64,000 nt of DNA from Comamonadaceae bacterium. GTDB lineage: Bacteria > Pseudomonadota > Gammaproteobacteria > Burkholderiales > Burkholderiaceae_C. Shown here piece by piece: positions 1 through 64,000 of this stretch. The stretch lies in contig CANJPU010000002.1 in assembly GCA_947476285.1 (NCBI GenBank), forward strand, positions 101,787 through 165,786, read 5' to 3'. Numbering within the stretch: the first letter of the stretch is position 1; each line of letters starts with the position of its first letter. Below the pieces are notes generated by a model. That model did not search any database. It worked only from the letters and a program-made list of their open reading frames with translations, and was not told the DNA's origin. The translations under genes were made by a program, and so were the position numbers.

Positions 1-550
1 ACGCCCCCGCCGAGCCACAGCTCCTTGCCAAGGAGCACTGTGTCCGCTCTTGTTCAGTCATCGCCATCGCCATCGCCATCGCCTCCGCTGCGCACAATCT
101 ATGACGGCCGGATTGAGATACCACGACGCTCGACGTCAGCGCCGCCAGCAGGTGGTTACTGGCCCGATGTCGGGCTTCGATCAGTTCAGAGGCCGGGACA
201 GCTGGCAAGCGCTGCTCAGGTGGTGTCACCGTGGCACGCCACCCGCCCGACGCCTCCAAGCGGGACGCTTCGGACCAACTCGCCAACGCCTTCGGCACAG
301 CCAGTTGCCGGGCAGCCAGGGACGTATCCACGGACCTCGTCGCGCCCATCTGCGCCGCCCGTTGGCACCATAAGAACACCGAGCACTTCGCCATATCGGC
401 CGACCGGCAGTGTGCGGCAAATGACACCAGGTCCGCGCTAGCGCGCTAACCGCGTCGACCGAGCCATGAGCGACATCGCCCCGCAACGGCGATGCAACAT
501 AGCCAGCTTCGGCGCCAACCCAGTGATGGGTACTTCAGCAGGCCCCGACC

Positions 551-856
551 CTAGGCCACTTCCAGATTCACGAAAGGCGCGTGCTGCTGCCCGCCATAGA
601 CGTCCGAATCGTCGATGTCGCCGGAGATGCTGGGGCGGGGAATGGTGACCTTGATGGCGTTGGCTGCGTCGTAGTGAATGATGGCGACGGCTTCGGGTGC
701 GAGGCGATACGCTTGTGCCACCCACTGCGCGCTGATCAGGCCGCTGTCGCGCACTTTTGTGTAGCCTTCGCTGTCCTTGAAGATCACATCGAATGTGAGC
801 TCGAACGGGCCGGCGTTCTTGCTCCTGATGAGTTTGGTCATTTGCCACAGCTTCAT
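551..856 (-). CDS. DUF4387 family protein (small partner of AtuA-like protein)
   Basis: ORF 551..1009 trimmed to MKLWQMTKLIRSKNAGPFELTFDVIF...; ~101 aa; ATGA overlap with the upstream AtuA-like gene. Confidence 0.75.
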   Translation of the reverse strand: MKLWQMTKLIRSKNAGPFELTFDVIFKDSEGYTKVRDSGLISAQWVAQAYRLAPEAVAIIHYDAANAIKVTIPRPSISGDIDDSDVYGGQQHAPFVNLEVA

Positions 857-2232
857 GATCGGGCACCGACGTTTTCGTATTCGATTTGGAACATCTCCAG
901 CGGTGATGCGGGTTCGACCACGTGGTTCATGTTGAAGCGATAGCTCGGGCCGCGTGGGATTTCGGCGGGGGAATACGGGTAGGCGATGGAGGTGATGAGG
1001 CCCGTCCACTCGGGCACCGGGAAGTGCACGGCGATGTGGGCGACCGACTTCATCAAGGCCGTGGCTTGCTCCTGCGTTGGCGCGGTCACCTGGAACAACA
1101 GCCCCACCTCATGTCCGATGGCGGTCTCGGGCTCGCGCGCGCCCATGGTTGCGTTCTTGCCGAAGACCCGTACATCGAACTTGTATTGCGTCGTGACCGA
1201 TGCGCCGAACACGGCCGCGATGCGGTCATTGGCTGCCCGCATCAGGCCGGCGAGCCAGGCGTCAAGCTGCATCAGGATGACGGGGTCGCGCACACTGCCG
1301 ATCAAGATGGTCTGGTAGCCGGCGAGTTCCGCGCCTTCGAGCTTGATGGTGTAGCGCTCGGCGGGCTTGAATGTACTGCCAGACACTTTCACGGCGCGAT
1401 CGGAGATGGCCTCGTATCTGGCGGCGTAGGTGTTGAGCACGCCTGAGGGCTCGATCAACTCATAGGGCGTGGCGTTCTCGTACAGGTTGTGCGAGGCAAC
1501 GCTGTCGGGATCGCAGCGGTAGTCGGGGTTGGGCGGCTCGATGATGAAGTGATCGTCGCGCACGATTGCGAAATTGCAGTCAGGGTACTTGCGCTGCACC
1601 ACACATGCCGCGCCGCATTCCAGGATTTTGGCGGCGTGCCAGACCGTTGCGGGGTTGATGCCGCGCATGGTGGGTATGGCCGAGAAAATGGACGTGTCGC
1701 TCGATCGCCCGGCGATGACGACGTCGGCACCGTTCTCAAGTGCCTGTACGAATGGCTCGATGCCGGCCATGCCGACAATGTGTGTGCTGCGCTCGATCAC
1801 GCCGTCATCGAGCATCGGCGCATTGGCAAGCGGCGTGATCTTGCCTTGTGCCAGCTTGCGCTTGAGGTAGCCCTTGTCTTGCTCGCTGTGGATGGCCGCC
1901 AGCTTGAACTGAAGCTTTTCTTCGTGAGCGATGTCGCGCGCGATGCCCACCAGGCGGGCCAGGTGCGGGTCGCTGCCCGATGTGCAGGCTGAGCCCACGA
2001 TCACCGGGATGCCTGCGGCACGCCCGGCCATCAGCATGAGGCGCAGATCGCGTTTATAGGCGGCGTCGGAGAACAGCGTTTGTTCGCTGCCCAGATAGTG
2101 GGGGCCAGGATCGGTCGAGCCCGAGTCGGCGCCAATGAAGTCTGGCCTTTGCGTCATCGCCCGCTTGAGCGTCTCTTCCCGGAAGCCAGATCCCAGAATG
2201 CCGGTGGCGGAAAGTATGCGAACTTCTTTCAT
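853..2232 (-). CDS. AtuA-like acyclic terpene utilization family protein (DUF1446)
   Basis: 459 aa; MKEVRILSATGILGSGFREETLKRAMTQRPDFIGADSGSTDPGPHYLGS... typical of the DUF1446/AtuA family. Confidence 0.85.
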   Translation of the reverse strand: MKEVRILSATGILGSGFREETLKRAMTQRPDFIGADSGSTDPGPHYLGSEQTLFSDAAYKRDLRLMLMAGRAAGIPVIVGSACTSGSDPHLARLVGIARDIAHEEKLQFKLAAIHSEQDKGYLKRKLAQGKITPLANAPMLDDGVIERSTHIVGMAGIEPFVQALENGADVVIAGRSSDTSIFSAIPTMRGINPATVWHAAKILECGAACVVQRKYPDCNFAIVRDDHFIIEPPNPDYRCDPDSVASHNLYENATPYELIEPSGVLNTYAARYEAISDRAVKVSGSTFKPAERYTIKLEGAELAGYQTILIGSVRDPVILMQLDAWLAGLMRAANDRIAAVFGASVTTQYKFDVRVFGKNATMGAREPETAIGHEVGLLFQVTAPTQEQATALMKSVAHIAVHFPVPEWTGLITSIAYPYSPAEIPRGPSYRFNMNHVVEPASPLEMFQIEYENVGARS

Positions 2233-2244
2233 AGGCTGCGGCGG

Positions 2245-2949
2245 CTAGTCAGAGGATTCATGCAAATGGTTGGCCATGGAATGAACGCGGGCTTCATAGC
2301 CGGCCCGGATGTGTCTGCGCGTCACATCCTCGGCGCGACGCGAGTCGCGCGCCACCACCGCCGCCACCACCTCGGCATGCTCTTTGATGGCCGCTTCGAT
2401 ACGCTCTGACGTCATCAGGGTGGTCGGGCCCAGCAGCACCAGAGAATCACGCAGCACTTGCAAGGCTTTGAGAAGGAAGCGGTTGTGCGCCGCCTGGTAG
2501 AGATGCTCGTGGAATGTTTTGTTGATGCGCGCCTGAGCATGAGGATCGTTCGGACACTGTTGCTGCGCTTCGAGCGTGCGTTGCAGCAGCGCGAGTTCCG
2601 TCTGATCCGCATTGACGGCGGCAAGCCCGGCGGCAGCGCTCTCCAGTATTTGCCGCACCGCATAGAGCTCAGCCACAGCACGCATGTCGAAAGATGTCAC
2701 CGCCAGGCCGCCCGCCTTGGGTTCAATGATGCCATCCGATTGCAGTCGGCGCATGGCTTCGCGAACAGGGGTTCGGCTGACTTGCAGCCACTCTCCGATT
2801 TCAATTTCCCGGACGCGCTCACCCGGTTTGAACTTGCCGGCTTGTATCGCGGCGTGCACGGCGTTATAGACTTTGTCGGTGAGGTTTGCGCGCGTCTGAG
2901 GCCTTAGGACCTTGTGGCGCGTGGTACCTGGTTTCTTGGTGGAAGTCAT
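2245..2949 (-). CDS. GntR family (FCD-type) transcriptional regulator
   Basis: Trimmed from the 402-aa ORF; N-terminal wHTH 'LTDKVYNAVHAAIQAGKFKPGERVREIEIGEWLQVSRTPVREAMRRLQSDG' and FCD-like C-terminus. Confidence 0.9.
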   Translation of the reverse strand: MTSTKKPGTTRHKVLRPQTRANLTDKVYNAVHAAIQAGKFKPGERVREIEIGEWLQVSRTPVREAMRRLQSDGIIEPKAGGLAVTSFDMRAVAELYAVRQILESAAAGLAAVNADQTELALLQRTLEAQQQCPNDPHAQARINKTFHEHLYQAAHNRFLLKALQVLRDSLVLLGPTTLMTSERIEAAIKEHAEVVAAVVARDSRRAEDVTRRHIRAGYEARVHSMANHLHESSD

Positions 2950-2968
2950 GTATGCGGCAGTATACATT
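2948..2968. promoter_or_regulatory. Candidate GntR operator (ATGTAT-N8-ATACAT inverted repeat; contains AATGTATAC on minus strand)
   Basis: atgtatgcggcagtatacatt overlapping the start of the GntR gene. Confidence 0.45.
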
Positions 2969-3109
2969 CTGCTGAATCCGTGATGCGGTAGCGTTTTCCT
3001 GGTCGCGGTCGTCGCCTTGTTCATTGGCGGCTGGCATCGGCGGCTGGCATCTGGCGGCCGGCTCGTTCCTGAATTACCATGGCACTTCCCCAAATCATCA
3101 GAAGCGACC

Positions 3110-4474
3110 ATGAAGTCCGCCCTTGACGATGTCCTGAGTTGGTTATGCAGACTCGACGCGCAGCTGCCACCGAAGGTCGAACTCAAGGCGCGCTGGCTGC
3201 TGATGGACACGCTGGGCTGCGTGATGGCAGGACGGCTTGCCCCGCCTGTGCAGCAGCTCGAAACCGTGCTCGGCAAGTCTGACCCTGGGTCGTTCCGGCT
3301 TCTTGATGGGCCAGGGCTGTCCAATTCCGGCGCGGCATGGATGCTGGGCATGGCGGCCTGCTGGGATGAAGCGTGCGAAGGCCATGCAGGGGCGCATGGG
3401 CGGCCCGGCGTGGCCGCGCTTGCCGCGCTTCTTCCGCTCAGTTCGCAGCTCACGATGGGGCAGTTTCTGCGCGCGTTTGTTGTCGGCTATGAAGTTGGTG
3501 CGCGCGCCGGAGCCAGCCTGCGCATCAAGCCGGGCATGCATGTGGACGGCAACTGGCCCGCGCTGGGTGCCGCCGCTGCGGTTGCTCACGCGCTCGGTTT
3601 GAATGCTGCGGGCATCGAGCAGGCGGTGCATATCGCGGCGTGCCAGCTTCCGCTGAGTCTTTATCTGCCCATCCGCTCGGGTGACACAGCGCGCAACACC
3701 TTTCTCGGCCATGCGGCGGCGCTGGGCCAAAGCGCGGCGTTCGCGGCAGCCAGCGGAATCTGCGCACCCGGCACGTCCATCGACGAGTACGCGCGGGTCG
3801 GCCTCAACCGCGAGGGGCTGGAGATTGATCGTTCGCACCGTTTTCATATTCTCGATGCCTACTTCAAGCCGTATGCCGCCGTGCGCCATGTTCACTACGG
3901 CGCTCTTGCCGCCTTGCAGCTCAAGCCCGAGGTCGACCTGGAAAGCATCACCGCCATCTCGCTGAGTGTGTACGAAGAAGCCACCGTTTACTGCGCCAAT
4001 CGCGCACCCCAGACACCTCTGCAGGCGCAGTTTTCCTTGAGCTTCGGTGTCGCGGCCATGCTTCGATGGAGCCGCCTGGACCCCACGGTGTATCGCGACC
4101 CGAAGTTCCAGGACCCCTTGATGCGCCGGCTGGAGGCGCTGGTCGAAGTCACTGTGGACCGGGAGTTGACGCATGCCGCGCAACGCAGTGCCACACTCAC
4201 GATCGCGTCGAACGGCACCACCGTCCAGCAGCAAGTGAGCGCGGTGCATGGCGACGCAGCCATGCCATTCACGCAGGCTGCGCTCATCGAGAAGTTCGTG
4301 TCTTATTGCGCGGCCTGCGCCTTGCAGCCACAGGCTCGTGCCACGGCCAATCAGATTTTGACTCTGCCTCGCGACGAGAAATTCGATACGCTGTGGGCCG
4401 GCATAGCGTCAATGCGTTCACCAGTGGCATCGATGATATTTGACCAGGTACGCCGGAACTCGGGGGCCACCTAG
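3110..4474 (+). CDS. MmgE/PrpD family protein
   Basis: MKSALDDVLSWLCRLDAQLPPKVELKARWLLMDTLGCVMAGR...; MmgE/PrpD-like GMHVDGNWPALGAAAAVAHALGL. Confidence 0.8.
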   Translation: MKSALDDVLSWLCRLDAQLPPKVELKARWLLMDTLGCVMAGRLAPPVQQLETVLGKSDPGSFRLLDGPGLSNSGAAWMLGMAACWDEACEGHAGAHGRPGVAALAALLPLSSQLTMGQFLRAFVVGYEVGARAGASLRIKPGMHVDGNWPALGAAAAVAHALGLNAAGIEQAVHIAACQLPLSLYLPIRSGDTARNTFLGHAAALGQSAAFAAASGICAPGTSIDEYARVGLNREGLEIDRSHRFHILDAYFKPYAAVRHVHYGALAALQLKPEVDLESITAISLSVYEEATVYCANRAPQTPLQAQFSLSFGVAAMLRWSRLDPTVYRDPKFQDPLMRRLEALVEVTVDRELTHAAQRSATLTIASNGTTVQQQVSAVHGDAAMPFTQAALIEKFVSYCAACALQPQARATANQILTLPRDEKFDTLWAGIASMRSPVASMIFDQVRRNSGAT

Positions 4475-4559
4475 CGCCTCAAGGCATGCCCGGTGCTCTT
4501 GCGGATCGCAGGCCGGATTCCCCCTGGGCAATCAAAATCAGCAGACATCGGTGGACTGC

Positions 4560-4775
4560 GATCGGTACCAATCGTGAGGACCGGCCCGTCGCGCGAAGTG
4601 CTAGCTCGTCTGAACGAGTTCGTCAGCCGCGCCCCTGCAGTCGCGGGAAGTCAGCGAGAAGTTGGCCACGCTGGGTCTAGGCCAGATCTCTATGAGGAAC
4701 GAGGACTTTGTCACCGAGATGCGGATGGATATCTAACGCTCCGCGCGCGTCGCGAAATCCCCGGGCATCCTGAAA
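4560..4775 (+). pseudogene. Remnant of Bug/TctC-type substrate-binding protein (C-terminal part; frameshifts and in-frame stop)
   Basis: Pieces in two frames: 'PSREVLARLNEFVSRA' then 'PLQSREVSEKLATLGLGQISMRNEDFVTEMRMDI*RSARVAKSPGI', colinear with the Bug C-terminus (..VRERLATLGL..FxxxMRxDIARWAKVVKxxGI). Confidence 0.6.
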
Positions 4776-4882
4776 CAGTGGATTTGGGATCACTATGCCG
4801 CCTTGCGCACCGCTGGGAGCCACGTCATCGTGAGCGTATGCTGCAAACGTTTTGCATGAAAGCGGTCCCCAAAGGAGCCTCT

Positions 4883-5496
4883 GTGGATAACGAGCGGAAT
4901 TTGCCAACCGCGATGGCAGAAAGTGATCTTGTCACCTACGAGCGCAGCGAGAGGGTTGCGATCATCACCTTGAATCGCCCCCCCGTCAATGCATTGTCGG
5001 AAGCGCTTCGATCAACGGGCCAGCACCGGGCGGCGGCACCGTTCTCGGTGCTTTGTGCGATTACCGTATTGCCGCGCAAGAGGCGACGTTCAGCTATCCG
5101 GAAATCGATCGGGGCACCGTGGGCGGCGGCGGCGCTTTCATGCGCAACATCGGAATTGCGGAAGGGACTGTTCGCAAGCTCTTATATACCGGACATGTGT
5201 GCTCGGCGCAGGAGGCGTTGCGGCTGGGGCTGGTCGATGAAGTCGTGACCTATGAGCGGCTGATGCTCGCAGCGATGGATCTCGCCCAACGTATTGCGTC
5301 CAAAGCACGGTCCGCCTTGGTGCTGATGAAGCAAGGCGCGCTCACTGCGGCCGCACATGCCGACTGGCAGGCGGCATACCGTGCGACGCACCATCTGTCC
5401 GCGCAGATGACCAGCAGCAATGAGGCAAAGGAAGGAATGAACGCGTTCCTGGAGAAACGCGCAGCAATCTATCCGAGCAAGCCAGGAGATAATTAA
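4883..5496 (+). pseudogene. Enoyl-CoA hydratase/isomerase pseudogene with internal frameshifting deletion
   Basis: N-terminus 'MAESDLVTYERSERVAIITLNRPPVNALSEAL' jumps at ~5010 into another frame reading INGPAPGGGTVLGALCDYRIAAQEATFSYPEIDRG...; central ~60-65 residues including the FCAGxD region are missing. Confidence 0.8.
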
Positions 5497-5597
5497 GCGA
5501 TTGTGCGCCGCGCGGAGTACCATGACTCTAACGAATACGGGCGCTTCGCTGGCGTAGGCCGTCAGACCAGAGACAAAAATCAGCAGGAGACAAACCC

Positions 5598-6584
5598 ATG
5601 CGGATCATTCGAATCAGTTCATATTTCCTAAAATTGGTCGCGGCGATCGGCATTGCCACCGCGTACGCGCTGCCGGCATCTGCACAGGGTTTCCCGAGCA
5701 AGCCGATCACCGTCATTTTCCCCTTCACCGCCGGCTCGCCGGTGGATACCGTGTTCCGCGATATTGCTCAGCATGCGTCCAAGACCTTGGGCCAACCCGT
5801 CCTGCTCGAAGCGCGCCCCGGCGCCAACAACCGGCTCGGGCTTGCGGCGGTAAAAACCGCCAAGCCCGATGGTTACCTGCTCGCAATGGCCTTCGATGCC
5901 GTTCTCGTTTCGCAGCCCATCATCGACTCTAATTTTCACTTGGAACCGGTCCGTGACTATGCGCCGGTGCAGCTCACACTTGAATTTCCGATGGTCATGA
6001 TCGGAGGCACGTCGCCCCCGATAAAGGACGTCAAGGAATTCGTTGCCTATGCCAAGGCGAATCCTGGCAAAGTGAACTTCGCCGCCGTAGGCGGTGGTAC
6101 TGGCCATTTCATTGCCGAGCGCATGCGTCAAGCCATGGGCATCGATGTCACCATGGTCCCGTACAAGGGCTCCCCGCCGGCCATCACTGATCTCATAGGC
6201 AACCGGGTCAACGTGCTGTTGACCGGCGCCAATGCGAGGCCTTTCATCAACTCCGGCAAGGTCGTCGGCATTGCAACCACCGGCAGCCAGCGCTGGAGCG
6301 CTTTTCCAGATCTGCCGACACTGACCGAAAGCGGCATTGCGGTCGCGAGTTCCACCTGGTACGGGCTGGTCGCGCCGCCCGGAACCCCGCCGGATGTGAT
6401 CGCGAAACTCAATAGCGCTTTCAACGCCGCAATGCAAGTGCCCGAGATCCGCAAGAACCTCGAGGAGAAATTCGGCATGCTCCCGCGAGGCAACCTGACG
6501 CCCGATGAGTTCACTTCCTTCATTCGCGCCGAATCGAGGACCTGGGCACCCATCCTTAAGGCCTCCGGCATCAAGATTGAATAA
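5598..6584 (+). CDS. Bug/TctC-type tripartite tricarboxylate transporter substrate-binding protein
   Basis: Signal peptide ending ASAQ, FPSKPITVIFPFTAGSPVDTV..., VPYKGSPPAITDLIGNRVNVLLTG, WYGLVAPPGTPPDVIAKLN. Confidence 0.92.
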   Translation: MRIIRISSYFLKLVAAIGIATAYALPASAQGFPSKPITVIFPFTAGSPVDTVFRDIAQHASKTLGQPVLLEARPGANNRLGLAAVKTAKPDGYLLAMAFDAVLVSQPIIDSNFHLEPVRDYAPVQLTLEFPMVMIGGTSPPIKDVKEFVAYAKANPGKVNFAAVGGGTGHFIAERMRQAMGIDVTMVPYKGSPPAITDLIGNRVNVLLTGANARPFINSGKVVGIATTGSQRWSAFPDLPTLTESGIAVASSTWYGLVAPPGTPPDVIAKLNSAFNAAMQVPEIRKNLEEKFGMLPRGNLTPDEFTSFIRAESRTWAPILKASGIKIE

Positions 6585-6638
6585 GACGCTGCGCGCGCCA
6601 TGCGCAACGGCGCTGGTGTGCTGCTCGCCGATCGAGGG

Positions 6639-7835
6639 ATGAATATGTTCTCGGAATTGCTGCGCGGTGTGCGCGTTATAGACCTGACCCAGAATGTTGC
6701 CGGGCCGTTCTGCACGCAGATCCTGGGCGACTTCGGCGCCGATGTGATCAAGATCGAGCGGCCGGGGGTCGGAGACGACACGCGCGGCTGGACACCGCGC
6801 GTCGCAGGCGAGTCGGCTGCCTTCCTCGCATACAACCGCAACAAGCGCAGTGCCTGTGTGGACTTTGCCAGCGCCGATGGCGCTCGCCTCGTGGCCGAAC
6901 TGGCGAAGGGCGCCGACGTGTTCATCCATTCCCTGAAGCCGGGCAGCGCAGAGCAGCGAGGTCTGGGTTTCGACGCGCTGCGGCTGGCCAATCCGCGGCT
7001 CGTCTATTGCGCCATCAGCGCCTTTGGCGAAACCGGTCCGCTGGCGCAGCTTCCGGGGTACGACCCGCTGATGCAGGCATTCACCGGCATCATGAGCGTG
7101 ATGGGCAACGAGGGCGACGATCCAGTGCGCGTGAGCCTGCCGATTATCGACATGGGCACCGGCATGTGGTCCGCGCTCGGCATCTTCGCCGCCCTGATGT
7201 CCAGGGAAAAGACCGGGGAGGGCGCGCTGGTCAATGCGAGTCTGCTGGAGTCGGGCATGTCCTGGATGACGATCGTCGTGGCAGGCTACCTCGCCTGCGG
7301 CAAGTTGCCGCTCAAGATGGGCTCTGCCATGGCGATGACGGCACCTTATGAGCTGTTCCACGCCAGCGACGGGCTCGTTTTCATTGCAGCGGGCAACGAC
7401 CGGCTGTACCGCAAGGTGTGCGAGGCGCTCGCAGCGCCTGAGCTGGCGGACGATCCGCGCTTTCTCACGAACGCGCACCGGGTCGAGAACCGCCCGGCAC
7501 TGCGCGAGGCGATCGAGTCGCGGACGCGCGCAAGAACCTCCGCCGACTTGGTGGCGGCGATGCGCAAGGCTGGCACACCGTGCAGCGAGATGAACGACAT
7601 CGGGCAGGCCGTGCGTAGCGAGCAGGTCAGCGCGATGGGCATGGTCGCCCCGCTTCCGACGGCTCTGATTCCAGGGCTGAAGGTGGTGCCGCTGCCGTTG
7701 CGAATGGATGGCCAGCGGGTCGGTCAGTTGACGCCTCCGCCGTTGCTGGGCGCGGACACGGAAGCGGTACTCGGTGAAATCGGTTGCAGCAACGAGCACC
7801 TCGCGGATCTGCGGCGGCGCGGCATCGTCGGCTGA
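6639..7835 (+). CDS. CaiB/BaiF family CoA-transferase
   Basis: MNMFSELLRGVRVIDLTQNVAGPFCTQILGDFGADVIKIERPGVGDDTRGW... ; class III CoA-transferase motifs. Confidence 0.92.
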   Translation: MNMFSELLRGVRVIDLTQNVAGPFCTQILGDFGADVIKIERPGVGDDTRGWTPRVAGESAAFLAYNRNKRSACVDFASADGARLVAELAKGADVFIHSLKPGSAEQRGLGFDALRLANPRLVYCAISAFGETGPLAQLPGYDPLMQAFTGIMSVMGNEGDDPVRVSLPIIDMGTGMWSALGIFAALMSREKTGEGALVNASLLESGMSWMTIVVAGYLACGKLPLKMGSAMAMTAPYELFHASDGLVFIAAGNDRLYRKVCEALAAPELADDPRFLTNAHRVENRPALREAIESRTRARTSADLVAAMRKAGTPCSEMNDIGQAVRSEQVSAMGMVAPLPTALIPGLKVVPLPLRMDGQRVGQLTPPPLLGADTEAVLGEIGCSNEHLADLRRRGIVG

Positions 7836-7864
7836 TCCGGAAACATCTTCTCAGACAGGCCAAC

Positions 7865-8056
7865 ATGACCCTTACGTCCTCCAACCAATGGGACGCGCTG
7901 CGCCATATTCGCGCGCGCGAATTCGGCTGGTACAACGGGTTCGGCGAGCACGATACGGGCAAGGATGGCAACAAGCTGGGCATCGACAAGTACGCGCAGC
8001 GCGGTTTCGTCTGGTGTCGGCTCCCCAGCCAATGCGATTGCGATGGTGTGAAGTAA
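7865..8056 (+). pseudogene. Fragment of cyclase family (PF04199-like) protein
   Basis: MTLTSSNQWDALRHIRAREFGWYNGF...NKLGIDKYAQRGFV resembles the internal core TxWDALxHI..YNG...xGIDKxxxxGxV of cyclase-family proteins; no N-terminal domain and abrupt end. Confidence 0.5.
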
Positions 8057-8065
8057 CAAGGTGAA

Positions 8066-8878
8066 ATGATGAGCGAGCAAAAGCCACTGGCAGCCGATTC
8101 GGCGGATCCGCCTGTCCTGGAGACGCACGACAAGGGCGTGGCGACCGTGCGGCTGAACCGGCCGCAAGCCCTGAATGTGATGAGCCCGGACGTGCGGGCT
8201 TATTTCGAGCAACGCATTCCCGAGCTCGTCGCCGATCCGAAGGTCCGCTGCATCCTCATCACTGGCTCCGGCAAGGCCTTCTGCGCTGGCGGGGACATCC
8301 GGACTATGGGGCTGAGCGACCCCGCCTCCGTCAAGGCGCGGATGGAGAGCTTTCATGCCTGGGCCCGCCATTTGCTTGAAGGCGCAACACCTGTGGTGAC
8401 GGCAGTCAACGGTACCGCCGCGGGATCGGGCTTCGCGCTCGCACTGATGGGCGACATCATGGTCGCTTCGAGCGGCGCCACATTTCGCGCGGGCTTCACC
8501 AGGATCGGAGTCTGTCCGGATCTGGGAATTGGCTTCCTTCTTCCGCGCGCTGTCGGCGCACAACGCGCGCGAGACCTGTTGTTGACCAACCGTGTGGTCG
8601 ATAGCAAGGAAGCGAAGGAGATAGGCATTGCTAGCCGCGTGGTGTCCGATGACCAGTTGATGCAGGAAGCCATGTCGGTGGCAAGAACGCTGGCTGACGG
8701 GCCGCCATTGGCGATAGGGCTCACCCGCATGCTGGTGCGTCGGTCGTTCGAGACATCGTGGTCGAGCTTCGTGGAGGTGGAGGCGGTGGCGCAGGCCGCT
8801 GCCTTCAGCAGCGTGGAAAAGGCTGAGGGCATTGGAGCTTTTCTGGAGAAACGAAAGCCGAATTTCGGGAACAACTAG
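8066..8878 (+). CDS. Enoyl-CoA hydratase/isomerase family protein
   Basis: VATVRLNRPQALNVMSPD..., GSGKAFCAGGDIRTMG, AVNGTAAGSGFALALMGD. Confidence 0.92.
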   Translation: MMSEQKPLAADSADPPVLETHDKGVATVRLNRPQALNVMSPDVRAYFEQRIPELVADPKVRCILITGSGKAFCAGGDIRTMGLSDPASVKARMESFHAWARHLLEGATPVVTAVNGTAAGSGFALALMGDIMVASSGATFRAGFTRIGVCPDLGIGFLLPRAVGAQRARDLLLTNRVVDSKEAKEIGIASRVVSDDQLMQEAMSVARTLADGPPLAIGLTRMLVRRSFETSWSSFVEVEAVAQAAAFSSVEKAEGIGAFLEKRKPNFGNN

Positions 8879-8956
8879 GAGTCCAGAACCATGGTTGGGC
8901 CGGAACGTCGAGTCTGGAGGATTCCTCAAGAACGGACAAACAGCCTTAACAAGACC

Positions 8957-9013
8957 CCAGTGGCATCGACCAGTGGCATCGATTGACACCGGCCATGCGC
9001 AAACGTAAAGTGT
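8957..9013 (+). promoter_or_regulatory. Putative sigma70-like promoter downstream of a 13-bp tandem repeat
   Basis: CCAGTGGCATCGA x2 (8957-8969, 8970-8982), then TTGACA (8983-8988), 17-bp spacer, TAAAGT (9006-9011), upstream of the M24 gene. Confidence 0.35.
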
Positions 9014-9101
9014 TCGCAGTCGCACGCACCTTCCGGGAAAGCGGGCGATGCCACTACAAACCGCTGTTTGCCCAGCATTGCTTCTTCCCGGAGTTTTCCT
9101 C

Positions 9102-10409
9102 ATGTCCTTCGTGACAGCCACCGATTTGAGTCCCGCTCGCAAACCAGCACCTGCGCTGGTCAACATCGACAGAGCCCGCCAGGTGATGGCCCGGCACAGT
9201 CTGGATGCGGTGGTGGGCTCTGGCTACAAGAACCTTTACTACCTGTCGGGGCACATGCCCGATTCGGTGCTTGGTTATTTTCATGACATCCTGGGCGCGG
9301 CGGTGCTACCCGCACGGGAAGACGTGACGCCCGCGCTGTGTGTGTCCGACTACGACCTTGCCTACCTTGTCACACGGCCCACCTGGATACCCGAGCTTCG
9401 CATGTTCAGCGCCAAGGCACGCTCCAGCGCATCGTATCTGCTGCGCATGATTTCAGAAGGCGTGGGCATCGACACTTCGCTGCGCGAGCCGCTTCGTGAT
9501 GCTTATCTGAAGACGCGCGAGCTTTCCACTGAAGACCTTGTGAGTGCGCTGTGCGGCTACTTTGAGGCCAACATGGGCGCGCGCGGCACGTGGCGCGTCG
9601 GCTTTGATGATTTGCGCCTGGGCGGGCAAGTGGCTGCCCGCCTGAACGGCCGCATTGAAGTGGTGGATGCGCTCGATATCTTTCGCGACATTCGCATGGT
9701 CAAGACCGCGCCCGAGATCGAGTTGCTGCGCACTGGCGCGCGCATCAATGACCAGGGGCTGATCGACGCGTCCAAGGCGGTGGGGCAGGGCGAGCCGGTG
9801 ATGGCCATGGTCGATGCATACCGTTCGAGCGTGGTGCGTCAGGGTGCCAGATTTCTTGGCGAGCGCGGCATGATGTTCGGCGCTGGCCCCGATGGCGGCT
9901 TCGTGCTGGACAACGACTGGGCCGAAGCGCGCAGGCTTGGCGCGGGCGATGTGGTGGTCTACGACGCGATTGGCACATACAAGCTCTATCACATGGACAT
10001 CGCACGCACCGGCGTGATCGGCGAGCCCAGCCGCCGGCTGGTGGAACTGCACACCATCGTGCGTGACGCCTTGGCAGCAGCCGAAGCCATGCTCAGGCCC
10101 GGCGTGCAGACCATGGATGCCCGCGCCGTGGCCGAGAAGCTCATCGCAGGCCATGGACTGGAGCCGATGCTGACCACAATGGTCTTTCACGGCATTGGGC
10201 TTGACGTACTCGAATACGGCGAGCAGGCGCACAAGACACGCGGCTGGACGGTGGAGGCCAACATGGCCATGAATTTCGAAGTCTTCTATCGCGACCCCGA
10301 GGTTGGCGGCGTTCACCTGGAAGACACTGTGATGGTCACGCCCACCGGGCTTGAGCATCTTTCCAAGCTGCCGCGCGAACTCATCGTCACGCCGGTCAAA
10401 CCATCTTAG
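9102..10409 (+). CDS. M24 family metallopeptidase (Xaa-Pro aminopeptidase/creatinase-like)
   Basis: VVAIDAIGTYKLYHMDIART-type metal ligands (VVYDAIGTYKLYHMDIAR), FHGIGLDVLEYG, MAMNFEVFYRDPEVGGVHLEDTVMVT. Confidence 0.8.
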   Translation: MSFVTATDLSPARKPAPALVNIDRARQVMARHSLDAVVGSGYKNLYYLSGHMPDSVLGYFHDILGAAVLPAREDVTPALCVSDYDLAYLVTRPTWIPELRMFSAKARSSASYLLRMISEGVGIDTSLREPLRDAYLKTRELSTEDLVSALCGYFEANMGARGTWRVGFDDLRLGGQVAARLNGRIEVVDALDIFRDIRMVKTAPEIELLRTGARINDQGLIDASKAVGQGEPVMAMVDAYRSSVVRQGARFLGERGMMFGAGPDGGFVLDNDWAEARRLGAGDVVVYDAIGTYKLYHMDIARTGVIGEPSRRLVELHTIVRDALAAAEAMLRPGVQTMDARAVAEKLIAGHGLEPMLTTMVFHGIGLDVLEYGEQAHKTRGWTVEANMAMNFEVFYRDPEVGGVHLEDTVMVTPTGLEHLSKLPRELIVTPVKPS

Positions 10410-10421
10410 AAGGGTCAGTTC

Positions 10422-11402
10422 ATGGTGCAAGCCAATCGTCGAAAGTTCATTGCCGGTGCCGCGCTGACTGCGGCTTTTCCGTATCTGGCCAACGCGCAGG
10501 CCGACTATCCCTCGCGCAGCGTGAGGATGGTGGTGCCGTTTCCACCCGGCGGCTCGACCGACATTGCCGGTCGCCTGATCGCGGAGCGCCTGAGCACCCT
10601 GTGGAAACAGAGCGTCGTGGTGGACAACCGCGCCGGTGGCGGCGGATCGGTGGGTGCGGAGCTCGTGGCGCGCGCACCTGCCGACGGCTACACCATGATC
10701 ATGGGAGTGACCGGCTCTCACGCGATCAACATCTCACTGAACTCCAAGTTGAAGTACCACCCGCTGCGCGACTTCGACGCGGTCACACAGGTTGGCACCT
10801 TGCCCAATGTGCTGGTGGCCCATCCGTCCGTGCAGGCCAATACGCTGCAAGAGCTGATCGCGCTGGCCAAACGCGAGCCGGGAAAATTGAACTATGCATC
10901 GCTGGGCAATGGCACGGCCGCGCACCTCACACTTGAGATGTTCAAGTCGCTTGCCGGCATTAACCTGGTGCACGTGCCTTATCCGGGCAGCGGCCCGGCC
11001 ATCAATGCCATGCTGGCTGGCGATGTGCACCTGATGATCGACGGCCTGCCTTCATCGCTGCCGCACATCACAGCGGGCAAGATGCGCGCATTGGCAGTGA
11101 CCAGCGTGGCGCGGTCCAGCGCGCTGCCCAACACACCGACCATGGCCGAGAGCGGTTTCCCCGGCTTCTCCGCCGACGCCTGGAATGGCCTTTTCGTACC
11201 CAAGGGAACACCGCAGCCCATCATCGAGAAAATCCACACGGAAGTGGCCGCCATTCTCAAGGTGCCGGCCGTGCAAGAGCGCTTCGCGGCCCTGGGGCTC
11301 AACCCCATTGGCAGCACACCTGCCGAGTACACCGCCTATGTGCAGGCCGAGATCGACAAGTGGGGCCGATTTGTTCGGGTGAGTGGTGCCAAAGTCGATT
11401 GA
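10422..11402 (+). CDS. Bug/TctC-type substrate-binding protein (Tat-like signal peptide)
   Basis: NRRKFIAGAALTAAFPYLANAQADYPSRSVRMVVPFPPGGSTDIAGRLIAERL... Confidence 0.93.
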   Translation: MVQANRRKFIAGAALTAAFPYLANAQADYPSRSVRMVVPFPPGGSTDIAGRLIAERLSTLWKQSVVVDNRAGGGGSVGAELVARAPADGYTMIMGVTGSHAINISLNSKLKYHPLRDFDAVTQVGTLPNVLVAHPSVQANTLQELIALAKREPGKLNYASLGNGTAAHLTLEMFKSLAGINLVHVPYPGSGPAINAMLAGDVHLMIDGLPSSLPHITAGKMRALAVTSVARSSALPNTPTMAESGFPGFSADAWNGLFVPKGTPQPIIEKIHTEVAAILKVPAVQERFAALGLNPIGSTPAEYTAYVQAEIDKWGRFVRVSGAKVD

Positions 11403-11420
11403 GCGTCGCCTAAGCCTTGA

Positions 11421-12176
11421 TCAGATGGCGGTGTAGCCGCCGTCCACCAGAAGATCGGTGCCCGTCACGAAAGCGGCGCCGTCCCCACACAGAAAGACAG
11501 CCGCAGTGGCAACCTCATCGGGCAGGCCGATGCGCTTTGCCGGGTAGTGTGGCGCAAGTGCTTGGCCGGCTGCGGCTTCGCTGCCATAGCGGCGCACCAG
11601 GCGGCCGGTCATGACCGCGCCGGGCGAGATGCTGACGCAGCGGATATTGTCTTGTGCATGGTCCACCGCGATTGAGCGTGTCAGCGAAAGCAGTGCGGCC
11701 TTGCTGGCGCCGTAGGCACCGCGGCCGGGCGCCGTCACGTGGCCCATCTGCGAGGCAATGTTCAGAATGACGCCGCCGCCGCAAGCGCGCATATGCGGGA
11801 TCGACCATTTGCTCATGAGGAACGCGCCTGTCGCGTTGACGGCGAGCGTCAGATTCCACTGCGCAACGGGCAGGTCAGCCAGCTTGTGCGTGGGCGTGAA
11901 GGGCGCTGCGTTGTTGACCAATACATGCAGGCCGCCCAGTTTCTCGGCCACGGTGTCAACGCAGGTTTTCGTCGCGTGCGCGTCCGAGACATCGCAGGCC
12001 AGGCACAGCAGGCTCGAAGGGTCCGCCTCGGGCAGATCGCGGGCACAGCGCAGGCGCAAGGCGTCGATGTCCACATCCAGCAGTGCGAGCTTTGCGCCCG
12101 CTTGTAGAAACCGGCGGGCAATTGCCATGCCGATGTCGCCTGCGGCGCCGGTGATGATCGCGACTTTGTCTTTCAT
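11421..12176 (-). CDS. SDR family oxidoreductase
   Basis: VAIITGAAGDIGMAIARRF, NNAAPF, YGASKAALLSLTRSIAVD, VDGGYTAI. Confidence 0.93.
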   Translation of the reverse strand: MKDKVAIITGAAGDIGMAIARRFLQAGAKLALLDVDIDALRLRCARDLPEADPSSLLCLACDVSDAHATKTCVDTVAEKLGGLHVLVNNAAPFTPTHKLADLPVAQWNLTLAVNATGAFLMSKWSIPHMRACGGGVILNIASQMGHVTAPGRGAYGASKAALLSLTRSIAVDHAQDNIRCVSISPGAVMTGRLVRRYGSEAAAGQALAPHYPAKRIGLPDEVATAAVFLCGDGAAFVTGTDLLVDGGYTAI

Positions 12177-12224
12177 GCCGTCAGTTCGGGCGCGCTGCTA
12201 CCAAGTGCCCACCCGCCTGCGCCA

Positions 12225-12695
12225 TCACGCACCCGCTGGCAATTTGAGCATGAGCCCGGTGCGCACGATGCGGCAGACCATCTCATTGCGCTGGTTGTAG
12301 CCGCGATGCTCGAACTTGACGATGCCGGTGTCCGGGCGCGACTTGGATTCGCGCTTGGAGATCACTTCTGTTTCGGACCTGAGCGTGTCGCCCAACAGCA
12401 CTGGCTTGGTGAACTCAATCGCCTCGTAGCCCAGATTGCCCATGGTGGTGCCCAGGGTCATGTCGTGCACAGCGACGCCGGTGATCAGGCCCAAGGTGAA
12501 ATTGCTGTTGACGATGCGCGTGCCGTAGATTGATTTCTTGGCGAACTCTTCGTCAAGGTGCAGAGGCTGGCAATTGTGGGTGAGCACCGAGAACATCAGA
12601 TTGTCGGTCTCGGTCACCGTGCGGGTGATGCCATGCCGATAGATTTGCCCTGGGATGAGTTCCTCAAAATACTTTCCTGCTGCGCGTTCTGTCAT
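12225..12695 (-). CDS. MaoC family dehydratase
   Basis: KYFEELIPGQIYRHGITRTVTETDNLMFSVLTHNCQPLHLDEEFAKKS; hot-dog hydratase signature. Confidence 0.88.
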   Translation of the reverse strand: MTERAAGKYFEELIPGQIYRHGITRTVTETDNLMFSVLTHNCQPLHLDEEFAKKSIYGTRIVNSNFTLGLITGVAVHDMTLGTTMGNLGYEAIEFTKPVLLGDTLRSETEVISKRESKSRPDTGIVKFEHRGYNQRNEMVCRIVRTGLMLKLPAGA

Positions 12696-12712
12696 TGCTT
12701 TCTCCGTTTCAA

Positions 12713-13594
12713 TTATTTTCGGTTCATCGCGATCATGGCTCGAGCGGTCTGTACATGCGCCAGATCGATGTGCTCGCCTTCGTACATGACAGAGGCCCGC
12801 CCTTGCGCGACACCGGCTTCGAAAGCGGTGATCATGCCCTCGAAATAGCTGATCTCTTGTGCACTGGGCGAGTAAACCTCGTTAACGATGTCGGCGTTCG
12901 ACGGATGCAGAATCATCTCACCGGTCATTCCAAGGTTGCGGTTGAAGGTGGCAAACTCGCGCAGGCCTTGCAGGTCGTGCACCGTCTGCCACAGCCCGCC
13001 CAGCGGCTGCTTGCCAGCCGCGCGGGCAGCCAGCACCACGCGCGAGCGCAAGTACAAGGTTTCCAGGCCGCCCGGTGTCAGGCGAAAGCCCACTGAGCGA
13101 GCCACATCGGCATTCTTGGCGATGGCGCCAAAGACGGCCACCACGCGTGATTCCATCGCGCATTCGTAGGCGAAGTGCAGCGAGCGGGCCGACTCCAGCG
13201 TGGGTATGAGCGATGCGGCTTGCGCGATGCCAGCGTCGCGCTCGGCCGCATCGAGCATGAGCGCCGCGCTGCGCACATCCTCAGGCCCTTCAGGCTTTGG
13301 CAGCACCAGGCCCTCCAGGCCAGGCACGGCGCAGGCGCGCACATCGTCCACGCTGTAGCCGCCCTCATCTTTGTTGATCCGCACAAACACCCGCACGCCT
13401 GCGGCTGCGAGCCCGGCAATTTTGGACCTGACCAATTGGCGCGCCATGTCCTTCATGTGCGCGGGCACGCTGTCCTCCAGGTCGATGATGACGCAGTCGC
13501 TGGTGTAGCCGGGGATTTTGTCGATCCAGCTCTCGCGGTTGCCTGGTACAAAGAGAAGTGTGCGCGCGGGTTTGAAGGAGGGCGTGGCTGTCAT
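12713..13594 (-). CDS. CoA ester lyase (HpcH/HpaI, CitE-like)
   Basis: MTATPSFKPARTLLFVPGNRESWIDKIPGYTSDCVIIDLEDSVPAHMKDMAR...; ends ILHPSNADIVNEVYSPS. Confidence 0.88.
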   Translation of the reverse strand: MTATPSFKPARTLLFVPGNRESWIDKIPGYTSDCVIIDLEDSVPAHMKDMARQLVRSKIAGLAAAGVRVFVRINKDEGGYSVDDVRACAVPGLEGLVLPKPEGPEDVRSAALMLDAAERDAGIAQAASLIPTLESARSLHFAYECAMESRVVAVFGAIAKNADVARSVGFRLTPGGLETLYLRSRVVLAARAAGKQPLGGLWQTVHDLQGLREFATFNRNLGMTGEMILHPSNADIVNEVYSPSAQEISYFEGMITAFEAGVAQGRASVMYEGEHIDLAHVQTARAMIAMNRK

Positions 13595-13638
13595 GGGGTG
13601 GGACTGGGCAGGAGAGGGCGAGGGCGAGGGCGAGAGCC

Positions 13639-14583
13639 TCACTCGACTTTGATGTTCAACTCTTTCATCATCGAGCGAAAAGTGTCGATCTCGCGGCGCA
13701 CGGTCTCGCCCAGTTCTTCTGGCGTGCTGGGCATGGGAACGAAGTCGTAGTATTTCTTGATCGACTCTTCCTTCATGCCCCGGTGCACAGCGGCGTTGAG
13801 TTTGGCGATCACGTCCTTGGGCGTGCCAGCGGGAACGAAGAAGCTGAACCACAAGGTCTGGTCGTATCCGGGAAAGCCGCTCTCGGCAAACGTCGGGATG
13901 TGGGCAGCACCCGGCAGGCGTTGCTTGCCCGTGTATGCCAGCGCGATCAGATTGCCCGCCTGAATATGTTGCTGCGCACCCTGGTATGGGTAGAAGAACA
14001 TCGAGATGCGACTGGCCAGCAAATCGGTGAGCGTGACGGTCGAGTTCTTGTACGGAATGTGCGTGATGTCAAGGCCTGCGCGCTTCTTGAACAACTCGCC
14101 CGCCACGTTGCCGCTGGATGCGTTGCCCGATGAGCCGTAAGTCAGCTTGCCCGGGTTGGCCTTTGCCATTGCGATCAGTTCGTCCAGCGTCTTGACCCCC
14201 AGTGACTTGTTGACCAGCAGGAACAAACCGGTATTGACGCCATAGCTCACAGGCGCGAACTCTTTGACCGGGTCGTAGGGGAGCTTATAGAAGAAAGGGT
14301 TTTGCACGAACACGGCGGTGGAGCCGTAGAGCATCGTGTAGCCGTCGGGCGCAGCCTTCACGACGCGTCCAGCTCCCACCGAGCCGGCGGCTCCTGCGGC
14401 GTTCTCGACGATCACCGGAACCTTGAGGTACTCGGACATGCCCGGCGCAATGCCGCGGGCCACCGCATCAACGACACCGGGGTCATATGGCACGATCAGT
14501 TTGATCGGCTTGTCGGGGAACTGGGCGTAAGCGCTGGTGGCAACCAGCAAGAGCGCACAGAGCAGATGGTTCGGTGACTTCAT
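13639..14583 (-). CDS. Bug/TctC-type substrate-binding protein (shortened P-loop-like motif)
   Basis: MKSPNHLLCALLLVATSAYAQFPDKPIKLIVPYDPGVVDAVARGIAPG..., IPYKNSTVTLTDLLASRISMFF. Confidence 0.9.
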   Translation of the reverse strand: MKSPNHLLCALLLVATSAYAQFPDKPIKLIVPYDPGVVDAVARGIAPGMSEYLKVPVIVENAAGAAGSVGAGRVVKAAPDGYTMLYGSTAVFVQNPFFYKLPYDPVKEFAPVSYGVNTGLFLLVNKSLGVKTLDELIAMAKANPGKLTYGSSGNASSGNVAGELFKKRAGLDITHIPYKNSTVTLTDLLASRISMFFYPYQGAQQHIQAGNLIALAYTGKQRLPGAAHIPTFAESGFPGYDQTLWFSFFVPAGTPKDVIAKLNAAVHRGMKEESIKKYYDFVPMPSTPEELGETVRREIDTFRSMMKELNIKVE

Positions 14584-14664
14584 GATGGTCTCCACAAAGG
14601 TGTCATGTTCGCCCAGCGCGATCGATTTCATCATCCATCCTGGTCATTGTCAATAAAACACACG

Positions 14665-14682
14665 CATTGTCTATAGACAATG
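14665..14682. promoter_or_regulatory. 18-bp perfect palindrome CATTGTCTATAGACAATG (candidate operator)
   Basis: Perfect inverted repeat in the divergent intergenic region 14584-14769; flanked by direct repeats CACGCATTG (14661-14669, 14684-14692) and a half-site CATTGTCAATA just upstream. Confidence 0.6.
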
Positions 14683-14769
14683 ACACGCATTGCTGATGGC
14701 GTATCCACCCGCCTAGAATGCAAACGGACGGGCGCAGCCGTGCCCTCGTGTCGAGATGGAGTAGCAAGC

Positions 14770-15666
14770 ATGGATCACTCGGAGATCGACAAGCTCGACC
14801 AGATGTTGCGCGGGCGCCCCAAGGCGCTTGCCACTGCCCAAAGGCGCCTGGCCTATGACGCACTGGGCAGCTTGTTCCCGCCTGCACCGGACGTGCGCAT
14901 GCAGCCGGTCATCGCAGGTGGCGTGCCGGCGGAGTGGACCACCACCGACGCAGCCGATGGCCGCAGCGTGCTGATGTATCTGCATGGCGGCGGCTATGTT
15001 TATGGCTCGCTCGACAGCCACCGCCATCTGGCCAGCGAGCTCGGTCGCGCGGCAGGCGCGAAGGCATTGGCACTTGACTATCGGCGCGCACCTGAGGCGC
15101 CGTTCCCTGCCGCACTGGATGATGCGCTAGCAGCCTACAAGTGGCTGCTCGATGGCGGCACACCGGCGCACAGCATTGCCCTTGCCGGTGACAGTGCGGG
15201 TGCGGGGCTGGCTGTGTGCTTGATGGTCAGGCTGCGCGAGCTGGGCCTGCCGCAGCCCACCTGCGCGTTCCTGATGTCACCGTGGACCGACATGAAGGCC
15301 GCTGGTGAGAGTTTCAATTGCAATGCTGCGCGAGACCCGGTGGTCAGCCGTGAGCTCATCCTGTTTTGTGCGCAGCAGTACCTTGGTGAAGGTGCTGCCG
15401 ACACACCGCTTGCTTCCCCCATTCGTGCAGACCTTCGCGGCATCGCGCCTCTCACGATCTTTGTCGGCTCTACTGAGACCATGCTCGACGATTCTGTGCA
15501 ACTTGCGCGGGCGGCCGGGCTGGCCGATGTGCCGGTCCGCCTGGAAATCTGGCCGGGCATGTTTCACATTTGGCCCACCTATCATCAGATGCTGGGGGAG
15601 GGCCGCAGAGCCTTGGGCGTGGCCGGCGGGATCATTCGGCAGGCCCTGGATCGGGGTGTTGCCTGA
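14770..15666 (+). CDS. alpha/beta hydrolase (HSL-type esterase)
   Basis: MYLHGGGYVYGS, LDYRRAPEAPFPAALDDALAAYKWLL, LAGDSAGAGLAV. Confidence 0.92.
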   Translation: MDHSEIDKLDQMLRGRPKALATAQRRLAYDALGSLFPPAPDVRMQPVIAGGVPAEWTTTDAADGRSVLMYLHGGGYVYGSLDSHRHLASELGRAAGAKALALDYRRAPEAPFPAALDDALAAYKWLLDGGTPAHSIALAGDSAGAGLAVCLMVRLRELGLPQPTCAFLMSPWTDMKAAGESFNCNAARDPVVSRELILFCAQQYLGEGAADTPLASPIRADLRGIAPLTIFVGSTETMLDDSVQLARAAGLADVPVRLEIWPGMFHIWPTYHQMLGEGRRALGVAGGIIRQALDRGVA

Positions 15667-15747
15667 TGCGCCGGGCTCGACCGGATGCAGTACTAGAATG
15701 AGATTTCGAGCCGACACGCTCACTCACCCATCACACAGGACAGCATC

Positions 15748-16944
15748 ATGCGCAGAGCCGCCATTGTTTCCCCCCTTCGCACGCCGATTGGCAAGTACAT
15801 GGGCGGCCTCGCCTCGGTCTCTGCCGGCGAACTCGGCGCCACGATTCTCAGAGCCTTGGTCAAGCGCTCTGGCATAGATGCCGGGCGCATCGACGAGGTG
15901 GTGTTCGCGCAGGGTTACGCCAATGGCGAGGCGCCTTGCATTGCGCGCTGGGCGGCCATGGCTGCGGACTTTCCTATTCATGTGTCGGGCTATCAGCTTG
16001 ACCGGCGCTGCGGCAGCGGCCTGCAGGCGGTGATCGATGCCGCCATGATGGTGCAGACCGGCGCTGCCGATGTGGTGGTGGCCGGTGGTGTCGAGAGCAT
16101 GAGCAATGTCGAGTACTACAGCACCGACATGCGAAGCGGCGCCCGTTCGGGCTCGGTCACGATGCATGACCGGCTGACGCGGGGGCGGCTGATGTCCCAG
16201 CCGACCGCTCGCTTCGGGGTCATCTCCGGCATGATCGAGACAGCAGACAACCTTGCAAAAGACTACAACATCTCGCGTGAGGCTTGCGATGAGTATGCGG
16301 CCATGAGCCATCAGCGCGCCACGGCGGCCTGGGCGGCAGGCAAGTTCGACGATGAGCTTGTGCCAGTGCCTGTGCCGCAAAGGCGAGGCGACCCGATCCT
16401 GTTTGCCAAGGACGAAGGTTTTCGCACCGATGCTACGGCGCAATCGCTTGCTGCGTTGAAACCCATCGAAAAGGGCGGCGTGGTCACTGCGGGCAACGCG
16501 AGTCAACAGAATGATGCGGCTGCGGCCTGCCTCGTGGTTGCCGAGGACAAACTCGAAGAGTTGGGGCTGGAGCCGATGGCCTGGTTCCATAGTTGGGCTG
16601 CTGCAGGCTGCGAGCCGTCCCGCATGGGCATTGGCCCTGTGCCGGCGGTGCAGCGCCTGTTTGCCCGCACTGGCCTGGGCTGGAGCGACATTGATCTGGT
16701 GGAGCTGAACGAGGCTTTCGCGCCGCAAGTGCTGGCGGTGCTCAAGGGCTGGGGCTGGAGCGATCTGGATCGCCTGAATGTCAACGGCTCAGGCATCAGC
16801 CTGGGTCACCCGATTGGCGCGACAGGCGGACGCATTCTCGCGAACCTGCTTCGCGAGATGCAGCGGCGCCAAGCCCGCTTCGGCCTGGAGACCATGTGCA
16901 TCGGCGGCGGGCAGGGCATTGCTGCGGTTTTTGAGCGGGCTTGA
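15748..16944 (+). CDS. Thiolase (acetyl-CoA acetyltransferase)
   Basis: Canonical DRRCGSGLQAV, NVNGSGISLGHPIGATGGR, METMCIGGGQGIA-type C-terminus. Confidence 0.93.
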   Translation: MRRAAIVSPLRTPIGKYMGGLASVSAGELGATILRALVKRSGIDAGRIDEVVFAQGYANGEAPCIARWAAMAADFPIHVSGYQLDRRCGSGLQAVIDAAMMVQTGAADVVVAGGVESMSNVEYYSTDMRSGARSGSVTMHDRLTRGRLMSQPTARFGVISGMIETADNLAKDYNISREACDEYAAMSHQRATAAWAAGKFDDELVPVPVPQRRGDPILFAKDEGFRTDATAQSLAALKPIEKGGVVTAGNASQQNDAAAACLVVAEDKLEELGLEPMAWFHSWAAAGCEPSRMGIGPVPAVQRLFARTGLGWSDIDLVELNEAFAPQVLAVLKGWGWSDLDRLNVNGSGISLGHPIGATGGRILANLLREMQRRQARFGLETMCIGGGQGIAAVFERA

Positions 16945-16971
16945 TCAGCAATCAATTGGCGCCTGCGGCCA

Positions 16972-17436
16972 TCAAGCCGGCCGCTTGGCGTTGAGTGTGG
17001 CCTTCTCGATGGCGGCCACCACTTCGCCCCTTTGATTCTTGAACGAATCGCGCCGTTTGATCACGCCGCCTCGCTCGCCTTTGTCAATCAACTCAATGAT
17101 CTCGGCTTCCATGTGGATCGCATCGCCGATGCGCACCGGCTTGGTAAAGCGCACCCTGTCCATGCCGTAGAAGGCAACCACCTTGTCCATGTTTCCGTCG
17201 AGGTCAAAAACCAGCCCGGTGCCTAGCGACAGAATCAGGCAGCCGTGGGCGATGCGTCCACCAAAGCCCAGCTTGATCGCCGCTTCTTCGCTGACATGCT
17301 GTGGTGAGTAATCGCCAGACAGTTCGCAGAAGCGCTGAATGTCTGACTCGGTGACGACATGCTCACCCGTGCGGAAAAAATCGCCGACCATCACGTCGTC
17401 GAAATAATTGTTGGCGGTTTTCAATTGGCGGGCCAT
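16972..17436 (-). CDS. MaoC family dehydratase
   Basis: NYFDDVMVGDFFRTGEHVVTESDIQRFCELSGDYSPQHVSEEAAIKLGFGGRIAHG. Confidence 0.9.
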   Translation of the reverse strand: MARQLKTANNYFDDVMVGDFFRTGEHVVTESDIQRFCELSGDYSPQHVSEEAAIKLGFGGRIAHGCLILSLGTGLVFDLDGNMDKVVAFYGMDRVRFTKPVRIGDAIHMEAEIIELIDKGERGGVIKRRDSFKNQRGEVVAAIEKATLNAKRPA

Positions 17437-17474
17437 TGCGGTCTCCAGCTTGTCGGTTAAACCCAGGTTAGATC

Positions 17475-17879
17475 TCAGATATGAAAGTTGTAGATGCGAA
17501 CCCCGTCGTCGCGGGTTTCAAAAACGACTTTCAAGGGCTCGCCGCCTTTTAATTCGCGGCCGTCCCAGTTGACGATGTTGCCAAGCAGCCTGATCTTGTC
17601 GGCAAACTCCGCCAGCGCAATCACATAAGGCACCTGGTCTTTGAGGGCAGGGTGGGTGGCATGATGGATGGTCGTCCAGCTATAGAGGCTTGCGGTGGCG
17701 GGCGCGTGTTTCCACTCGGTCTCCAATGCGTAGCAGTAGGGGCACATCGGCCCCGCAGGCCATCGCGGTTTGCTGCAGCTTGCGCAGTGCGGCAAGACCA
17801 GCCGGTCGCCAGCCAGCGCATCCCAGAAAGGCTGGGTGTCCAGATCTGCCACGGGGGCAGGCATTCCTCGCAGGGCCAT
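17475..17879 (-). CDS. Zn-ribbon / OB-fold DUF35 family protein
   Basis: HCASCSKPRWPAGPMCPYCYALETEWKHAPATASLYSWTTIHHA; two CxxC pairs then OB-fold. Confidence 0.9.
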   Translation of the reverse strand: MALRGMPAPVADLDTQPFWDALAGDRLVLPHCASCSKPRWPAGPMCPYCYALETEWKHAPATASLYSWTTIHHATHPALKDQVPYVIALAEFADKIRLLGNIVNWDGRELKGGEPLKVVFETRDDGVRIYNFHI

Positions 17880-17935
17880 GGTGGTTCCTTCGGTTTCTAT
17901 TCAGTCTGATCGGCGTGCTTGGGTTGGATGAAGCG

Positions 17936-19078
17936 TCATGCCTTGGTCAGGATCAGGGCGGCAGAGAGCTGGGCCACCGAGCTGCACGACAAGATCACCT
18001 CGGCGTTCTTCACCTGTGAGGTGGATGTGCCGCGCAATTGCCGCACCGCTTCGATCACATGGGGCATGCCATGTATGTAGGCTTCGGAGTGATTGCCGCC
18101 GTGGGTATTGACCGGCAGCGCCCCATCGAAGTGAATGCGTCCGCCCTCGACGAAACGCCCACCCTCACCGACAGGACAGAAGCCATAGGCTTCCAGCGAC
18201 ATGATGACGAAGGGCGTGAAATGGTCGTAGATCATCACCGCGTCGATGTCGCTGGGGCCCAGGCCCGCGCTGGCATAGACGTCCTTGGCGGTGTGCACGG
18301 ATTCGGGGGTGGCCAGATCGTCCCGGAAGACGATGCCTTGGGCGCGGGTGCCACTGCCCTGGGCGGCGCCGGCAATCACCGCAGGCGGGTGCCGCAGATT
18401 GCGCGCCCGGTCTCGGGTGGTGACCACCACTGCGCAGGCGCCGTCGGATTCAATGCAGCAATCGAACAGGCGCAGGGGATCGGCAATCATGCGCGAGGCC
18501 TGGTGTTGTTCCAGAGTGAGCGGGGTGCGCATCATGGCTGCGGGGTTGCGCGACGCATGGCGGCGCATGGCCACGGCCACTTCGCCAAACTGCCGGCTGG
18601 TGGTGCCGTATTCGATCATGTGGCGGCGCGCGAAGGGTGCGAACTTGTGCACTGGGGTGAGCATGCCCCAGGGCTGCTGAAAGGCCAGCACGCCGCGCGC
18701 AGTCTGTGCATCCTTGGCCTGGCCATAGCGCACGCCTGATCTTTCATTGAGCGACCGAAAGCACACCACGGTTTCGGCCAGGCCCGCGGTGATGGCGGCG
18801 GCTGCATGCACCAGCGTGGCGTTGCCGCCAGTGCCGCCATAGGCGGTCTCGCTCATCCAGCGCAGGTTGCGAAAACCAGCGTGCGATGTCAGAGCGACTT
18901 CATCGATGTTGTCCATGTCATAGCGCACCAGGCCATCGACATCGGCCGGCGTCAGCCCCGCATCATCCAGCGCGGCCCGAATGGCCTCGCAGGCCAAGCG
19001 CAGCTCGGTCTTGCCGGAATTTTTTGAATAATCGGTCTGCCCGATTCCAACGATTGCACTCTTGTTGCGAAGTGACAT
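17936..19078 (-). CDS. Thiolase-superfamily protein (lipid-transfer/Ltp2-like, lacking nucleophilic Cys)
   Basis: MSLRNKSAIVGIGQTDYSKNSGKTELRLACEAIRAALDDAGL..; WMSETAYGGTGGNATLVHAAAAI in place of the Cys motif; MIYDHFTPF; NTHGGNHSEAYIHGM. Confidence 0.85.
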   Translation of the reverse strand: MSLRNKSAIVGIGQTDYSKNSGKTELRLACEAIRAALDDAGLTPADVDGLVRYDMDNIDEVALTSHAGFRNLRWMSETAYGGTGGNATLVHAAAAITAGLAETVVCFRSLNERSGVRYGQAKDAQTARGVLAFQQPWGMLTPVHKFAPFARRHMIEYGTTSRQFGEVAVAMRRHASRNPAAMMRTPLTLEQHQASRMIADPLRLFDCCIESDGACAVVVTTRDRARNLRHPPAVIAGAAQGSGTRAQGIVFRDDLATPESVHTAKDVYASAGLGPSDIDAVMIYDHFTPFVIMSLEAYGFCPVGEGGRFVEGGRIHFDGALPVNTHGGNHSEAYIHGMPHVIEAVRQLRGTSTSQVKNAEVILSCSSVAQLSAALILTKA

Positions 19079-19104
19079 GTTCTGATCCAGTGGGTGCGGT
19101 TGAC

Positions 19105-19893
19105 TCAGGAAGAATGAAGCAGGTGACGCAGTTGGCCCACGTGCGCCTGAAACTCTGCGCTTTGCTCAAGCTCGGGTTTGCGCGGGCGCGGGAACGACAC
19201 ATGGGTTGTCCGGACGATGCGCCCTGGGCGGGCGGCCAGCGAGATCACGCGGTCGGCCAGAAACACGCTCTCGGGTATCGAGTGGGTCACGAAGACCACG
19301 GTGGACTGCAGGTTCATCCAGATGCGCTGCAGCTCAAGGTTCATCGCATCACGGGTCATGGCGTCCAGCGCGCCAAAGGGCTCGTCCATCAGCAAGATTC
19401 GCGGGTTGTGCGACAAGGCGCGGGCAATCGCCGCACGCTGCGCCATGCCGCCGGACAACTCATGCGGATAGGCATTCTCAAAGCCTTTGAGGCCCACCAG
19501 TTCGGCCAACTCTTGGGCGCGCGCGGTGCGTTCGCGCTTGGCCATGCCGCGCAGCTCCAGCGGCAGTGCAATGTTACGGGCCACGGTGCGCCAGGGAAAG
19601 AGATTGGATTGCTGGAACACAAAGCCCAGCTCGCCAACGGCGGCTGAATTTTTGCTAGAGCCCTGCCACAGAGGTTGACTGCCAATCGTGATCGCGCCTG
19701 CGGTGGGGCGAATCAGCCCAGCGATCATGCGCAGCAAGGTCGTCTTGCCGCAACCCGAAGGGCCCACCACGACGACGAATTCGCCTTTGTCAATGGACAG
19801 GCTGGTGGGGGAGAGGGCGACGATCTCTCCGGTGTTGCTCGAATAGGTCTTGCTGATGTCCTGCAGCGAAATCTCGACACCGCTGATACTCAC
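19105..19893 (-). CDS. ABC transporter ATP-binding protein (nitrate/sulfonate/taurine type)
   Basis: VVGPSGCGKTTLLRMIAGL, LSGGMAQRAAIARAL, ILLMDEPFGALDAMTR. Confidence 0.93.
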   Translation of the reverse strand: MSISGVEISLQDISKTYSSNTGEIVALSPTSLSIDKGEFVVVVGPSGCGKTTLLRMIAGLIRPTAGAITIGSQPLWQGSSKNSAAVGELGFVFQQSNLFPWRTVARNIALPLELRGMAKRERTARAQELAELVGLKGFENAYPHELSGGMAQRAAIARALSHNPRILLMDEPFGALDAMTRDAMNLELQRIWMNLQSTVVFVTHSIPESVFLADRVISLAARPGRIVRTTHVSFPRPRKPELEQSAEFQAHVGQLRHLLHSS

Positions 19894-21392
19894 GTTCCAC
19901 CCTCGCCAAACATGGCAATCAATGCGCGCCGGTCGATTTTGCCGGCGCTGGTTAAAGGAAACTCCCGCATGATGCGGTAGCGCTTGGGCTGCGCATAGCG
20001 CGCAAGCCGGTCTTTGGCGAAGGCCCTGAGAGCGGCTTCGTCAAATTGATGGGTGTCCCTGGGCATCACCGCCAGCACCAGTTCATGGCCCCACTGCGCG
20101 CTGGGAAGGCCTAGCAGCGCAACCTCGGATACGCCCTCGCATTGCCGGAACTCATCTTCGACCAAAGCCGGATAGACATTGACGCCGCCGGTGATGAGCA
20201 CATCGTCCGCTCGGCCCTTGTACTGCAGATAGCCCGACGCGTCGCGCGTGAGCAAGTCGCCCGGGTTGATATCTGTGCATGCAATGACGCCCGAGCCCTC
20301 GGTCTCGATCGCCACCGCAACGCCTGGCCCGCTCACCAGAGCCTGTGATCCGGGCGCGCCCGGTGCGCCGGCTTGCGCATCAAGCAATTGAAAATGCACG
20401 CCGAATGCGGCCATGCCCACGCGGTCGCGGTCGGCTGACTCCAGCATCTCCTGCGCAGTGGCCACCGCCATTGCACCGGCCTCGACCGACCCGTAGTAAT
20501 TGAACATGCGGCCGCCCACGCGCGCAACCCAGCGCTGCGCGACACCTGGGTCGAGCTTGGCGCCGCTGATGATGATGACCAGCGAATCGTCAACGCGTTC
20601 GGTGGCCGCATCGACAATCCGCGATGCCATGGTGGGCACGACGAAAGTCGCAGTGCAGCCACGGACCTCGCGCAGCCAGGTTTGCAAATCGAAGTGCTCG
20701 CGCAGCAGCACAGTGCCACCCAGGTACAGGTGCGAGAGCGAGAACGACCGGCCCGCGCCATGAAACAAGGGCGTCGTGCACAGAAATCGCCCTCTGCGGC
20801 GCAGGCCGAATTCCGCCACCTGAGCGATGAAGCGCGAGACCGTGTTGCCGTGCGTCAGGTGCGCGAACTTGAGCTTGCCGCTGGTGCCGCCGGTGGATGC
20901 GATCACATGCAGGGCGTCCAGCCTGCCCGCAGGCAGCATCTCAAGGGCCGCTGCAGTGTGGTTGTGCGCACTGTTCGCCTCGCCGGTGCGAGACACAGCA
21001 TGCACCGGGACCTGTGTGACCGAGCGCATGCGATCTTCATCGCCGGGCGAGCAAAGCACGTAGTCAACACCGCTTGCCTGAAAGCGCCGGCCTATGTCTT
21101 GCGCGGGCCATTCTGGCGCCACCGGCACAGCCGGTATCTCAGCCGCAGCGGCGGCAATCAAGGCCACCAGATGGCCGGCCTCATTGCCTGCGGAGACGCC
21201 CAGGCGCTTGACCTTTCGCTCTTGCAGGAAGCGCGTCATGGCCAGGCTCTCGGCCAGCAGGTCGCTCCAGGTGAGGCTTCGGTATTCGTCCTCGATGGCG
21301 CAGCGCCCTGGGTGCACTTGCGCATGCTCATTGACTGCCTGCGTCAGTGTGGGCAGCAAGGTTCCGCTGTTGTCGGCGATGGATGGCAACAT
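19890..21392 (-). CDS. AMP-binding acyl-CoA synthetase/ligase
   Basis: ASTGGTSGKLKFAHLTHGN, NYYGSVEAGAMAVA, YKGRADDVLITGGVNVYPALVE, SAGKIDRRALI. Confidence 0.9.
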   Translation of the reverse strand: MLPSIADNSGTLLPTLTQAVNEHAQVHPGRCAIEDEYRSLTWSDLLAESLAMTRFLQERKVKRLGVSAGNEAGHLVALIAAAAAEIPAVPVAPEWPAQDIGRRFQASGVDYVLCSPGDEDRMRSVTQVPVHAVSRTGEANSAHNHTAAALEMLPAGRLDALHVIASTGGTSGKLKFAHLTHGNTVSRFIAQVAEFGLRRRGRFLCTTPLFHGAGRSFSLSHLYLGGTVLLREHFDLQTWLREVRGCTATFVVPTMASRIVDAATERVDDSLVIIISGAKLDPGVAQRWVARVGGRMFNYYGSVEAGAMAVATAQEMLESADRDRVGMAAFGVHFQLLDAQAGAPGAPGSQALVSGPGVAVAIETEGSGVIACTDINPGDLLTRDASGYLQYKGRADDVLITGGVNVYPALVEDEFRQCEGVSEVALLGLPSAQWGHELVLAVMPRDTHQFDEAALRAFAKDRLARYAQPKRYRIMREFPLTSAGKIDRRALIAMFGEGGT

Positions 21393-21405
21393 AGGGTGCC
21401 CCTCT

Positions 21406-22242
21406 TCACACTTGCCGAACGCGCACAGAATCGTGCCAGGGAATGGCAAAGCGTTTGATCATCACGACGATCGAGTACAGGATGAACCCAAGGGCAGTGA
21501 GCATCACGATCGCGGAGAACAGCCCTTCTATCTGAAAGGAATTCAGCCGTGAGATGGTGAGATAGCCCAAGCCGCTGTTGCCACCCAGAAATTCGCCCAC
21601 CACTGCACCGATGGTGGCGAAGACAATGCCCATCTCCATGCCTGCCAGGGTGTAGGGCAGGGCGGAGGGAAGCTCCAGCTTGATGAAGGTCTGTACCCGC
21701 GTGCCGTTGCTGGCCTCCATCACCTCACGGTAGCCCACTGCAATTGATTTCAAGCCCAGCAAGGTGTTCATGAATATCGGGAAGAAGGCCAGCACGCCGG
21801 CCACGATGACCTTGGACGTGCTGCCAAAGCCGAACCACACAACGAACAGGGGAATCAGCGCGACCTTGGGCACCACCTGCAGCGCCACGATGAAGGGATT
21901 GAGCACCTGCTCCATCACCGGAATCTTGTACAACACCAGCGCCACCATCACACCAATCACCACGGCCAGGACGAAGCCGACCATGATCTCGTGTAGCGTG
22001 GTCAAGAGATGCGCAAAGGTCACGGGGTTGGTCAGATCCTTGCCCAATGCGGCCAACACGTTCTCAGGGGCCGGCAACACAAAGGCAGATACACCCGACC
22101 AGACCACATAGGCTTTCCAGACCAGAAAGAACAGCACCAGAATGGCTGGCGTGGTGATCAGCGTCAGGCGAGATCCGAGGGCGCGGCCCTTTTTGCCAAC
22201 GGATGCCGCGGCAGGGGCGGTTTGGGCGTCGTCTGTTTTCAT
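21406..22242 (-). CDS. ABC transporter permease (NitT/TauT type)
   Basis: MKTDDAQ...; multi-TM; VPKVALIPLFVVWFGFGSTSKVIVAGVLAFFPIFMNTLLGL. Confidence 0.92.
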   Translation of the reverse strand: MKTDDAQTAPAAASVGKKGRALGSRLTLITTPAILVLFFLVWKAYVVWSGVSAFVLPAPENVLAALGKDLTNPVTFAHLLTTLHEIMVGFVLAVVIGVMVALVLYKIPVMEQVLNPFIVALQVVPKVALIPLFVVWFGFGSTSKVIVAGVLAFFPIFMNTLLGLKSIAVGYREVMEASNGTRVQTFIKLELPSALPYTLAGMEMGIVFATIGAVVGEFLGGNSGLGYLTISRLNSFQIEGLFSAIVMLTALGFILYSIVVMIKRFAIPWHDSVRVRQV

Positions 22243-22871
22243 GGCTTGGAGATGTGTGTGACGCTGGCGGCCTGGGCCGCGCGGGTGAATTGCGCCAGAT
22301 CGGTCATGTGTGCAAACCCGAAGGCCATGGCGTCCAGCGAAGGCTGATGGCGCTCTTGCGCCCAGTCGGCGCAGGCGTCGGTGACCACATAGGTTCGGTA
22401 GTCGCGCTGCGAGGCATCGCGCACGCTCGTCTCCACACACATGGAGGTGGTGACGCCGCCGATGAACAAGGTGGTGATGCCCTCGCCACGCAGCACTGCC
22501 TCTAGCGGCGTGGCATAAAAGCTCGACATACGCGGCTTGTCGATCACGATGTCAGTGGCGGCCACAGTCAGCTCGCCCCACAGTTCGCTGTCGGCCTTGT
22601 CCGAGCGCAGCGAATCATTGGCTTTGATGTTGGGCCGAAGCTCGCGTGTGTACCAGCCCCCGTCGCGGTAGTCGGGCCGCAGGCAATAACGCGTCCAGAT
22701 GACGGTGATGCCAGCACTGCGCGCGGCGGCAGCCATCTGGTCGCATGCCCGCGCAGCGAGTTCGGACGAAGCAATATTTCTGCCTTGGCGGGCCATGCTG
22801 CCATCGGGTGAACAAAATGCCTCCTGAAGATCAATCAGGAGCACCGCCGTGCTCGCGGGCTCTATTTTCAT
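22239..22871 (-). CDS. Isochorismatase family cysteine hydrolase
   Basis: AVLLIDLQEAFCSPDGS, VIDKPRMSSFYATPLEAVLRGEGITTLFIGGVTTSMCVETSVRDA. Confidence 0.92.
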   Translation of the reverse strand: MKIEPASTAVLLIDLQEAFCSPDGSMARQGRNIASSELAARACDQMAAAARSAGITVIWTRYCLRPDYRDGGWYTRELRPNIKANDSLRSDKADSELWGELTVAATDIVIDKPRMSSFYATPLEAVLRGEGITTLFIGGVTTSMCVETSVRDASQRDYRTYVVTDACADWAQERHQPSLDAMAFGFAHMTDLAQFTRAAQAASVTHISKP

Positions 22872-23953
22872 TTACCGAACGCTTTGTCCCAGATCTCATT
22901 GGTGTAGAAGCGTGTAGGCACCGCCGGCTTGATCACGCTCGCATCGATGGCGAGCTTGGTGGCTGATGTCCAGGCGGCCGGATTGTTGCGCAGCAGATTG
23001 GCCGCGCCTTGCTCCACCCAAGATTGGCTCTCGATGCGCAGGCCACCCAGCGCGGCAGTGGGGTTGGCGGCCTCGGGCACGTTGTACTTTTGCACGGCCG
23101 CGAGCAGCTTGGAGATGTCGTTCCTGCCGATCTGGGCCAGAGCGTCCTCAAACGCGCCGCGCGCGCCGCGCAGGAAGCGGATCAGTTCTTCAGGCCTCTT
23201 AGTTACATTTTCCACTGTGGTGATGTAGACCTGACCGGGCACTGGCACCAGGTCATGGGTGGCCACAGTGGTGAAGGGCACGCCGCGCGATCTGAGCTCG
23301 ACCACGGCCGCGTTGGTTCCGACGAAGGCGTCGATCTTTTTCTCTTGTATCAGGCCGAAAGAGCCGGCGCTGGGGCCTACCACCTGGCGCCTGACGGTCT
23401 TGGTATCCACATTGGCGCTGGCCAGGATCAAATCGAGCGTCTGCGAGGTGGCGCCGCCCACAGACACTATGCCGATGGTCTTGCCCACCATATCCGCGCC
23501 CTTGCGGATTGGGTTGTCTGCCGAGCTGATGATCTGCAGCGGCGCAATGTGGGCAATGGTGCCGATCGCGATGACCGGAACCCCGCTGTTGGCCACCGCA
23601 TTCATCACGTCGATGCCGGCGCCACGTGTGACCAACGCCTGCCCGGTGAGCAACTGCTGTATGGCTTGCGAAGAGCCTTGGGCGGCCTGTACCGTCAGGT
23701 CAAGCCCCGCGTTCTTCATGAAGCCACCCGCCTCGCCATACAGCAAGCCAGTGTAGGCCAGAAGGTAACCCGCAGGCGTGATGCCTGTGGCCTTGAGCAT
23801 TTGCTGGGGCGGTGCGGCGCTGGGCCGGGCGCCTGGCGTGCTGGCCTGGGCGATCAGTATGGCGCCATCGCCGGCGGCCATGGCCCCCCAGCTCGCCGCC
23901 AGGAGCACAAATGATCCGATCGATCTGGGAATGAAACCTTTGAAAAGCAGCAT
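22868..23953 (-). CDS. ABC transporter substrate-binding protein (NitT/TauT-like)
   Basis: LLAYTGLLYGEAGGFMKNAGLDLTVQAAQGSSQAIQQLLTGQALVTRGAGIDVM. Confidence 0.85.
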   Translation of the reverse strand: MLLFKGFIPRSIGSFVLLAASWGAMAAGDGAILIAQASTPGARPSAAPPQQMLKATGITPAGYLLAYTGLLYGEAGGFMKNAGLDLTVQAAQGSSQAIQQLLTGQALVTRGAGIDVMNAVANSGVPVIAIGTIAHIAPLQIISSADNPIRKGADMVGKTIGIVSVGGATSQTLDLILASANVDTKTVRRQVVGPSAGSFGLIQEKKIDAFVGTNAAVVELRSRGVPFTTVATHDLVPVPGQVYITTVENVTKRPEELIRFLRGARGAFEDALAQIGRNDISKLLAAVQKYNVPEAANPTAALGGLRIESQSWVEQGAANLLRNNPAAWTSATKLAIDASVIKPAVPTRFYTNEIWDKAFGK

Positions 23954-24039
23954 GTCGAATCTCCAGTGAAACTAGGGTTCATGAATCGCGCTGGCAACAC
24001 TCTACACTGGTACGTTTGGAATTGCACAGGAAAAGAGAT

Positions 24040-24900
24040 ATGGAAACCGAAATCAAAGCCATCGATGCGGTTGTCAACATATGGACGGCGCAGGCCCTGG
24101 AGGGTCGGCCCGACCGGCGCCCCTTCTACCAAAAGATGCGAGTGCCCGCCGAACTCTACGAGGGCATCTCGCTGGAGGTGATGCTGGAGCGAATGGACCT
24201 GGCCGGCATAGAGCGCGCCATGCTCATCTCGGCCAAGGTGGGTGTCAAGGGAAACCCTTACTGCTACCACGTGCCCAACGAACTCGTGCGTGACGCAGTG
24301 CAAAAGTACCCCGATCGTTTCTACGGCCTGGCCGGCATCGACCCCACCGAGGGCATGCGCGGCGTGCGCGAGCTGGAGCGGGCCGTCAAGGAATATGGCT
24401 TCATAGGCGCCCACGGTTATCCGCACTGGTATGAGCTTGCGCCTGACCATGCACGCTGGTATCCGTTCTACGCAAAATGCGTTGAGTTGGACATCCCGAT
24501 CCAGCTCCAGGTGGGCCAGTCGATGATCTACGACGAGAACTACCCAAGGCGCAGCGTTGGCCGCCCGATCAGCCTGGACAGCGTGGCCTGCGATTTTCCC
24601 GAGCTCAAGCTCATCGGAATCCATGTGGGCATACCCTGGACGGACGAGATGATTGCCATGGCCTGGAAGCATCCGAATGTGTATATCGGCTGCGACGCTC
24701 ACAGCCCCGCCTATTGGCCCGAGTCATTCGTGAAGTACATCAACTCCTATGGACAAGACAAGGTCATCTTCGGATCAGACTACCCAATTCTGAGATTCGA
24801 CCGAACCATGCAGGAGATCGCCGCGCTGGGCCTGCGACCACAGCCCCTGCGAAAATTATTGCGCGACAACGCGGTGCGCGTCTATGGGCTCAAGGTCTGA
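24040..24900 (+). CDS. Amidohydrolase family protein
   Basis: METEIKAIDAVVNIWTAQ...LEVMLERMDLAGIERAMLISAKVG..; IGIHVGIPWTDEMIAMAWKHPNVYIGCDAHSPAYWP; IFGSDYPILRFDR. Confidence 0.88.
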   Translation: METEIKAIDAVVNIWTAQALEGRPDRRPFYQKMRVPAELYEGISLEVMLERMDLAGIERAMLISAKVGVKGNPYCYHVPNELVRDAVQKYPDRFYGLAGIDPTEGMRGVRELERAVKEYGFIGAHGYPHWYELAPDHARWYPFYAKCVELDIPIQLQVGQSMIYDENYPRRSVGRPISLDSVACDFPELKLIGIHVGIPWTDEMIAMAWKHPNVYIGCDAHSPAYWPESFVKYINSYGQDKVIFGSDYPILRFDRTMQEIAALGLRPQPLRKLLRDNAVRVYGLKV

Positions 24901-24966
24901 ACCTGCCAGCGAAGTACACATGAACCTCGCCAGCAGGGAGTGGCACTTACTTAAGCAAGAGATGCT

Positions 24967-25056
24967 TGTCATCCCTGCCTTCTGCCGGGATCCATGTCAC
25001 CTTAGCCCACCTATCTGTCATGGTGAAGTGGATCCCAGATCGAGTCCGGGATGACA
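24967..25056. repeat. Two head-to-head copies of a 35-nt repeat (TGTCATCCC-N11-GGGATCCA-N7) between convergent genes
   Basis: 24967-25001 (+) and 25022-25056 (-); third copy at 63688-63722. Confidence 0.75.
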
Positions 25057-25059
25057 GGT

Positions 25060-27309
25060 TTACCGGTACTTGGCCTCAATGCCTTGCGTTGTGCTCTTGC
25101 GGTACTTGCCTTCGCCCACATAGACAAGCCAAGTGTCCAGCAGTTTCGGCTGAACGATGCCGGGGCGCGTGTAGTCGCAGACGCCGCTTGCGAAGATCTT
25201 GCGCAGTCTATCCATCTCTTGCGCGCTGAAGCTCACCGAGTAATCGCGCGCATCGACCTTGCGGCGAGTGCATTGGACGACATCGTGCGCGAGCGGTGAA
25301 CCGGCCACGAAGCGCGGGAAGGTCCAGCTAGGGTACAAGGTGTTGCACGGGGAAGAGCCGGGGCCACCCTGCACCTGTGGCTCAGCAGTGAAAGCGCCGC
25401 CATTCCAGCAACCGTCTTGCAGCGTGGCGGGTTTGTTGCTCACAACTTTCTTCGCAAGCGGTGCGGATGAAGTGTCCGCCACCAGCCTGGTCAACCAATC
25501 ATCCATTTGCAGCAGGGCCGCAGTCCATGTGGGCGGCGTGATGGCGCCGCTCCAGATCACCATGTTGTCCACTTGGCCTTGCGCCTTTTGCATTCGATCG
25601 CGGGTGGCGAAGTGCTGGAACTTCAGGTGCGGGTCGCCGGTGAGGGTCTTGTCACGGTAGATGAAGTCGATGTCCAGAATGGCCACAGATCCCAAGCCCC
25701 GGCCGCCCGCATTGAAAAATCCAGATTCGTAGGCGGCCTTGATGCCCTTGGAGTCTGCCACCGTTCTTCGCGCGATGAAATTACCATCGTGGTCAATGCC
25801 ACCGACCTTCTCGTTCAGGTCGAGAAACTGCTCTTTGGTGATTTGGCCTTCATTGAGCGCCTTCAGCCCGTATTGAATGCCGACATTGTCCAGCGCGGTT
25901 CGGCCAAAGCCCTTTTCGTCGCGTCCGAAGATGTTGGCCATGGAATCCCACAGCGTGGCGCGCACGCCGCGCGGATTGGAAACCGGGTCGTATCGCACCT
26001 GCATCGGCACGTTGGGTGTGTACACGCCTGAGCTTTCGGCGGGAAAGCCCGGGCGCGTCGTCAGCGGGTCGTAGCGTGAGGCGCGCCCCACGCCATGGTC
26101 CTTCAAGTGCGCGAAATTGTGAAACCCGGACACCTTCACGACTTCGTCCTCGGTCCAGGGAACTTTGGCACCGCCGTTCAGGTAGTAGTTGTACAGCAAC
26201 CGCGAGTCCAGTCCGTGGATGTTGGTGATGTCGGCAAAGCTGCATTGGGGAACAATGCCGTCGAGCAGCCCGGGATAGGCATCGGCGATCATGTTCTGCA
26301 GGATGGAGCCGCCCGAGCAGCCCCAGCCCATGGTGTAGAGCGGCACGCCAAAGGTCTCGATGAAGCGTTCCTTCACCATCATCATGGTTTCGGCGGCCAG
26401 CACGAAATTGCAGTTGTTGCCCAACACGGTGAAGGCTGCCGAGGTGACTGCGAAGCCCTTGGAGAGGAAGAGATCCGGATTGCCCGCGCCCGGCACATTG
26501 AACAGCGAGTTGGCGCCTTGCACATACCAGCCTGGCTGGCAGCCGCCACCGAAGCTGTGCACAAGTCGGCCGTTCCAGCCTGGATCGGCACGCGTCTTGA
26601 GGTCGGGTCCGGCCACGCGCGGATCGTCCAGCACCGCGGTCTGGTAGACCGATCGATTGAGGGTGCCGGTTTCCAGCCGCACGATGTAGGGCACGGTGGC
26701 GCCAGTTGTCGTCGTGGTGTTCTGGATGTCAGCGGGCAGCGGACCGGCAGGATTGAGGGGCGCGAAAGCACCTGCGGCCGTGCGGTACAGATAGTCGATG
26801 CGGGTGGGCACCTCACAAGGCGGCTCGATCTGGGTGGTGGTCAGGAACGGGCCGCCTGGGTAGACGCGAAACTCATGCGTCTGGCAATAGAAGGGCTTTT
26901 GTTGCGGCCCCGAAAATATAGGCCCGGTGACGCTGTGGTTGACCAGGGACAGCCTGGCAGCAGCGGCGCGACCCGCAGTCGCACGCAATTCATTGCGGCC
27001 GATCTTCATGCCCTGGACCAGCCCGACCAGCTTATGCCCATCGCCCTGTGGTGCGAAGGAGGCGGTGACGTCCGCTCCGTTGAGCGTCACCTTCACGTCA
27101 CCCAAGCTTGAAGCCTGCGCAACTGTGATCGACACCAGCACATCGCCGCCGCTGAGTTTGTCCGGTCGATTCGACAAGGCCGAGATCTGAAGTCGCTCGA
27201 CTTGGCCTGCTGCGCCGGCTGCTGTGGTCAGCAGGGCTGACAGCACAGCCAGCACGGTCACGATGAGCCGGCTCCCTATCGCCTTGTATGTGTGAGTGTT
27301 GGATTGCAT
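25060..27309 (-). CDS. DUF6351 family secreted protein (putative alpha/beta-hydrolase fold)
   Basis: Signal peptide ..LLTTAAGAAGQ; LVHSFGGGCQPGWYVQG; MGWGCSGGSILQNMIADAYPGLLDGIVPQCSFADI. Confidence 0.75.
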   Translation of the reverse strand: MQSNTHTYKAIGSRLIVTVLAVLSALLTTAAGAAGQVERLQISALSNRPDKLSGGDVLVSITVAQASSLGDVKVTLNGADVTASFAPQGDGHKLVGLVQGMKIGRNELRATAGRAAAARLSLVNHSVTGPIFSGPQQKPFYCQTHEFRVYPGGPFLTTTQIEPPCEVPTRIDYLYRTAAGAFAPLNPAGPLPADIQNTTTTTGATVPYIVRLETGTLNRSVYQTAVLDDPRVAGPDLKTRADPGWNGRLVHSFGGGCQPGWYVQGANSLFNVPGAGNPDLFLSKGFAVTSAAFTVLGNNCNFVLAAETMMMVKERFIETFGVPLYTMGWGCSGGSILQNMIADAYPGLLDGIVPQCSFADITNIHGLDSRLLYNYYLNGGAKVPWTEDEVVKVSGFHNFAHLKDHGVGRASRYDPLTTRPGFPAESSGVYTPNVPMQVRYDPVSNPRGVRATLWDSMANIFGRDEKGFGRTALDNVGIQYGLKALNEGQITKEQFLDLNEKVGGIDHDGNFIARRTVADSKGIKAAYESGFFNAGGRGLGSVAILDIDFIYRDKTLTGDPHLKFQHFATRDRMQKAQGQVDNMVIWSGAITPPTWTAALLQMDDWLTRLVADTSSAPLAKKVVSNKPATLQDGCWNGGAFTAEPQVQGGPGSSPCNTLYPSWTFPRFVAGSPLAHDVVQCTRRKVDARDYSVSFSAQEMDRLRKIFASGVCDYTRPGIVQPKLLDTWLVYVGEGKYRKSTTQGIEAKYR

Positions 27310-27352
27310 CTGGTCGTCTTCTCTGAATTTCATCTGTGCCCGATGCGAAAGC

Positions 27353-29074
27353 TCAGGGCTTGCAAGTGAAGCTGCTCGCCACGTTGATGTCGCCCGAGCC
27401 GTTGTAGTGCGCCCAGGTCGGGTAGGCGCACAGCGGGCGGGTTCTGCTGGTGACGCCAAAGTAACCAGGGTTTGTGGCCGATGCGGGCACGCTGTCAGGC
27501 GCAATGCCGCGCTCGACCCAGTTTTCAAGTGCTGCGAGCATGTCGAAGCGGTCGGTGGCTGGCCCGCCGCTGCCGTGGTTCATGCCAGGCACAAGGAACA
27601 GCCTGGCGAATGAAGCCGCTTTGCCACCTTGCTCGGCATTTAGCTTCTTCCACCAGTTGATGGTTTCGTTGGGAGAGACGGCTGCGTCGGCCTGTCCTGT
27701 GTACTGGATCAGCTTGCCGCCGTTCTTCTTGAAGCGGTTCAGATCGGTGGATGTGGCCAGACCGTTCTGGATGGAAGAGGTGGTGTAGTAGTCGGTGGTG
27801 CGCGATGCATAGGTCATCAGCTCATCGCGTTTGAAGGCCAGCTCCCAGGCGAAATTCTGTTCCACAGTCAGGGGCACTGGCGGTGTCGTGTGCACCATGG
27901 CGTGCAGCGGTGCGCTGGTGGTCACCTTGATCGCGTTGTTCGCCGCAGATTCGTAGGAGCCCAGCCACCACGCCCTGAAGCCTTGATTGAGCTTGCCGGC
28001 ATTCATGCCGCCGATGCCGGGTTCCCAGGGGTTGCCGGCGTAGATCTGCACACCTGCCGATGTCTTGGGCCCGGCCATGGCGGTGCGCCATGCGTTGATC
28101 TGGGCTGCGCTCAGGCAATCGGCCGTCTTGTCGGCGCTGCAGGTGAGGGCGGTGAGTTTGGGCACGACCACCTCATCGGTGCAGGCTGCAAGATTGTTCA
28201 CCATGCCATCGACCAGGCCGTCTTGCGCGTCGCAGGCCTGCAGCACTGCATTGGCGATCAACTGGATGTCCGCGTCGGTGTAGGCCTTGACGATCAGCGG
28301 GTTGCCGTAGGAGTCTGTTTGCCCCGGCGGCACCAGTGTGGCGAATGTCTGCGCCAGCAGCGAAGCGTAGGCCTGATGAATGGGCGTGCTCATCGCAGGG
28401 CAGCCAGCAACCACGCCGCTAAAGTGAGTGGGGAAGCGGTTGGTCATCATCATGGCTTCACGCCCGCCCTCCGAGCAGCCGACAAAGTAGGACTGCCGCG
28501 GCTTCTTGCCGTAATGCGCCGCAGTGATCGACTTTCCCAGGCGGGCGACGATGTCATAGGAGCGGTGACCGAAATCAACACGCGCCTGTTGGTCGATGCC
28601 GAACGATGCCGCACCACCCCGGGCCGGGTCACCCAGTGCGACGTCATGTCCAGAGTTGTGCACGATCACAGCGTAGCCGCGGCCCAGTGCGTTGACATAG
28701 CTGCCCACGATGGTGCCTGGCGGGTTGCCAGTGGCGTCGGCCAGGATGCCGTTGGCGCCGCCGCCGCCGGGCATGTAGAACTTCTCGTTCCAGGCATCGG
28801 GCAGGCGCATGCGGAATTTGATGGCGTAGGCCTTGCCGTCCTTCGGACCAATGCGTTCGTCCATTGCGCCTTCGATCAGGCAGTGAGATGCCATGTTCTG
28901 ATCCGCTGGCTGGGCAATGGCGGTGGTGATGCGCAGCTTGGTCCCCGCGACAGGATGGGCCGCGACGTAGGCGCCCGTGGCTGCGCATTGACGCGGCGCG
29001 GCAAGGGCTGCTTGGCTATGGCCAATGGCGATCAGGCCAAGAGCGGCGATGAGTGGCAGGTGAGTGGGTTTCAT
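27353..29074 (-). CDS. Tannase/feruloyl esterase family alpha/beta hydrolase
   Basis: FYMPGGGGANG, SYFVGCSEGGREAMMMTNRFPTHFSGVVAGCPA, LIQYTGQADAAVSPNETINWWKKLN, LVPGMNHGSGG. Confidence 0.9.
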   Translation of the reverse strand: MKPTHLPLIAALGLIAIGHSQAALAAPRQCAATGAYVAAHPVAGTKLRITTAIAQPADQNMASHCLIEGAMDERIGPKDGKAYAIKFRMRLPDAWNEKFYMPGGGGANGILADATGNPPGTIVGSYVNALGRGYAVIVHNSGHDVALGDPARGGAASFGIDQQARVDFGHRSYDIVARLGKSITAAHYGKKPRQSYFVGCSEGGREAMMMTNRFPTHFSGVVAGCPAMSTPIHQAYASLLAQTFATLVPPGQTDSYGNPLIVKAYTDADIQLIANAVLQACDAQDGLVDGMVNNLAACTDEVVVPKLTALTCSADKTADCLSAAQINAWRTAMAGPKTSAGVQIYAGNPWEPGIGGMNAGKLNQGFRAWWLGSYESAANNAIKVTTSAPLHAMVHTTPPVPLTVEQNFAWELAFKRDELMTYASRTTDYYTTSSIQNGLATSTDLNRFKKNGGKLIQYTGQADAAVSPNETINWWKKLNAEQGGKAASFARLFLVPGMNHGSGGPATDRFDMLAALENWVERGIAPDSVPASATNPGYFGVTSRTRPLCAYPTWAHYNGSGDINVASSFTCKP

Positions 29075-29100
29075 ATCAAGGTGTACTCCAGTTGTTGATG

Positions 29101-30078
29101 TCAAAGTCGCCGTTTCGCCCAGACGGTCGGGTTCAGAAAAAACTCCGGCGCAGTGCCGGCAAGCGTCGCAATCACCGCCTGCGCTGAACGCATGGCCATC
29201 AGGCGGCGTGTGGATTCGGTGGCACCGCCCACATGCGGCATCAGCACAACATTGGGCAATGCGAACAAGGGGTTGTCGGGGGAGGGCGGTTCGGTCTCGA
29301 ACACATCCAGGCCGGCCGCATAGAGCTGATTGCTCGCCAGAGCCTGGGCCAGCGCTGCTTCGTCCACCACGCCGCCGCGCGAGGTATTGACCAGCACAGC
29401 CGTCTTCTTCATGCGCGCAAGCTCTTGCCCGCCGATGAGGCAACGGGAGTCCTCGGCCAGGCTGGCGTGAATGGAGACGATGTCGGCTTCCTGCAGAAGC
29501 TGCTCCAGCGTATCGACCTTGCGGGCACCTGCGGCTTCGATTTGCCGTGCCGTGAGGAAGGGGTCGTAGGCCAGTACCTGCATGTCAAAGCCCGCCGCGC
29601 ACATCCTGGCCACACGTCGGCCGATGTTGCCAAATCCGATGATGCCCAAGGTCTTGCCGCCGGCGCCTTCGAGCATGATCTTCCAGCGGTCGGCATAGTG
29701 GCCCGTGGTGACCACCTGGTGCATTTGCGGAATGCGCCGCAGCGCGGACAGCATCAGCGTGACGCTGGCCTCGGCCACCGATTGCGCATTGGCATCGCCC
29801 GAGTTGGCTACCACGATGCCCAGGCGAGTTGCTGCGGGAATGTCGATGTTGTCCACGCCAGCGCCGTGCTTGACCACGGCCTTCAGGCGCGGCGAGCGCT
29901 CCAGCAGTGCAGTGCGGATCTCGAAGGTTCTCACCACGACCGCATCGGCTTGGGCGATCGCGTCCATGCAGGCCTCGCGCTGTCCGGGCTGAAAGCTCGA
30001 CACCTTGTGATGCTCGCTCAGCGCCTGGATGCCGGCTTCATGCATCGGGTCGGCAACGACCACGTTCAAGGTTTGCAT
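29101..30078 (-). CDS. D-2-hydroxyacid dehydrogenase (phosphoglycerate dehydrogenase-like)
   Basis: TLGIIGFGNIGRRVARMCAAGFDMQVLAYDP, AVLVNTSRGGVVDEAAL, GLDVFETEPP, MPHVGGATEST. Confidence 0.93.
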   Translation of the reverse strand: MQTLNVVVADPMHEAGIQALSEHHKVSSFQPGQREACMDAIAQADAVVVRTFEIRTALLERSPRLKAVVKHGAGVDNIDIPAATRLGIVVANSGDANAQSVAEASVTLMLSALRRIPQMHQVVTTGHYADRWKIMLEGAGGKTLGIIGFGNIGRRVARMCAAGFDMQVLAYDPFLTARQIEAAGARKVDTLEQLLQEADIVSIHASLAEDSRCLIGGQELARMKKTAVLVNTSRGGVVDEAALAQALASNQLYAAGLDVFETEPPSPDNPLFALPNVVLMPHVGGATESTRRLMAMRSAQAVIATLAGTAPEFFLNPTVWAKRRL

Positions 30079-30782
30079 CAGGGAGTCTCCAGGGCATCAT
30101 GAACAGTTGAGGTTTGGGGCGCGCCGTGCGTATCACCGGTGGGGACCGCCAGCCTCAGCTGGTACTTGCCCGCCAGAATGTGCGCGCGCATCATGGACGA
30201 GGCCCACTGAGCGTCGTGCACCCGGAACGCGTCAATCAGGTCGCGATGGTGGCGCATGCTCCGCTCGGTTTGCGCCGTCTCGTAGCGCTTGAAACTGCGA
30301 TGCAGCATGGGTAGTTGCTTGATGGCATTGAGGGTGAGTTCACGCAGTCGGGCATTGCCAGAACACGACATGATCTTCTCGTGGAAGGCGCGGTTGAGTT
30401 CGGTCACGCTCTCCAGGGCATCGGGGCGTTTCGATGCCACTGCCTCTTCCATCTGAGCGGCCAGCGCACACAGCACATCGATGTCGGCCTGCGTCATGCG
30501 CGTTGCAGCAAGCTCGGCGCAATTGGCCTCCAGCATGGCCCGCAGGTCGTAGAGTTGCTCCACATAATCCTCGTCCCACGAGGGCACGAACGAGCCGGTC
30601 TGCGGCGAGAAGCTGATGATGCCTTCGTGTGCAAGCTGGCGCAGGCCCTCTCGCACGGGCGTGCGGCTCATGTTGAGTTCGGTTGCCAGCTGTGCTTCGC
30701 GCAAGCGAGATTTTGGCGGGTACTTGCCGCGAATGATGTTGTCGCGAATCTGCGCGTACGCGCGCTCGGCGTCTGTCTTCAT
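30078..30782 (-). CDS. GntR family (FCD-type) transcriptional regulator
   Basis: AYAQIRDNIIRGKYPPKSRLREAQLATELNMSRTPVREGLRQLAHEG + FCD domain. Confidence 0.93.
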   Translation of the reverse strand: MKTDAERAYAQIRDNIIRGKYPPKSRLREAQLATELNMSRTPVREGLRQLAHEGIISFSPQTGSFVPSWDEDYVEQLYDLRAMLEANCAELAATRMTQADIDVLCALAAQMEEAVASKRPDALESVTELNRAFHEKIMSCSGNARLRELTLNAIKQLPMLHRSFKRYETAQTERSMRHHRDLIDAFRVHDAQWASSMMRAHILAGKYQLRLAVPTGDTHGAPQTSTVHDALETP

Positions 30783-30827
30783 GGCGATCCCATCGAGTCG
30801 GGTCTGGCAAGAGGGGGTGGGACTTGG

Positions 30828-31706
30828 CTATGCATACAAAGCGGCCGCATTGACCGAAAGAATCTTTTGCGCCGTCGCGAGCTCATGGCCGGTCCATTCA
30901 AGCAGCAAATCGAGCAAGAGCCCGTCATTGGGCATCGCGCCGGGCACGCGAGGATGAGGCCAGTCGGAACCCCAGATCAGCCTGTCAGGCGCGGCCTGCA
31001 CCAAGGCGCGCGCGTAGTGCGTCACATCCGCATACGGCGGCTGGCCGCTTGAAATCTTGTAGGGGTGCGAGAGCTTGGCCCAGATGTTTTCATTCGCGGC
31101 GAGCAAGCCGATCAAGGCCTGAAAGCCCGGCTCACTGATCGGCTGACCCGCCCGCATGGTCCCCATTTGCTCGACCACCACATTGGCTTGCAGCTTGCGC
31201 AACAGCGGCCCAAATTCGCACAGCCGCTCGACCCGGTCAAACAGCACCTCCAGATGCCATCCCATGCCTGCGAGCCGCTGGGACATCTTCTCGATGCGGT
31301 CGATGGACAGGCCGCCAGGCAAGGCCAGATTAAGCCGCAGGCCGCGCACGCCCCTGTCATGGAGGCGCCGCAATTGGCTGTCGCTGAAGTCATCGAGTTC
31401 CATCACCACGATGCCGCGCAATCGCCCGTCAGATGCATCCAGCGCATCGAGCAAGCAGGCGTTGTCGCTGCCGTAGATGCTGGGCTGCGACAACACGCCT
31501 CTTGCCAGTCCGGTGGCATCGAGCATGTGCAGGTATTGGGCCAGCGTCTGGTCGGGTGGCGTGTATTGCCGCAGGGGCGCATAGGGGTAGCGCGACTGGG
31601 GGCCGAACACATGCGCATGGGTGTCTATCGCCAGCGCGGGCATGCCCCAGTGTGGCTGGCGGGGCGCAGGATCAGGCGGCGCAAAGTGCCAGTCTGGTGA
31701 ATTCAT
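30828..31706 (-). CDS. Amidohydrolase family protein (2-pyrone-4,6-dicarboxylate lactonase-like)
   Basis: ALAIDTHAHVFGPQSRYPYAPLRQYTPPDQTLAQYLHMLDATGLARGVLSQPSIYGSDN; DRLIWGSDWPHP. Confidence 0.9.
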   Translation of the reverse strand: MNSPDWHFAPPDPAPRQPHWGMPALAIDTHAHVFGPQSRYPYAPLRQYTPPDQTLAQYLHMLDATGLARGVLSQPSIYGSDNACLLDALDASDGRLRGIVVMELDDFSDSQLRRLHDRGVRGLRLNLALPGGLSIDRIEKMSQRLAGMGWHLEVLFDRVERLCEFGPLLRKLQANVVVEQMGTMRAGQPISEPGFQALIGLLAANENIWAKLSHPYKISSGQPPYADVTHYARALVQAAPDRLIWGSDWPHPRVPGAMPNDGLLLDLLLEWTGHELATAQKILSVNAAALYA

Positions 31707-31730
31707 GACATGCCCTTGGCCTTGTAGCGG

Positions 31731-31739
31731 GTATACATT
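31731..31739 (-). promoter_or_regulatory. AATGTATAC motif (candidate GntR half/imperfect site)
   Basis: gtatacatt on + strand, upstream of the 30828..31706 amidohydrolase. Confidence 0.4.
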
Positions 31740-31846
31740 GTGCGTAATGCAAGAGCACCTGAGTTCGATCGCATTTCTGAATTCTCCCTTCAAATACGTT
31801 GCAGCGGATCGAAAACAGTCGCGCCCAAGGGTAATCACCGAGCCAA

Positions 31847-31860
31847 GAATGTATACATTC
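31847..31860. promoter_or_regulatory. 14-bp perfect palindrome GAATGTATACATTC (candidate GntR operator)
   Basis: Perfect palindrome ~40 bp upstream of the TauD/TfdA start in the divergent promoter region. Confidence 0.6.
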
Positions 31861-31900
31861 AGACATTATCCATGCTCACGAGACCTTACCTGGAGCGCCG

Positions 31901-32722
31901 ATGCCCTTAGCCTTTGCCCCGCTTTCTCCAACTCTGGGCGTGGAGATCAAGGGGCTTGACCCCCGCCACATGTCCGCAGATCAGGTGCGGGAGCTTCGCG
32001 CGCTTTTTCACGACCGGCATCTCGTGCTGATACGCGGGCTTGATCTGAATGACGAGGAAACGGTGACCCTGGCCGAGAAGATCGGGCCGGTATCCAGCGT
32101 GGGCGACACGATGAAGGGCGGGCGCAAATTCACCTTGATCTCCAATGTGCATGTGGGCGGGCGTTTGCCCGACGGCGAGCTGCTGTTTCACACCGATCAC
32201 ATGTACTTCGAGTCGCCGCTCAAGGCGATCTCGCTCTACGCGATGCAAGTCACCGAGCACGGCGGCGAGACGCGCTACATCGATATGTCAACCGCCTACG
32301 AGACCCTGCCTGCGGACGTGAAGGCAAAATTGGCCGGCCGCAAGGCGCGCCACATCTACGACTACGGTGCCAACGCCGGCAACCGAGCGGCGACACGTGC
32401 GGCCATAGGGCCGGAAACCAAGATCGCAGAGCATCCCATGGTCAGGGTGCACCCAGAAACTGGCAAGCCAATTCTGTTCGTGAGCCGGCTCTTTACAGTG
32501 GAAGTGCTGGGCTTGCCGCATGAGGAGGGCGATGCGCTCCTTGAAACCTTGTTCAAGCATATTGAGTCGCGGCCGGACGATTATTCTCACAAGTGGCAGG
32601 TGGGCGATTTTCTGGTGTGGGACAACCGCATCCTGCAACACGCACGCAACAATTTCCCGGCCACCGAGAAACGCGCGATGCGCCGCGTACCCATCGCCGA
32701 TCAATTGGCAGTGGCCCAATGA
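31901..32722 (+). CDS. TauD/TfdA family 2-oxoglutarate-dependent dioxygenase
   Basis: LFHTDHMYFESPLKAISLYAMQVTEHGGETRYIDMSTAYETLP; WDNRILQHARNNFPATEKRAMRRV. Confidence 0.93.
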   Translation: MPLAFAPLSPTLGVEIKGLDPRHMSADQVRELRALFHDRHLVLIRGLDLNDEETVTLAEKIGPVSSVGDTMKGGRKFTLISNVHVGGRLPDGELLFHTDHMYFESPLKAISLYAMQVTEHGGETRYIDMSTAYETLPADVKAKLAGRKARHIYDYGANAGNRAATRAAIGPETKIAEHPMVRVHPETGKPILFVSRLFTVEVLGLPHEEGDALLETLFKHIESRPDDYSHKWQVGDFLVWDNRILQHARNNFPATEKRAMRRVPIADQLAVAQ

Positions 32723-33438
32723 CGCCGGGGGAGGCGGTGGCCTTGAGCGCCGAGCTGGGCAAACTAGCCACCGGCGTGGTGTTTGACGTCTTGCGCGTGA
32801 TGGGCCTGCCGCATCAAACCTTGTCCTCAAGAATCGCAGGGCTGGAGCCAGGCATGCGCTTGTGCGGTCCGGCCTTTTGCATCAAAGGCCAGACTTGGCT
32901 GGGCACGCCGCCCAAGCCCGACCCCGCGGCGCCACAGCCGCGCTACGCGCTCTTCGATCATCTCTACCCCGGCTGCGTTGTCGTCATCGACACAGGCGGC
33001 TATGACGAAGCGGTGGTGATGGGCGAGAACTTTGCGGTCAGCATCCAGCGCGGGGGTGGTGCGGGCTTCGTCGTCGATGGTGCTGTGCGCGACGCGCAGG
33101 GCCTGGTCAATCGGAACATTCCCACCTTTCTTCGCTTGGTCACACCGGTCAGCTCCGCAGGCCGTTGGAGCATCACCTCGTTCGAAGAGCCCATCACCAT
33201 GCCGGGGCAGACGGCATCGCAGGTCGCGATCAATCCAGGCGACTTGATTCTGGCTGACAGGGATGGCGTCATGGTGGTGCCGCAAGAGCATGCCCAGACT
33301 GTGCTGGGCCATGCCCGCTACGTCAATGATATTGAGGAAATCCAGCGTGCCGAGCTCATCGAAGGTATCGGCAGCCGCCAGGAAATCTACGAGCGCTACA
33401 ACCGATTCGAGCACATCAAGCCGATTGGGCGCAAGTAG
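32719..33438 (+). CDS. RraA family protein (aldolase/demethylmenaquinone methyltransferase-like)
   Basis: MTPGEAVALSAELGKLATGVVFDVLRVMGL; GYDEAVVMGENFAVSIQRGGGAGFVVDGAVRDAQGL; ATGA overlap with TauD. Confidence 0.88.
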   Translation: MTPGEAVALSAELGKLATGVVFDVLRVMGLPHQTLSSRIAGLEPGMRLCGPAFCIKGQTWLGTPPKPDPAAPQPRYALFDHLYPGCVVVIDTGGYDEAVVMGENFAVSIQRGGGAGFVVDGAVRDAQGLVNRNIPTFLRLVTPVSSAGRWSITSFEEPITMPGQTASQVAINPGDLILADRDGVMVVPQEHAQTVLGHARYVNDIEEIQRAELIEGIGSRQEIYERYNRFEHIKPIGRK

Positions 33439-33482
33439 GCTGAGGCACACCAGAGACATTCAAAAAAGAGGAACTCCAGAAT

Positions 33483-34454
33483 ATGGTTCGCACCTTCAGC
33501 AGATTACTGATGACCGCTGTGATCGCGGTGGGCGTCACACAGGCTGCTCTCGCGCAGGAAGTCTTCCCAAGCAAGCCGGTCAAAATCGTGGTGCCCTATA
33601 CGAGCGGATCGGGCGACACCTTGATGCGCATCGTGGCTCAGAGGCTCTCATCGCAAGTCGGTCAGCAGTTCATCGTGGAGAACCGCCCTGGCGCCGCCGG
33701 CTCAACCGGTGCGGCCTTTGTGGCCCGGTCCGCGCCCGATGGCTACACCTTGGTCTTCACCGCGGCCGCCCACTCCCTGATGGCGACCATGCAGCCGCAG
33801 TTGAAGTTTGACGCCGCCACCGAGCTCGCGCCGGTGGGCTTCATGGTGGCGCAGCCTTTTGTGCTGCTGGCGCGCATCGACGCGCCCTACAAGACGGTGG
33901 CCGAGCTTGTGGCCTATGCCAAGGCCAACCCGGGCCAGGTCAAGCTCGCGCACTCCGGGGTCGGCACGCTGGCCCACACCATCGGCAGATGGCTGAGCGC
34001 GGAGGCCGGCATCGACGTCAACGAAATCCCGTTCGGCGGCTCTGGCCAAGGCCTTAACAGCCTGTTGGGTGGCCACACCGACCTTCTGATGGACCCGCCC
34101 TCCAACAGCTTGCCGCATGTGGCTGCAGGCAAAGTACGTGCGATTGCGGTGACAGGCGGCAGCAGAATTGCAGCCATGAAAGACGTGCCCACCCTGAAGG
34201 AGCAAGGCTTTGCGGTAGTGGGCGTGACATGGTATGGCCTGAGCGCACCGGCCAAGACGCCACAGCCCATCATCGCGCGCCTGAACAAGGAACTCAACGC
34301 AGCCCTGGCCGACGCCGAAGTGAAGCAGAAGCTCGAAGCCATGCTGTTCAGCGTGGAGCCGTCTTCTCCTGAGGGCTACGCCAAGTTCTTCAACGACCAG
34401 GCCACCATGTGGTCCAAGGTTATCCGGGACAACAAGCTGGTGGTCGCGCAATAA
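33483..34454 (+). CDS. Bug/TctC-type substrate-binding protein
   Basis: AALAQEVFPSKPVKIVVPYTSGSGDTLMRIVAQRL... WYGLSAPAKTPQPIIARLN. Confidence 0.92.
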   Translation: MVRTFSRLLMTAVIAVGVTQAALAQEVFPSKPVKIVVPYTSGSGDTLMRIVAQRLSSQVGQQFIVENRPGAAGSTGAAFVARSAPDGYTLVFTAAAHSLMATMQPQLKFDAATELAPVGFMVAQPFVLLARIDAPYKTVAELVAYAKANPGQVKLAHSGVGTLAHTIGRWLSAEAGIDVNEIPFGGSGQGLNSLLGGHTDLLMDPPSNSLPHVAAGKVRAIAVTGGSRIAAMKDVPTLKEQGFAVVGVTWYGLSAPAKTPQPIIARLNKELNAALADAEVKQKLEAMLFSVEPSSPEGYAKFFNDQATMWSKVIRDNKLVVAQ

Positions 34455-34474
34455 GTGGCCTGATCGGAACACGC

Positions 34475-35227
34475 ATGAACAAGAAAGTCGCGGTTGTCAC
34501 TGGCGCCGCCAGCGGCCTGGGGAAAGCCATCGCCACCGCCATGGGGCAACGAGGCGATTGCCACCTGATTGTGCTGGACAAGTCGCCCAGCGTGGCGCAG
34601 TTCGCCCAATCACTGGGCCCATCGGTGGAGCCTTATCTGTGCGATCTGGAGGACCCCGCGCAGATCATCGCATTTGGCCAGCATGTGCGATCGGCGCATG
34701 GCCGTTGCGACATTCTGATCAACAACGCCGGCATCCATCCCAAGAACCCGGACAACAGCAAGGTCGCGCTTGAAGACATCACGCTGGCGACCTGGAACGC
34801 CGTGCTGGCGGTGAACCTCACCGCCCCATTCCTGATGTGCCAGCAGCTTCTTCCCCTGATGCGCGAGCACCGGTGGGGCCGCATCGTGAACATCTCTTCG
34901 CGCGCCGGGCGCACACTGATTCCCAATGTGGTGGCAGCCTATTACTCGGCCACCAAGGCGGCGCTAATGGGGCTGACACGCACGGTGGCGGAAGAGGGCG
35001 CACCGTTCAACGTCACGGTCAACACGGTGGCGCCGGGGCGCTTTCTCACGCCGCTGTCGGTCAAGGTCACTGCAAGCAATCTGGAGAACTCGCTCAAGAG
35101 CATTCCACTGGGTCGGGTGGGTGACCCGGACGAGCTCGCAGCGGTGATTCTCTTCCTGACATCAGACGCTTCGTCGTACATGACAGGCGCGGTGCTGGAC
35201 GTCAATGGCGGATGTTTCATGCCTTGA
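34475..35227 (+). CDS. SDR family oxidoreductase
   Basis: VAVVTGAASGLGKAIATAM, INNAGIHPKNPD, YYSATKAALMGLTRTVAEEG. Confidence 0.93.
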   Translation: MNKKVAVVTGAASGLGKAIATAMGQRGDCHLIVLDKSPSVAQFAQSLGPSVEPYLCDLEDPAQIIAFGQHVRSAHGRCDILINNAGIHPKNPDNSKVALEDITLATWNAVLAVNLTAPFLMCQQLLPLMREHRWGRIVNISSRAGRTLIPNVVAAYYSATKAALMGLTRTVAEEGAPFNVTVNTVAPGRFLTPLSVKVTASNLENSLKSIPLGRVGDPDELAAVILFLTSDASSYMTGAVLDVNGGCFMP

Positions 35228-35267
35228 TGGGCGCACCTACCTCAATCAGCAAGCAAGGAATAGAACC

Positions 35268-36242
35268 ATGATCCGTCGAAACATCCTGTGCGCCCTGGGC
35301 GCTTCCCTGATCGCGGCAACCTTCGGCGCCATGGCGCAAGCCCCTAAGTATCCGGCCCGGCCAGTCAAGGTGGTGGTGCCATGGCCTGCCGGTGGCAATG
35401 CCGACATCACCACCCGCGCGGTCATCAACGAAATGTCAAATACGTTTGGCCAGCCACTGGTGGTTGAGAACCTTCCCGGCGCCAGCGGCGCCAACGGCAC
35501 AGCGCAGGCGGCCAAGGCCGCGCACGACGGCTACACCTTGGTGATGCTGGCATCCATCTCGACCATCAACGTATCGTTGGTGAAGAACGCCCCCTTTGAT
35601 CTGATCAAGGATTTCGAGCCAGTGGGCATGATCACATCGACATCGCTGGCGCTGGTGGTGCCCGCTTCGCTGCCCGTGCGATCCGTCAAGGAATTGATCG
35701 AATACGCCCGCGCGCGGCCCAATGGCGCGACCTTCGCCTCCGCCGGTGTAGGCACCGGCGGGCACCTGACCGCGGAGTTGTTCAAGAAGAGCACCAAGCT
35801 GCCGATGGTGCATGTGCCCTACAAAGGCGCGGCCCCGGCTGTGAACGACTTGATGGGCGGGCATGTGGACATGTTCTTCGACACTTTGCCTTCGGCCATG
35901 ACCTACGCCAAATCCGGCAAGCTGCGCATTCTGGCGGTGACCGACACCCGGCGCTCCGACCTGATCCCCGACGTGCCCACCTTCGTGGAATTGGGCCTGC
36001 CCGATCTGGTCGTCTCGGTCTGGACCGCGCTCGCCGCGCCGGCCGGCACCGACCCTGAGATTGTCTCGCGCGTCAATTCGGAGTTGAACCGCGCATTGCG
36101 TGACAAGGCGGTGGTGCAGCGCCTGGCCGCCATCGGCTCGGTTCCCCAGCAGAGTTCACCCGAGCAATTTCGCTCCTTCATCAGGAGTGAGGTGAGCAAG
36201 TGGGCCGAAGTGGTCAAGAGCGCGGGCATCACACCGGAGTAA
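35268..36242 (+). CDS. Bug/TctC-type substrate-binding protein
   Basis: MIRRNILCALGASLIAATFGAMAQAPKYPARPVKVVVPWPAGGNADITTRAV. Confidence 0.92.
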   Translation: MIRRNILCALGASLIAATFGAMAQAPKYPARPVKVVVPWPAGGNADITTRAVINEMSNTFGQPLVVENLPGASGANGTAQAAKAAHDGYTLVMLASISTINVSLVKNAPFDLIKDFEPVGMITSTSLALVVPASLPVRSVKELIEYARARPNGATFASAGVGTGGHLTAELFKKSTKLPMVHVPYKGAAPAVNDLMGGHVDMFFDTLPSAMTYAKSGKLRILAVTDTRRSDLIPDVPTFVELGLPDLVVSVWTALAAPAGTDPEIVSRVNSELNRALRDKAVVQRLAAIGSVPQQSSPEQFRSFIRSEVSKWAEVVKSAGITPE

Positions 36243-36270
36243 TGCCCGATAGTTGGGCGTGAACCGAGAC

Positions 36271-38415
36271 ATGACGAATCTGAATCCGCGTGCCAAGGGG
36301 TCGCGACTGGCCCCGCTGTTTGAAGCCCGCTCCATCGCGATTGTTGGCGCGTCCGAAGACCCGACAAAGCAGTCCGCTTTGCCCATGCTCAATTTGCTCA
36401 AGCACGACTACCCCGGACTGATATTTCCCATCAACCCACGCCATCAGGTGCTGATGGGGCGCAAGTGCTACCCGTCTCTTCGGGCTGTGGGCCAGGCCAT
36501 CGACTTGACGCTGGTCATGGTGCCGGCCGCGCGTGTCGTCCTGGCAGTGCAAGAAGGAATCGATGCGGGCAGCCGAAGCTTCATCATCTATGCAGGCGGC
36601 TTCGCGGAGAAAGACCAAGAGGGTGCACGCTGGCAGTCGCAGTTGACGCATCTTGCTCGCACGCACGGCGTTTGCATCGTGGGGCCCAACTGCAACGGCA
36701 TGATCAGCAGCCACGCCAGAATGTCCACCACCATCGCGGGTGTCATGCTGCCAGGGATGCGAGAGGGCACCATGGCTTTTGCCGGGCAAAGCGGCGCCAT
36801 GGGTGCCTACTGGTTGCAGTTGACCACCAATGCAGGCATGGGTTTTTCAAAGTGGATCGCCACCGGCAACGAGGCTGACATCGGGATCGCCGACGTGATT
36901 GAGTACCTCGCTGCTGACGACCACACACGCACCATCTGCCTGTACCTCGAAGGCGCACGCAACGCCCGCGCCTTGCGCGAGGCCTTGCAGTCTGCCCGCA
37001 ACGCAGGCAAGACCGTGCTGGCGCTGCGTGCTGGGCGTTCGGCACAAGGTGCTGCCGCGGCCATGTCGCACACGGGCGCCATTGCCGGTGATGAGCGGAT
37101 GTGGAGCGCGCTCTTCGAGCGCACTGGCGTGTTGGCCTTTGACTCCTTGGTCGAAATGATCGATGCGATGAAGCTTATGGCCACCGATCCACTGCCCTGC
37201 GTTGGTCGGCCGATTGTCATGTCCATCTCAGGCGGTGCCGGGGCCATGACGACTGATCTGGCCAATGCAAAGGGCATGAGCCTGCCGAAACTGTCGGATG
37301 CCACTCTCGCCCGGCTGGCCAAGACACTGCCGTCGTTTGGCACGCCTGGAAATCCGTTGGACTTGACCGGCTCCATGGCGATCGATACCAACATCTTCGT
37401 CGAAGCTGCCAAGGCAGTGGCGAACGATGAGGGTGCGGATTCTTTCCTTGTCTTTCTGGGCCTGCTCAGCGCAGCGCATCGCGAGTTGATCGCGGCCATC
37501 AAGGACATCTTGTGCGCAACAGGCAAGCCCTGTGCGGTGGTGTGGTCTGCGGCGCAGGCGCAAGTCGAGCAAGCATTGATCGATGCGGGCATCGCCCACT
37601 ACCCGGACATTCCCCAGGCGGTGAGTGCATTGGCCGCCTGGTGTCGCATCAGCAGTGGGCCCAGTGAGTCTGTGCCGCCGGCAAACGGCATGGCGTTCGC
37701 CAGCCGGACCGGCGCCGCAACCTACCTTTCCGAGGTGAGTGCGCGCGAGCTGATGGGCCGCATCGAAGGCTTGTCCTGGCCGCAAGGCGTGCTGATCCGG
37801 TCTCCGCAGGAGATTGAAGGCGCGTTGGCCCAATGCAAGTACCCTGCGGCAGCAAAAATCCAGAGCCCGGACATGCCGCACAAGACCGAGCACGGCGGCA
37901 TCTGCTTGAACCTGAAGGACGCCGCAGCCGCGGGCATGGCCTGCAAGCAGCTCTTCGCCACAGCTCAGCGCTTGGGGGTGCGGCTCGACGGCGTCTTGCT
38001 GCAGGAGATGGTCGCCCATGAGCATGAGCTCATTGTTGGCATTCGGGGTGATGCGGTGTTTGGCCCGGCGCTGGTGCTGGGCCGTGGCGGCACTGAAGCT
38101 GAGTACGACCCGGACGTTGCCATTGCACTGCTGCCGGTCTCGCCGCAGCAGATTGAATCGGCGCTCAAGCGCCTTCGCTACGGCGCACGGCTGGCGGGGG
38201 TTCGCGGCCGCGCCGGTGTGGATCTTTCCAGTCTGGCCCAGTGCATCGCGGCGCTTTGCGATCGCTACCTTTCTGATGAGCGCATCGCCGAAATCGAGAT
38301 CAACCCTCTGGCGGCCAGTGCCCCCAATCGGTTTGTGGCGCTGGATCTGCTGGCGAGTCAATCGATGCAAAATGAACCTAACCCGGGCACAGCCCATCGT
38401 CTAGTCGAGCCATGA
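36271..38415 (+). CDS. NDP-forming acyl-CoA synthetase (acetate--CoA ligase family, fused alpha-beta)
   Basis: SIAIVGASEDPTKQSALPMLNLLKHDYPGLIFPINPRH; MSHTGAIAGDERMW; C-terminal ATP-grasp segment FGPALVLGRGG. Confidence 0.9.
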   Translation: MTNLNPRAKGSRLAPLFEARSIAIVGASEDPTKQSALPMLNLLKHDYPGLIFPINPRHQVLMGRKCYPSLRAVGQAIDLTLVMVPAARVVLAVQEGIDAGSRSFIIYAGGFAEKDQEGARWQSQLTHLARTHGVCIVGPNCNGMISSHARMSTTIAGVMLPGMREGTMAFAGQSGAMGAYWLQLTTNAGMGFSKWIATGNEADIGIADVIEYLAADDHTRTICLYLEGARNARALREALQSARNAGKTVLALRAGRSAQGAAAAMSHTGAIAGDERMWSALFERTGVLAFDSLVEMIDAMKLMATDPLPCVGRPIVMSISGGAGAMTTDLANAKGMSLPKLSDATLARLAKTLPSFGTPGNPLDLTGSMAIDTNIFVEAAKAVANDEGADSFLVFLGLLSAAHRELIAAIKDILCATGKPCAVVWSAAQAQVEQALIDAGIAHYPDIPQAVSALAAWCRISSGPSESVPPANGMAFASRTGAATYLSEVSARELMGRIEGLSWPQGVLIRSPQEIEGALAQCKYPAAAKIQSPDMPHKTEHGGICLNLKDAAAAGMACKQLFATAQRLGVRLDGVLLQEMVAHEHELIVGIRGDAVFGPALVLGRGGTEAEYDPDVAIALLPVSPQQIESALKRLRYGARLAGVRGRAGVDLSSLAQCIAALCDRYLSDERIAEIEINPLAASAPNRFVALDLLASQSMQNEPNPGTAHRLVEP

Positions 38416-39593
38416 TTCCACGCACACTCTTCTCATCTGAACACGAGGTTTTTCGCGATACAGTGCGCCGTTTTATCGCCACCGAGATCACGCCTTACCA
38501 CGCAGACTGGGAGAAGGTGGGCGAGACACCGCGTGAGATGTGGATCAAGGCCGGGCAGGCTGGCATTCTGTGCTGCAACATCCCAGAGCGGTACGGCGGC
38601 ATGGGCGGCGACTTTCTGCACAGTGCCATCGTTCTGGAAGAAGTCGGGCGTGCCGGCGCCTCGGGGGCCATGTTCTCATTGCAATCGGATGTGGTGGCGC
38701 CGTACCTGGCTGACTTCGGCACCGAGGAGCAGAAGATGCGCTGGCTGCCAAAGATCGCCAGCGGCGAAGTGCGCGTGGCAGTGGGCATGACCGAGCCCGA
38801 TTTCGGAAGCGACCTGGCGGGCATGCGTACCCACGCGGTGCGCGACGGCGACGACTATGTCATCAATGGCCAGAAGGTGTTCATCACCCACGGCCATACG
38901 GCCGACTTGCTGGTGCTGGCGTGCAAGACCCATCCCGCCGCAGGCGCCAAAGGTGTCAGCCTGATTCTGGTGGAGACAGACCGCCCCGGGTTCCGGCGCG
39001 GCCGTCGGCTGGAGAAAATGGGTTGCAAGGCGCAGGACACGGCGGAGTTGTTCTTCTCCAATCTGCGGGTGCCGGTGTCCAACCTGCTGGGCGCGGAAGG
39101 CGCGGGCTTTGCCCAGCTCATGACGCAATTGCCCCAGGAGCGCTTGATCATGGCGATCCGGGCTGTGGCGGCATCGGAGGTGGCGCTGGAGAACACCATC
39201 GAGTACGTGAGCCAGCGCAAGATGTTCGGTCAGACGCTCGGCGACTTTCAGAACACCCGATTCAAGCTGGCCGAACTGCATGCCGAAGTGATGGCGCAGC
39301 GGGTGTTCATCGACCGCTGCCTGGAACTGCACCTGCACAAGAAGCTCGATCCGATTGACGCGGCCGCCGCCAAGCTGATCACCACCGAAACCCAGGGCAA
39401 GGTGGCTGACCAGTGCCTGCAACTCTTCGGGGGCTGGGGCTATATGTGGGACTACCCCATCGCCCGGGCCTTTGTCGATGCGCGCATGACACGCATCGGC
39501 GGTGGCGCCTCTGAAGTCATGAAGCAAATCATTGGCCGCAGCCTTCTACCAAATCGGCCCCGGCGTGCGCCGCCAGCTTCTTCCACGGATTGA
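38412..39593 (+). CDS. Acyl-CoA dehydrogenase family protein
   Basis: AVGMTEPDFGSDLAGMRTHAV, GLFGGWGYMWDYPIARAFVDARMTRIGGGASEVMKQIIGR. Confidence 0.95.
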   Translation: MIPRTLFSSEHEVFRDTVRRFIATEITPYHADWEKVGETPREMWIKAGQAGILCCNIPERYGGMGGDFLHSAIVLEEVGRAGASGAMFSLQSDVVAPYLADFGTEEQKMRWLPKIASGEVRVAVGMTEPDFGSDLAGMRTHAVRDGDDYVINGQKVFITHGHTADLLVLACKTHPAAGAKGVSLILVETDRPGFRRGRRLEKMGCKAQDTAELFFSNLRVPVSNLLGAEGAGFAQLMTQLPQERLIMAIRAVAASEVALENTIEYVSQRKMFGQTLGDFQNTRFKLAELHAEVMAQRVFIDRCLELHLHKKLDPIDAAAAKLITTETQGKVADQCLQLFGGWGYMWDYPIARAFVDARMTRIGGGASEVMKQIIGRSLLPNRPRRAPPASSTD

Positions 39594-39595
39594 AC

Positions 39596-40756
39596 ATGAG
39601 CGGATTTCCCAGAGGCAAGGCAGCGGTGGTGGGCACCGCCACCTTCGGCATTGGCGAGGCCAAAGGCTTCAGCTCGCTGGACATCGCCGTGCATGCGAGC
39701 CTGAAGGCGCTGGCCCAGGCCGGGCTCACTCCAGCGGACGTGGACAGTGTGTCCGTCGCGCTGCCCGATGACTTCTTCTCGGGCATGTCCATCACGGAAT
39801 ACATGGGGTTGCGCCCCAAGCTGTCCAACAACAACCGCACCGGCGGCTCGTCATTCATGACCCACATGATGAGCGCGGCCCTGGCACTGGACGCCGGCCT
39901 GTGCGAAGTGGCCTTGATCGCCTACGGCAGCAACCAGCGCACCAACCCAAACAAGCCAATGGTCGTGCCCTCGCGCCCTTCGATCTACGAGGCGCCCTAC
40001 AAGATGCGAGAGCCGGTCTCGTCCTACGCGTTGGCGGCCTCACGGCACATGCATCTGTATGGCACCACGCGTGAGCAACTCGGTGCCGTTGCGCTGGCCT
40101 CGCGCCTATGGGCCCAATTGAACCCCGAGGCGTTCCTGCGCGAGCCCTTGAGCATGGACGACTATCTGAAAGCACGCCTGGTATCTGACCCGCTCACGGC
40201 GCGCGACTGCTGCGTGTCAACCGATGGCGGGGCTGCCTTGGTGATGGTGCGTGCCGATAGGGCGCCAGACCATTTGGCTAAGCCGGCCTATGTTCTAGGC
40301 TGCGCCGAAGCCTGCTACAACCGCGAAATCTCCAGCATGCCCGACGTCACCGAGACATCGGCCAAGGAGGCCGCTGCACGCGCCTTTGGGCAAGCGGGCG
40401 TTAGCCGCTCGGAGATCGACGTGGTGCAGGTCTACGACGCCTTTACCATCAATCCCATCCTGTTTCTGGAAGACCTTGGGTTTTGCCCCAAGGGCGAGGG
40501 CGGTCGTTTCGTGCAGGGCGGGCGCATCGCGCCGGGGGGCGCATTGCCCACCAACACCAATGGTGGCAGCCTGTCCTGCGTGCACCCCGGCATGTACGGG
40601 ATCTTCTCGCTGGTGGAAGCGGCGCAACAACTCAGTGGACTGGCCGGGCAGCGCCAGGTGCCAGGTGTCAATCTCTCCCTGGCGCAGGCCACCGGCGGCT
40701 CGCTCTCCCATCAGGCCGTCGCCATCCTGGGCAGCGTCGATACTTTACGGGCTTGA
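39596..40756 (+). CDS. Thiolase-superfamily protein (non-canonical, lacking N-terminal Cys nucleophile motif)
   Basis: KAAVVGTATFGIGEAKGFSSLDIAVHASLKALAQAGLTPADVDSVSVA; NNNRTGGSSFMTHMMSA; NTNGGSLSCVHPGM. Confidence 0.85.
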   Translation: MSGFPRGKAAVVGTATFGIGEAKGFSSLDIAVHASLKALAQAGLTPADVDSVSVALPDDFFSGMSITEYMGLRPKLSNNNRTGGSSFMTHMMSAALALDAGLCEVALIAYGSNQRTNPNKPMVVPSRPSIYEAPYKMREPVSSYALAASRHMHLYGTTREQLGAVALASRLWAQLNPEAFLREPLSMDDYLKARLVSDPLTARDCCVSTDGGAALVMVRADRAPDHLAKPAYVLGCAEACYNREISSMPDVTETSAKEAAARAFGQAGVSRSEIDVVQVYDAFTINPILFLEDLGFCPKGEGGRFVQGGRIAPGGALPTNTNGGSLSCVHPGMYGIFSLVEAAQQLSGLAGQRQVPGVNLSLAQATGGSLSHQAVAILGSVDTLRA

Positions 40757-40841
40757 TTCGCGCCAGCTTGTTCGCACTGGAAGATCAGGTAGCATGCTGC
40801 CAGCCCTTCCGAGAGGCATCCCAAGAACAGAGGCGTGAGAC

Positions 40842-41609
40842 ATGGACTTGCAACTATCGAACAAGACCGCGCTGGTGACTGGCGCCAGCATGGGTATCGG
40901 CAATGCCATTGCCCGGGCACTGGCTGCTGAAGGCGTGCAGCTTTGCGTGGTGGCAAGGCGCCGCGAATTGCTTGAGGCGCTTTCTGACAAGATCATGGCC
41001 GCGGGCGGCAAGAAGCCTCATCTGGCGGTGTTCGACATGATGCAGGAGGGCGCGCCGGCGCAGCTTGCACAATTTGCAAAGCAGGCCATGGGCCGTGTGG
41101 ACATTCTGGCCAATAGCGCCGGTGGCAGCCGGCTTGGTATTCCCGTAGACGCACCCGAGAATGAGTGGGAAGAGATGATGCGGCTGAACTTCGTGCGCTT
41201 GCGCCAGCTCACCAACGAGTTAGTGCCCGCCATGAAGGCGGCCGGTTGGGGCCGGGTCATCAGCATCACCGGCAAATCCGAGCCCTCATTCGCCCGCGAG
41301 GCCTTTATCGCCGCCACCCCGGCCAAGGCGGCGGTGCATGCATGGTCCAAGGAGTTGTCTCACTTTGTCGGGCGTCACGGCGTCACCGTCAATTGCATCG
41401 CGCCTGGCAACATCATGAGCGAGCAGATCCGCAGAAAATATACGGAAGAGTTTCGCAAGGATTACAGCGAGCGCGAGAGCACGGTAGGGCGCTTTGGCGA
41501 ACCCGAGGAACTCGCCCATCTTGCAGCTTTCCTCGCATCGCCCCTGTCCAGCTACATCACGGGCGCGGTGATTCCGGTGGATGGGGGCTTGCGGCGTTTT
41601 GCTTTCTGA
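40842..41609 (+). CDS. SDR family oxidoreductase
   Basis: TALVTGASMGIGNAIARALAAEG, ANSAGGSRLG, VDGGLRRFAF. Confidence 0.92.
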   Translation: MDLQLSNKTALVTGASMGIGNAIARALAAEGVQLCVVARRRELLEALSDKIMAAGGKKPHLAVFDMMQEGAPAQLAQFAKQAMGRVDILANSAGGSRLGIPVDAPENEWEEMMRLNFVRLRQLTNELVPAMKAAGWGRVISITGKSEPSFAREAFIAATPAKAAVHAWSKELSHFVGRHGVTVNCIAPGNIMSEQIRRKYTEEFRKDYSERESTVGRFGEPEELAHLAAFLASPLSSYITGAVIPVDGGLRRFAF

Positions 41610-41627
41610 TCACAAAGAGGTCTATTC

Positions 41628-42623
41628 ATGAATGCATTGGCTCGTCTGTTTCTCGCCCTGGCCGCCTGCGTGCTGGGCATGTGGGGGCAAGGCGCATGGG
41701 CGCAGGCCAGTGTGCTGCCCAAATCCATCCGCCTGGTGGTTCCCTTTCCGCCGGGTAACGCTGCCGACTTCCAAGCGCGGGTGCTGGCTGAGCACCTGCG
41801 CAAATCGCTGGGCATGACTGTGCTGGTGGACAACCGCCCCGGCGCCTCCGGCGCGATCGCGCTGCAGCATGTGGCTGCGTCCAAGCCCGACGGCACCACG
41901 CTGCTGGTGTCGTCAACTTCGCCGCTGGTCATTACCCCGGCCATCAACAAAGCACTACCCTACGACACCGAGCGCGATTTTCTGCCGGTTGCCTTGCTGG
42001 GTTTCAATGACGTCGTGCTGGTGGCCGGCCCCGGGATCAGCGTCAATACCTTGCCCGAACTCATCACGCTCGCAAGCCGCAGGCCCGATGAATTGACCTA
42101 TGCCTCCATTGGCTCGGGCACGCTCGGTCATCTGGTGATGGAGCTTCTGGCCGCGCGCGCAGGTGTGAAGATGCGACACATTCCCTACAAAGGCAGTGCT
42201 CAGGCCTATACCGATCTCATCGGCAGCCAGGTCTCGGTGATGGTCGATGGCATGCCCCAGGCACTGGGGCAGATCAAGGGAGGAAAGTTCAAGGCCCTGG
42301 CGATTCTGTCCAAAGCCCGCTCGCCTTTTTTGGACACCGCGGCCACAGTTGCTGAGGCTAATTTGCCGGGTTTGCAAAATTTTGAAGTGGTTGGCTGGAC
42401 CGGCCTGCTCGCACCGGCGGGCACGCCACGCGACATTGTTGCCGCCATGAATGCCGAAACCACGCGCATTTTTGGCAGCGCAGAAATGCGCGATCTGCTG
42501 GCCGCCCAGAGCCTGCAGTCCTTTCCCACGCACACACCCGAGCAGTTCTCGGCCTACATCCGCTCGGAGCTTGTCAAGTGGCGCGCCATGGCCCGGGCCG
42601 CAGGGGTCGAGGGCTCTCAGTAA
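41628..42623 (+). CDS. Bug/TctC-type substrate-binding protein
   Basis: LPKSIRLVVPFPPGNAADFQARVLAEHLRKSLGMTVLVDNRPGASGAIALQHVAASKPDGTTLL. Confidence 0.92.
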   Translation: MNALARLFLALAACVLGMWGQGAWAQASVLPKSIRLVVPFPPGNAADFQARVLAEHLRKSLGMTVLVDNRPGASGAIALQHVAASKPDGTTLLVSSTSPLVITPAINKALPYDTERDFLPVALLGFNDVVLVAGPGISVNTLPELITLASRRPDELTYASIGSGTLGHLVMELLAARAGVKMRHIPYKGSAQAYTDLIGSQVSVMVDGMPQALGQIKGGKFKALAILSKARSPFLDTAATVAEANLPGLQNFEVVGWTGLLAPAGTPRDIVAAMNAETTRIFGSAEMRDLLAAQSLQSFPTHTPEQFSAYIRSELVKWRAMARAAGVEGSQ

Positions 42624-42625
42624 CC

Positions 42626-43594
42626 ATGCAGTCCTGGCTGCATCAGGCCTTGCAAGGCCATCGCGCAAGTCTGGGGCGGGCGATCACCGCCGTGGAGGAG
42701 AACACTTCCGATGCGCCTGCCGTGCTGGCGGCGGTGTATCCGCTGGTGGGCCGGGCCATGGTGGTGGGCTTCACCGGCGCACCGGGGGCGGGCAAATCCA
42801 CCTTGATCGCCGCCTGCATTGCCGATGCGGTTGGGCGTGGCATGAGCGTGGGCGTCATCGCGGTGGACCCATCCAGCCCGGTGAGTGGTGGCTCGGTGCT
42901 GGGCGACCGCATCCGGATGCTGGCCATGGCCTCTGGCAAAGATGTGTATGTGCGCAGCCTGGCTGCCCGCGGCCATCTGGGCGGCTTGTCGTCGGCCAGC
43001 TCCAGGGTGGTCGATGTGCTGGACGCCGCTGGCAAGGACGTGATCTTCATCGAGAGCGTGGGCGTTGGACAGTCCGAGACGGAGATCAGCCAGCTTGCCC
43101 ATTTGACCGTGCTGGTGTGCGCCCCCGGCATGGGCGACGATGTGCAGATGATCAAGGCTGGTGTGCTGGAGATGGCCGATGTGTACGCAGTGAACAAGGC
43201 CGATCTGCCCGAGGCGCAAAGAGTGATACGGCAACTGCAGGCAGCCGCCCACCTGGCGCCCGGTGCTGCGCCGCCTGTTGTGGCCACATCCGCCGCCACC
43301 GGAGAGGGCGTGGCGAAACTCATGGATGTGCTGGTCGCGGCGCATGCGGCGAAGAAGGCACCCGTGGAACTTGAGCGCGTGCGCCGCATGCGCCTGACAC
43401 TTCAGTCCATGGCCGTGCAAGAGATGCAGCGGCGCGTGACCAAGATGGACGACACGCAAATGGACCGCATCTGTCAAACTGTGCTGAGCGGGCAGGCGAG
43501 CTTTGTCGGTGCGGTGCAAGAGGTGCTTGAGCGCGCTCAGGAATTGACGCCACCTGCCGAGAGCGTGTCTATCATTCAATCCAAACCATCATGA
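42626..43594 (+). CDS. meaB: Methylmalonyl-CoA mutase-associated GTPase MeaB (ArgK-type)
   Basis: VVGFTGAPGAGKSTLIAACIADAVGRGMSVGVIAVDPSSPVSGGSVLGDRIRM; IESVGVGQSETEIS; AVNKADLPEA. Confidence 0.93.
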   Translation: MQSWLHQALQGHRASLGRAITAVEENTSDAPAVLAAVYPLVGRAMVVGFTGAPGAGKSTLIAACIADAVGRGMSVGVIAVDPSSPVSGGSVLGDRIRMLAMASGKDVYVRSLAARGHLGGLSSASSRVVDVLDAAGKDVIFIESVGVGQSETEISQLAHLTVLVCAPGMGDDVQMIKAGVLEMADVYAVNKADLPEAQRVIRQLQAAAHLAPGAAPPVVATSAATGEGVAKLMDVLVAAHAAKKAPVELERVRRMRLTLQSMAVQEMQRRVTKMDDTQMDRICQTVLSGQASFVGAVQEVLERAQELTPPAESVSIIQSKPS

Positions 43595-45291
43595 AGAACC
43601 CAGCCCGGCAGTCCCCCGGTCCGGCCAGTCCGGACCAATCGCTCGAACGGTGGGAGAAAGAGACGCTTGCGCCGGTGCTCAAGAAGTCGCCCGAACGCAA
43701 AGCGCAGTTCGTGTCGGAGGCCAACATCCCGATCGAGCGCATCTACACACCGGCCGATCTGCAAGGCCAGGACTACGCGCAAGACATTGGCTTTCCCGGT
43801 GAGGCGCCTTTCACCCGCGGTGTGTATCCCACCATGTACCGTGGCCGGCTGTGGACGATACGGCCTTATTCCGGATTTGGCACACCGGAGGAAACCAACC
43901 AACGTTTCAAATACCTGCTGGGCCTCAATGAGAAGGCGCTGACCATCGCATTCGATCTTCCAACCCAGATCGGCTATGACTCCGATGCACCGCAGGCACG
44001 CGGCTCGGTAGGCAAGGTGGGTGTGGCCATTGATTCGATTGAGGACATGCAGGCGCTGTTTGATGGCATCCCGATCCAGGATGTCAGCGTGGCCATGACC
44101 ATCAATTCCACTGCGCCCGTGGTGTTGGCCTTCTATCTGGCGATGGCGCAAGAGCGCGGCATTGATTTGTCCATCTTGCAGGGCACGACGCAAAACGACA
44201 TCCTGAAAGAATACGTCGCGCGTGGTACCTACATCTTCCCAGTGCGCCCGTCATTGCGCCTGACCACCGACCTGATCGAGTATTGCTTTCACAACACGCC
44301 CAAGTGGAACACCTTGTCCATTACCGGCGTGCACATGCGCGAGGCCGGTGCCACTGCGGTGCAGGAACTGGCCTTTGCCATCGCGCATGCCATCGTCTAC
44401 ATCGAGGCGGCCCTTGAGCGCGGGCTGGCGGTGGATGAATTCGCGCCGCGCTTGTCCTACTCGCTGGGCTGCTACCGCGACTTGTTCGAGGAGGTGGCCA
44501 AGTTTCGCGCGGCACGGCGCTTGTTTGCGCGGGTGATGGCGCAGCGCTTCGCGCCCAAAGACCCACGCTCGTCGATGTTTCGGATCTACTGCGGCACACT
44601 GGGCTCCACGCTCACCCGACAGGAGCCCGAGAACAACATCGTGCGAATCGCCATGCATGCGCTGATCGGCGCGCTGGGTGGCGCCCAGGCGATTTTCACT
44701 GCCGGCCTGGATGAAGCCTTTGCGCTGCCCACCGAGCGCTCCGCCCGCATTGCCCTGCGCACCCAGCAGATGATGGTGGACGAATTCGGCATCACCAACA
44801 CCATCGATCCCTTGGGTGGCTCCTATTACGTGGAGTCCTTGACCACTGAGATCGAGACGCAGGCGGCCGACATCTTGCGCCAGATCGATGAGATGGGCGG
44901 CATGGTCGCTGCCCATGAAAGCGGTTGGGTGCAGCGCGCCATCGAAGAGTCGAGCTACGCCTTTCAGCAGAAGGTGGAGAGCGCAGAGCATGTCTTTGTG
45001 GCCATGAACAAATATCGGGCGCCAGAGGGTGAGGCAGCCGATCCGATCGAGACATTCACCGTTGATCCGGCCCTGGAGCTGGCGCAGTGCGAGCGCTTGG
45101 CCCAGTTGCGCGCAAGGCGCGATGCCGCGCGGGCGGCAAGCCTGTTGGAGCGCATCGATGCAGCGGCGCGCGGCAAGGACAATCTCATGCCATTGTTCAT
45201 CGAAGCGGCCAAGGCCCGTGTGACGCTGGGCGAGATCTGTGGCGTGCTTCGCAAGTGCTGGGGTGTCCACAATCCAATGCAGGCGTACTGA
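43591..45291 (+). CDS. B12-dependent acyl-CoA mutase large subunit (methylmalonyl-CoA mutase family, split type)
   Basis: RLWTIRPYSGFGTPEETNQRFKYLL, FDLPTQIGYDSDAPQARGSVGKVGVAIDSIEDM, TQNDILKEYVARGTYIFPVRPSLRL, WNTLSITGVHMREAGATAVQELAF. Confidence 0.95.
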   Translation: MKNPARQSPGPASPDQSLERWEKETLAPVLKKSPERKAQFVSEANIPIERIYTPADLQGQDYAQDIGFPGEAPFTRGVYPTMYRGRLWTIRPYSGFGTPEETNQRFKYLLGLNEKALTIAFDLPTQIGYDSDAPQARGSVGKVGVAIDSIEDMQALFDGIPIQDVSVAMTINSTAPVVLAFYLAMAQERGIDLSILQGTTQNDILKEYVARGTYIFPVRPSLRLTTDLIEYCFHNTPKWNTLSITGVHMREAGATAVQELAFAIAHAIVYIEAALERGLAVDEFAPRLSYSLGCYRDLFEEVAKFRAARRLFARVMAQRFAPKDPRSSMFRIYCGTLGSTLTRQEPENNIVRIAMHALIGALGGAQAIFTAGLDEAFALPTERSARIALRTQQMMVDEFGITNTIDPLGGSYYVESLTTEIETQAADILRQIDEMGGMVAAHESGWVQRAIEESSYAFQQKVESAEHVFVAMNKYRAPEGEAADPIETFTVDPALELAQCERLAQLRARRDAARAASLLERIDAAARGKDNLMPLFIEAAKARVTLGEICGVLRKCWGVHNPMQAY

Positions 45292-45719
45292 TGAACACGC
45301 AAGCAAACAAGACCGGAAAAATTCGCATCGTCGCCGGCAAACCTGGCCTTGACGGACATGACCGCGGCATCAAGGTGGTGACACGCGCGCTGCGCGATGC
45401 GGGCATGGAGGTGATCTACCTGGGCATGCGATTGTCGGTGGACCAGATCGCCGACACCGCAGCCGACGAAGACGCCGATGTGGTGGCGGTGAATTTTTCC
45501 GCAGCCGATCATCTGCAGCTTGGCCCCATGCTGATGCAGGCTCTGCGCAGCCGTGGCTGCCGCGACGACATGATCGTGGTGGCTGGCGGCATCATTCCCG
45601 ATGCGGACATTCCAGCCCTGAAGGCGGCGGGCATCCATCAAATCTTTCTGCCCGGCACACCCATTCAGAACATCATCGACTACGTCAAGCAGCACGCTTC
45701 GCGCCGCTCTGCCCAATAA
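45291..45719 (+). CDS. B12-binding small subunit of acyl-CoA mutase
   Basis: IRIVAGKPGLDGHDRGIKVVTRALRDAGMEVIYLGMR; DGHDRG cobalamin-binding motif. Confidence 0.95.
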   Translation: MNTQANKTGKIRIVAGKPGLDGHDRGIKVVTRALRDAGMEVIYLGMRLSVDQIADTAADEDADVVAVNFSAADHLQLGPMLMQALRSRGCRDDMIVVAGGIIPDADIPALKAAGIHQIFLPGTPIQNIIDYVKQHASRRSAQ

Positions 45720-45757
45720 GACATCGTCAAGATTCATTCAAAGGAGAAGAAGACAAC

Positions 45758-46729
45758 ATGCATTCGATCTTCAACTGGCGCAGCCTTGGCGCGCTTGCTC
45801 TTTCGCTGTGCGGCCTCGCCACGCACGCGCAGACCTTTCCCAGCCGCCCGATCCACATCGTCGTGCCCTTCGCACCGGGCGGCGGCACCGATGTGCTCAC
45901 CCGCATCGTGGCCCAGCAGATCGCCGAGCAGATGAAGCAGCAAGTGGTGGTGGAGAACAAGCCCGGTGCGGGCGGCGCGCTGGGTGCGGGCATCGTGGTC
46001 AAAGCGCCGGCCGACGGCTACACGCTTTACGTGGGCAGCACCGCCACGGCGATGATGCCCTCGCTGTACAAGAACCTGGGCTTTGACCCCGTCACCGATT
46101 TCAAGCCAGTGGCGCTGATCGGCACTTCGCCTTTCATCCTCATTGTCAACAACAAGCTGGCGGCTAAAACCTTGCCCGAGATGCTGGCCCTGGCCAAGGA
46201 CAAACCCGGCACCTTGTCCTATGGCTCTGCCGGCAACGGCTCAGTGAACCATGTCGGCATGGAGTTGTTCAAGTCCATGGCGGGCGTCGATCTGCTGCAT
46301 GTGCCCTACAAAGGCAGCTCTGCCGCATTGGCCGATGTCATAGGCGGGCAGGTCTCCATGATGCTGGACACGGTGGTTTCGTCGTCTCAGCATGTGAAGA
46401 ACGGCACTGTGCGCGCACTGGCCGTCACAAGCAAGGAGCGATCGACGCTTGCACCTGATATTCCCACTGCCGCCGAGCAAGGCCCCAAGGGCTACGACGT
46501 CACCGTGTGGTATGGCCTGGTAGCCCCCAAGGGCACGCCCGACGCGGTGGTGCAAAGACTCAACGCCGAAGTGAACAAGGCCTTGGCCAGCGCAGCCGTG
46601 CGCCAGCGTTACGCCACACTGGGCGCCGAGCCGGTGAGTGTGACGGCAGATGAGTTCGCCAGGCTGTGGGTCTCCGAAGAAAAGAAATGGACCAGCGTGA
46701 TCCGCAGTGCCAATGTGCGTGTCGAATAG
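45758..46729 (+). CDS. Bug/TctC-type substrate-binding protein
   Basis: THAQTFPSRPIHIVVPFAPGGGTDVLTRIVAQQIAEQM... Confidence 0.93.
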   Translation: MHSIFNWRSLGALALSLCGLATHAQTFPSRPIHIVVPFAPGGGTDVLTRIVAQQIAEQMKQQVVVENKPGAGGALGAGIVVKAPADGYTLYVGSTATAMMPSLYKNLGFDPVTDFKPVALIGTSPFILIVNNKLAAKTLPEMLALAKDKPGTLSYGSAGNGSVNHVGMELFKSMAGVDLLHVPYKGSSAALADVIGGQVSMMLDTVVSSSQHVKNGTVRALAVTSKERSTLAPDIPTAAEQGPKGYDVTVWYGLVAPKGTPDAVVQRLNAEVNKALASAAVRQRYATLGAEPVSVTADEFARLWVSEEKKWTSVIRSANVRVE

Positions 46730-46749
46730 AGAAAGATAAGGAAATCGAA

Positions 46750-47742
46750 ATGACAAGCAGCAAGAATGCAGTGCACACCACACGCCGCACATTCGTGGCG
46801 GCCACACTGGCCACCCTCGCAGGTACCGCAGGCGCGCAAGCGGCGTATCCGTCCAGGCCGCTGCGCCTGATCGTGGCGTTTCCACCAGGGGGCAGCACCA
46901 CGGTGGTGGCGCGCCTCATGGGCCAGAAGCTCACCGAGCGCCTGGGCCAGCCAGTCATCATCGACAACCGCCCGGGGGCCAACGGCATCATCGCCTCCGA
47001 AGAGTTGCTCAAGGCGCCGGCCGATGGCTACACCATGCTCATGGTGGTCAACACCCACTCCATCAACCCCTTGATGATGGCGACCATGCCCTATGACACC
47101 AACAAAGACTTTGCAGCAGTCAACACGCTGTATCGGCTGGAGCTGGTGCTGGTGGCGCATCCGGGCGTGCCAGCGGCGAACCTGCGCGAATTCATTGCAT
47201 CTGCCAAGGACAAGCCCGGCGCGATCAACTTTGCTGCTGGTGACAACGCAGGCCTCACGCATCTTGCGGCGGAAACCTTCAACACCATGGCCGGCACGCG
47301 CATTCAGGTCGTTCCCTACAAGGGCACCGGCCCGGCGCTGGCCGATGTGCTGGGCGGGCATGTGCAGGCTTATTTCAGTTCGCCCACCGCAGTGATTGCG
47401 CATGTAAAAGCGGGCAAGCTCAAGGCCTATGCCATCTCCGGCAACGCCAGACTGCCCGCCATGCAGGATGTGCCCACCTTCAATGAGGCCGGGCTGCCCG
47501 GCTTTGACGCCGGCACCTGGGCCGGCATTCTCGCGCCGGCGGCCACGCCGCGTGATGTGGTGAACAAGCTCTCGGCCGAGATTGGCACCATCATGAATCT
47601 GCCCGAGATCAAGGATCAGCTTGCGGCGCAGGGCCTGGTGTCTTTCACAAGTTCCCCGGATCAGTTCGCGGCGCTGGTGCGCTCTGACACCGCACGCTTC
47701 GAGAAGATCATCAAGGCTTCCAACATGAAGCTTGAAAAGTAA
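46750..47742 (+). CDS. Bug/TctC-type substrate-binding protein (Tat-like signal peptide)
   Basis: HTTRRTFVAATLATLAGTAGAQAAYPSRPLRLIVAFPPGGSTTVVARLMG. Confidence 0.92.
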   Translation: MTSSKNAVHTTRRTFVAATLATLAGTAGAQAAYPSRPLRLIVAFPPGGSTTVVARLMGQKLTERLGQPVIIDNRPGANGIIASEELLKAPADGYTMLMVVNTHSINPLMMATMPYDTNKDFAAVNTLYRLELVLVAHPGVPAANLREFIASAKDKPGAINFAAGDNAGLTHLAAETFNTMAGTRIQVVPYKGTGPALADVLGGHVQAYFSSPTAVIAHVKAGKLKAYAISGNARLPAMQDVPTFNEAGLPGFDAGTWAGILAPAATPRDVVNKLSAEIGTIMNLPEIKDQLAAQGLVSFTSSPDQFAALVRSDTARFEKIIKASNMKLEK

Positions 47743-47793
47743 GGAACATGCAGCATTGCCGCATCGCTACAGGCCAAAGGAGAGCAGCCCGGA

Positions 47794-49014
47794 ATGACCC
47801 AGACAAGCACACAGCCCCCGTATTCACCGCCCTTGCAGGATCTGCTGGTGCTGGACCTCACCCGCGCGCTCGCTGGCCCCTACTGCACCATGATGCTGGC
47901 CGACCTGGGTGCGCGGGTGCTCAAGATCGAGCCCGGCGACGACGGTGATTCCACCCGTGGCCTGGCACCGCATCTGGGCCACGGTGTTTCTTCCTACTTC
48001 ACCAGCGTCAACCGCAACAAAGAGGGCGTGGCGCTCAACCTCAAACACCCCAAGGGTGTGCAGGCCTTGCGCGAGCTGGTGGCCAAGGCCGACGTCATCA
48101 TCGACAACTTTCGCCCTGACACCATGGAGCGCCTGGGCATCAACTACGAGGAGCTGCGGCGCAATGTCAATCCGCGCCTGGTGTCGTGCTCGATCTCGGG
48201 CTTTGGCTCCACTGGCGAGTATCGCCTGCGGTCTAGCTACGACCTGATCGTGCAGGCGATGGGCGGTGCCATGAGCGTCACTGGCGAGCCCGGTGGCGCG
48301 CCGGTGCGTCTGGGTCTGCCCATGGGCGATCTGGGCGCGGGCATGTATGCCGGCACCGGCATCCTGGCTGCACTGCATGCGCGTGAGAAAACCGGCGCTG
48401 GCCGCCATGTGGAGATCAGCATGCTCGATGGCATGGCTGCGCTCTTGTGCTACATGGGCGCCAACTATCTCAACACCGGCATCGTGCCCGGCCCCCAGGG
48501 CTCGGGCCATGTGGTCAACGTGCCCTATCAGGCCTTCGAGACATCGACACAGTGGCTGGTGATCGCCATTTTCGGTGAGCGCTACTGGAAGGAAACCTGC
48601 GACGTTCTCGGCCGCCCCGAGCTGGCGACTGACCCTCGTTATCTGACTTCAGAGCGGCGCTCGCAGCATCGCGAAGAGCTGCTGGGCATCATCAAGCCCA
48701 TTCTCAAGACGCGGCCTGCTGCGCAATGGCTGGATGAGCTTTTGGCACTGCGGGTGCCGTGCGGGCCGATCAACACGGTGGACCAGGTGCTCACTGATCC
48801 GGTGCTGCTGGAGCGCCACATGGTGGTCGAGACCGATCATCCGCTCTATGGCCGGGCCCGTGCGCCGGGCAACCCGATCAAGGTCGATGGCATACGCGAT
48901 GGCGTTGCCACACCGGCGCCGGTGCAGGGCGAGCACACGCAGGCGGTCCTGCACGAACTGCTTGGTTACGACCAGGCGCGACTTGAAACATTGAAAGCAG
49001 AGGGCGTGATATGA
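47794..49014 (+). CDS. CaiB/BaiF family CoA-transferase
   Basis: LLVLDLTRALAGPYCTMMLADLGARVLKIEPGDDGDSTRG; MGDLGAGMYAGTGILAALHAREKTGAGRHVEISMLDG. Confidence 0.94.
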   Translation: MTQTSTQPPYSPPLQDLLVLDLTRALAGPYCTMMLADLGARVLKIEPGDDGDSTRGLAPHLGHGVSSYFTSVNRNKEGVALNLKHPKGVQALRELVAKADVIIDNFRPDTMERLGINYEELRRNVNPRLVSCSISGFGSTGEYRLRSSYDLIVQAMGGAMSVTGEPGGAPVRLGLPMGDLGAGMYAGTGILAALHAREKTGAGRHVEISMLDGMAALLCYMGANYLNTGIVPGPQGSGHVVNVPYQAFETSTQWLVIAIFGERYWKETCDVLGRPELATDPRYLTSERRSQHREELLGIIKPILKTRPAAQWLDELLALRVPCGPINTVDQVLTDPVLLERHMVVETDHPLYGRARAPGNPIKVDGIRDGVATPAPVQGEHTQAVLHELLGYDQARLETLKAEGVI

Positions 49015-50387
49015 CGATCAGCGAAGTACTGGCAGAGTTTATTGCGACAGCGGGGCCGCAGTCGATTGGACAGCGCGAGATCGATGCGGCCAAGGCCACT
49101 ATTTCTGATTGTCTGGGCTGCATCATCATCGGCTCGCGCACCGACTGCGGCCGTATCGTGCGCCGCGTGACGGAAAGGTCCAGCGCGGATGGCCCATCCA
49201 CCGTGGTGGGTGGGCGCCGCGCGCTGAGTGCGCAGGCTGCTGCATTGATCAATGGCACGGCCGCGCATGCGCTGGACTATGACGACATTTTGTGGACGCT
49301 GTACGGCCATCCGTCATCAACCATCTTGTCCTCGGCCCTAGCGGTGGCCCAGATGGTGGGCGCATCCGGGCGCGATCTTGTGCTGGCCTATGCGATCGGT
49401 GTGGAGCTGCTGGGTAAGCTGGGCCGTTACGTCAACCCTTTGCACTATGAACACGGCTGGCATGCCACCGCATCCATCGGCGTCATCGGCGCGGCCGCAG
49501 CCAGCGCGAAGCTGATGGGATTGAACCAGGCACAAATTGCCATGGCGCTGGGCAATGCCGCATCGCAAGCCTGTGGTGTACGCCGCAATTTCGGCACCAT
49601 GACCAAGCCCTTTCACGCCGGTAACGCGGCGCGCGGCGGCGTGCTGGCGGCCGAGCTTGCATTGGAGGGCTTCACCTCCGACCTCACCACATTTGAAGGC
49701 GACTTCGGCTGGGCGCAAACCATGAACGCGCGCACCGTGCCGGACGCAAAGGCACTGCAGGCCACTCTGGGCAAGCCCTGGGAGCTGACCGATCCGGGCA
49801 TTGTGCTCAAGCGCTACCCCGCATGTGGCGGCACCCATTGCGGGCTGGACGCGATGATCGCCATCAAGAAGCAGCACCAGATTGAATTGAGCGAGATCGA
49901 CAAGATCGTCTGCGATGCCAGCCCCTTCGCCAAGAAGGTGCTGCTCTATCCGCGTCCCAAGACCGGGCTGGAAGGAAAATTCAGCATGGAGTTCAGCCTG
50001 GCGGTGGCGGCGATTGAAGGCCAGGCCGGTTTGCGCCACTTTGAAGACAAGTGGGTGACAGACCCACGGGTGCTTGATCTGTTGCCACGCATCAGCTTTG
50101 AGTCGCGCGCCGATCTGGAGCCCGATTTTTCCGCTGACGCAGTGCCGGCCGAAGTGACTGTGTATGCGCGTGGCACCAGCTTTAGCCACAAAGTGCTGGT
50201 GCCCTCGGGCGACCCGCGCAACCCCATGACCACGGCCGAGCGGCGCGAGAAGTTTCTTGGTTGCACCCACAGCATCTTGCCTGACGATGAGGGCAATTCA
50301 TTGTTCGATGTGATGGAACGCCTGGAACAATTGCCCAATCTCGATGCGGTGATCAAGCCGCTGTGCCAACTGGGCGAGCAGGGCTGA
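49011..50387 (+). CDS. MmgE/PrpD family protein
   Basis: NGTAAHALDYDDILWTLYGHPSSTILSSALAVAQMVGASG; FGTMTKPFHAGNAARGGVLAAELA. Confidence 0.92.
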   Translation: MTISEVLAEFIATAGPQSIGQREIDAAKATISDCLGCIIIGSRTDCGRIVRRVTERSSADGPSTVVGGRRALSAQAAALINGTAAHALDYDDILWTLYGHPSSTILSSALAVAQMVGASGRDLVLAYAIGVELLGKLGRYVNPLHYEHGWHATASIGVIGAAAASAKLMGLNQAQIAMALGNAASQACGVRRNFGTMTKPFHAGNAARGGVLAAELALEGFTSDLTTFEGDFGWAQTMNARTVPDAKALQATLGKPWELTDPGIVLKRYPACGGTHCGLDAMIAIKKQHQIELSEIDKIVCDASPFAKKVLLYPRPKTGLEGKFSMEFSLAVAAIEGQAGLRHFEDKWVTDPRVLDLLPRISFESRADLEPDFSADAVPAEVTVYARGTSFSHKVLVPSGDPRNPMTTAERREKFLGCTHSILPDDEGNSLFDVMERLEQLPNLDAVIKPLCQLGEQG

Positions 50388-50391
50388 GGCC

Positions 50392-52695
50392 TTGAGCGAT
50401 CAAGCGCAAGCACTGTTGCAACAAGGCCTGGCGCTGCATCAGCAGGGGCAGTTGCAAGAAGCGCAAGAGGTGTACAGAGCCGCACTTGCGGCAGTCCCGA
50501 GCACCTTCGACGCCCTGCACCTGCTGGGTGTTGTGGCCCTACAGCAGGGCGACCACCTGCGTGCCGTGGACCTGATCTCGCAGGCCATCGCGCTGTATCC
50601 TGGCAACGCGCTGTTTCATTACAACCGTGCCTGTGCTGAGCATGAGCTGGGTCGATCCGATGAAGCGTACACCGGCTTTTCGCTGGCCATCAGCCTGCAA
50701 GCCGACTATGCCCAAGCCTATTGCAACCGCGGCAATGTGCTGCAGCAGCAAGGCCAGTTCACGGCTGCGGTGGCCGACTACGAAAAGGCCATCGAGATCA
50801 TGCCGCGCTACACCGGCGCCTATTTCAATCGCGGCAATGCCTTGCTGGCACTTTCGCAGTGGGACGCGGCCGTCGCAAGCTACGAGCAGGCACTCGCCAT
50901 TGAGCCCGCCCATGCCCAGGCCCACAACAACCGAGGCAACGCTTTGCAGGCGTGTATGCGCTGGGAAGAGGCAGTGCGCAGCTACGACCAGGCCATCGCC
51001 GCAAAGCCCGATCACGCACAGGCACTCTACAACCGGGGCAATGCCTTGTGCCAGATCATGCGCTGGGATGCGGCCCTTGCGAGCTATGACGCGGCTCTCG
51101 CCCTGGTGCCTGAGTGGGCCGATGCATTCGCCAGGCGCGCAGTGGCCTTGATGGGGCTCAGGCGGCTGCAAGAGGCACTGGCAAGCTATGGTGAGGCTTT
51201 GCGCATTGACCCCAACAATGCCGGCACGCTTTACAGCCGGGGCAACTTGCTGCGCGACCTCAAGCGCTTTGAAGCCGCCATCGCTGACTACGACCGGGCC
51301 GCGCAGTTGCAGCCCGATCTGGACTACCTGCAAGGTGTGCGCGCGCACGCCAAAATGCACTTGTGCGATTGGCGCGATCATGAGGCCGACATGACCCTGC
51401 TGGCCGATGCCATCGCGCGCGACCGAAGGGCCAGCACGCCATTGCCGCTGCTGGCGCTGTTCGATTCACCGGCGCTGCACAGGCAAGCTACGCAGACTTA
51501 TGCGCAGCATTTGTTTGCGCCGGGCGATGCGCTGGGGCCGCTGGCTGCATATGCACCGCATGAGCGGATCAGGCTTGGGTATTTTTCGGCTGATTTCCGA
51601 GAGCACCCGGTGTCATTGCTTACCGCGCAACTCTACGAGCTGCACGACAGAGCACGGTTTGAAGTTATCGCCTTCTCATTCGGCCCTGACACCGGCGACG
51701 CGATGCGCCAGCGCCTGACGCAGGCATTTGATCAGTTCATCGATGTGCGCAGCTTCACCGATGAGGCCATTGCGTCGCTCGCCCGCAAGATGGAGATCGA
51801 CATCGCGGTCGATCTGGGTGGCTTCACCCGAGACAGCCGCACCGGCATCTTTGCACTGCGGGCAGCGCCTGTGCAAGTGAGCTACATCGGCTACCTGGGC
51901 ACGATGGCGGTTCCCTATATGGACTACCTGATCGCCGACAAGACCATCGTGCCGGCCGAGCTCGCCCATCACTACGCGGAGAAAATCGTCTGGCTGCCAA
52001 GCTACCAAGTCAACGATGCCACTCGGCTTCGCCCCGACCCGCTCTTCACGCGGGACGCGCTGGGCCTGCCGCCTACCGGTTTTGTTTTTGCCTGCTTCAA
52101 CAACAATTTCAAGATCACGCCCGAGGTGTACGCATGCTGGATGCGCATTTTGAAACAGGTGCCCGGCAGCGTCTTGCTGCTGTATGGGGACACGGATGGT
52201 GCGCAGGAAAATCTGAAGGCGCAGGCGGTGCGAAGTGGTGTGGATGGAAACCGTGTACTGTTCGGCCAGAGGTTGGCGCTGCCGCAGTATCTGGCGCGCT
52301 ACCGGGCGGTGGATTTGTTCCTGGACACATTCCCCTACAACGCCGGCACCACCGCCAGCGATTCATTGTGGATGGGCGTGCCCTTGCTGACCTTGCCGGG
52401 GCAGTCTTTTGCCAGCCGGGTGGCGGCGAGCTTGTTGCATGCTGTGGAGTTGCCTGAGTTGATCGCTTCAAGCCGCGCGCAGTATGAGTCCATGGCGGTT
52501 GATCTGGCCACCCATCCAGAGAAGCTTCAAGTCATTCGATCACGGCTTCAGGCCAACCGCGCGCGCTGCCGCCTGTTCGATACACCGCGCTTTGCCGCAA
52601 GCATGGAGGCGGCGTATGTGCAAATGTATGAACGCAACCGAGTAGGGCTGGCGCCGGATCACCTGGACGTGAACTTGGCGCCATCATCCAGATAG
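50392..52695 (+). CDS. TPR-repeat protein with GT41/SPINDLY-type O-GlcNAc transferase-like domain
   Basis: Multiple TPRs (YFNRGNALLALSQWDAAVASYEQALAIEP..) then IRLGYFSADFREHPVSLLTAQLYELHDRARFEVIAFSFGPDTGD...YNAGTTASDSLWMGVPLLTLPGQSFASRVAASLL; apparent TTG start. Confidence 0.9.
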   Translation: MSDQAQALLQQGLALHQQGQLQEAQEVYRAALAAVPSTFDALHLLGVVALQQGDHLRAVDLISQAIALYPGNALFHYNRACAEHELGRSDEAYTGFSLAISLQADYAQAYCNRGNVLQQQGQFTAAVADYEKAIEIMPRYTGAYFNRGNALLALSQWDAAVASYEQALAIEPAHAQAHNNRGNALQACMRWEEAVRSYDQAIAAKPDHAQALYNRGNALCQIMRWDAALASYDAALALVPEWADAFARRAVALMGLRRLQEALASYGEALRIDPNNAGTLYSRGNLLRDLKRFEAAIADYDRAAQLQPDLDYLQGVRAHAKMHLCDWRDHEADMTLLADAIARDRRASTPLPLLALFDSPALHRQATQTYAQHLFAPGDALGPLAAYAPHERIRLGYFSADFREHPVSLLTAQLYELHDRARFEVIAFSFGPDTGDAMRQRLTQAFDQFIDVRSFTDEAIASLARKMEIDIAVDLGGFTRDSRTGIFALRAAPVQVSYIGYLGTMAVPYMDYLIADKTIVPAELAHHYAEKIVWLPSYQVNDATRLRPDPLFTRDALGLPPTGFVFACFNNNFKITPEVYACWMRILKQVPGSVLLLYGDTDGAQENLKAQAVRSGVDGNRVLFGQRLALPQYLARYRAVDLFLDTFPYNAGTTASDSLWMGVPLLTLPGQSFASRVAASLLHAVELPELIASSRAQYESMAVDLATHPEKLQVIRSRLQANRARCRLFDTPRFAASMEAAYVQMYERNRVGLAPDHLDVNLAPSSR

Positions 52696-52722
52696 AAAGT
52701 GCCTTCCAGGCCGGCTTCCCCT

Positions 52723-54693
52723 CTACGGGTCTCGAATCTCCAGCAGCACATGCCGTGCGGCCACTTGTTCGCCCGTGTTCACGTGCAAGGCTGTGACGAT
52801 GCCGGCCATCGGCGCGGTGTGTACATGCTCCATCTTCATGGCTTCCAAGGTCACCAGTGGCTGGCCGGCCGTCACCGCGTCGCCCAGGCCCACAAAGACC
52901 GCGACGATTCGGCCATTCATGGTGGCGCGCAACTTGCCGTCGCTCACCGCGTCGCTGCCCTTGCGCACCGTGGCGGCGCGCGAGGTATCGAGCACGGGGT
53001 AGGCGGTGCCAGCCATGTGCAAGAACAGGTGTGCGTCGTCGCGCGCATAGGCCGCACTTTCCATCACACCGTCGCAGATGAAGCGAGCTTTGGTTGAGTC
53101 AAGTGCGATCAGCGCCATTTCATGTGTGCGTTCGCCAATTTGCACCTGCTGGAGAGCATTGCCCAGGTCTTTGAATGCGGCATTCATGCTGTGGCCATTG
53201 ACCTCCAGCCGCAGGCTCGTGGGCAGTGAATGCGGCAGCAGCCGTGCGCCGGGCTGTTGGCTTGCACCCGGCGAAGTGGCCACCAGCAGCAGGGCAGCCA
53301 GCGCACAGGCGCGGCTCTCGCCGGCTTCATGCGCTGCAATCAACTCAGGCAGGTTTGTATCGATGAAAGTGGTGGTCGCCTCGCCTTGCACGAACTGAGT
53401 CTGCTGCAGACAGCGCGCCAGAAAGGCCTGATTGGTGGTTACGCCCAGCACCACGGTGTCTTGCAAGCCTGCCACCAGTTTGCGACGGGCTTCCTCGCGC
53501 GTGCTGCCATGGCCGATGATCTTGGCGATCATTGAATCGTAGTAGGGCGAGACGGTGCAGCCCGATTCAAGCGCGTGCTCGGTTCGCAAGCTTGGCGCAG
53601 GCTGCCACAGCGCGATGGTGCCGCTTTGCGGCATGAAGGATTGGCCCGCGTCTTCCGCGCAAAGCCGCACTTCGATCGCATGGCCGTCAAAGCGCACGTC
53701 CTCTTGTGCGATGGTCAACGGCTCGCCGGCGGCGATGCGCAGTTGCAGCTCAACCAGGTCCAGCCCGGTGAGTGCCTCGGTCACCGGGTGCTCCACTTGC
53801 AGCCGGGTGTTCATCTCCATGAAGTAGAACTGGCCCTGCGCATCAAGCAAAAACTCCAGCGTGCCCGCGCCCTCATACGCGATGGCTTTGACTGCGGCCA
53901 CAGCGGTGGCGCCCATGCGCTCGCGCAAGGGTGCAGAGACGGCGGGCGAGGGCGCCTCTTCGATCAGCTTCTGGTGCCGGCGCTGCACCGAGCAGTCGCG
54001 CTCGCCCAGATGAATCGCATGGCCGTGGCGGTCGGCCATGATCTGGATCTCGATGTGGCGCGCATCGACAATCGCGCGCTCCAGAATGACGGTGTCGTCG
54101 CCAAAGGCGTTGCGCGCCTCCGATTTGGCGCTGCGTAGCAGATCGGCAAACGCCGCTGCCGATGCCGCCAGCCGCATGCCGCGTCCGCCGCCGCCAGCGG
54201 TGGCCTTGATCATCACCGGAAAGCCGATGCGCTGCGCCTCTTGCGCCAGGTGCTCGGGCGACTGGTCATCGCCCTGATAGCCGGGCACACAAGGCACGCC
54301 GGCATCGCTCATCAGGCGCTTGGCATGGGCCTTGTTGCCCATGGCGGTGATGGCCTTGGCCGATGGGCCTATGAAGACCAGCCCGGCATCCACGCAGGCC
54401 TGCGCAAAGTGGGCGTTCTCGGCCAGAAAGCCGTAGCCAGGGTGGACCGCATCCGCGCCCGACGCCTGTGCCGCTGCAATCAGCGCGGCGATGTTCAGAT
54501 AGGACTGCGCTGGTTGAGACTGCCCGATCCAGACGGCCTGGTCGGCCTCACGCACATGGCGCGACTGCGCATCGGCGGTGGAATAGACGGCCACCGTGCG
54601 GTAGCCCAGGGAGCGTGCGCTGCGCATGACGCGCAGGGCAATCTCGCCTCGGTTGGCAATCAGGATCTTGTGAAAGGGTGTTGGGCTTGGCAT
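52723..54693 (-). CDS. Acyl-CoA carboxylase alpha subunit (biotin carboxylase + BCCP; MCC/GCC/PCC-like)
   Basis: HKILIANRGEIALRVMRSARSLGYRTVAVYS; MKATAGGGGRGMRL; biotinylation motif LEAMKMEH. Confidence 0.94.
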   Translation of the reverse strand: MPSPTPFHKILIANRGEIALRVMRSARSLGYRTVAVYSTADAQSRHVREADQAVWIGQSQPAQSYLNIAALIAAAQASGADAVHPGYGFLAENAHFAQACVDAGLVFIGPSAKAITAMGNKAHAKRLMSDAGVPCVPGYQGDDQSPEHLAQEAQRIGFPVMIKATAGGGGRGMRLAASAAAFADLLRSAKSEARNAFGDDTVILERAIVDARHIEIQIMADRHGHAIHLGERDCSVQRRHQKLIEEAPSPAVSAPLRERMGATAVAAVKAIAYEGAGTLEFLLDAQGQFYFMEMNTRLQVEHPVTEALTGLDLVELQLRIAAGEPLTIAQEDVRFDGHAIEVRLCAEDAGQSFMPQSGTIALWQPAPSLRTEHALESGCTVSPYYDSMIAKIIGHGSTREEARRKLVAGLQDTVVLGVTTNQAFLARCLQQTQFVQGEATTTFIDTNLPELIAAHEAGESRACALAALLLVATSPGASQQPGARLLPHSLPTSLRLEVNGHSMNAAFKDLGNALQQVQIGERTHEMALIALDSTKARFICDGVMESAAYARDDAHLFLHMAGTAYPVLDTSRAATVRKGSDAVSDGKLRATMNGRIVAVFVGLGDAVTAGQPLVTLEAMKMEHVHTAPMAGIVTALHVNTGEQVAARHVLLEIRDP

Positions 54694-54707
54694 GTCGGTG
54701 TCGCCTT

Positions 54708-56330
54708 TCACGGCCTGGCCACTGAGAATTGCATGGGCACAGGCGTGCGCGCCTGCGCCTCGCGGCACACTGCCAGCACATTGGCCAGCACTGCGCGGGT
54801 GTCGCGCGGATCGATCACGCCGTCGTCCAGCAACTGCGCGCTGGTGGTGAACACGCTCATCTGGCTGTCAAAGCGATCGATGATGGTTTTTTGCAAGGCA
54901 TCGAGTCGGGGCTGGTCCACGCTGCCGCTCTTGCGCATCATGGCCGCCTCGGTCACGATGGCCATGGTGCGGGCGGCTTGCTCGCCGCCCATCACTGCGG
55001 TCTTGGCGTTGGGCCAGCTAAAGCAAAAGCGCGGGTGAAAGCCGCGCCCGCACATCCCGTAGTTGCCAGCGCCGAATGAGGCACCGCAGTAAATGGTGAT
55101 CTGTGGCACGGTGGCATTGGTCACCGCCTGAATCATCTTGGAGCCATGCTTGATCATGCCGGCCTCCTCATAGGCGCGGCCCACCATGAATCCGGTGGTG
55201 TTGTTCAGGTAGAGAATCGGCGTGCGCGACTGGCAGCAGGCCTGTATGAAATGCGTGGCCTTGGACGCGCCGGCCGGATCGATGGGGCCGTTGTTGGTGA
55301 TCACGCCGATGGGCCAGCCCTCAATCTTGAAATGACCGCACACGGTGGCGCTGCCGTAGTTCGCGCCAAACTCCAGAAACTCGGAGTCGTCGGCGAGGCG
55401 GGCGATCACCTGCTTCATGTCCACCGGCCGCTTGTGGTCCATGGGCATGATGCCTAACAATTCCTGTGGGTCGTGACGCGGCGGCTTGTAGCTGCGCTGC
55501 GCGCTGCCGGGCAGGTCGCGCTGCCAGTCGATCTGCGCAAGCACCTCGCGGGCAATGCGGATCGCATCGCGATCGTCCTCTGCCAGGTAGTCGCCCAGGC
55601 CGGAGACCGAGGTGTGCATCACCGCGCCGCCGAGTTCTTCATCCGTAGCCACCTCGCCGGTGGCGGCCATCAGGAGGGGCGGGCCGGCCAGTGCCGCGCG
55701 GGTTCTGTCCCTGACCATCACGATGTAATCGGACAAACCAGTCTGGTAGGCGCCGCCCGCGGTGGAGGCGCCGTGGGTCACCGTGACCAGAGGCAGACCA
55801 GCCGCCGAGATTCGCGCCAGGTTGCGAAACAGATTGCCGCCACGCACGAATTCTTCGACCTTGTACTCCAGCAGGTTCGCGCCAGCGCATTCAACCAGTT
55901 GCACATAGGGCAGCTTGTTCTCTAGCACGAGTTCTTGAATGCGAAGCTGCTTGTCCAGGCCCATCGGTTGCAAGGCGCCGGCATCAATGCCGGAGTCGGA
56001 CGCATTGACCATGCAGCGTATGCCAGAGACCGTGCCGATGCCGGTGATGACACCGCCGCCTGGCACGCTCTTGGCCAGGTCGGGCGTGTCCAGGCCCAGG
56101 CCGGCCAGCGCGCACAGCTCCAGGAAGGGCGTGCCAGGATCCAGCAGCAAGGCCACCCGCTCGCGCGGAAGCAACTGGCCGCGACTCTCGAAGCGCGCCT
56201 TGGATGCGCCTGACTTCACGGCCGTGCGCTGCTGGAATTCGCGCACCCGATCGATCAAGGCCAGCATGCCGGCGCGGTTGTCCTGGAATGCCTCGCTGGC
56301 CGGAACAACGGTGGATTCAATCTGTGCCAT
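54708..56330 (-). CDS. Acyl-CoA carboxylase beta subunit (carboxyltransferase; MCC/GCC-like)
   Basis: SRGQLLPRERVALLLDPGTPFLELCALAG; ASTAGGAYQTGLSDYIVMV; GVITNNGPIDPAGASKATHFIQACCQ; GASFGAGNYGMCGRGFHPRF. Confidence 0.95.
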   Translation of the reverse strand: MAQIESTVVPASEAFQDNRAGMLALIDRVREFQQRTAVKSGASKARFESRGQLLPRERVALLLDPGTPFLELCALAGLGLDTPDLAKSVPGGGVITGIGTVSGIRCMVNASDSGIDAGALQPMGLDKQLRIQELVLENKLPYVQLVECAGANLLEYKVEEFVRGGNLFRNLARISAAGLPLVTVTHGASTAGGAYQTGLSDYIVMVRDRTRAALAGPPLLMAATGEVATDEELGGAVMHTSVSGLGDYLAEDDRDAIRIAREVLAQIDWQRDLPGSAQRSYKPPRHDPQELLGIMPMDHKRPVDMKQVIARLADDSEFLEFGANYGSATVCGHFKIEGWPIGVITNNGPIDPAGASKATHFIQACCQSRTPILYLNNTTGFMVGRAYEEAGMIKHGSKMIQAVTNATVPQITIYCGASFGAGNYGMCGRGFHPRFCFSWPNAKTAVMGGEQAARTMAIVTEAAMMRKSGSVDQPRLDALQKTIIDRFDSQMSVFTTSAQLLDDGVIDPRDTRAVLANVLAVCREAQARTPVPMQFSVARP

Positions 56331-56501
56331 GGGTCAGTGTCCTTGTCGTTTGGAGTCCCACGCATCTTGCGCGGGAGCGCCGCCAGGTGACTCATCATGG
56401 TGTGTTTCTCCTCTGCGGGCAATAGACCGGTTCAGCGATTGACAATCCCCTCGTGCCCGATAGACTGATCCGCTGACCCGCATGATGCATTGGAGCAAAG
56501 C

Positions 56502-57392
56502 TTGAAACTCAGAAGATCCATTCTGCTTGTACCCGCCGGCGACGAGCGAAAGATTGGCAAGGCCCGTGACAGCGGCGCAGATGTATTGATGTTCGATCTG
56601 CAAGACAGCGTGCCTTTTGACGACCAAGCCAAGATGCAGGCACGCCAGACGCTGCGCGCTGCCTTGGCCGAGCCGTTCGACAAAGTGCGCGAAGTCAATG
56701 TGCGGGTCAATGCGGTCGATACGCCCTGGCTGCATGACGATATCCGCTTCATTCTCGACGTGGGCGTGGCTTCGGTCACGCTGCCTGAGCTGCGCAACGC
56801 CGGCGATGTCATTTACTTTGAGCGGCTGCTTAAGTCGATGCGGCCAAATGGCCCGGTTCCGGAAGTGTTGCTGGATATAGAGACGCCGGCTGCCTTGTGC
56901 AACCTGGAAGACATCGCCAGCCAGGCGACTTTGGTCAATGGGCTCATGGTGGGCGTGAACGACTATGCGCTGGAGGTCAATTCGTCCGGGGCTTTGTTCG
57001 GCCAGGCGGGCGAGCCGAGCCAGGATCACTTGAGCTGGATCAGGCCCAAGACCCTGGCGGTGGCGCGCGCCTACGGCTGGACGGTGGCCGATGCCTTGAT
57101 GCTCAAGGACCCGCGCGATACCGACATGGCGCGCACTGGCATGTGGCAATCCAAGCGCATGGGCTTTGACGGCTGGATCATTCTTTTCCCGCCACAGATT
57201 CCAGGGGCCAACGAAGTGTTCTCGCCATCGCCGTCGGAGCTGGAGTGGGCCAGGCAAGTGCTGCGCACCTATGAAGAGGAACAGGCCATGCCGCCTGCAC
57301 AGAGGAATGCCACCGTGCGGCGGCAACACCTCAAGCTGGCGCGCTACATGATTGAGCGCGCTGAGTCGATTGGCAGCTTCAAGCTGGTGTAA
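56502..57392 (+). CDS. CoA ester lyase (HpcH/HpaI, CitE-like)
   Basis: LKLRRSILLVPAGDERKIGKARDSGADVLMFDLQDSVPFDDQAKMQARQTLR; likely TTG start with upstream GGAG. Confidence 0.87.
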   Translation: MKLRRSILLVPAGDERKIGKARDSGADVLMFDLQDSVPFDDQAKMQARQTLRAALAEPFDKVREVNVRVNAVDTPWLHDDIRFILDVGVASVTLPELRNAGDVIYFERLLKSMRPNGPVPEVLLDIETPAALCNLEDIASQATLVNGLMVGVNDYALEVNSSGALFGQAGEPSQDHLSWIRPKTLAVARAYGWTVADALMLKDPRDTDMARTGMWQSKRMGFDGWIILFPPQIPGANEVFSPSPSELEWARQVLRTYEEEQAMPPAQRNATVRRQHLKLARYMIERAESIGSFKLV

Positions 57393-57399
57393 GCGAGGT

Positions 57400-58173
57400 C
57401 TAACGCCCCTGAAACTGCGGCGGTCGTTTTTCCGCGAACGCGGCAGCGCCTTCCTTGAGGTCTTGGGTCTCCCACAGCAGGCGGTTCATCACCAGCTCCA
57501 TGCGCAGCCCGGTCTGCAGATCGACGTCGCGCGCGCGGATGGCCAGCTCTTTGGCGGCCTGCACGGCCAGCGGCGCGTTGCGGCCTATGCGCTCGGCGTA
57601 TTCGAAGGCTGTCTCTAGCAGTTTCTCAGGCGCAACGATGCGGTTGATCAGGCCCCAGCGTGCCGCCGTCTCGGCGTCGATGACGTCGCCCGTCAGCATG
57701 AACTCCATGGCGATGGCGTAGGGGAGTTGACCTAGCAGTCGTTGGGTGGCGCCATTGCCAGGTACCAGCCCGCGTTTGACTTCTGCCAGGCTGAACTTTG
57801 CGCCGGGCACCGCGATGCGGATGTCAGTGGCCAGCATCATGCACACGCCGCCGCCCATGCACACACCGTTGATCGCGCTGATGATCGGCTTCCACACCTC
57901 CAGGCCGCGGTTGAGGATCTGGTCCTTTTGCGTGAGCCACATTTCGGAGAGCGAAGTGGGGTTGGTGAGAAGAGACTTGATGTCCGCGCCCGCACAAAAC
58001 GCGCGCTCGCCTACGCCGGTGATGATTGCCGCGCGGATGTCGGAATCGTCGCGCACGCGAGTCCAGGCGTGCGACAGCGCGCGGTAATGGTCTTCGTCCA
58101 GCGCATTCATCCGCTCGGGGCGATTGATGGTGATGAGGGCGATGTGGTTCTCAACTTTGATGTCAATGCTCAT
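57400..58173 (-). CDS. Enoyl-CoA hydratase/isomerase family protein
   Basis: IALITINRPERMNALDEDHYRALSHAW; ERAFCAGADIKSLL; INGVCMGGGVCMMLATDIRIA. Confidence 0.93.
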   Translation of the reverse strand: MSIDIKVENHIALITINRPERMNALDEDHYRALSHAWTRVRDDSDIRAAIITGVGERAFCAGADIKSLLTNPTSLSEMWLTQKDQILNRGLEVWKPIISAINGVCMGGGVCMMLATDIRIAVPGAKFSLAEVKRGLVPGNGATQRLLGQLPYAIAMEFMLTGDVIDAETAARWGLINRIVAPEKLLETAFEYAERIGRNAPLAVQAAKELAIRARDVDLQTGLRMELVMNRLLWETQDLKEGAAAFAEKRPPQFQGR

Positions 58174-58215
58174 GGGCTTGTCCTTGGCTGTGATGAAGTG
58201 GGAAGGTGCGCACTC

Positions 58216-59196
58216 TCACTCGGGTTCGATTCCAGCGTCCTTGACCTTCGCGCCCCATGATTTGAGCTGCTGCTTGACCAACTCGGCAAAGGCGGCTGGG
58301 TCAGACGGCATGGGCTCCAGGTTTGCTGCGAGCATGCGTTGGCGCATGTCGGGGCGGTTCAGGATGCGCTGCAAAGCGCCATTGAGTTTGTCCACAATGT
58401 CGCGCGGCAGGTTGGCCGGGCCGAACAGGCCTGTCCAGGCGGCCATGTCGAAGTCCTGCACGCGCAGGGCCTCTTCCACAGTGGGCAAATCAGGCGCGAG
58501 TGCGGAGCGTTTGGCGCTGGTCAACGCGATCGCGCGCATGCGTTTGGATGTGAGATGCGGTTGGCTGGAGGCGAGGTCAACCACCATGAATTGAACGCGG
58601 CCGGCGATGACTTCGGTCATTGCATCGGGGCTGCTCTTGAAAGGCACGCCGGTGGCGCCCAGGTTCTGCGAGCGGTTGAGCGATTCGCCCGGCACACGGA
58701 ACACCGTGCCGCTGTAGGCATAGAACACCTTGCCCTTGTTGGCCTGCGACCAGCTCACCAGCTCGGCCATGGTGTTGACTGGCACAGCCGCATTGACCGC
58801 CACAACGAAGGGCAGCGAGGCCACGCCGCCTATGGGAGTGAAGTCAGTGATGGGGTCATACGACAAGGTCTTGAAGACATGTGGATTGACCGAGTGCGAA
58901 GAGTTCGATGTCAGCAGCAGGGTGTAACCATCGGGCGGGGCGGCCTTGACCAGGTTGGATGCGATCTGCACCGCTGCGCCTGGGCGATTCTCAACGATGA
59001 AGGTCTGGTTGAGGGACTTGCCCAGCTCCTGCGCGATCATGCGCGCGGTCACATCGGTGCCGCTGCCGGGTGCAAAGCCGATGATGATTCTCACTGGCCG
59101 TGAAGGGTAGGCGTCTTGCGCGATGGCGGGCAGGCAAAGGCCGGTGAAGGCAACGGCCGCCAGCGCCATGAGGGTTCGAGCGATCTGTCTTTTCAT
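58216..59196 (-). CDS. Bug/TctC-type substrate-binding protein
   Basis: LPAIAQDAYPSRPVRIIIGFAPGSGTDVTARMIAQELGKSLNQTFIVENRPGAAVQIASNLV. Confidence 0.93.
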   Translation of the reverse strand: MKRQIARTLMALAAVAFTGLCLPAIAQDAYPSRPVRIIIGFAPGSGTDVTARMIAQELGKSLNQTFIVENRPGAAVQIASNLVKAAPPDGYTLLLTSNSSHSVNPHVFKTLSYDPITDFTPIGGVASLPFVVAVNAAVPVNTMAELVSWSQANKGKVFYAYSGTVFRVPGESLNRSQNLGATGVPFKSSPDAMTEVIAGRVQFMVVDLASSQPHLTSKRMRAIALTSAKRSALAPDLPTVEEALRVQDFDMAAWTGLFGPANLPRDIVDKLNGALQRILNRPDMRQRMLAANLEPMPSDPAAFAELVKQQLKSWGAKVKDAGIEPE

Positions 59197-59229
59197 GGGG
59201 TCTCCGATAGGCTTGGATTGATCAATTCA

Positions 59230-60438
59230 TCAGGCAAGCAATTTGCGCGAGATGAGTATGCGTTGGATGTCATTGGCACCACCGCCAATCTGCGCATGTC
59301 GCAGGTAGCGGTAGAACAGGGTGAGCGGCAGTTCCAGCGATTCGCCCATGGCGCCGTGGATTTGAATTGCCTGGTCCAGACAGCGCGCACCCCATTCGCC
59401 TGAGCACAGCTTGATCAGCGCGGCTTCGGCGCGCACGTCTTCGCCTGCATCGGCGCGGGCTGCCATCTCATAGGTCATGGAGCGCAAGGCCTGGATGTCC
59501 ACGTACATGTCAACCAGTTTGAACTGCACGCCTTGCCGCTCTGACAAGAGCTTGCCAAAGGTCATGCGCTGCTTGGCCCACACGACCGACAAATCCAGTG
59601 CGCGCTGCATCTTGCCCAGCGCATAGGGGCCGCGCAGCAAGCGGTCATGAATGGTCAGCCAGCGCTGGCCCAGGGTGAAACCATTGCCGACTTCGCCGAG
59701 CACGTCTTCGTCGGGCACCACGCAGTTGTCGAAGTCCACCACATACTGCTTTGGGTTGTTGCCAAGCCACGTGGCTATGCCCGGCGTGTTGACGCGCATG
59801 CCCGGGTTCTTTCGATCGACCAGAAACATGGTGATGCCGCCGCGCTGGCGCTTGTCAGGGTCGGTCACCGCCTGCAGCATCATGAAGTCGCACTCGTCGG
59901 CGTTGGAGATCCACATCTTGCTGCCGTTGATGACCCATTGGCCGTTCTTGCGCACCGCGCGGGTCTGCATCATGCCGCCGGGGTCGGAGCCGGCATTGGG
60001 CTCGGTCTGGCCGAAGGCGGTGGTCTTGGTGCCTTCGATCACCGGCCGCAAGAAGCGGTCAATCTGGTCGCCCTTGCATTCGTACAGGATGTTGCCCACG
60101 TTGGCCAGCGGTAGCGGCACAGAGGTGTACATGAGTTGCTCCATGATGGCCACCTGCGCCAGCATGGAAAGGCCCAGGCCCCCGTACTCTTCAGGCACCA
60201 TCAGGTACCACAGGCCGGTTTCGCGGGAAATCTTCTCAAGCCGGGCCGACACTTCAGGGCGGAACACGGTGCGAATCATCGAGATCTCAGGCATGCCGTA
60301 TGCCTGCTTGGGGCTGGCCATGAACTCTTGTTCAAGCGGTATCAGCTCATCACGCACGACGCGTTTGGCCAGGTCGCAAAACTCAGTAACGGCGGCGGGG
60401 AGTTTGTAGCTTTCAGAGTCGGTGTGAGTCGAGTGCAT
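59230..60438 (-). CDS. Acyl-CoA dehydrogenase family protein
   Basis: FGQTEPNAGSDPGGMMQTRAV, QWVINGSKMWISNADECDFMML, IQIHGAMGESLELPLTLFYRYLRHAQIGGGANDIQRILISRKLL. Confidence 0.95.
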   Translation of the reverse strand: MHSTHTDSESYKLPAAVTEFCDLAKRVVRDELIPLEQEFMASPKQAYGMPEISMIRTVFRPEVSARLEKISRETGLWYLMVPEEYGGLGLSMLAQVAIMEQLMYTSVPLPLANVGNILYECKGDQIDRFLRPVIEGTKTTAFGQTEPNAGSDPGGMMQTRAVRKNGQWVINGSKMWISNADECDFMMLQAVTDPDKRQRGGITMFLVDRKNPGMRVNTPGIATWLGNNPKQYVVDFDNCVVPDEDVLGEVGNGFTLGQRWLTIHDRLLRGPYALGKMQRALDLSVVWAKQRMTFGKLLSERQGVQFKLVDMYVDIQALRSMTYEMAARADAGEDVRAEAALIKLCSGEWGARCLDQAIQIHGAMGESLELPLTLFYRYLRHAQIGGGANDIQRILISRKLLA

Positions 60439-60574
60439 GGTTCAGAAGTTGGTTAAAGGGGCGACCCCGGTATTTGAGGCGTCTTGGGCGTTTGCGTCAA
60501 TATTAAACTTCGCTCGGTGAAACCCCTAGGGATTGCCTGGGGTGTGGCGGTGAAAATGCTCGCAGGAGATTGCA

Positions 60575-61546
60575 ATGAAGACAACTATCAAGTGCGTGCT
60601 GGCCTTGTGCATCGCGGCCCTTCCTGGGCTGGCCGCATCCCAGGCAGCGCCGTGGCCAAGCAAACCCATCAAAGCCGTGGTGCCGTTCCCCGCCGGTGCA
60701 GCCACCGACATTCTGGCGCGGCTGGTGCTGGAGAGGGTGTCCAAACAACTGGGCCAACCCATCATCGTGGAGAACAAACCCGGCGCGGGCGGCACGATCG
60801 GCGAGGCAGCGGTGGCGCAGGCCGATCCCGATGGCTACACCATCATGGTTCATTCCAATTCGCACACCCTCACGCCATGGACCTACAAGAACCTCAGCTA
60901 CAACGCGGCCCGTGATTTTGTCGGTGTCATTCCCCTGGCATCGGTGCCCATGGCCATCGTGACTTCAGTGGACAAGCGATGGAGCGCGCCATCTGACCTG
61001 GTGCGCGCGGCCAAGGCCAACCCCGGAAGCATCAACTATTCATCATCGGGCGCTGGCGGCGCCACCCACCTGGGGGCTGAGCGCTTTCGCCTGGCAGGCG
61101 GGTTCACCGCCACCCACATTCCCTACAAAGGTTCAGCCGAGGCCCTGCGCGAAGTGCTGGCCGGGCGAGTGGATTTCCATGTCGCGCCACTCGGGCTGGT
61201 GGTGCCGCACTTGCGCGCAGGCAAGCTGATCGCGCTGGCGTCCACCAGCTCCAAGCGCTCAAGTGCGCTGCCCAGCGTGCAAACCACGGTGGAGGCGGGC
61301 TTGGCCAATTCGCAATACGACGTGTGGATCGGCATGTTTGCTCCGGCCAAGACGCCACGCGCAATCATCAACCGGCTCAACGAGGAAGCCGCGAAGGCCA
61401 TTCGCACGCCCGAAGTCAAGGAGCGCTTTGCCTCCATGGTGATGGACGAAATGCTGATGTCAGTCGACGAGTTTGGCGATTTCCTGAAGGCGGATTTTGA
61501 GACGAACCGATTGCTGGTCAAAGCAACTGGGATTGAGCCGAACTAG
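60575..61546 (+). CDS. Bug/TctC-type substrate-binding protein
   Basis: AASQAAPWPSKPIKAVVPFPAGAATDILARLVLERVSKQLGQPIIVENKPGAGGTIG. Confidence 0.93.
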   Translation: MKTTIKCVLALCIAALPGLAASQAAPWPSKPIKAVVPFPAGAATDILARLVLERVSKQLGQPIIVENKPGAGGTIGEAAVAQADPDGYTIMVHSNSHTLTPWTYKNLSYNAARDFVGVIPLASVPMAIVTSVDKRWSAPSDLVRAAKANPGSINYSSSGAGGATHLGAERFRLAGGFTATHIPYKGSAEALREVLAGRVDFHVAPLGLVVPHLRAGKLIALASTSSKRSSALPSVQTTVEAGLANSQYDVWIGMFAPAKTPRAIINRLNEEAAKAIRTPEVKERFASMVMDEMLMSVDEFGDFLKADFETNRLLVKATGIEPN

Positions 61547-61547
61547 T

Positions 61548-63206
61548 TCAGGTGAGGCGGCGCAGCAAGGGGGCTTTGTTCTCCCCGCCTCTGTGGATTT
61601 TTTCGTAGGGGTCGCTCAAAGTGGTGGGCGAAATTCGGCAGTCAATCAAGAAGAGCCCGCCCGATGCCAGGCCGCGCTTGAACACAGCGGGCAGGTCGCT
61701 CTCTCGCTCCAGCAGCACGCCGTCACCGCCGAATGCCTTGGCCAGCGCCACATAGTCGGGCGATGGCCAGCGCGCCAGCGCGCCATCGAGCCCCAGAGAG
61801 TGCAGCTTGTGCACTTCGGCGCCATAGCCCGCGTCATTGAGCAGCACGATCACCATAGGCAGGCGGTGATGGACCACCGAGTTCAACTCCTGAATGTGAA
61901 ACAGAAGACTGCCGTCGCCTTCGATCAGAATGCGCGGCTGACCGGGCTGCGCCAGAGCCATGCCGATGGCCAGCGGCAAGGTCTGCCCCACCGCGCCGAA
62001 CTGCGATGAGAACTGAATGTCGCCGCCTTCGGGCAGCGCGAGATACATGCCGACAAATCCAAAGAAATGCCCCGCACCGCAAGTGACCTGGCTGCCAGCC
62101 GGCAGCGCGCGTGACAACTCACGCATCAGAAGGCGCGGGTCCAGGCCGTCCGTCGGCTTTGCAATCGCGGGTGTGGGTGCAGCCATGACGGCGCGGGTCT
62201 GGCTACTGCGGTAGCCGGTGGCTTTGATGGCGCGTCTGTCAAGCTGCGCATTGATCGAGCGGACCGTCTTGCGCGCATCGCCGCGCACGAACTGCCCCGG
62301 CAGCACACCGATCTGGGCCGGCACGTCGATGTCGATGCGGGTGACCTTTGCGCTGGGAAAGAGCAGGCCGCCTTCGCTGGTGTAGTAGCCCAGTTCGGCG
62401 CCCACGCCCAGCACAAAGTCGGCATCCGCGCACAGCGCTTCACTGGGCAGGCTGGCGAATGCGCCAGCGATGCCGATATCAAACTCATGTCCGTCGAACA
62501 GGCCTTTGGCTTGCAGGCTGGTCGCCAGCAAGGCGCCCACGCGGTCGGCCAGGCCGATGATTTCGTCCCTGGCGCCCGATGACTTGGCGCCGCGCCCGGC
62601 GATGATGATGGGCCTTTGTGCGGCCAGCAATTGATCGATCAAGGAATCGATGGCGGCAGGGTCAGCGCCTTGCGGGGCCGGCATGAAGGTGGCGCTGGGT
62701 TGGTAGTCAATCTCCCACTCCATGAGCTGGTCTAGCATGTCTATTGGCATGGCCAGCGCAACGGGTTGGCGATGCAGCCTGGCAGCGTAGAACGCCTCGG
62801 CGATGTCCTCGGCCAGGTTGTCGGCGCGCGACAGGCGCAGATAGCGGGTCTCGCAAGACTCGACGAAGGGGCGCTGGTCCATGAGCTGCAGCTTGTTCTT
62901 GGTGCCAGCAGGCAACTCGGGCAGCAGCAGCACCAGGCTGGATCGGTTGCGCGCAGCGGCCATCAGGGATGTGCCCACCTGCGTCAGGCCCGGGCCCCAG
63001 GTCACGGTTGCAATGCCCACTTGCCCGGTGACGCGGAAATAACCATCGGCCATGGCGATGGCTGCGGCCTCATGACGCGCCGAATGAATCTTGATTCCCG
63101 CGGTGACCATCGCACCCCACAAGGGAATGTTGCCGTCTCCCATCAGGCCGAAAGCAGTGCCGCCCTCGGCTTTAACTGCAGCGGCAACTGCATCACTGAT
63201 TTTCAT
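61548..63206 (-). CDS. Thiamine pyrophosphate-dependent enzyme (acetolactate synthase-like)
   Basis: KAEGGTAFGLMGDGNIPLWGAMVTAGIKIHSARHEAAAIAMADGYFRVTGQVGIATVTWGPGLTQ; RILIEGDGSLLFHIQELNSVVHHRLPMVIVLLNDAGYG. Confidence 0.92.
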   Translation of the reverse strand: MKISDAVAAAVKAEGGTAFGLMGDGNIPLWGAMVTAGIKIHSARHEAAAIAMADGYFRVTGQVGIATVTWGPGLTQVGTSLMAAARNRSSLVLLLPELPAGTKNKLQLMDQRPFVESCETRYLRLSRADNLAEDIAEAFYAARLHRQPVALAMPIDMLDQLMEWEIDYQPSATFMPAPQGADPAAIDSLIDQLLAAQRPIIIAGRGAKSSGARDEIIGLADRVGALLATSLQAKGLFDGHEFDIGIAGAFASLPSEALCADADFVLGVGAELGYYTSEGGLLFPSAKVTRIDIDVPAQIGVLPGQFVRGDARKTVRSINAQLDRRAIKATGYRSSQTRAVMAAPTPAIAKPTDGLDPRLLMRELSRALPAGSQVTCGAGHFFGFVGMYLALPEGGDIQFSSQFGAVGQTLPLAIGMALAQPGQPRILIEGDGSLLFHIQELNSVVHHRLPMVIVLLNDAGYGAEVHKLHSLGLDGALARWPSPDYVALAKAFGGDGVLLERESDLPAVFKRGLASGGLFLIDCRISPTTLSDPYEKIHRGGENKAPLLRRLT

Positions 63207-63221
63207 GTCCTACACCTCATG

Positions 63222-63235
63222 GCTGCATATGCAGC
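63222..63235. promoter_or_regulatory. 14-bp perfect palindrome GCTGCATATGCAGC upstream of the TPP-enzyme gene
   Basis: Perfect palindrome 16-29 bp upstream of the start codon at 63206 (minus). Confidence 0.35.
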
Positions 63236-63400
63236 GCACAGTGTACTCAGGGGCGTGTCAGAGCGTATTGTTTGGCAGACCAAAATTGGAAATGTCTAGC
63301 TCCTGCTGGCCGCCCTGAGTGTGCGGCGACGGCCGCATGGCTCGTACGCTGCGCTCATGTATCGCCCGTCGTTTCATGCGGTATGTGTCGCGTGTCGCGT

Positions 63401-63624
63401 CAGGCGCAAGGCGGCCAGGGCTCATGCTGTGGCGGTCTGCGCTTCGCTTCGACTCCGCTGTGATTTGTGCTCTGGGGTCGGCGGTGTGCAACTCGCTTCT
63501 CGCCCTTCGGGCGCTGCGCTCAAACAAGCACACCGAGCATGACAACGTGTCGCGCTGCGCGCGATCCGACCCCAGAGCACAAATCACAGCCGCCCCAGAA
63601 TGAGCCCTGGCCGCCTTGCGCCTG
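63401..63624. repeat. 224-bp composite inverted repeat (24-bp outer and 25-bp inner perfect arms)
   Basis: caggcgcaaggcggccagggctca 63401-63424 vs 63601-63624; gctgtgatttgtgctctggggtcgg 63457-63481 vs 63566-63590. Confidence 0.9.
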
Positions 63625-63687
63625 CCGCGACCGACAACTTGGTGGGCGCGCGAACGTCTCAGACGAAGTGATCACTACACCTCTCAC

Positions 63688-63722
63688 TGTCATCCTGGAC
63701 TCGATCCGGGATCCACTTCACT
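63688..63722 (+). repeat. 35-nt repeat, third copy (TGTCATCCTGGACTCGATCCGGGATCCACTTCACT)
   Basis: Near-identical to reverse complement of 25022-25056. Confidence 0.75.
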
Positions 63723-63915
63723 TGCGCAAACGTGTTGACCGGCGCGACGTGGATTGCGGCTCAAGGCCGCAATGACAGCAGGCGTCTGGGCTGCGCATTG
63801 AGGAACCTGTGCGCTCGAAATGTCTTGACCGCCACGCACGCCACCACTTTACCCGTCGCGGCAGGCGATGCCCGGCAGGCGCGATTTGCTGTGGCGGCTG
63901 GGATTTGCGGCCTGA

Positions 63916-64000
63916 ATAGGGGTAGGGAAGGCGCAAGCCTCCCCTCCCTCCGCACCGTGCATGCAGTTCTCCCGCACACGGCGCTCCAGTCGATGAAGTC
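63916..64000 (-). mobile_element. 3' end of a group II intron (domains V and VI), truncated by window edge
   Basis: Minus strand GAGCGCCGTGTGCGGGAGAACTGCATGCACGGTGC (63986-63952) folds as a D5-like hairpin with AGC triad and 2-nt bulge, followed by D6-like GGAGGGGAGGCTTGCGCCTTCCCTACCCCTAT with unpaired A 8 nt from a terminal AT. Confidence 0.65.

Follow-up and report, generated by a model that had tools for sequence, protein, structure and literature searches.

A putative non-steroid hydratase and Ltp2-type retro-aldolase module in a conserved operon of a Comamonadaceae bacterium

The operon and its conservation

The window, meaning the whole 64,000 nt stretch of DNA analysed here, carries an operon of eight genes that runs from 23953 down to 16972 on the reverse strand with overlaps or gaps of no more than 56 bp (Table 1). 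The order is ABC substrate-binding protein, amidohydrolase, permease, CoA ligase, ATPase, Ltp2, DUF35 and MaoC. The last three, described preliminarily as a putative retro-aldolase complex, are intact ORFs at the coordinates first assigned to them, all on the reverse strand and spaced 38–56 bp apart. Domain searches found no steroid genes in the operon, in agreement with the preliminary description, and no acyl-CoA dehydrogenase gene is present in it or in the Microvirga copy described below.

Table 1. Genes of the operon, in order of transcription.
Predicted product	Position	Strand	Basis
ABC substrate-binding protein (NMT1/THI5-like), first operon gene	22868..23953	(-)	Pfam NMT1 E 4.3e-28
Isochorismatase-family cysteine amidohydrolase	22239..22871	(-)	Pfam Isochorismatase E 2.8e-40
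ABC transporter permease (SsuC/TauC-like)	21406..22251	(-)	Pfam BPD_transp_1
Acyl-CoA ligase (AMP-forming)	19890..21449	(-)	Pfam AMP-binding E 2.4e-45, AMP-binding_C
ABC transporter ATPase	19105..19893	(-)	Pfam ABC_tran
Ltp2-type thiolase-fold protein, predicted retro-aldolase	17936..19078	(-)	6ok1_A, PRK07855, residue mapping, tree
Stand-alone DUF35 (zf-ChsH2 + OB_ChsH2_C)	17475..17879	(-)	Pfam, 6ok1_B, alignment
Stand-alone MaoC hydratase (PaaZ / R-hydratase type), Asp42/His47	16972..17436	(-)	Pfam, PDB alignments

The amidohydrolase resembles biuret and ureidoacrylate hydrolases, with scores of 102.7 bits for BiuH and 101.5 bits for RutB that lie below the cut-offs of 370 and 378, and its solved relatives in the PDB are cysteine, biuret and ureidoacrylate hydrolases.

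The same eight genes occur in identical order in Microvirga antarctica (L061), with identities, in operon order, of 70, 67, 72, 52, 72, 82, 60 and 64%, Ltp2 (82%) being the best conserved member. In an actinobacterial MAG (L062), Ltp2, DUF35 and MaoC (74, 48 and 50% identical) are found together among unrelated genes, without the ligase, transporter or hydrolase, and a second actinobacterial MAG (L063) has only the Ltp2-DUF35 pair within the part of the contig examined. These orthologues were found by a scan requiring exact short peptides; no further Ltp2 orthologue was detected at E ≤ 1e-130 in 368 other genomes of the class. Because the triad is retained between two independent flanks, in Microvirga and in the actinobacterial MAG, it is shown to be a real unit, and the adjacency of the three partner types noted earlier recurs outside this genome. 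That the three genes are chance neighbours with no joint function could be entertained for a genome crowded with such genes, which has 24 DUF35 and 25 MaoC places. However, the triad has the same order at 60–82% identity in Microvirga, it recurs with different flanks in the MAG and its genes are only 38–56 bp apart; this explanation is very improbable, and for the operon the synteny across genera refutes it.

Downstream of the Microvirga operon are two genes for PuuE-like proteins and a second isochorismatase gene. Their counterparts in the genome studied here, 40–57% identical, are together on contig C58 (L086:6736-12276), where two PuuE-like deacetylase genes and an isochorismatase gene are accompanied by MmgE/PrpD-like, AtuA-like and PrpF-like genes.

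The Ltp2-type protein and its active site

The product of the sixth gene includes Thiolase_C_1 above the curated Pfam cut-off and matches the NCBIfam model PRK07855 'lipid-transfer protein' with 483.9 bits against a cut-off of 469. Its best solved relative is the steroid aldolase TcLtp2 (PDB 6ok1_A; E = 5.7e-107, 48% identity over the full length), and the likeness to Ltp2 first proposed from a few motifs is thus far beyond chance. Those motifs are present, and their tyrosines align with Tyr294 and Tyr344 of TcLtp2, which are at exactly these positions in the 6ok1 sequence. Tyr284 and His286 of the YDHF motif share columns with TcLtp2 Tyr294 and His296, and Tyr334 (EAYIHG) is in the column of Tyr344. 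In TcLtp2, Tyr294 of YDHF is the base, Tyr344 the acid, and His296 lies in the oxyanion hole (PMC12329534).

The protein had been called Cys-less. This holds for the thiolase nucleophile column, which has Cys in BbsB and Gly here, but not for the protein as a whole, since cysteines are found at positions 30, 106, 207, 208, 215, 301 and 365, none of them the N-terminal nucleophile position. The loop that carries Cys365 (LSCSSVAQ) is close to where thiolases have their second catalytic Cys. This residue distinguishes the clade defined below, being kept in all four members, whereas igr-type Ltp2s have Thr there (LVTAGTG). It could be taken to favour other chemistry from this fold, which might be thiolysis, a C-C-forming condensation or acylation as in the PhlABC acyltransferase, or decarboxylation. 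Such chemistry is unlikely, as the N-terminal nucleophile is replaced by Gly, Tyr/His/Tyr is the aldolase set, and the association with a hydratase and a ligase is consistent with catabolism.

In a maximum-likelihood tree of 32 sequences, the Ltp2 proteins of the window, Microvirga and the two MAGs form one clade (support 100/100). Its sister (96/95) is the igr-type Ltp2 clade (100/100), which contains TcLtp2, proteins from igr-like operons of Vibrio and Novosphingobium, and two further proteins from the genome studied here, encoded on contigs C15 and C81. Members of the two clades are 46–51% identical. An AlphaFold2 model of the Ltp2-type protein, built with five sequences, had a mean pLDDT of 57 and was set aside. 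By the sequence features tested, the protein is of the Ltp2 type and is assigned outside the igr steroid system, given the lack of a ChsH2 fusion and of acyl-CoA dehydrogenases and its placement outside the igr clade.

The DUF35 and MaoC partners

Both predicted partners are borne out at the level of sequence. The 134 aa DUF35 protein includes its two Pfam domains above the curated cut-offs, and its best solved relative (E 5.4e-18) is 6ok1_B, the partner chain of TcLtp2 in the same crystal. Its zinc finger, C32-x2-C35-x10-C46-x2-C49, has all four Cys invariant in the alignment and matches the C4 finger of TcChsH2, whereas Shy has a finger of the C3H1 type. The DUF35 protein is predicted to be the obligate partner of the Ltp2-type protein.

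The 154 aa MaoC protein includes MaoC_dehydratas above the curated Pfam cut-off (E 1.9e-24), and the Asp/His hydratase dyad, D42/H47, is invariant in the window, Microvirga and actinobacterial MAG (L062) copies. It aligns without large gaps with PDB 1q6w, 4ffu and PaaZ (6jql), and the gap against the PaaZ MaoC domain is two residues only. ShyMaoC and ChsH2, both steroid hydratases, have a central helix of nine residues with an auxiliary domain after it, whereas PhaJ and PaaZ have longer central helices and closed tunnels (PMC11321319). The PaaZ alignment speaks against a steroid-type MaoC with these two features. At the level of sequence, the length of the protein, the two-residue gap in the PaaZ alignment and the invariant Asp42/His47 favour a substrate smaller than a steroid. 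DUF35 and MaoC are encoded by separate ORFs, and a MaoC/DUF35 fusion of the ChsH2 type is absent from the operon. An AlphaFold2 model of MaoC from three sequences had a pLDDT of 43 and was set aside.

Steroid-related genes elsewhere in the genome

The preliminary description had named the presence or absence of steroid genes genome-wide as a check. A search of the genome for an HsaC/BphC-like extradiol dioxygenase gave none, but a statement that it has no steroid genes would not be strictly true, because an igr-like operon, an igr-type ChsH2-Ltp2 pair and a KstD-like gene are located elsewhere. Contig C15 (L031:6706-11802) includes a complete igr-like operon with a MaoC-like/DUF35 fusion, an acyl-CoA dehydrogenase, MaoC, Ltp2 and a second acyl-CoA dehydrogenase. 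On contig C81 (L029:13970-15433), a MaoC-like domain, DUF35 and a second MaoC domain are joined in one 487 aa protein, which is a single-chain ChsH2-ChsH1, and the gene directly downstream encodes an Ltp2 67% identical to TcLtp2. The KstD-like flavoprotein on contig C24 (L037:9334-15248) has the 3-oxosteroid 1-dehydrogenase 7p18 as its best solved relative and scores 366 bits against a cut-off of 793; its gene adjoins those for a YDCF Ltp2-like protein, DUF35 and a MaoC domain.

These loci bear on whether the window protein might itself be an aldolase for a steroid or bile-acid C3 side-chain that has lost its igr neighbours and uses intermediates supplied by genes elsewhere in the genome. The C15 operon, the C81 fusion beside Ltp2 and the C24 protein could be taken in this sense, as could the identity of the catalytic residues with those of TcLtp2. 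Against this, the window protein belongs to a clade separate from the igr Ltp2s, and its gene has been conserved along with those for an ABC importer, an amidohydrolase and a CoA ligase; its MaoC aligns as a PaaZ-type protein, which would leave little space for an auxiliary domain such as steroid hydratases have; the search for an HsaC/BphC-like dioxygenase gave none; and the KstD-like match is far under its cut-off. This reading is considered improbable.

Expansion of DUF35 and Ltp2-like genes

The number of DUF35 places in this genome, 24, is high for the order. When 15 candidates per genome were scored, the genome studied here had at least 15, the maximum among 398 other genomes of the order was 12, and about three quarters had none. 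Places similar to the Ltp2 query number 28, and 22 of these have DUF35 within 1.5 kb. There are about 25 Ltp2/SCP2-thiolase-like proteins, more than in any relative sampled, and nearly all are Cys-less, with a nucleophile Cys in only 2 of the 26 that were aligned. Thiolase_C_1 occurs at 31 places, and the next highest number among 60 relatives is 14. The active sites vary, with YDHF+Tyr, YDCF+Tyr, YDCF+His and YDAF+His all represented. On contigs C33 (L023/L028) and C2 (L025/L027; C2:27416-30078), tandem pairs of thiolase-like genes are followed by DUF35, and the YDHF motif is replaced by YAPF or YDPY; these are possibly two-subunit thiolase-like enzymes.

A second Ltp2-superfamily protein is encoded in the window at 39590-40756 (+), with YDAF, no nucleophile Cys and no DUF35 within 20 kb. 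Its neighbours are an acyl-CoA dehydrogenase-like gene and a gene resembling ADP-forming acyl-CoA synthetases. At 12225-13618 (-), 3.4 kb from the Ltp2 operon, a MaoC gene (weakly RipB/mesaconyl-CoA-hydratase-like) is beside a gene for a CitE/HpcH-type lyase, forming another pair of hydratase and C-C lyase.

Proposed reaction

The sequence evidence supports the earlier interpretation, and the triad probably encodes a hydratase and a DUF35-dependent Ltp2-type retro-aldolase acting on a non-steroid CoA thioester. In the route envisaged, the ABC transporter would import an acid or amide, the isochorismatase-family hydrolase may strip an amide or ureide group, and the CoA ligase would form the thioester. 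MaoC would add water to a 2-enoyl-CoA, giving the 3-hydroxyacyl-CoA, which the Ltp2-DUF35 complex would cleave to a ketone or aldehyde and acetyl- or propionyl-CoA. Tyr284 would take the proton of the 3-OH, with His286 in the oxyanion hole, and Tyr334 would protonate the enolate. Activity, complex formation and the order of the steps are what we infer from these comparisons.

As the operon lacks an acyl-CoA dehydrogenase gene, the acid presumably arrives with the double bond or 3-hydroxyl group in place, unless its oxidation happens elsewhere. As the triad occurs without ligase, transporter and hydrolase in one MAG and the second has Ltp2-DUF35 only in the part of the contig examined, the operon neighbours of the triad may lie outside the reaction. 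The hydrolase, together with the PuuE-like genes downstream of the Microvirga operon, gives a weak lead to an amide, lactam or ureide as substrate. A ureide is kept only as such a lead because one actinobacterial MAG has the triad without the hydrolase and PuuE-like genes. Two consecutive tannase-family genes, DUF6351 (761 bits) and tannase/feruloyl esterase, are found at 25060-29443 (-) in the window. A ferulate-type substrate, which these genes would indicate, was not adopted; they are outside the operon and have no match in L061-L064.

A wider proposal, put forward tentatively, is that a non-steroid hydratase-retro-aldolase pathway of the Ltp2 type replaces the thiolysis of beta-oxidation in the breakdown of an imported acid that bears an amide or ureide group, the genome having more than 20 DUF35-partnered, Cys-less thiolase-fold enzymes. 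If true, these would form a family of CoA-thioester carbon-carbon lyases that is large and unexplored. The literature surveyed places Ltp2 and Sal aldolases in the degradation of steroid side chains only, and there is interest in them as biocatalysts. The chemistry of this group would be broader if a conserved operon with identical catalytic residues served a non-steroid substrate, and a hydratase partner for small substrates means that the reaction can be tested with simple branched or aryl 2-enoyl-CoAs. The roughly 25 natural active-site variants in the genome are material for studying the switch between thiolysis and aldol cleavage in thiolase-fold enzymes. Database names such as 'lipid-transfer protein' or 'acetyl-CoA acetyltransferase' obscure this potential.

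Comparison with known systems

The closest described system is the steroid side-chain aldolase Ltp2/ChsH2(DUF35), represented by 6ok1, the igr operon and Comamonas ORF43/ORF40. It shares with the window a thiolase fold without the nucleophile Cys, the YDHF Tyr base, the His and the second Tyr, a DUF35 partner with a C4 zinc finger, and a hydratase partner of the MaoC family. The igr-type system has the acyl-CoA dehydrogenases ChsE1E2, whereas the window has an ABC importer, an amidohydrolase and a ligase instead; MaoC and DUF35 are fused in ChsH2 and are two separate genes in the window; and the loop LVTAGTG of igr Ltp2 is replaced by LSCSSVAQ in the window clade.

The aldolase and hydratase system Sal/Shy, which acts on the C5 side-chain of bile acids, also combines a thiolase fold and Tyr base with a DUF35 partner and a MaoC hydratase. 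However, Sal has YDCY, with Cys as the acid and Gln replacing the second Tyr, where the window protein has YDHF and Tyr, and Shy is a DUF35-MaoC fusion with a C3H1 zinc finger, in contrast to the separate genes and C4 finger of the window. The benzoylsuccinyl-CoA thiolase BbsAB and the archaeal acetoacetyl-CoA thiolase with DUF35 likewise consist of a thiolase-like subunit and a Zn-OB partner, but BbsB has Cys in the nucleophile column and HDAF, compared with Gly and YDHF.

IpfD/IpfE of ibuprofen degradation resemble the system proposed for the window in belonging to a non-steroid CoA route. The ring dioxygenase IpfAB is part of the ibuprofen route, whereas the window operon has no ring dioxygenase. 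The thiolase encoded by ipfDE releases propionyl-CoA (PMC9195938).

The MaoC domain of PaaZ and the R-specific hydratases can be aligned with the window MaoC without large gaps. Unlike them, the window MaoC is a stand-alone protein paired with Ltp2-DUF35.
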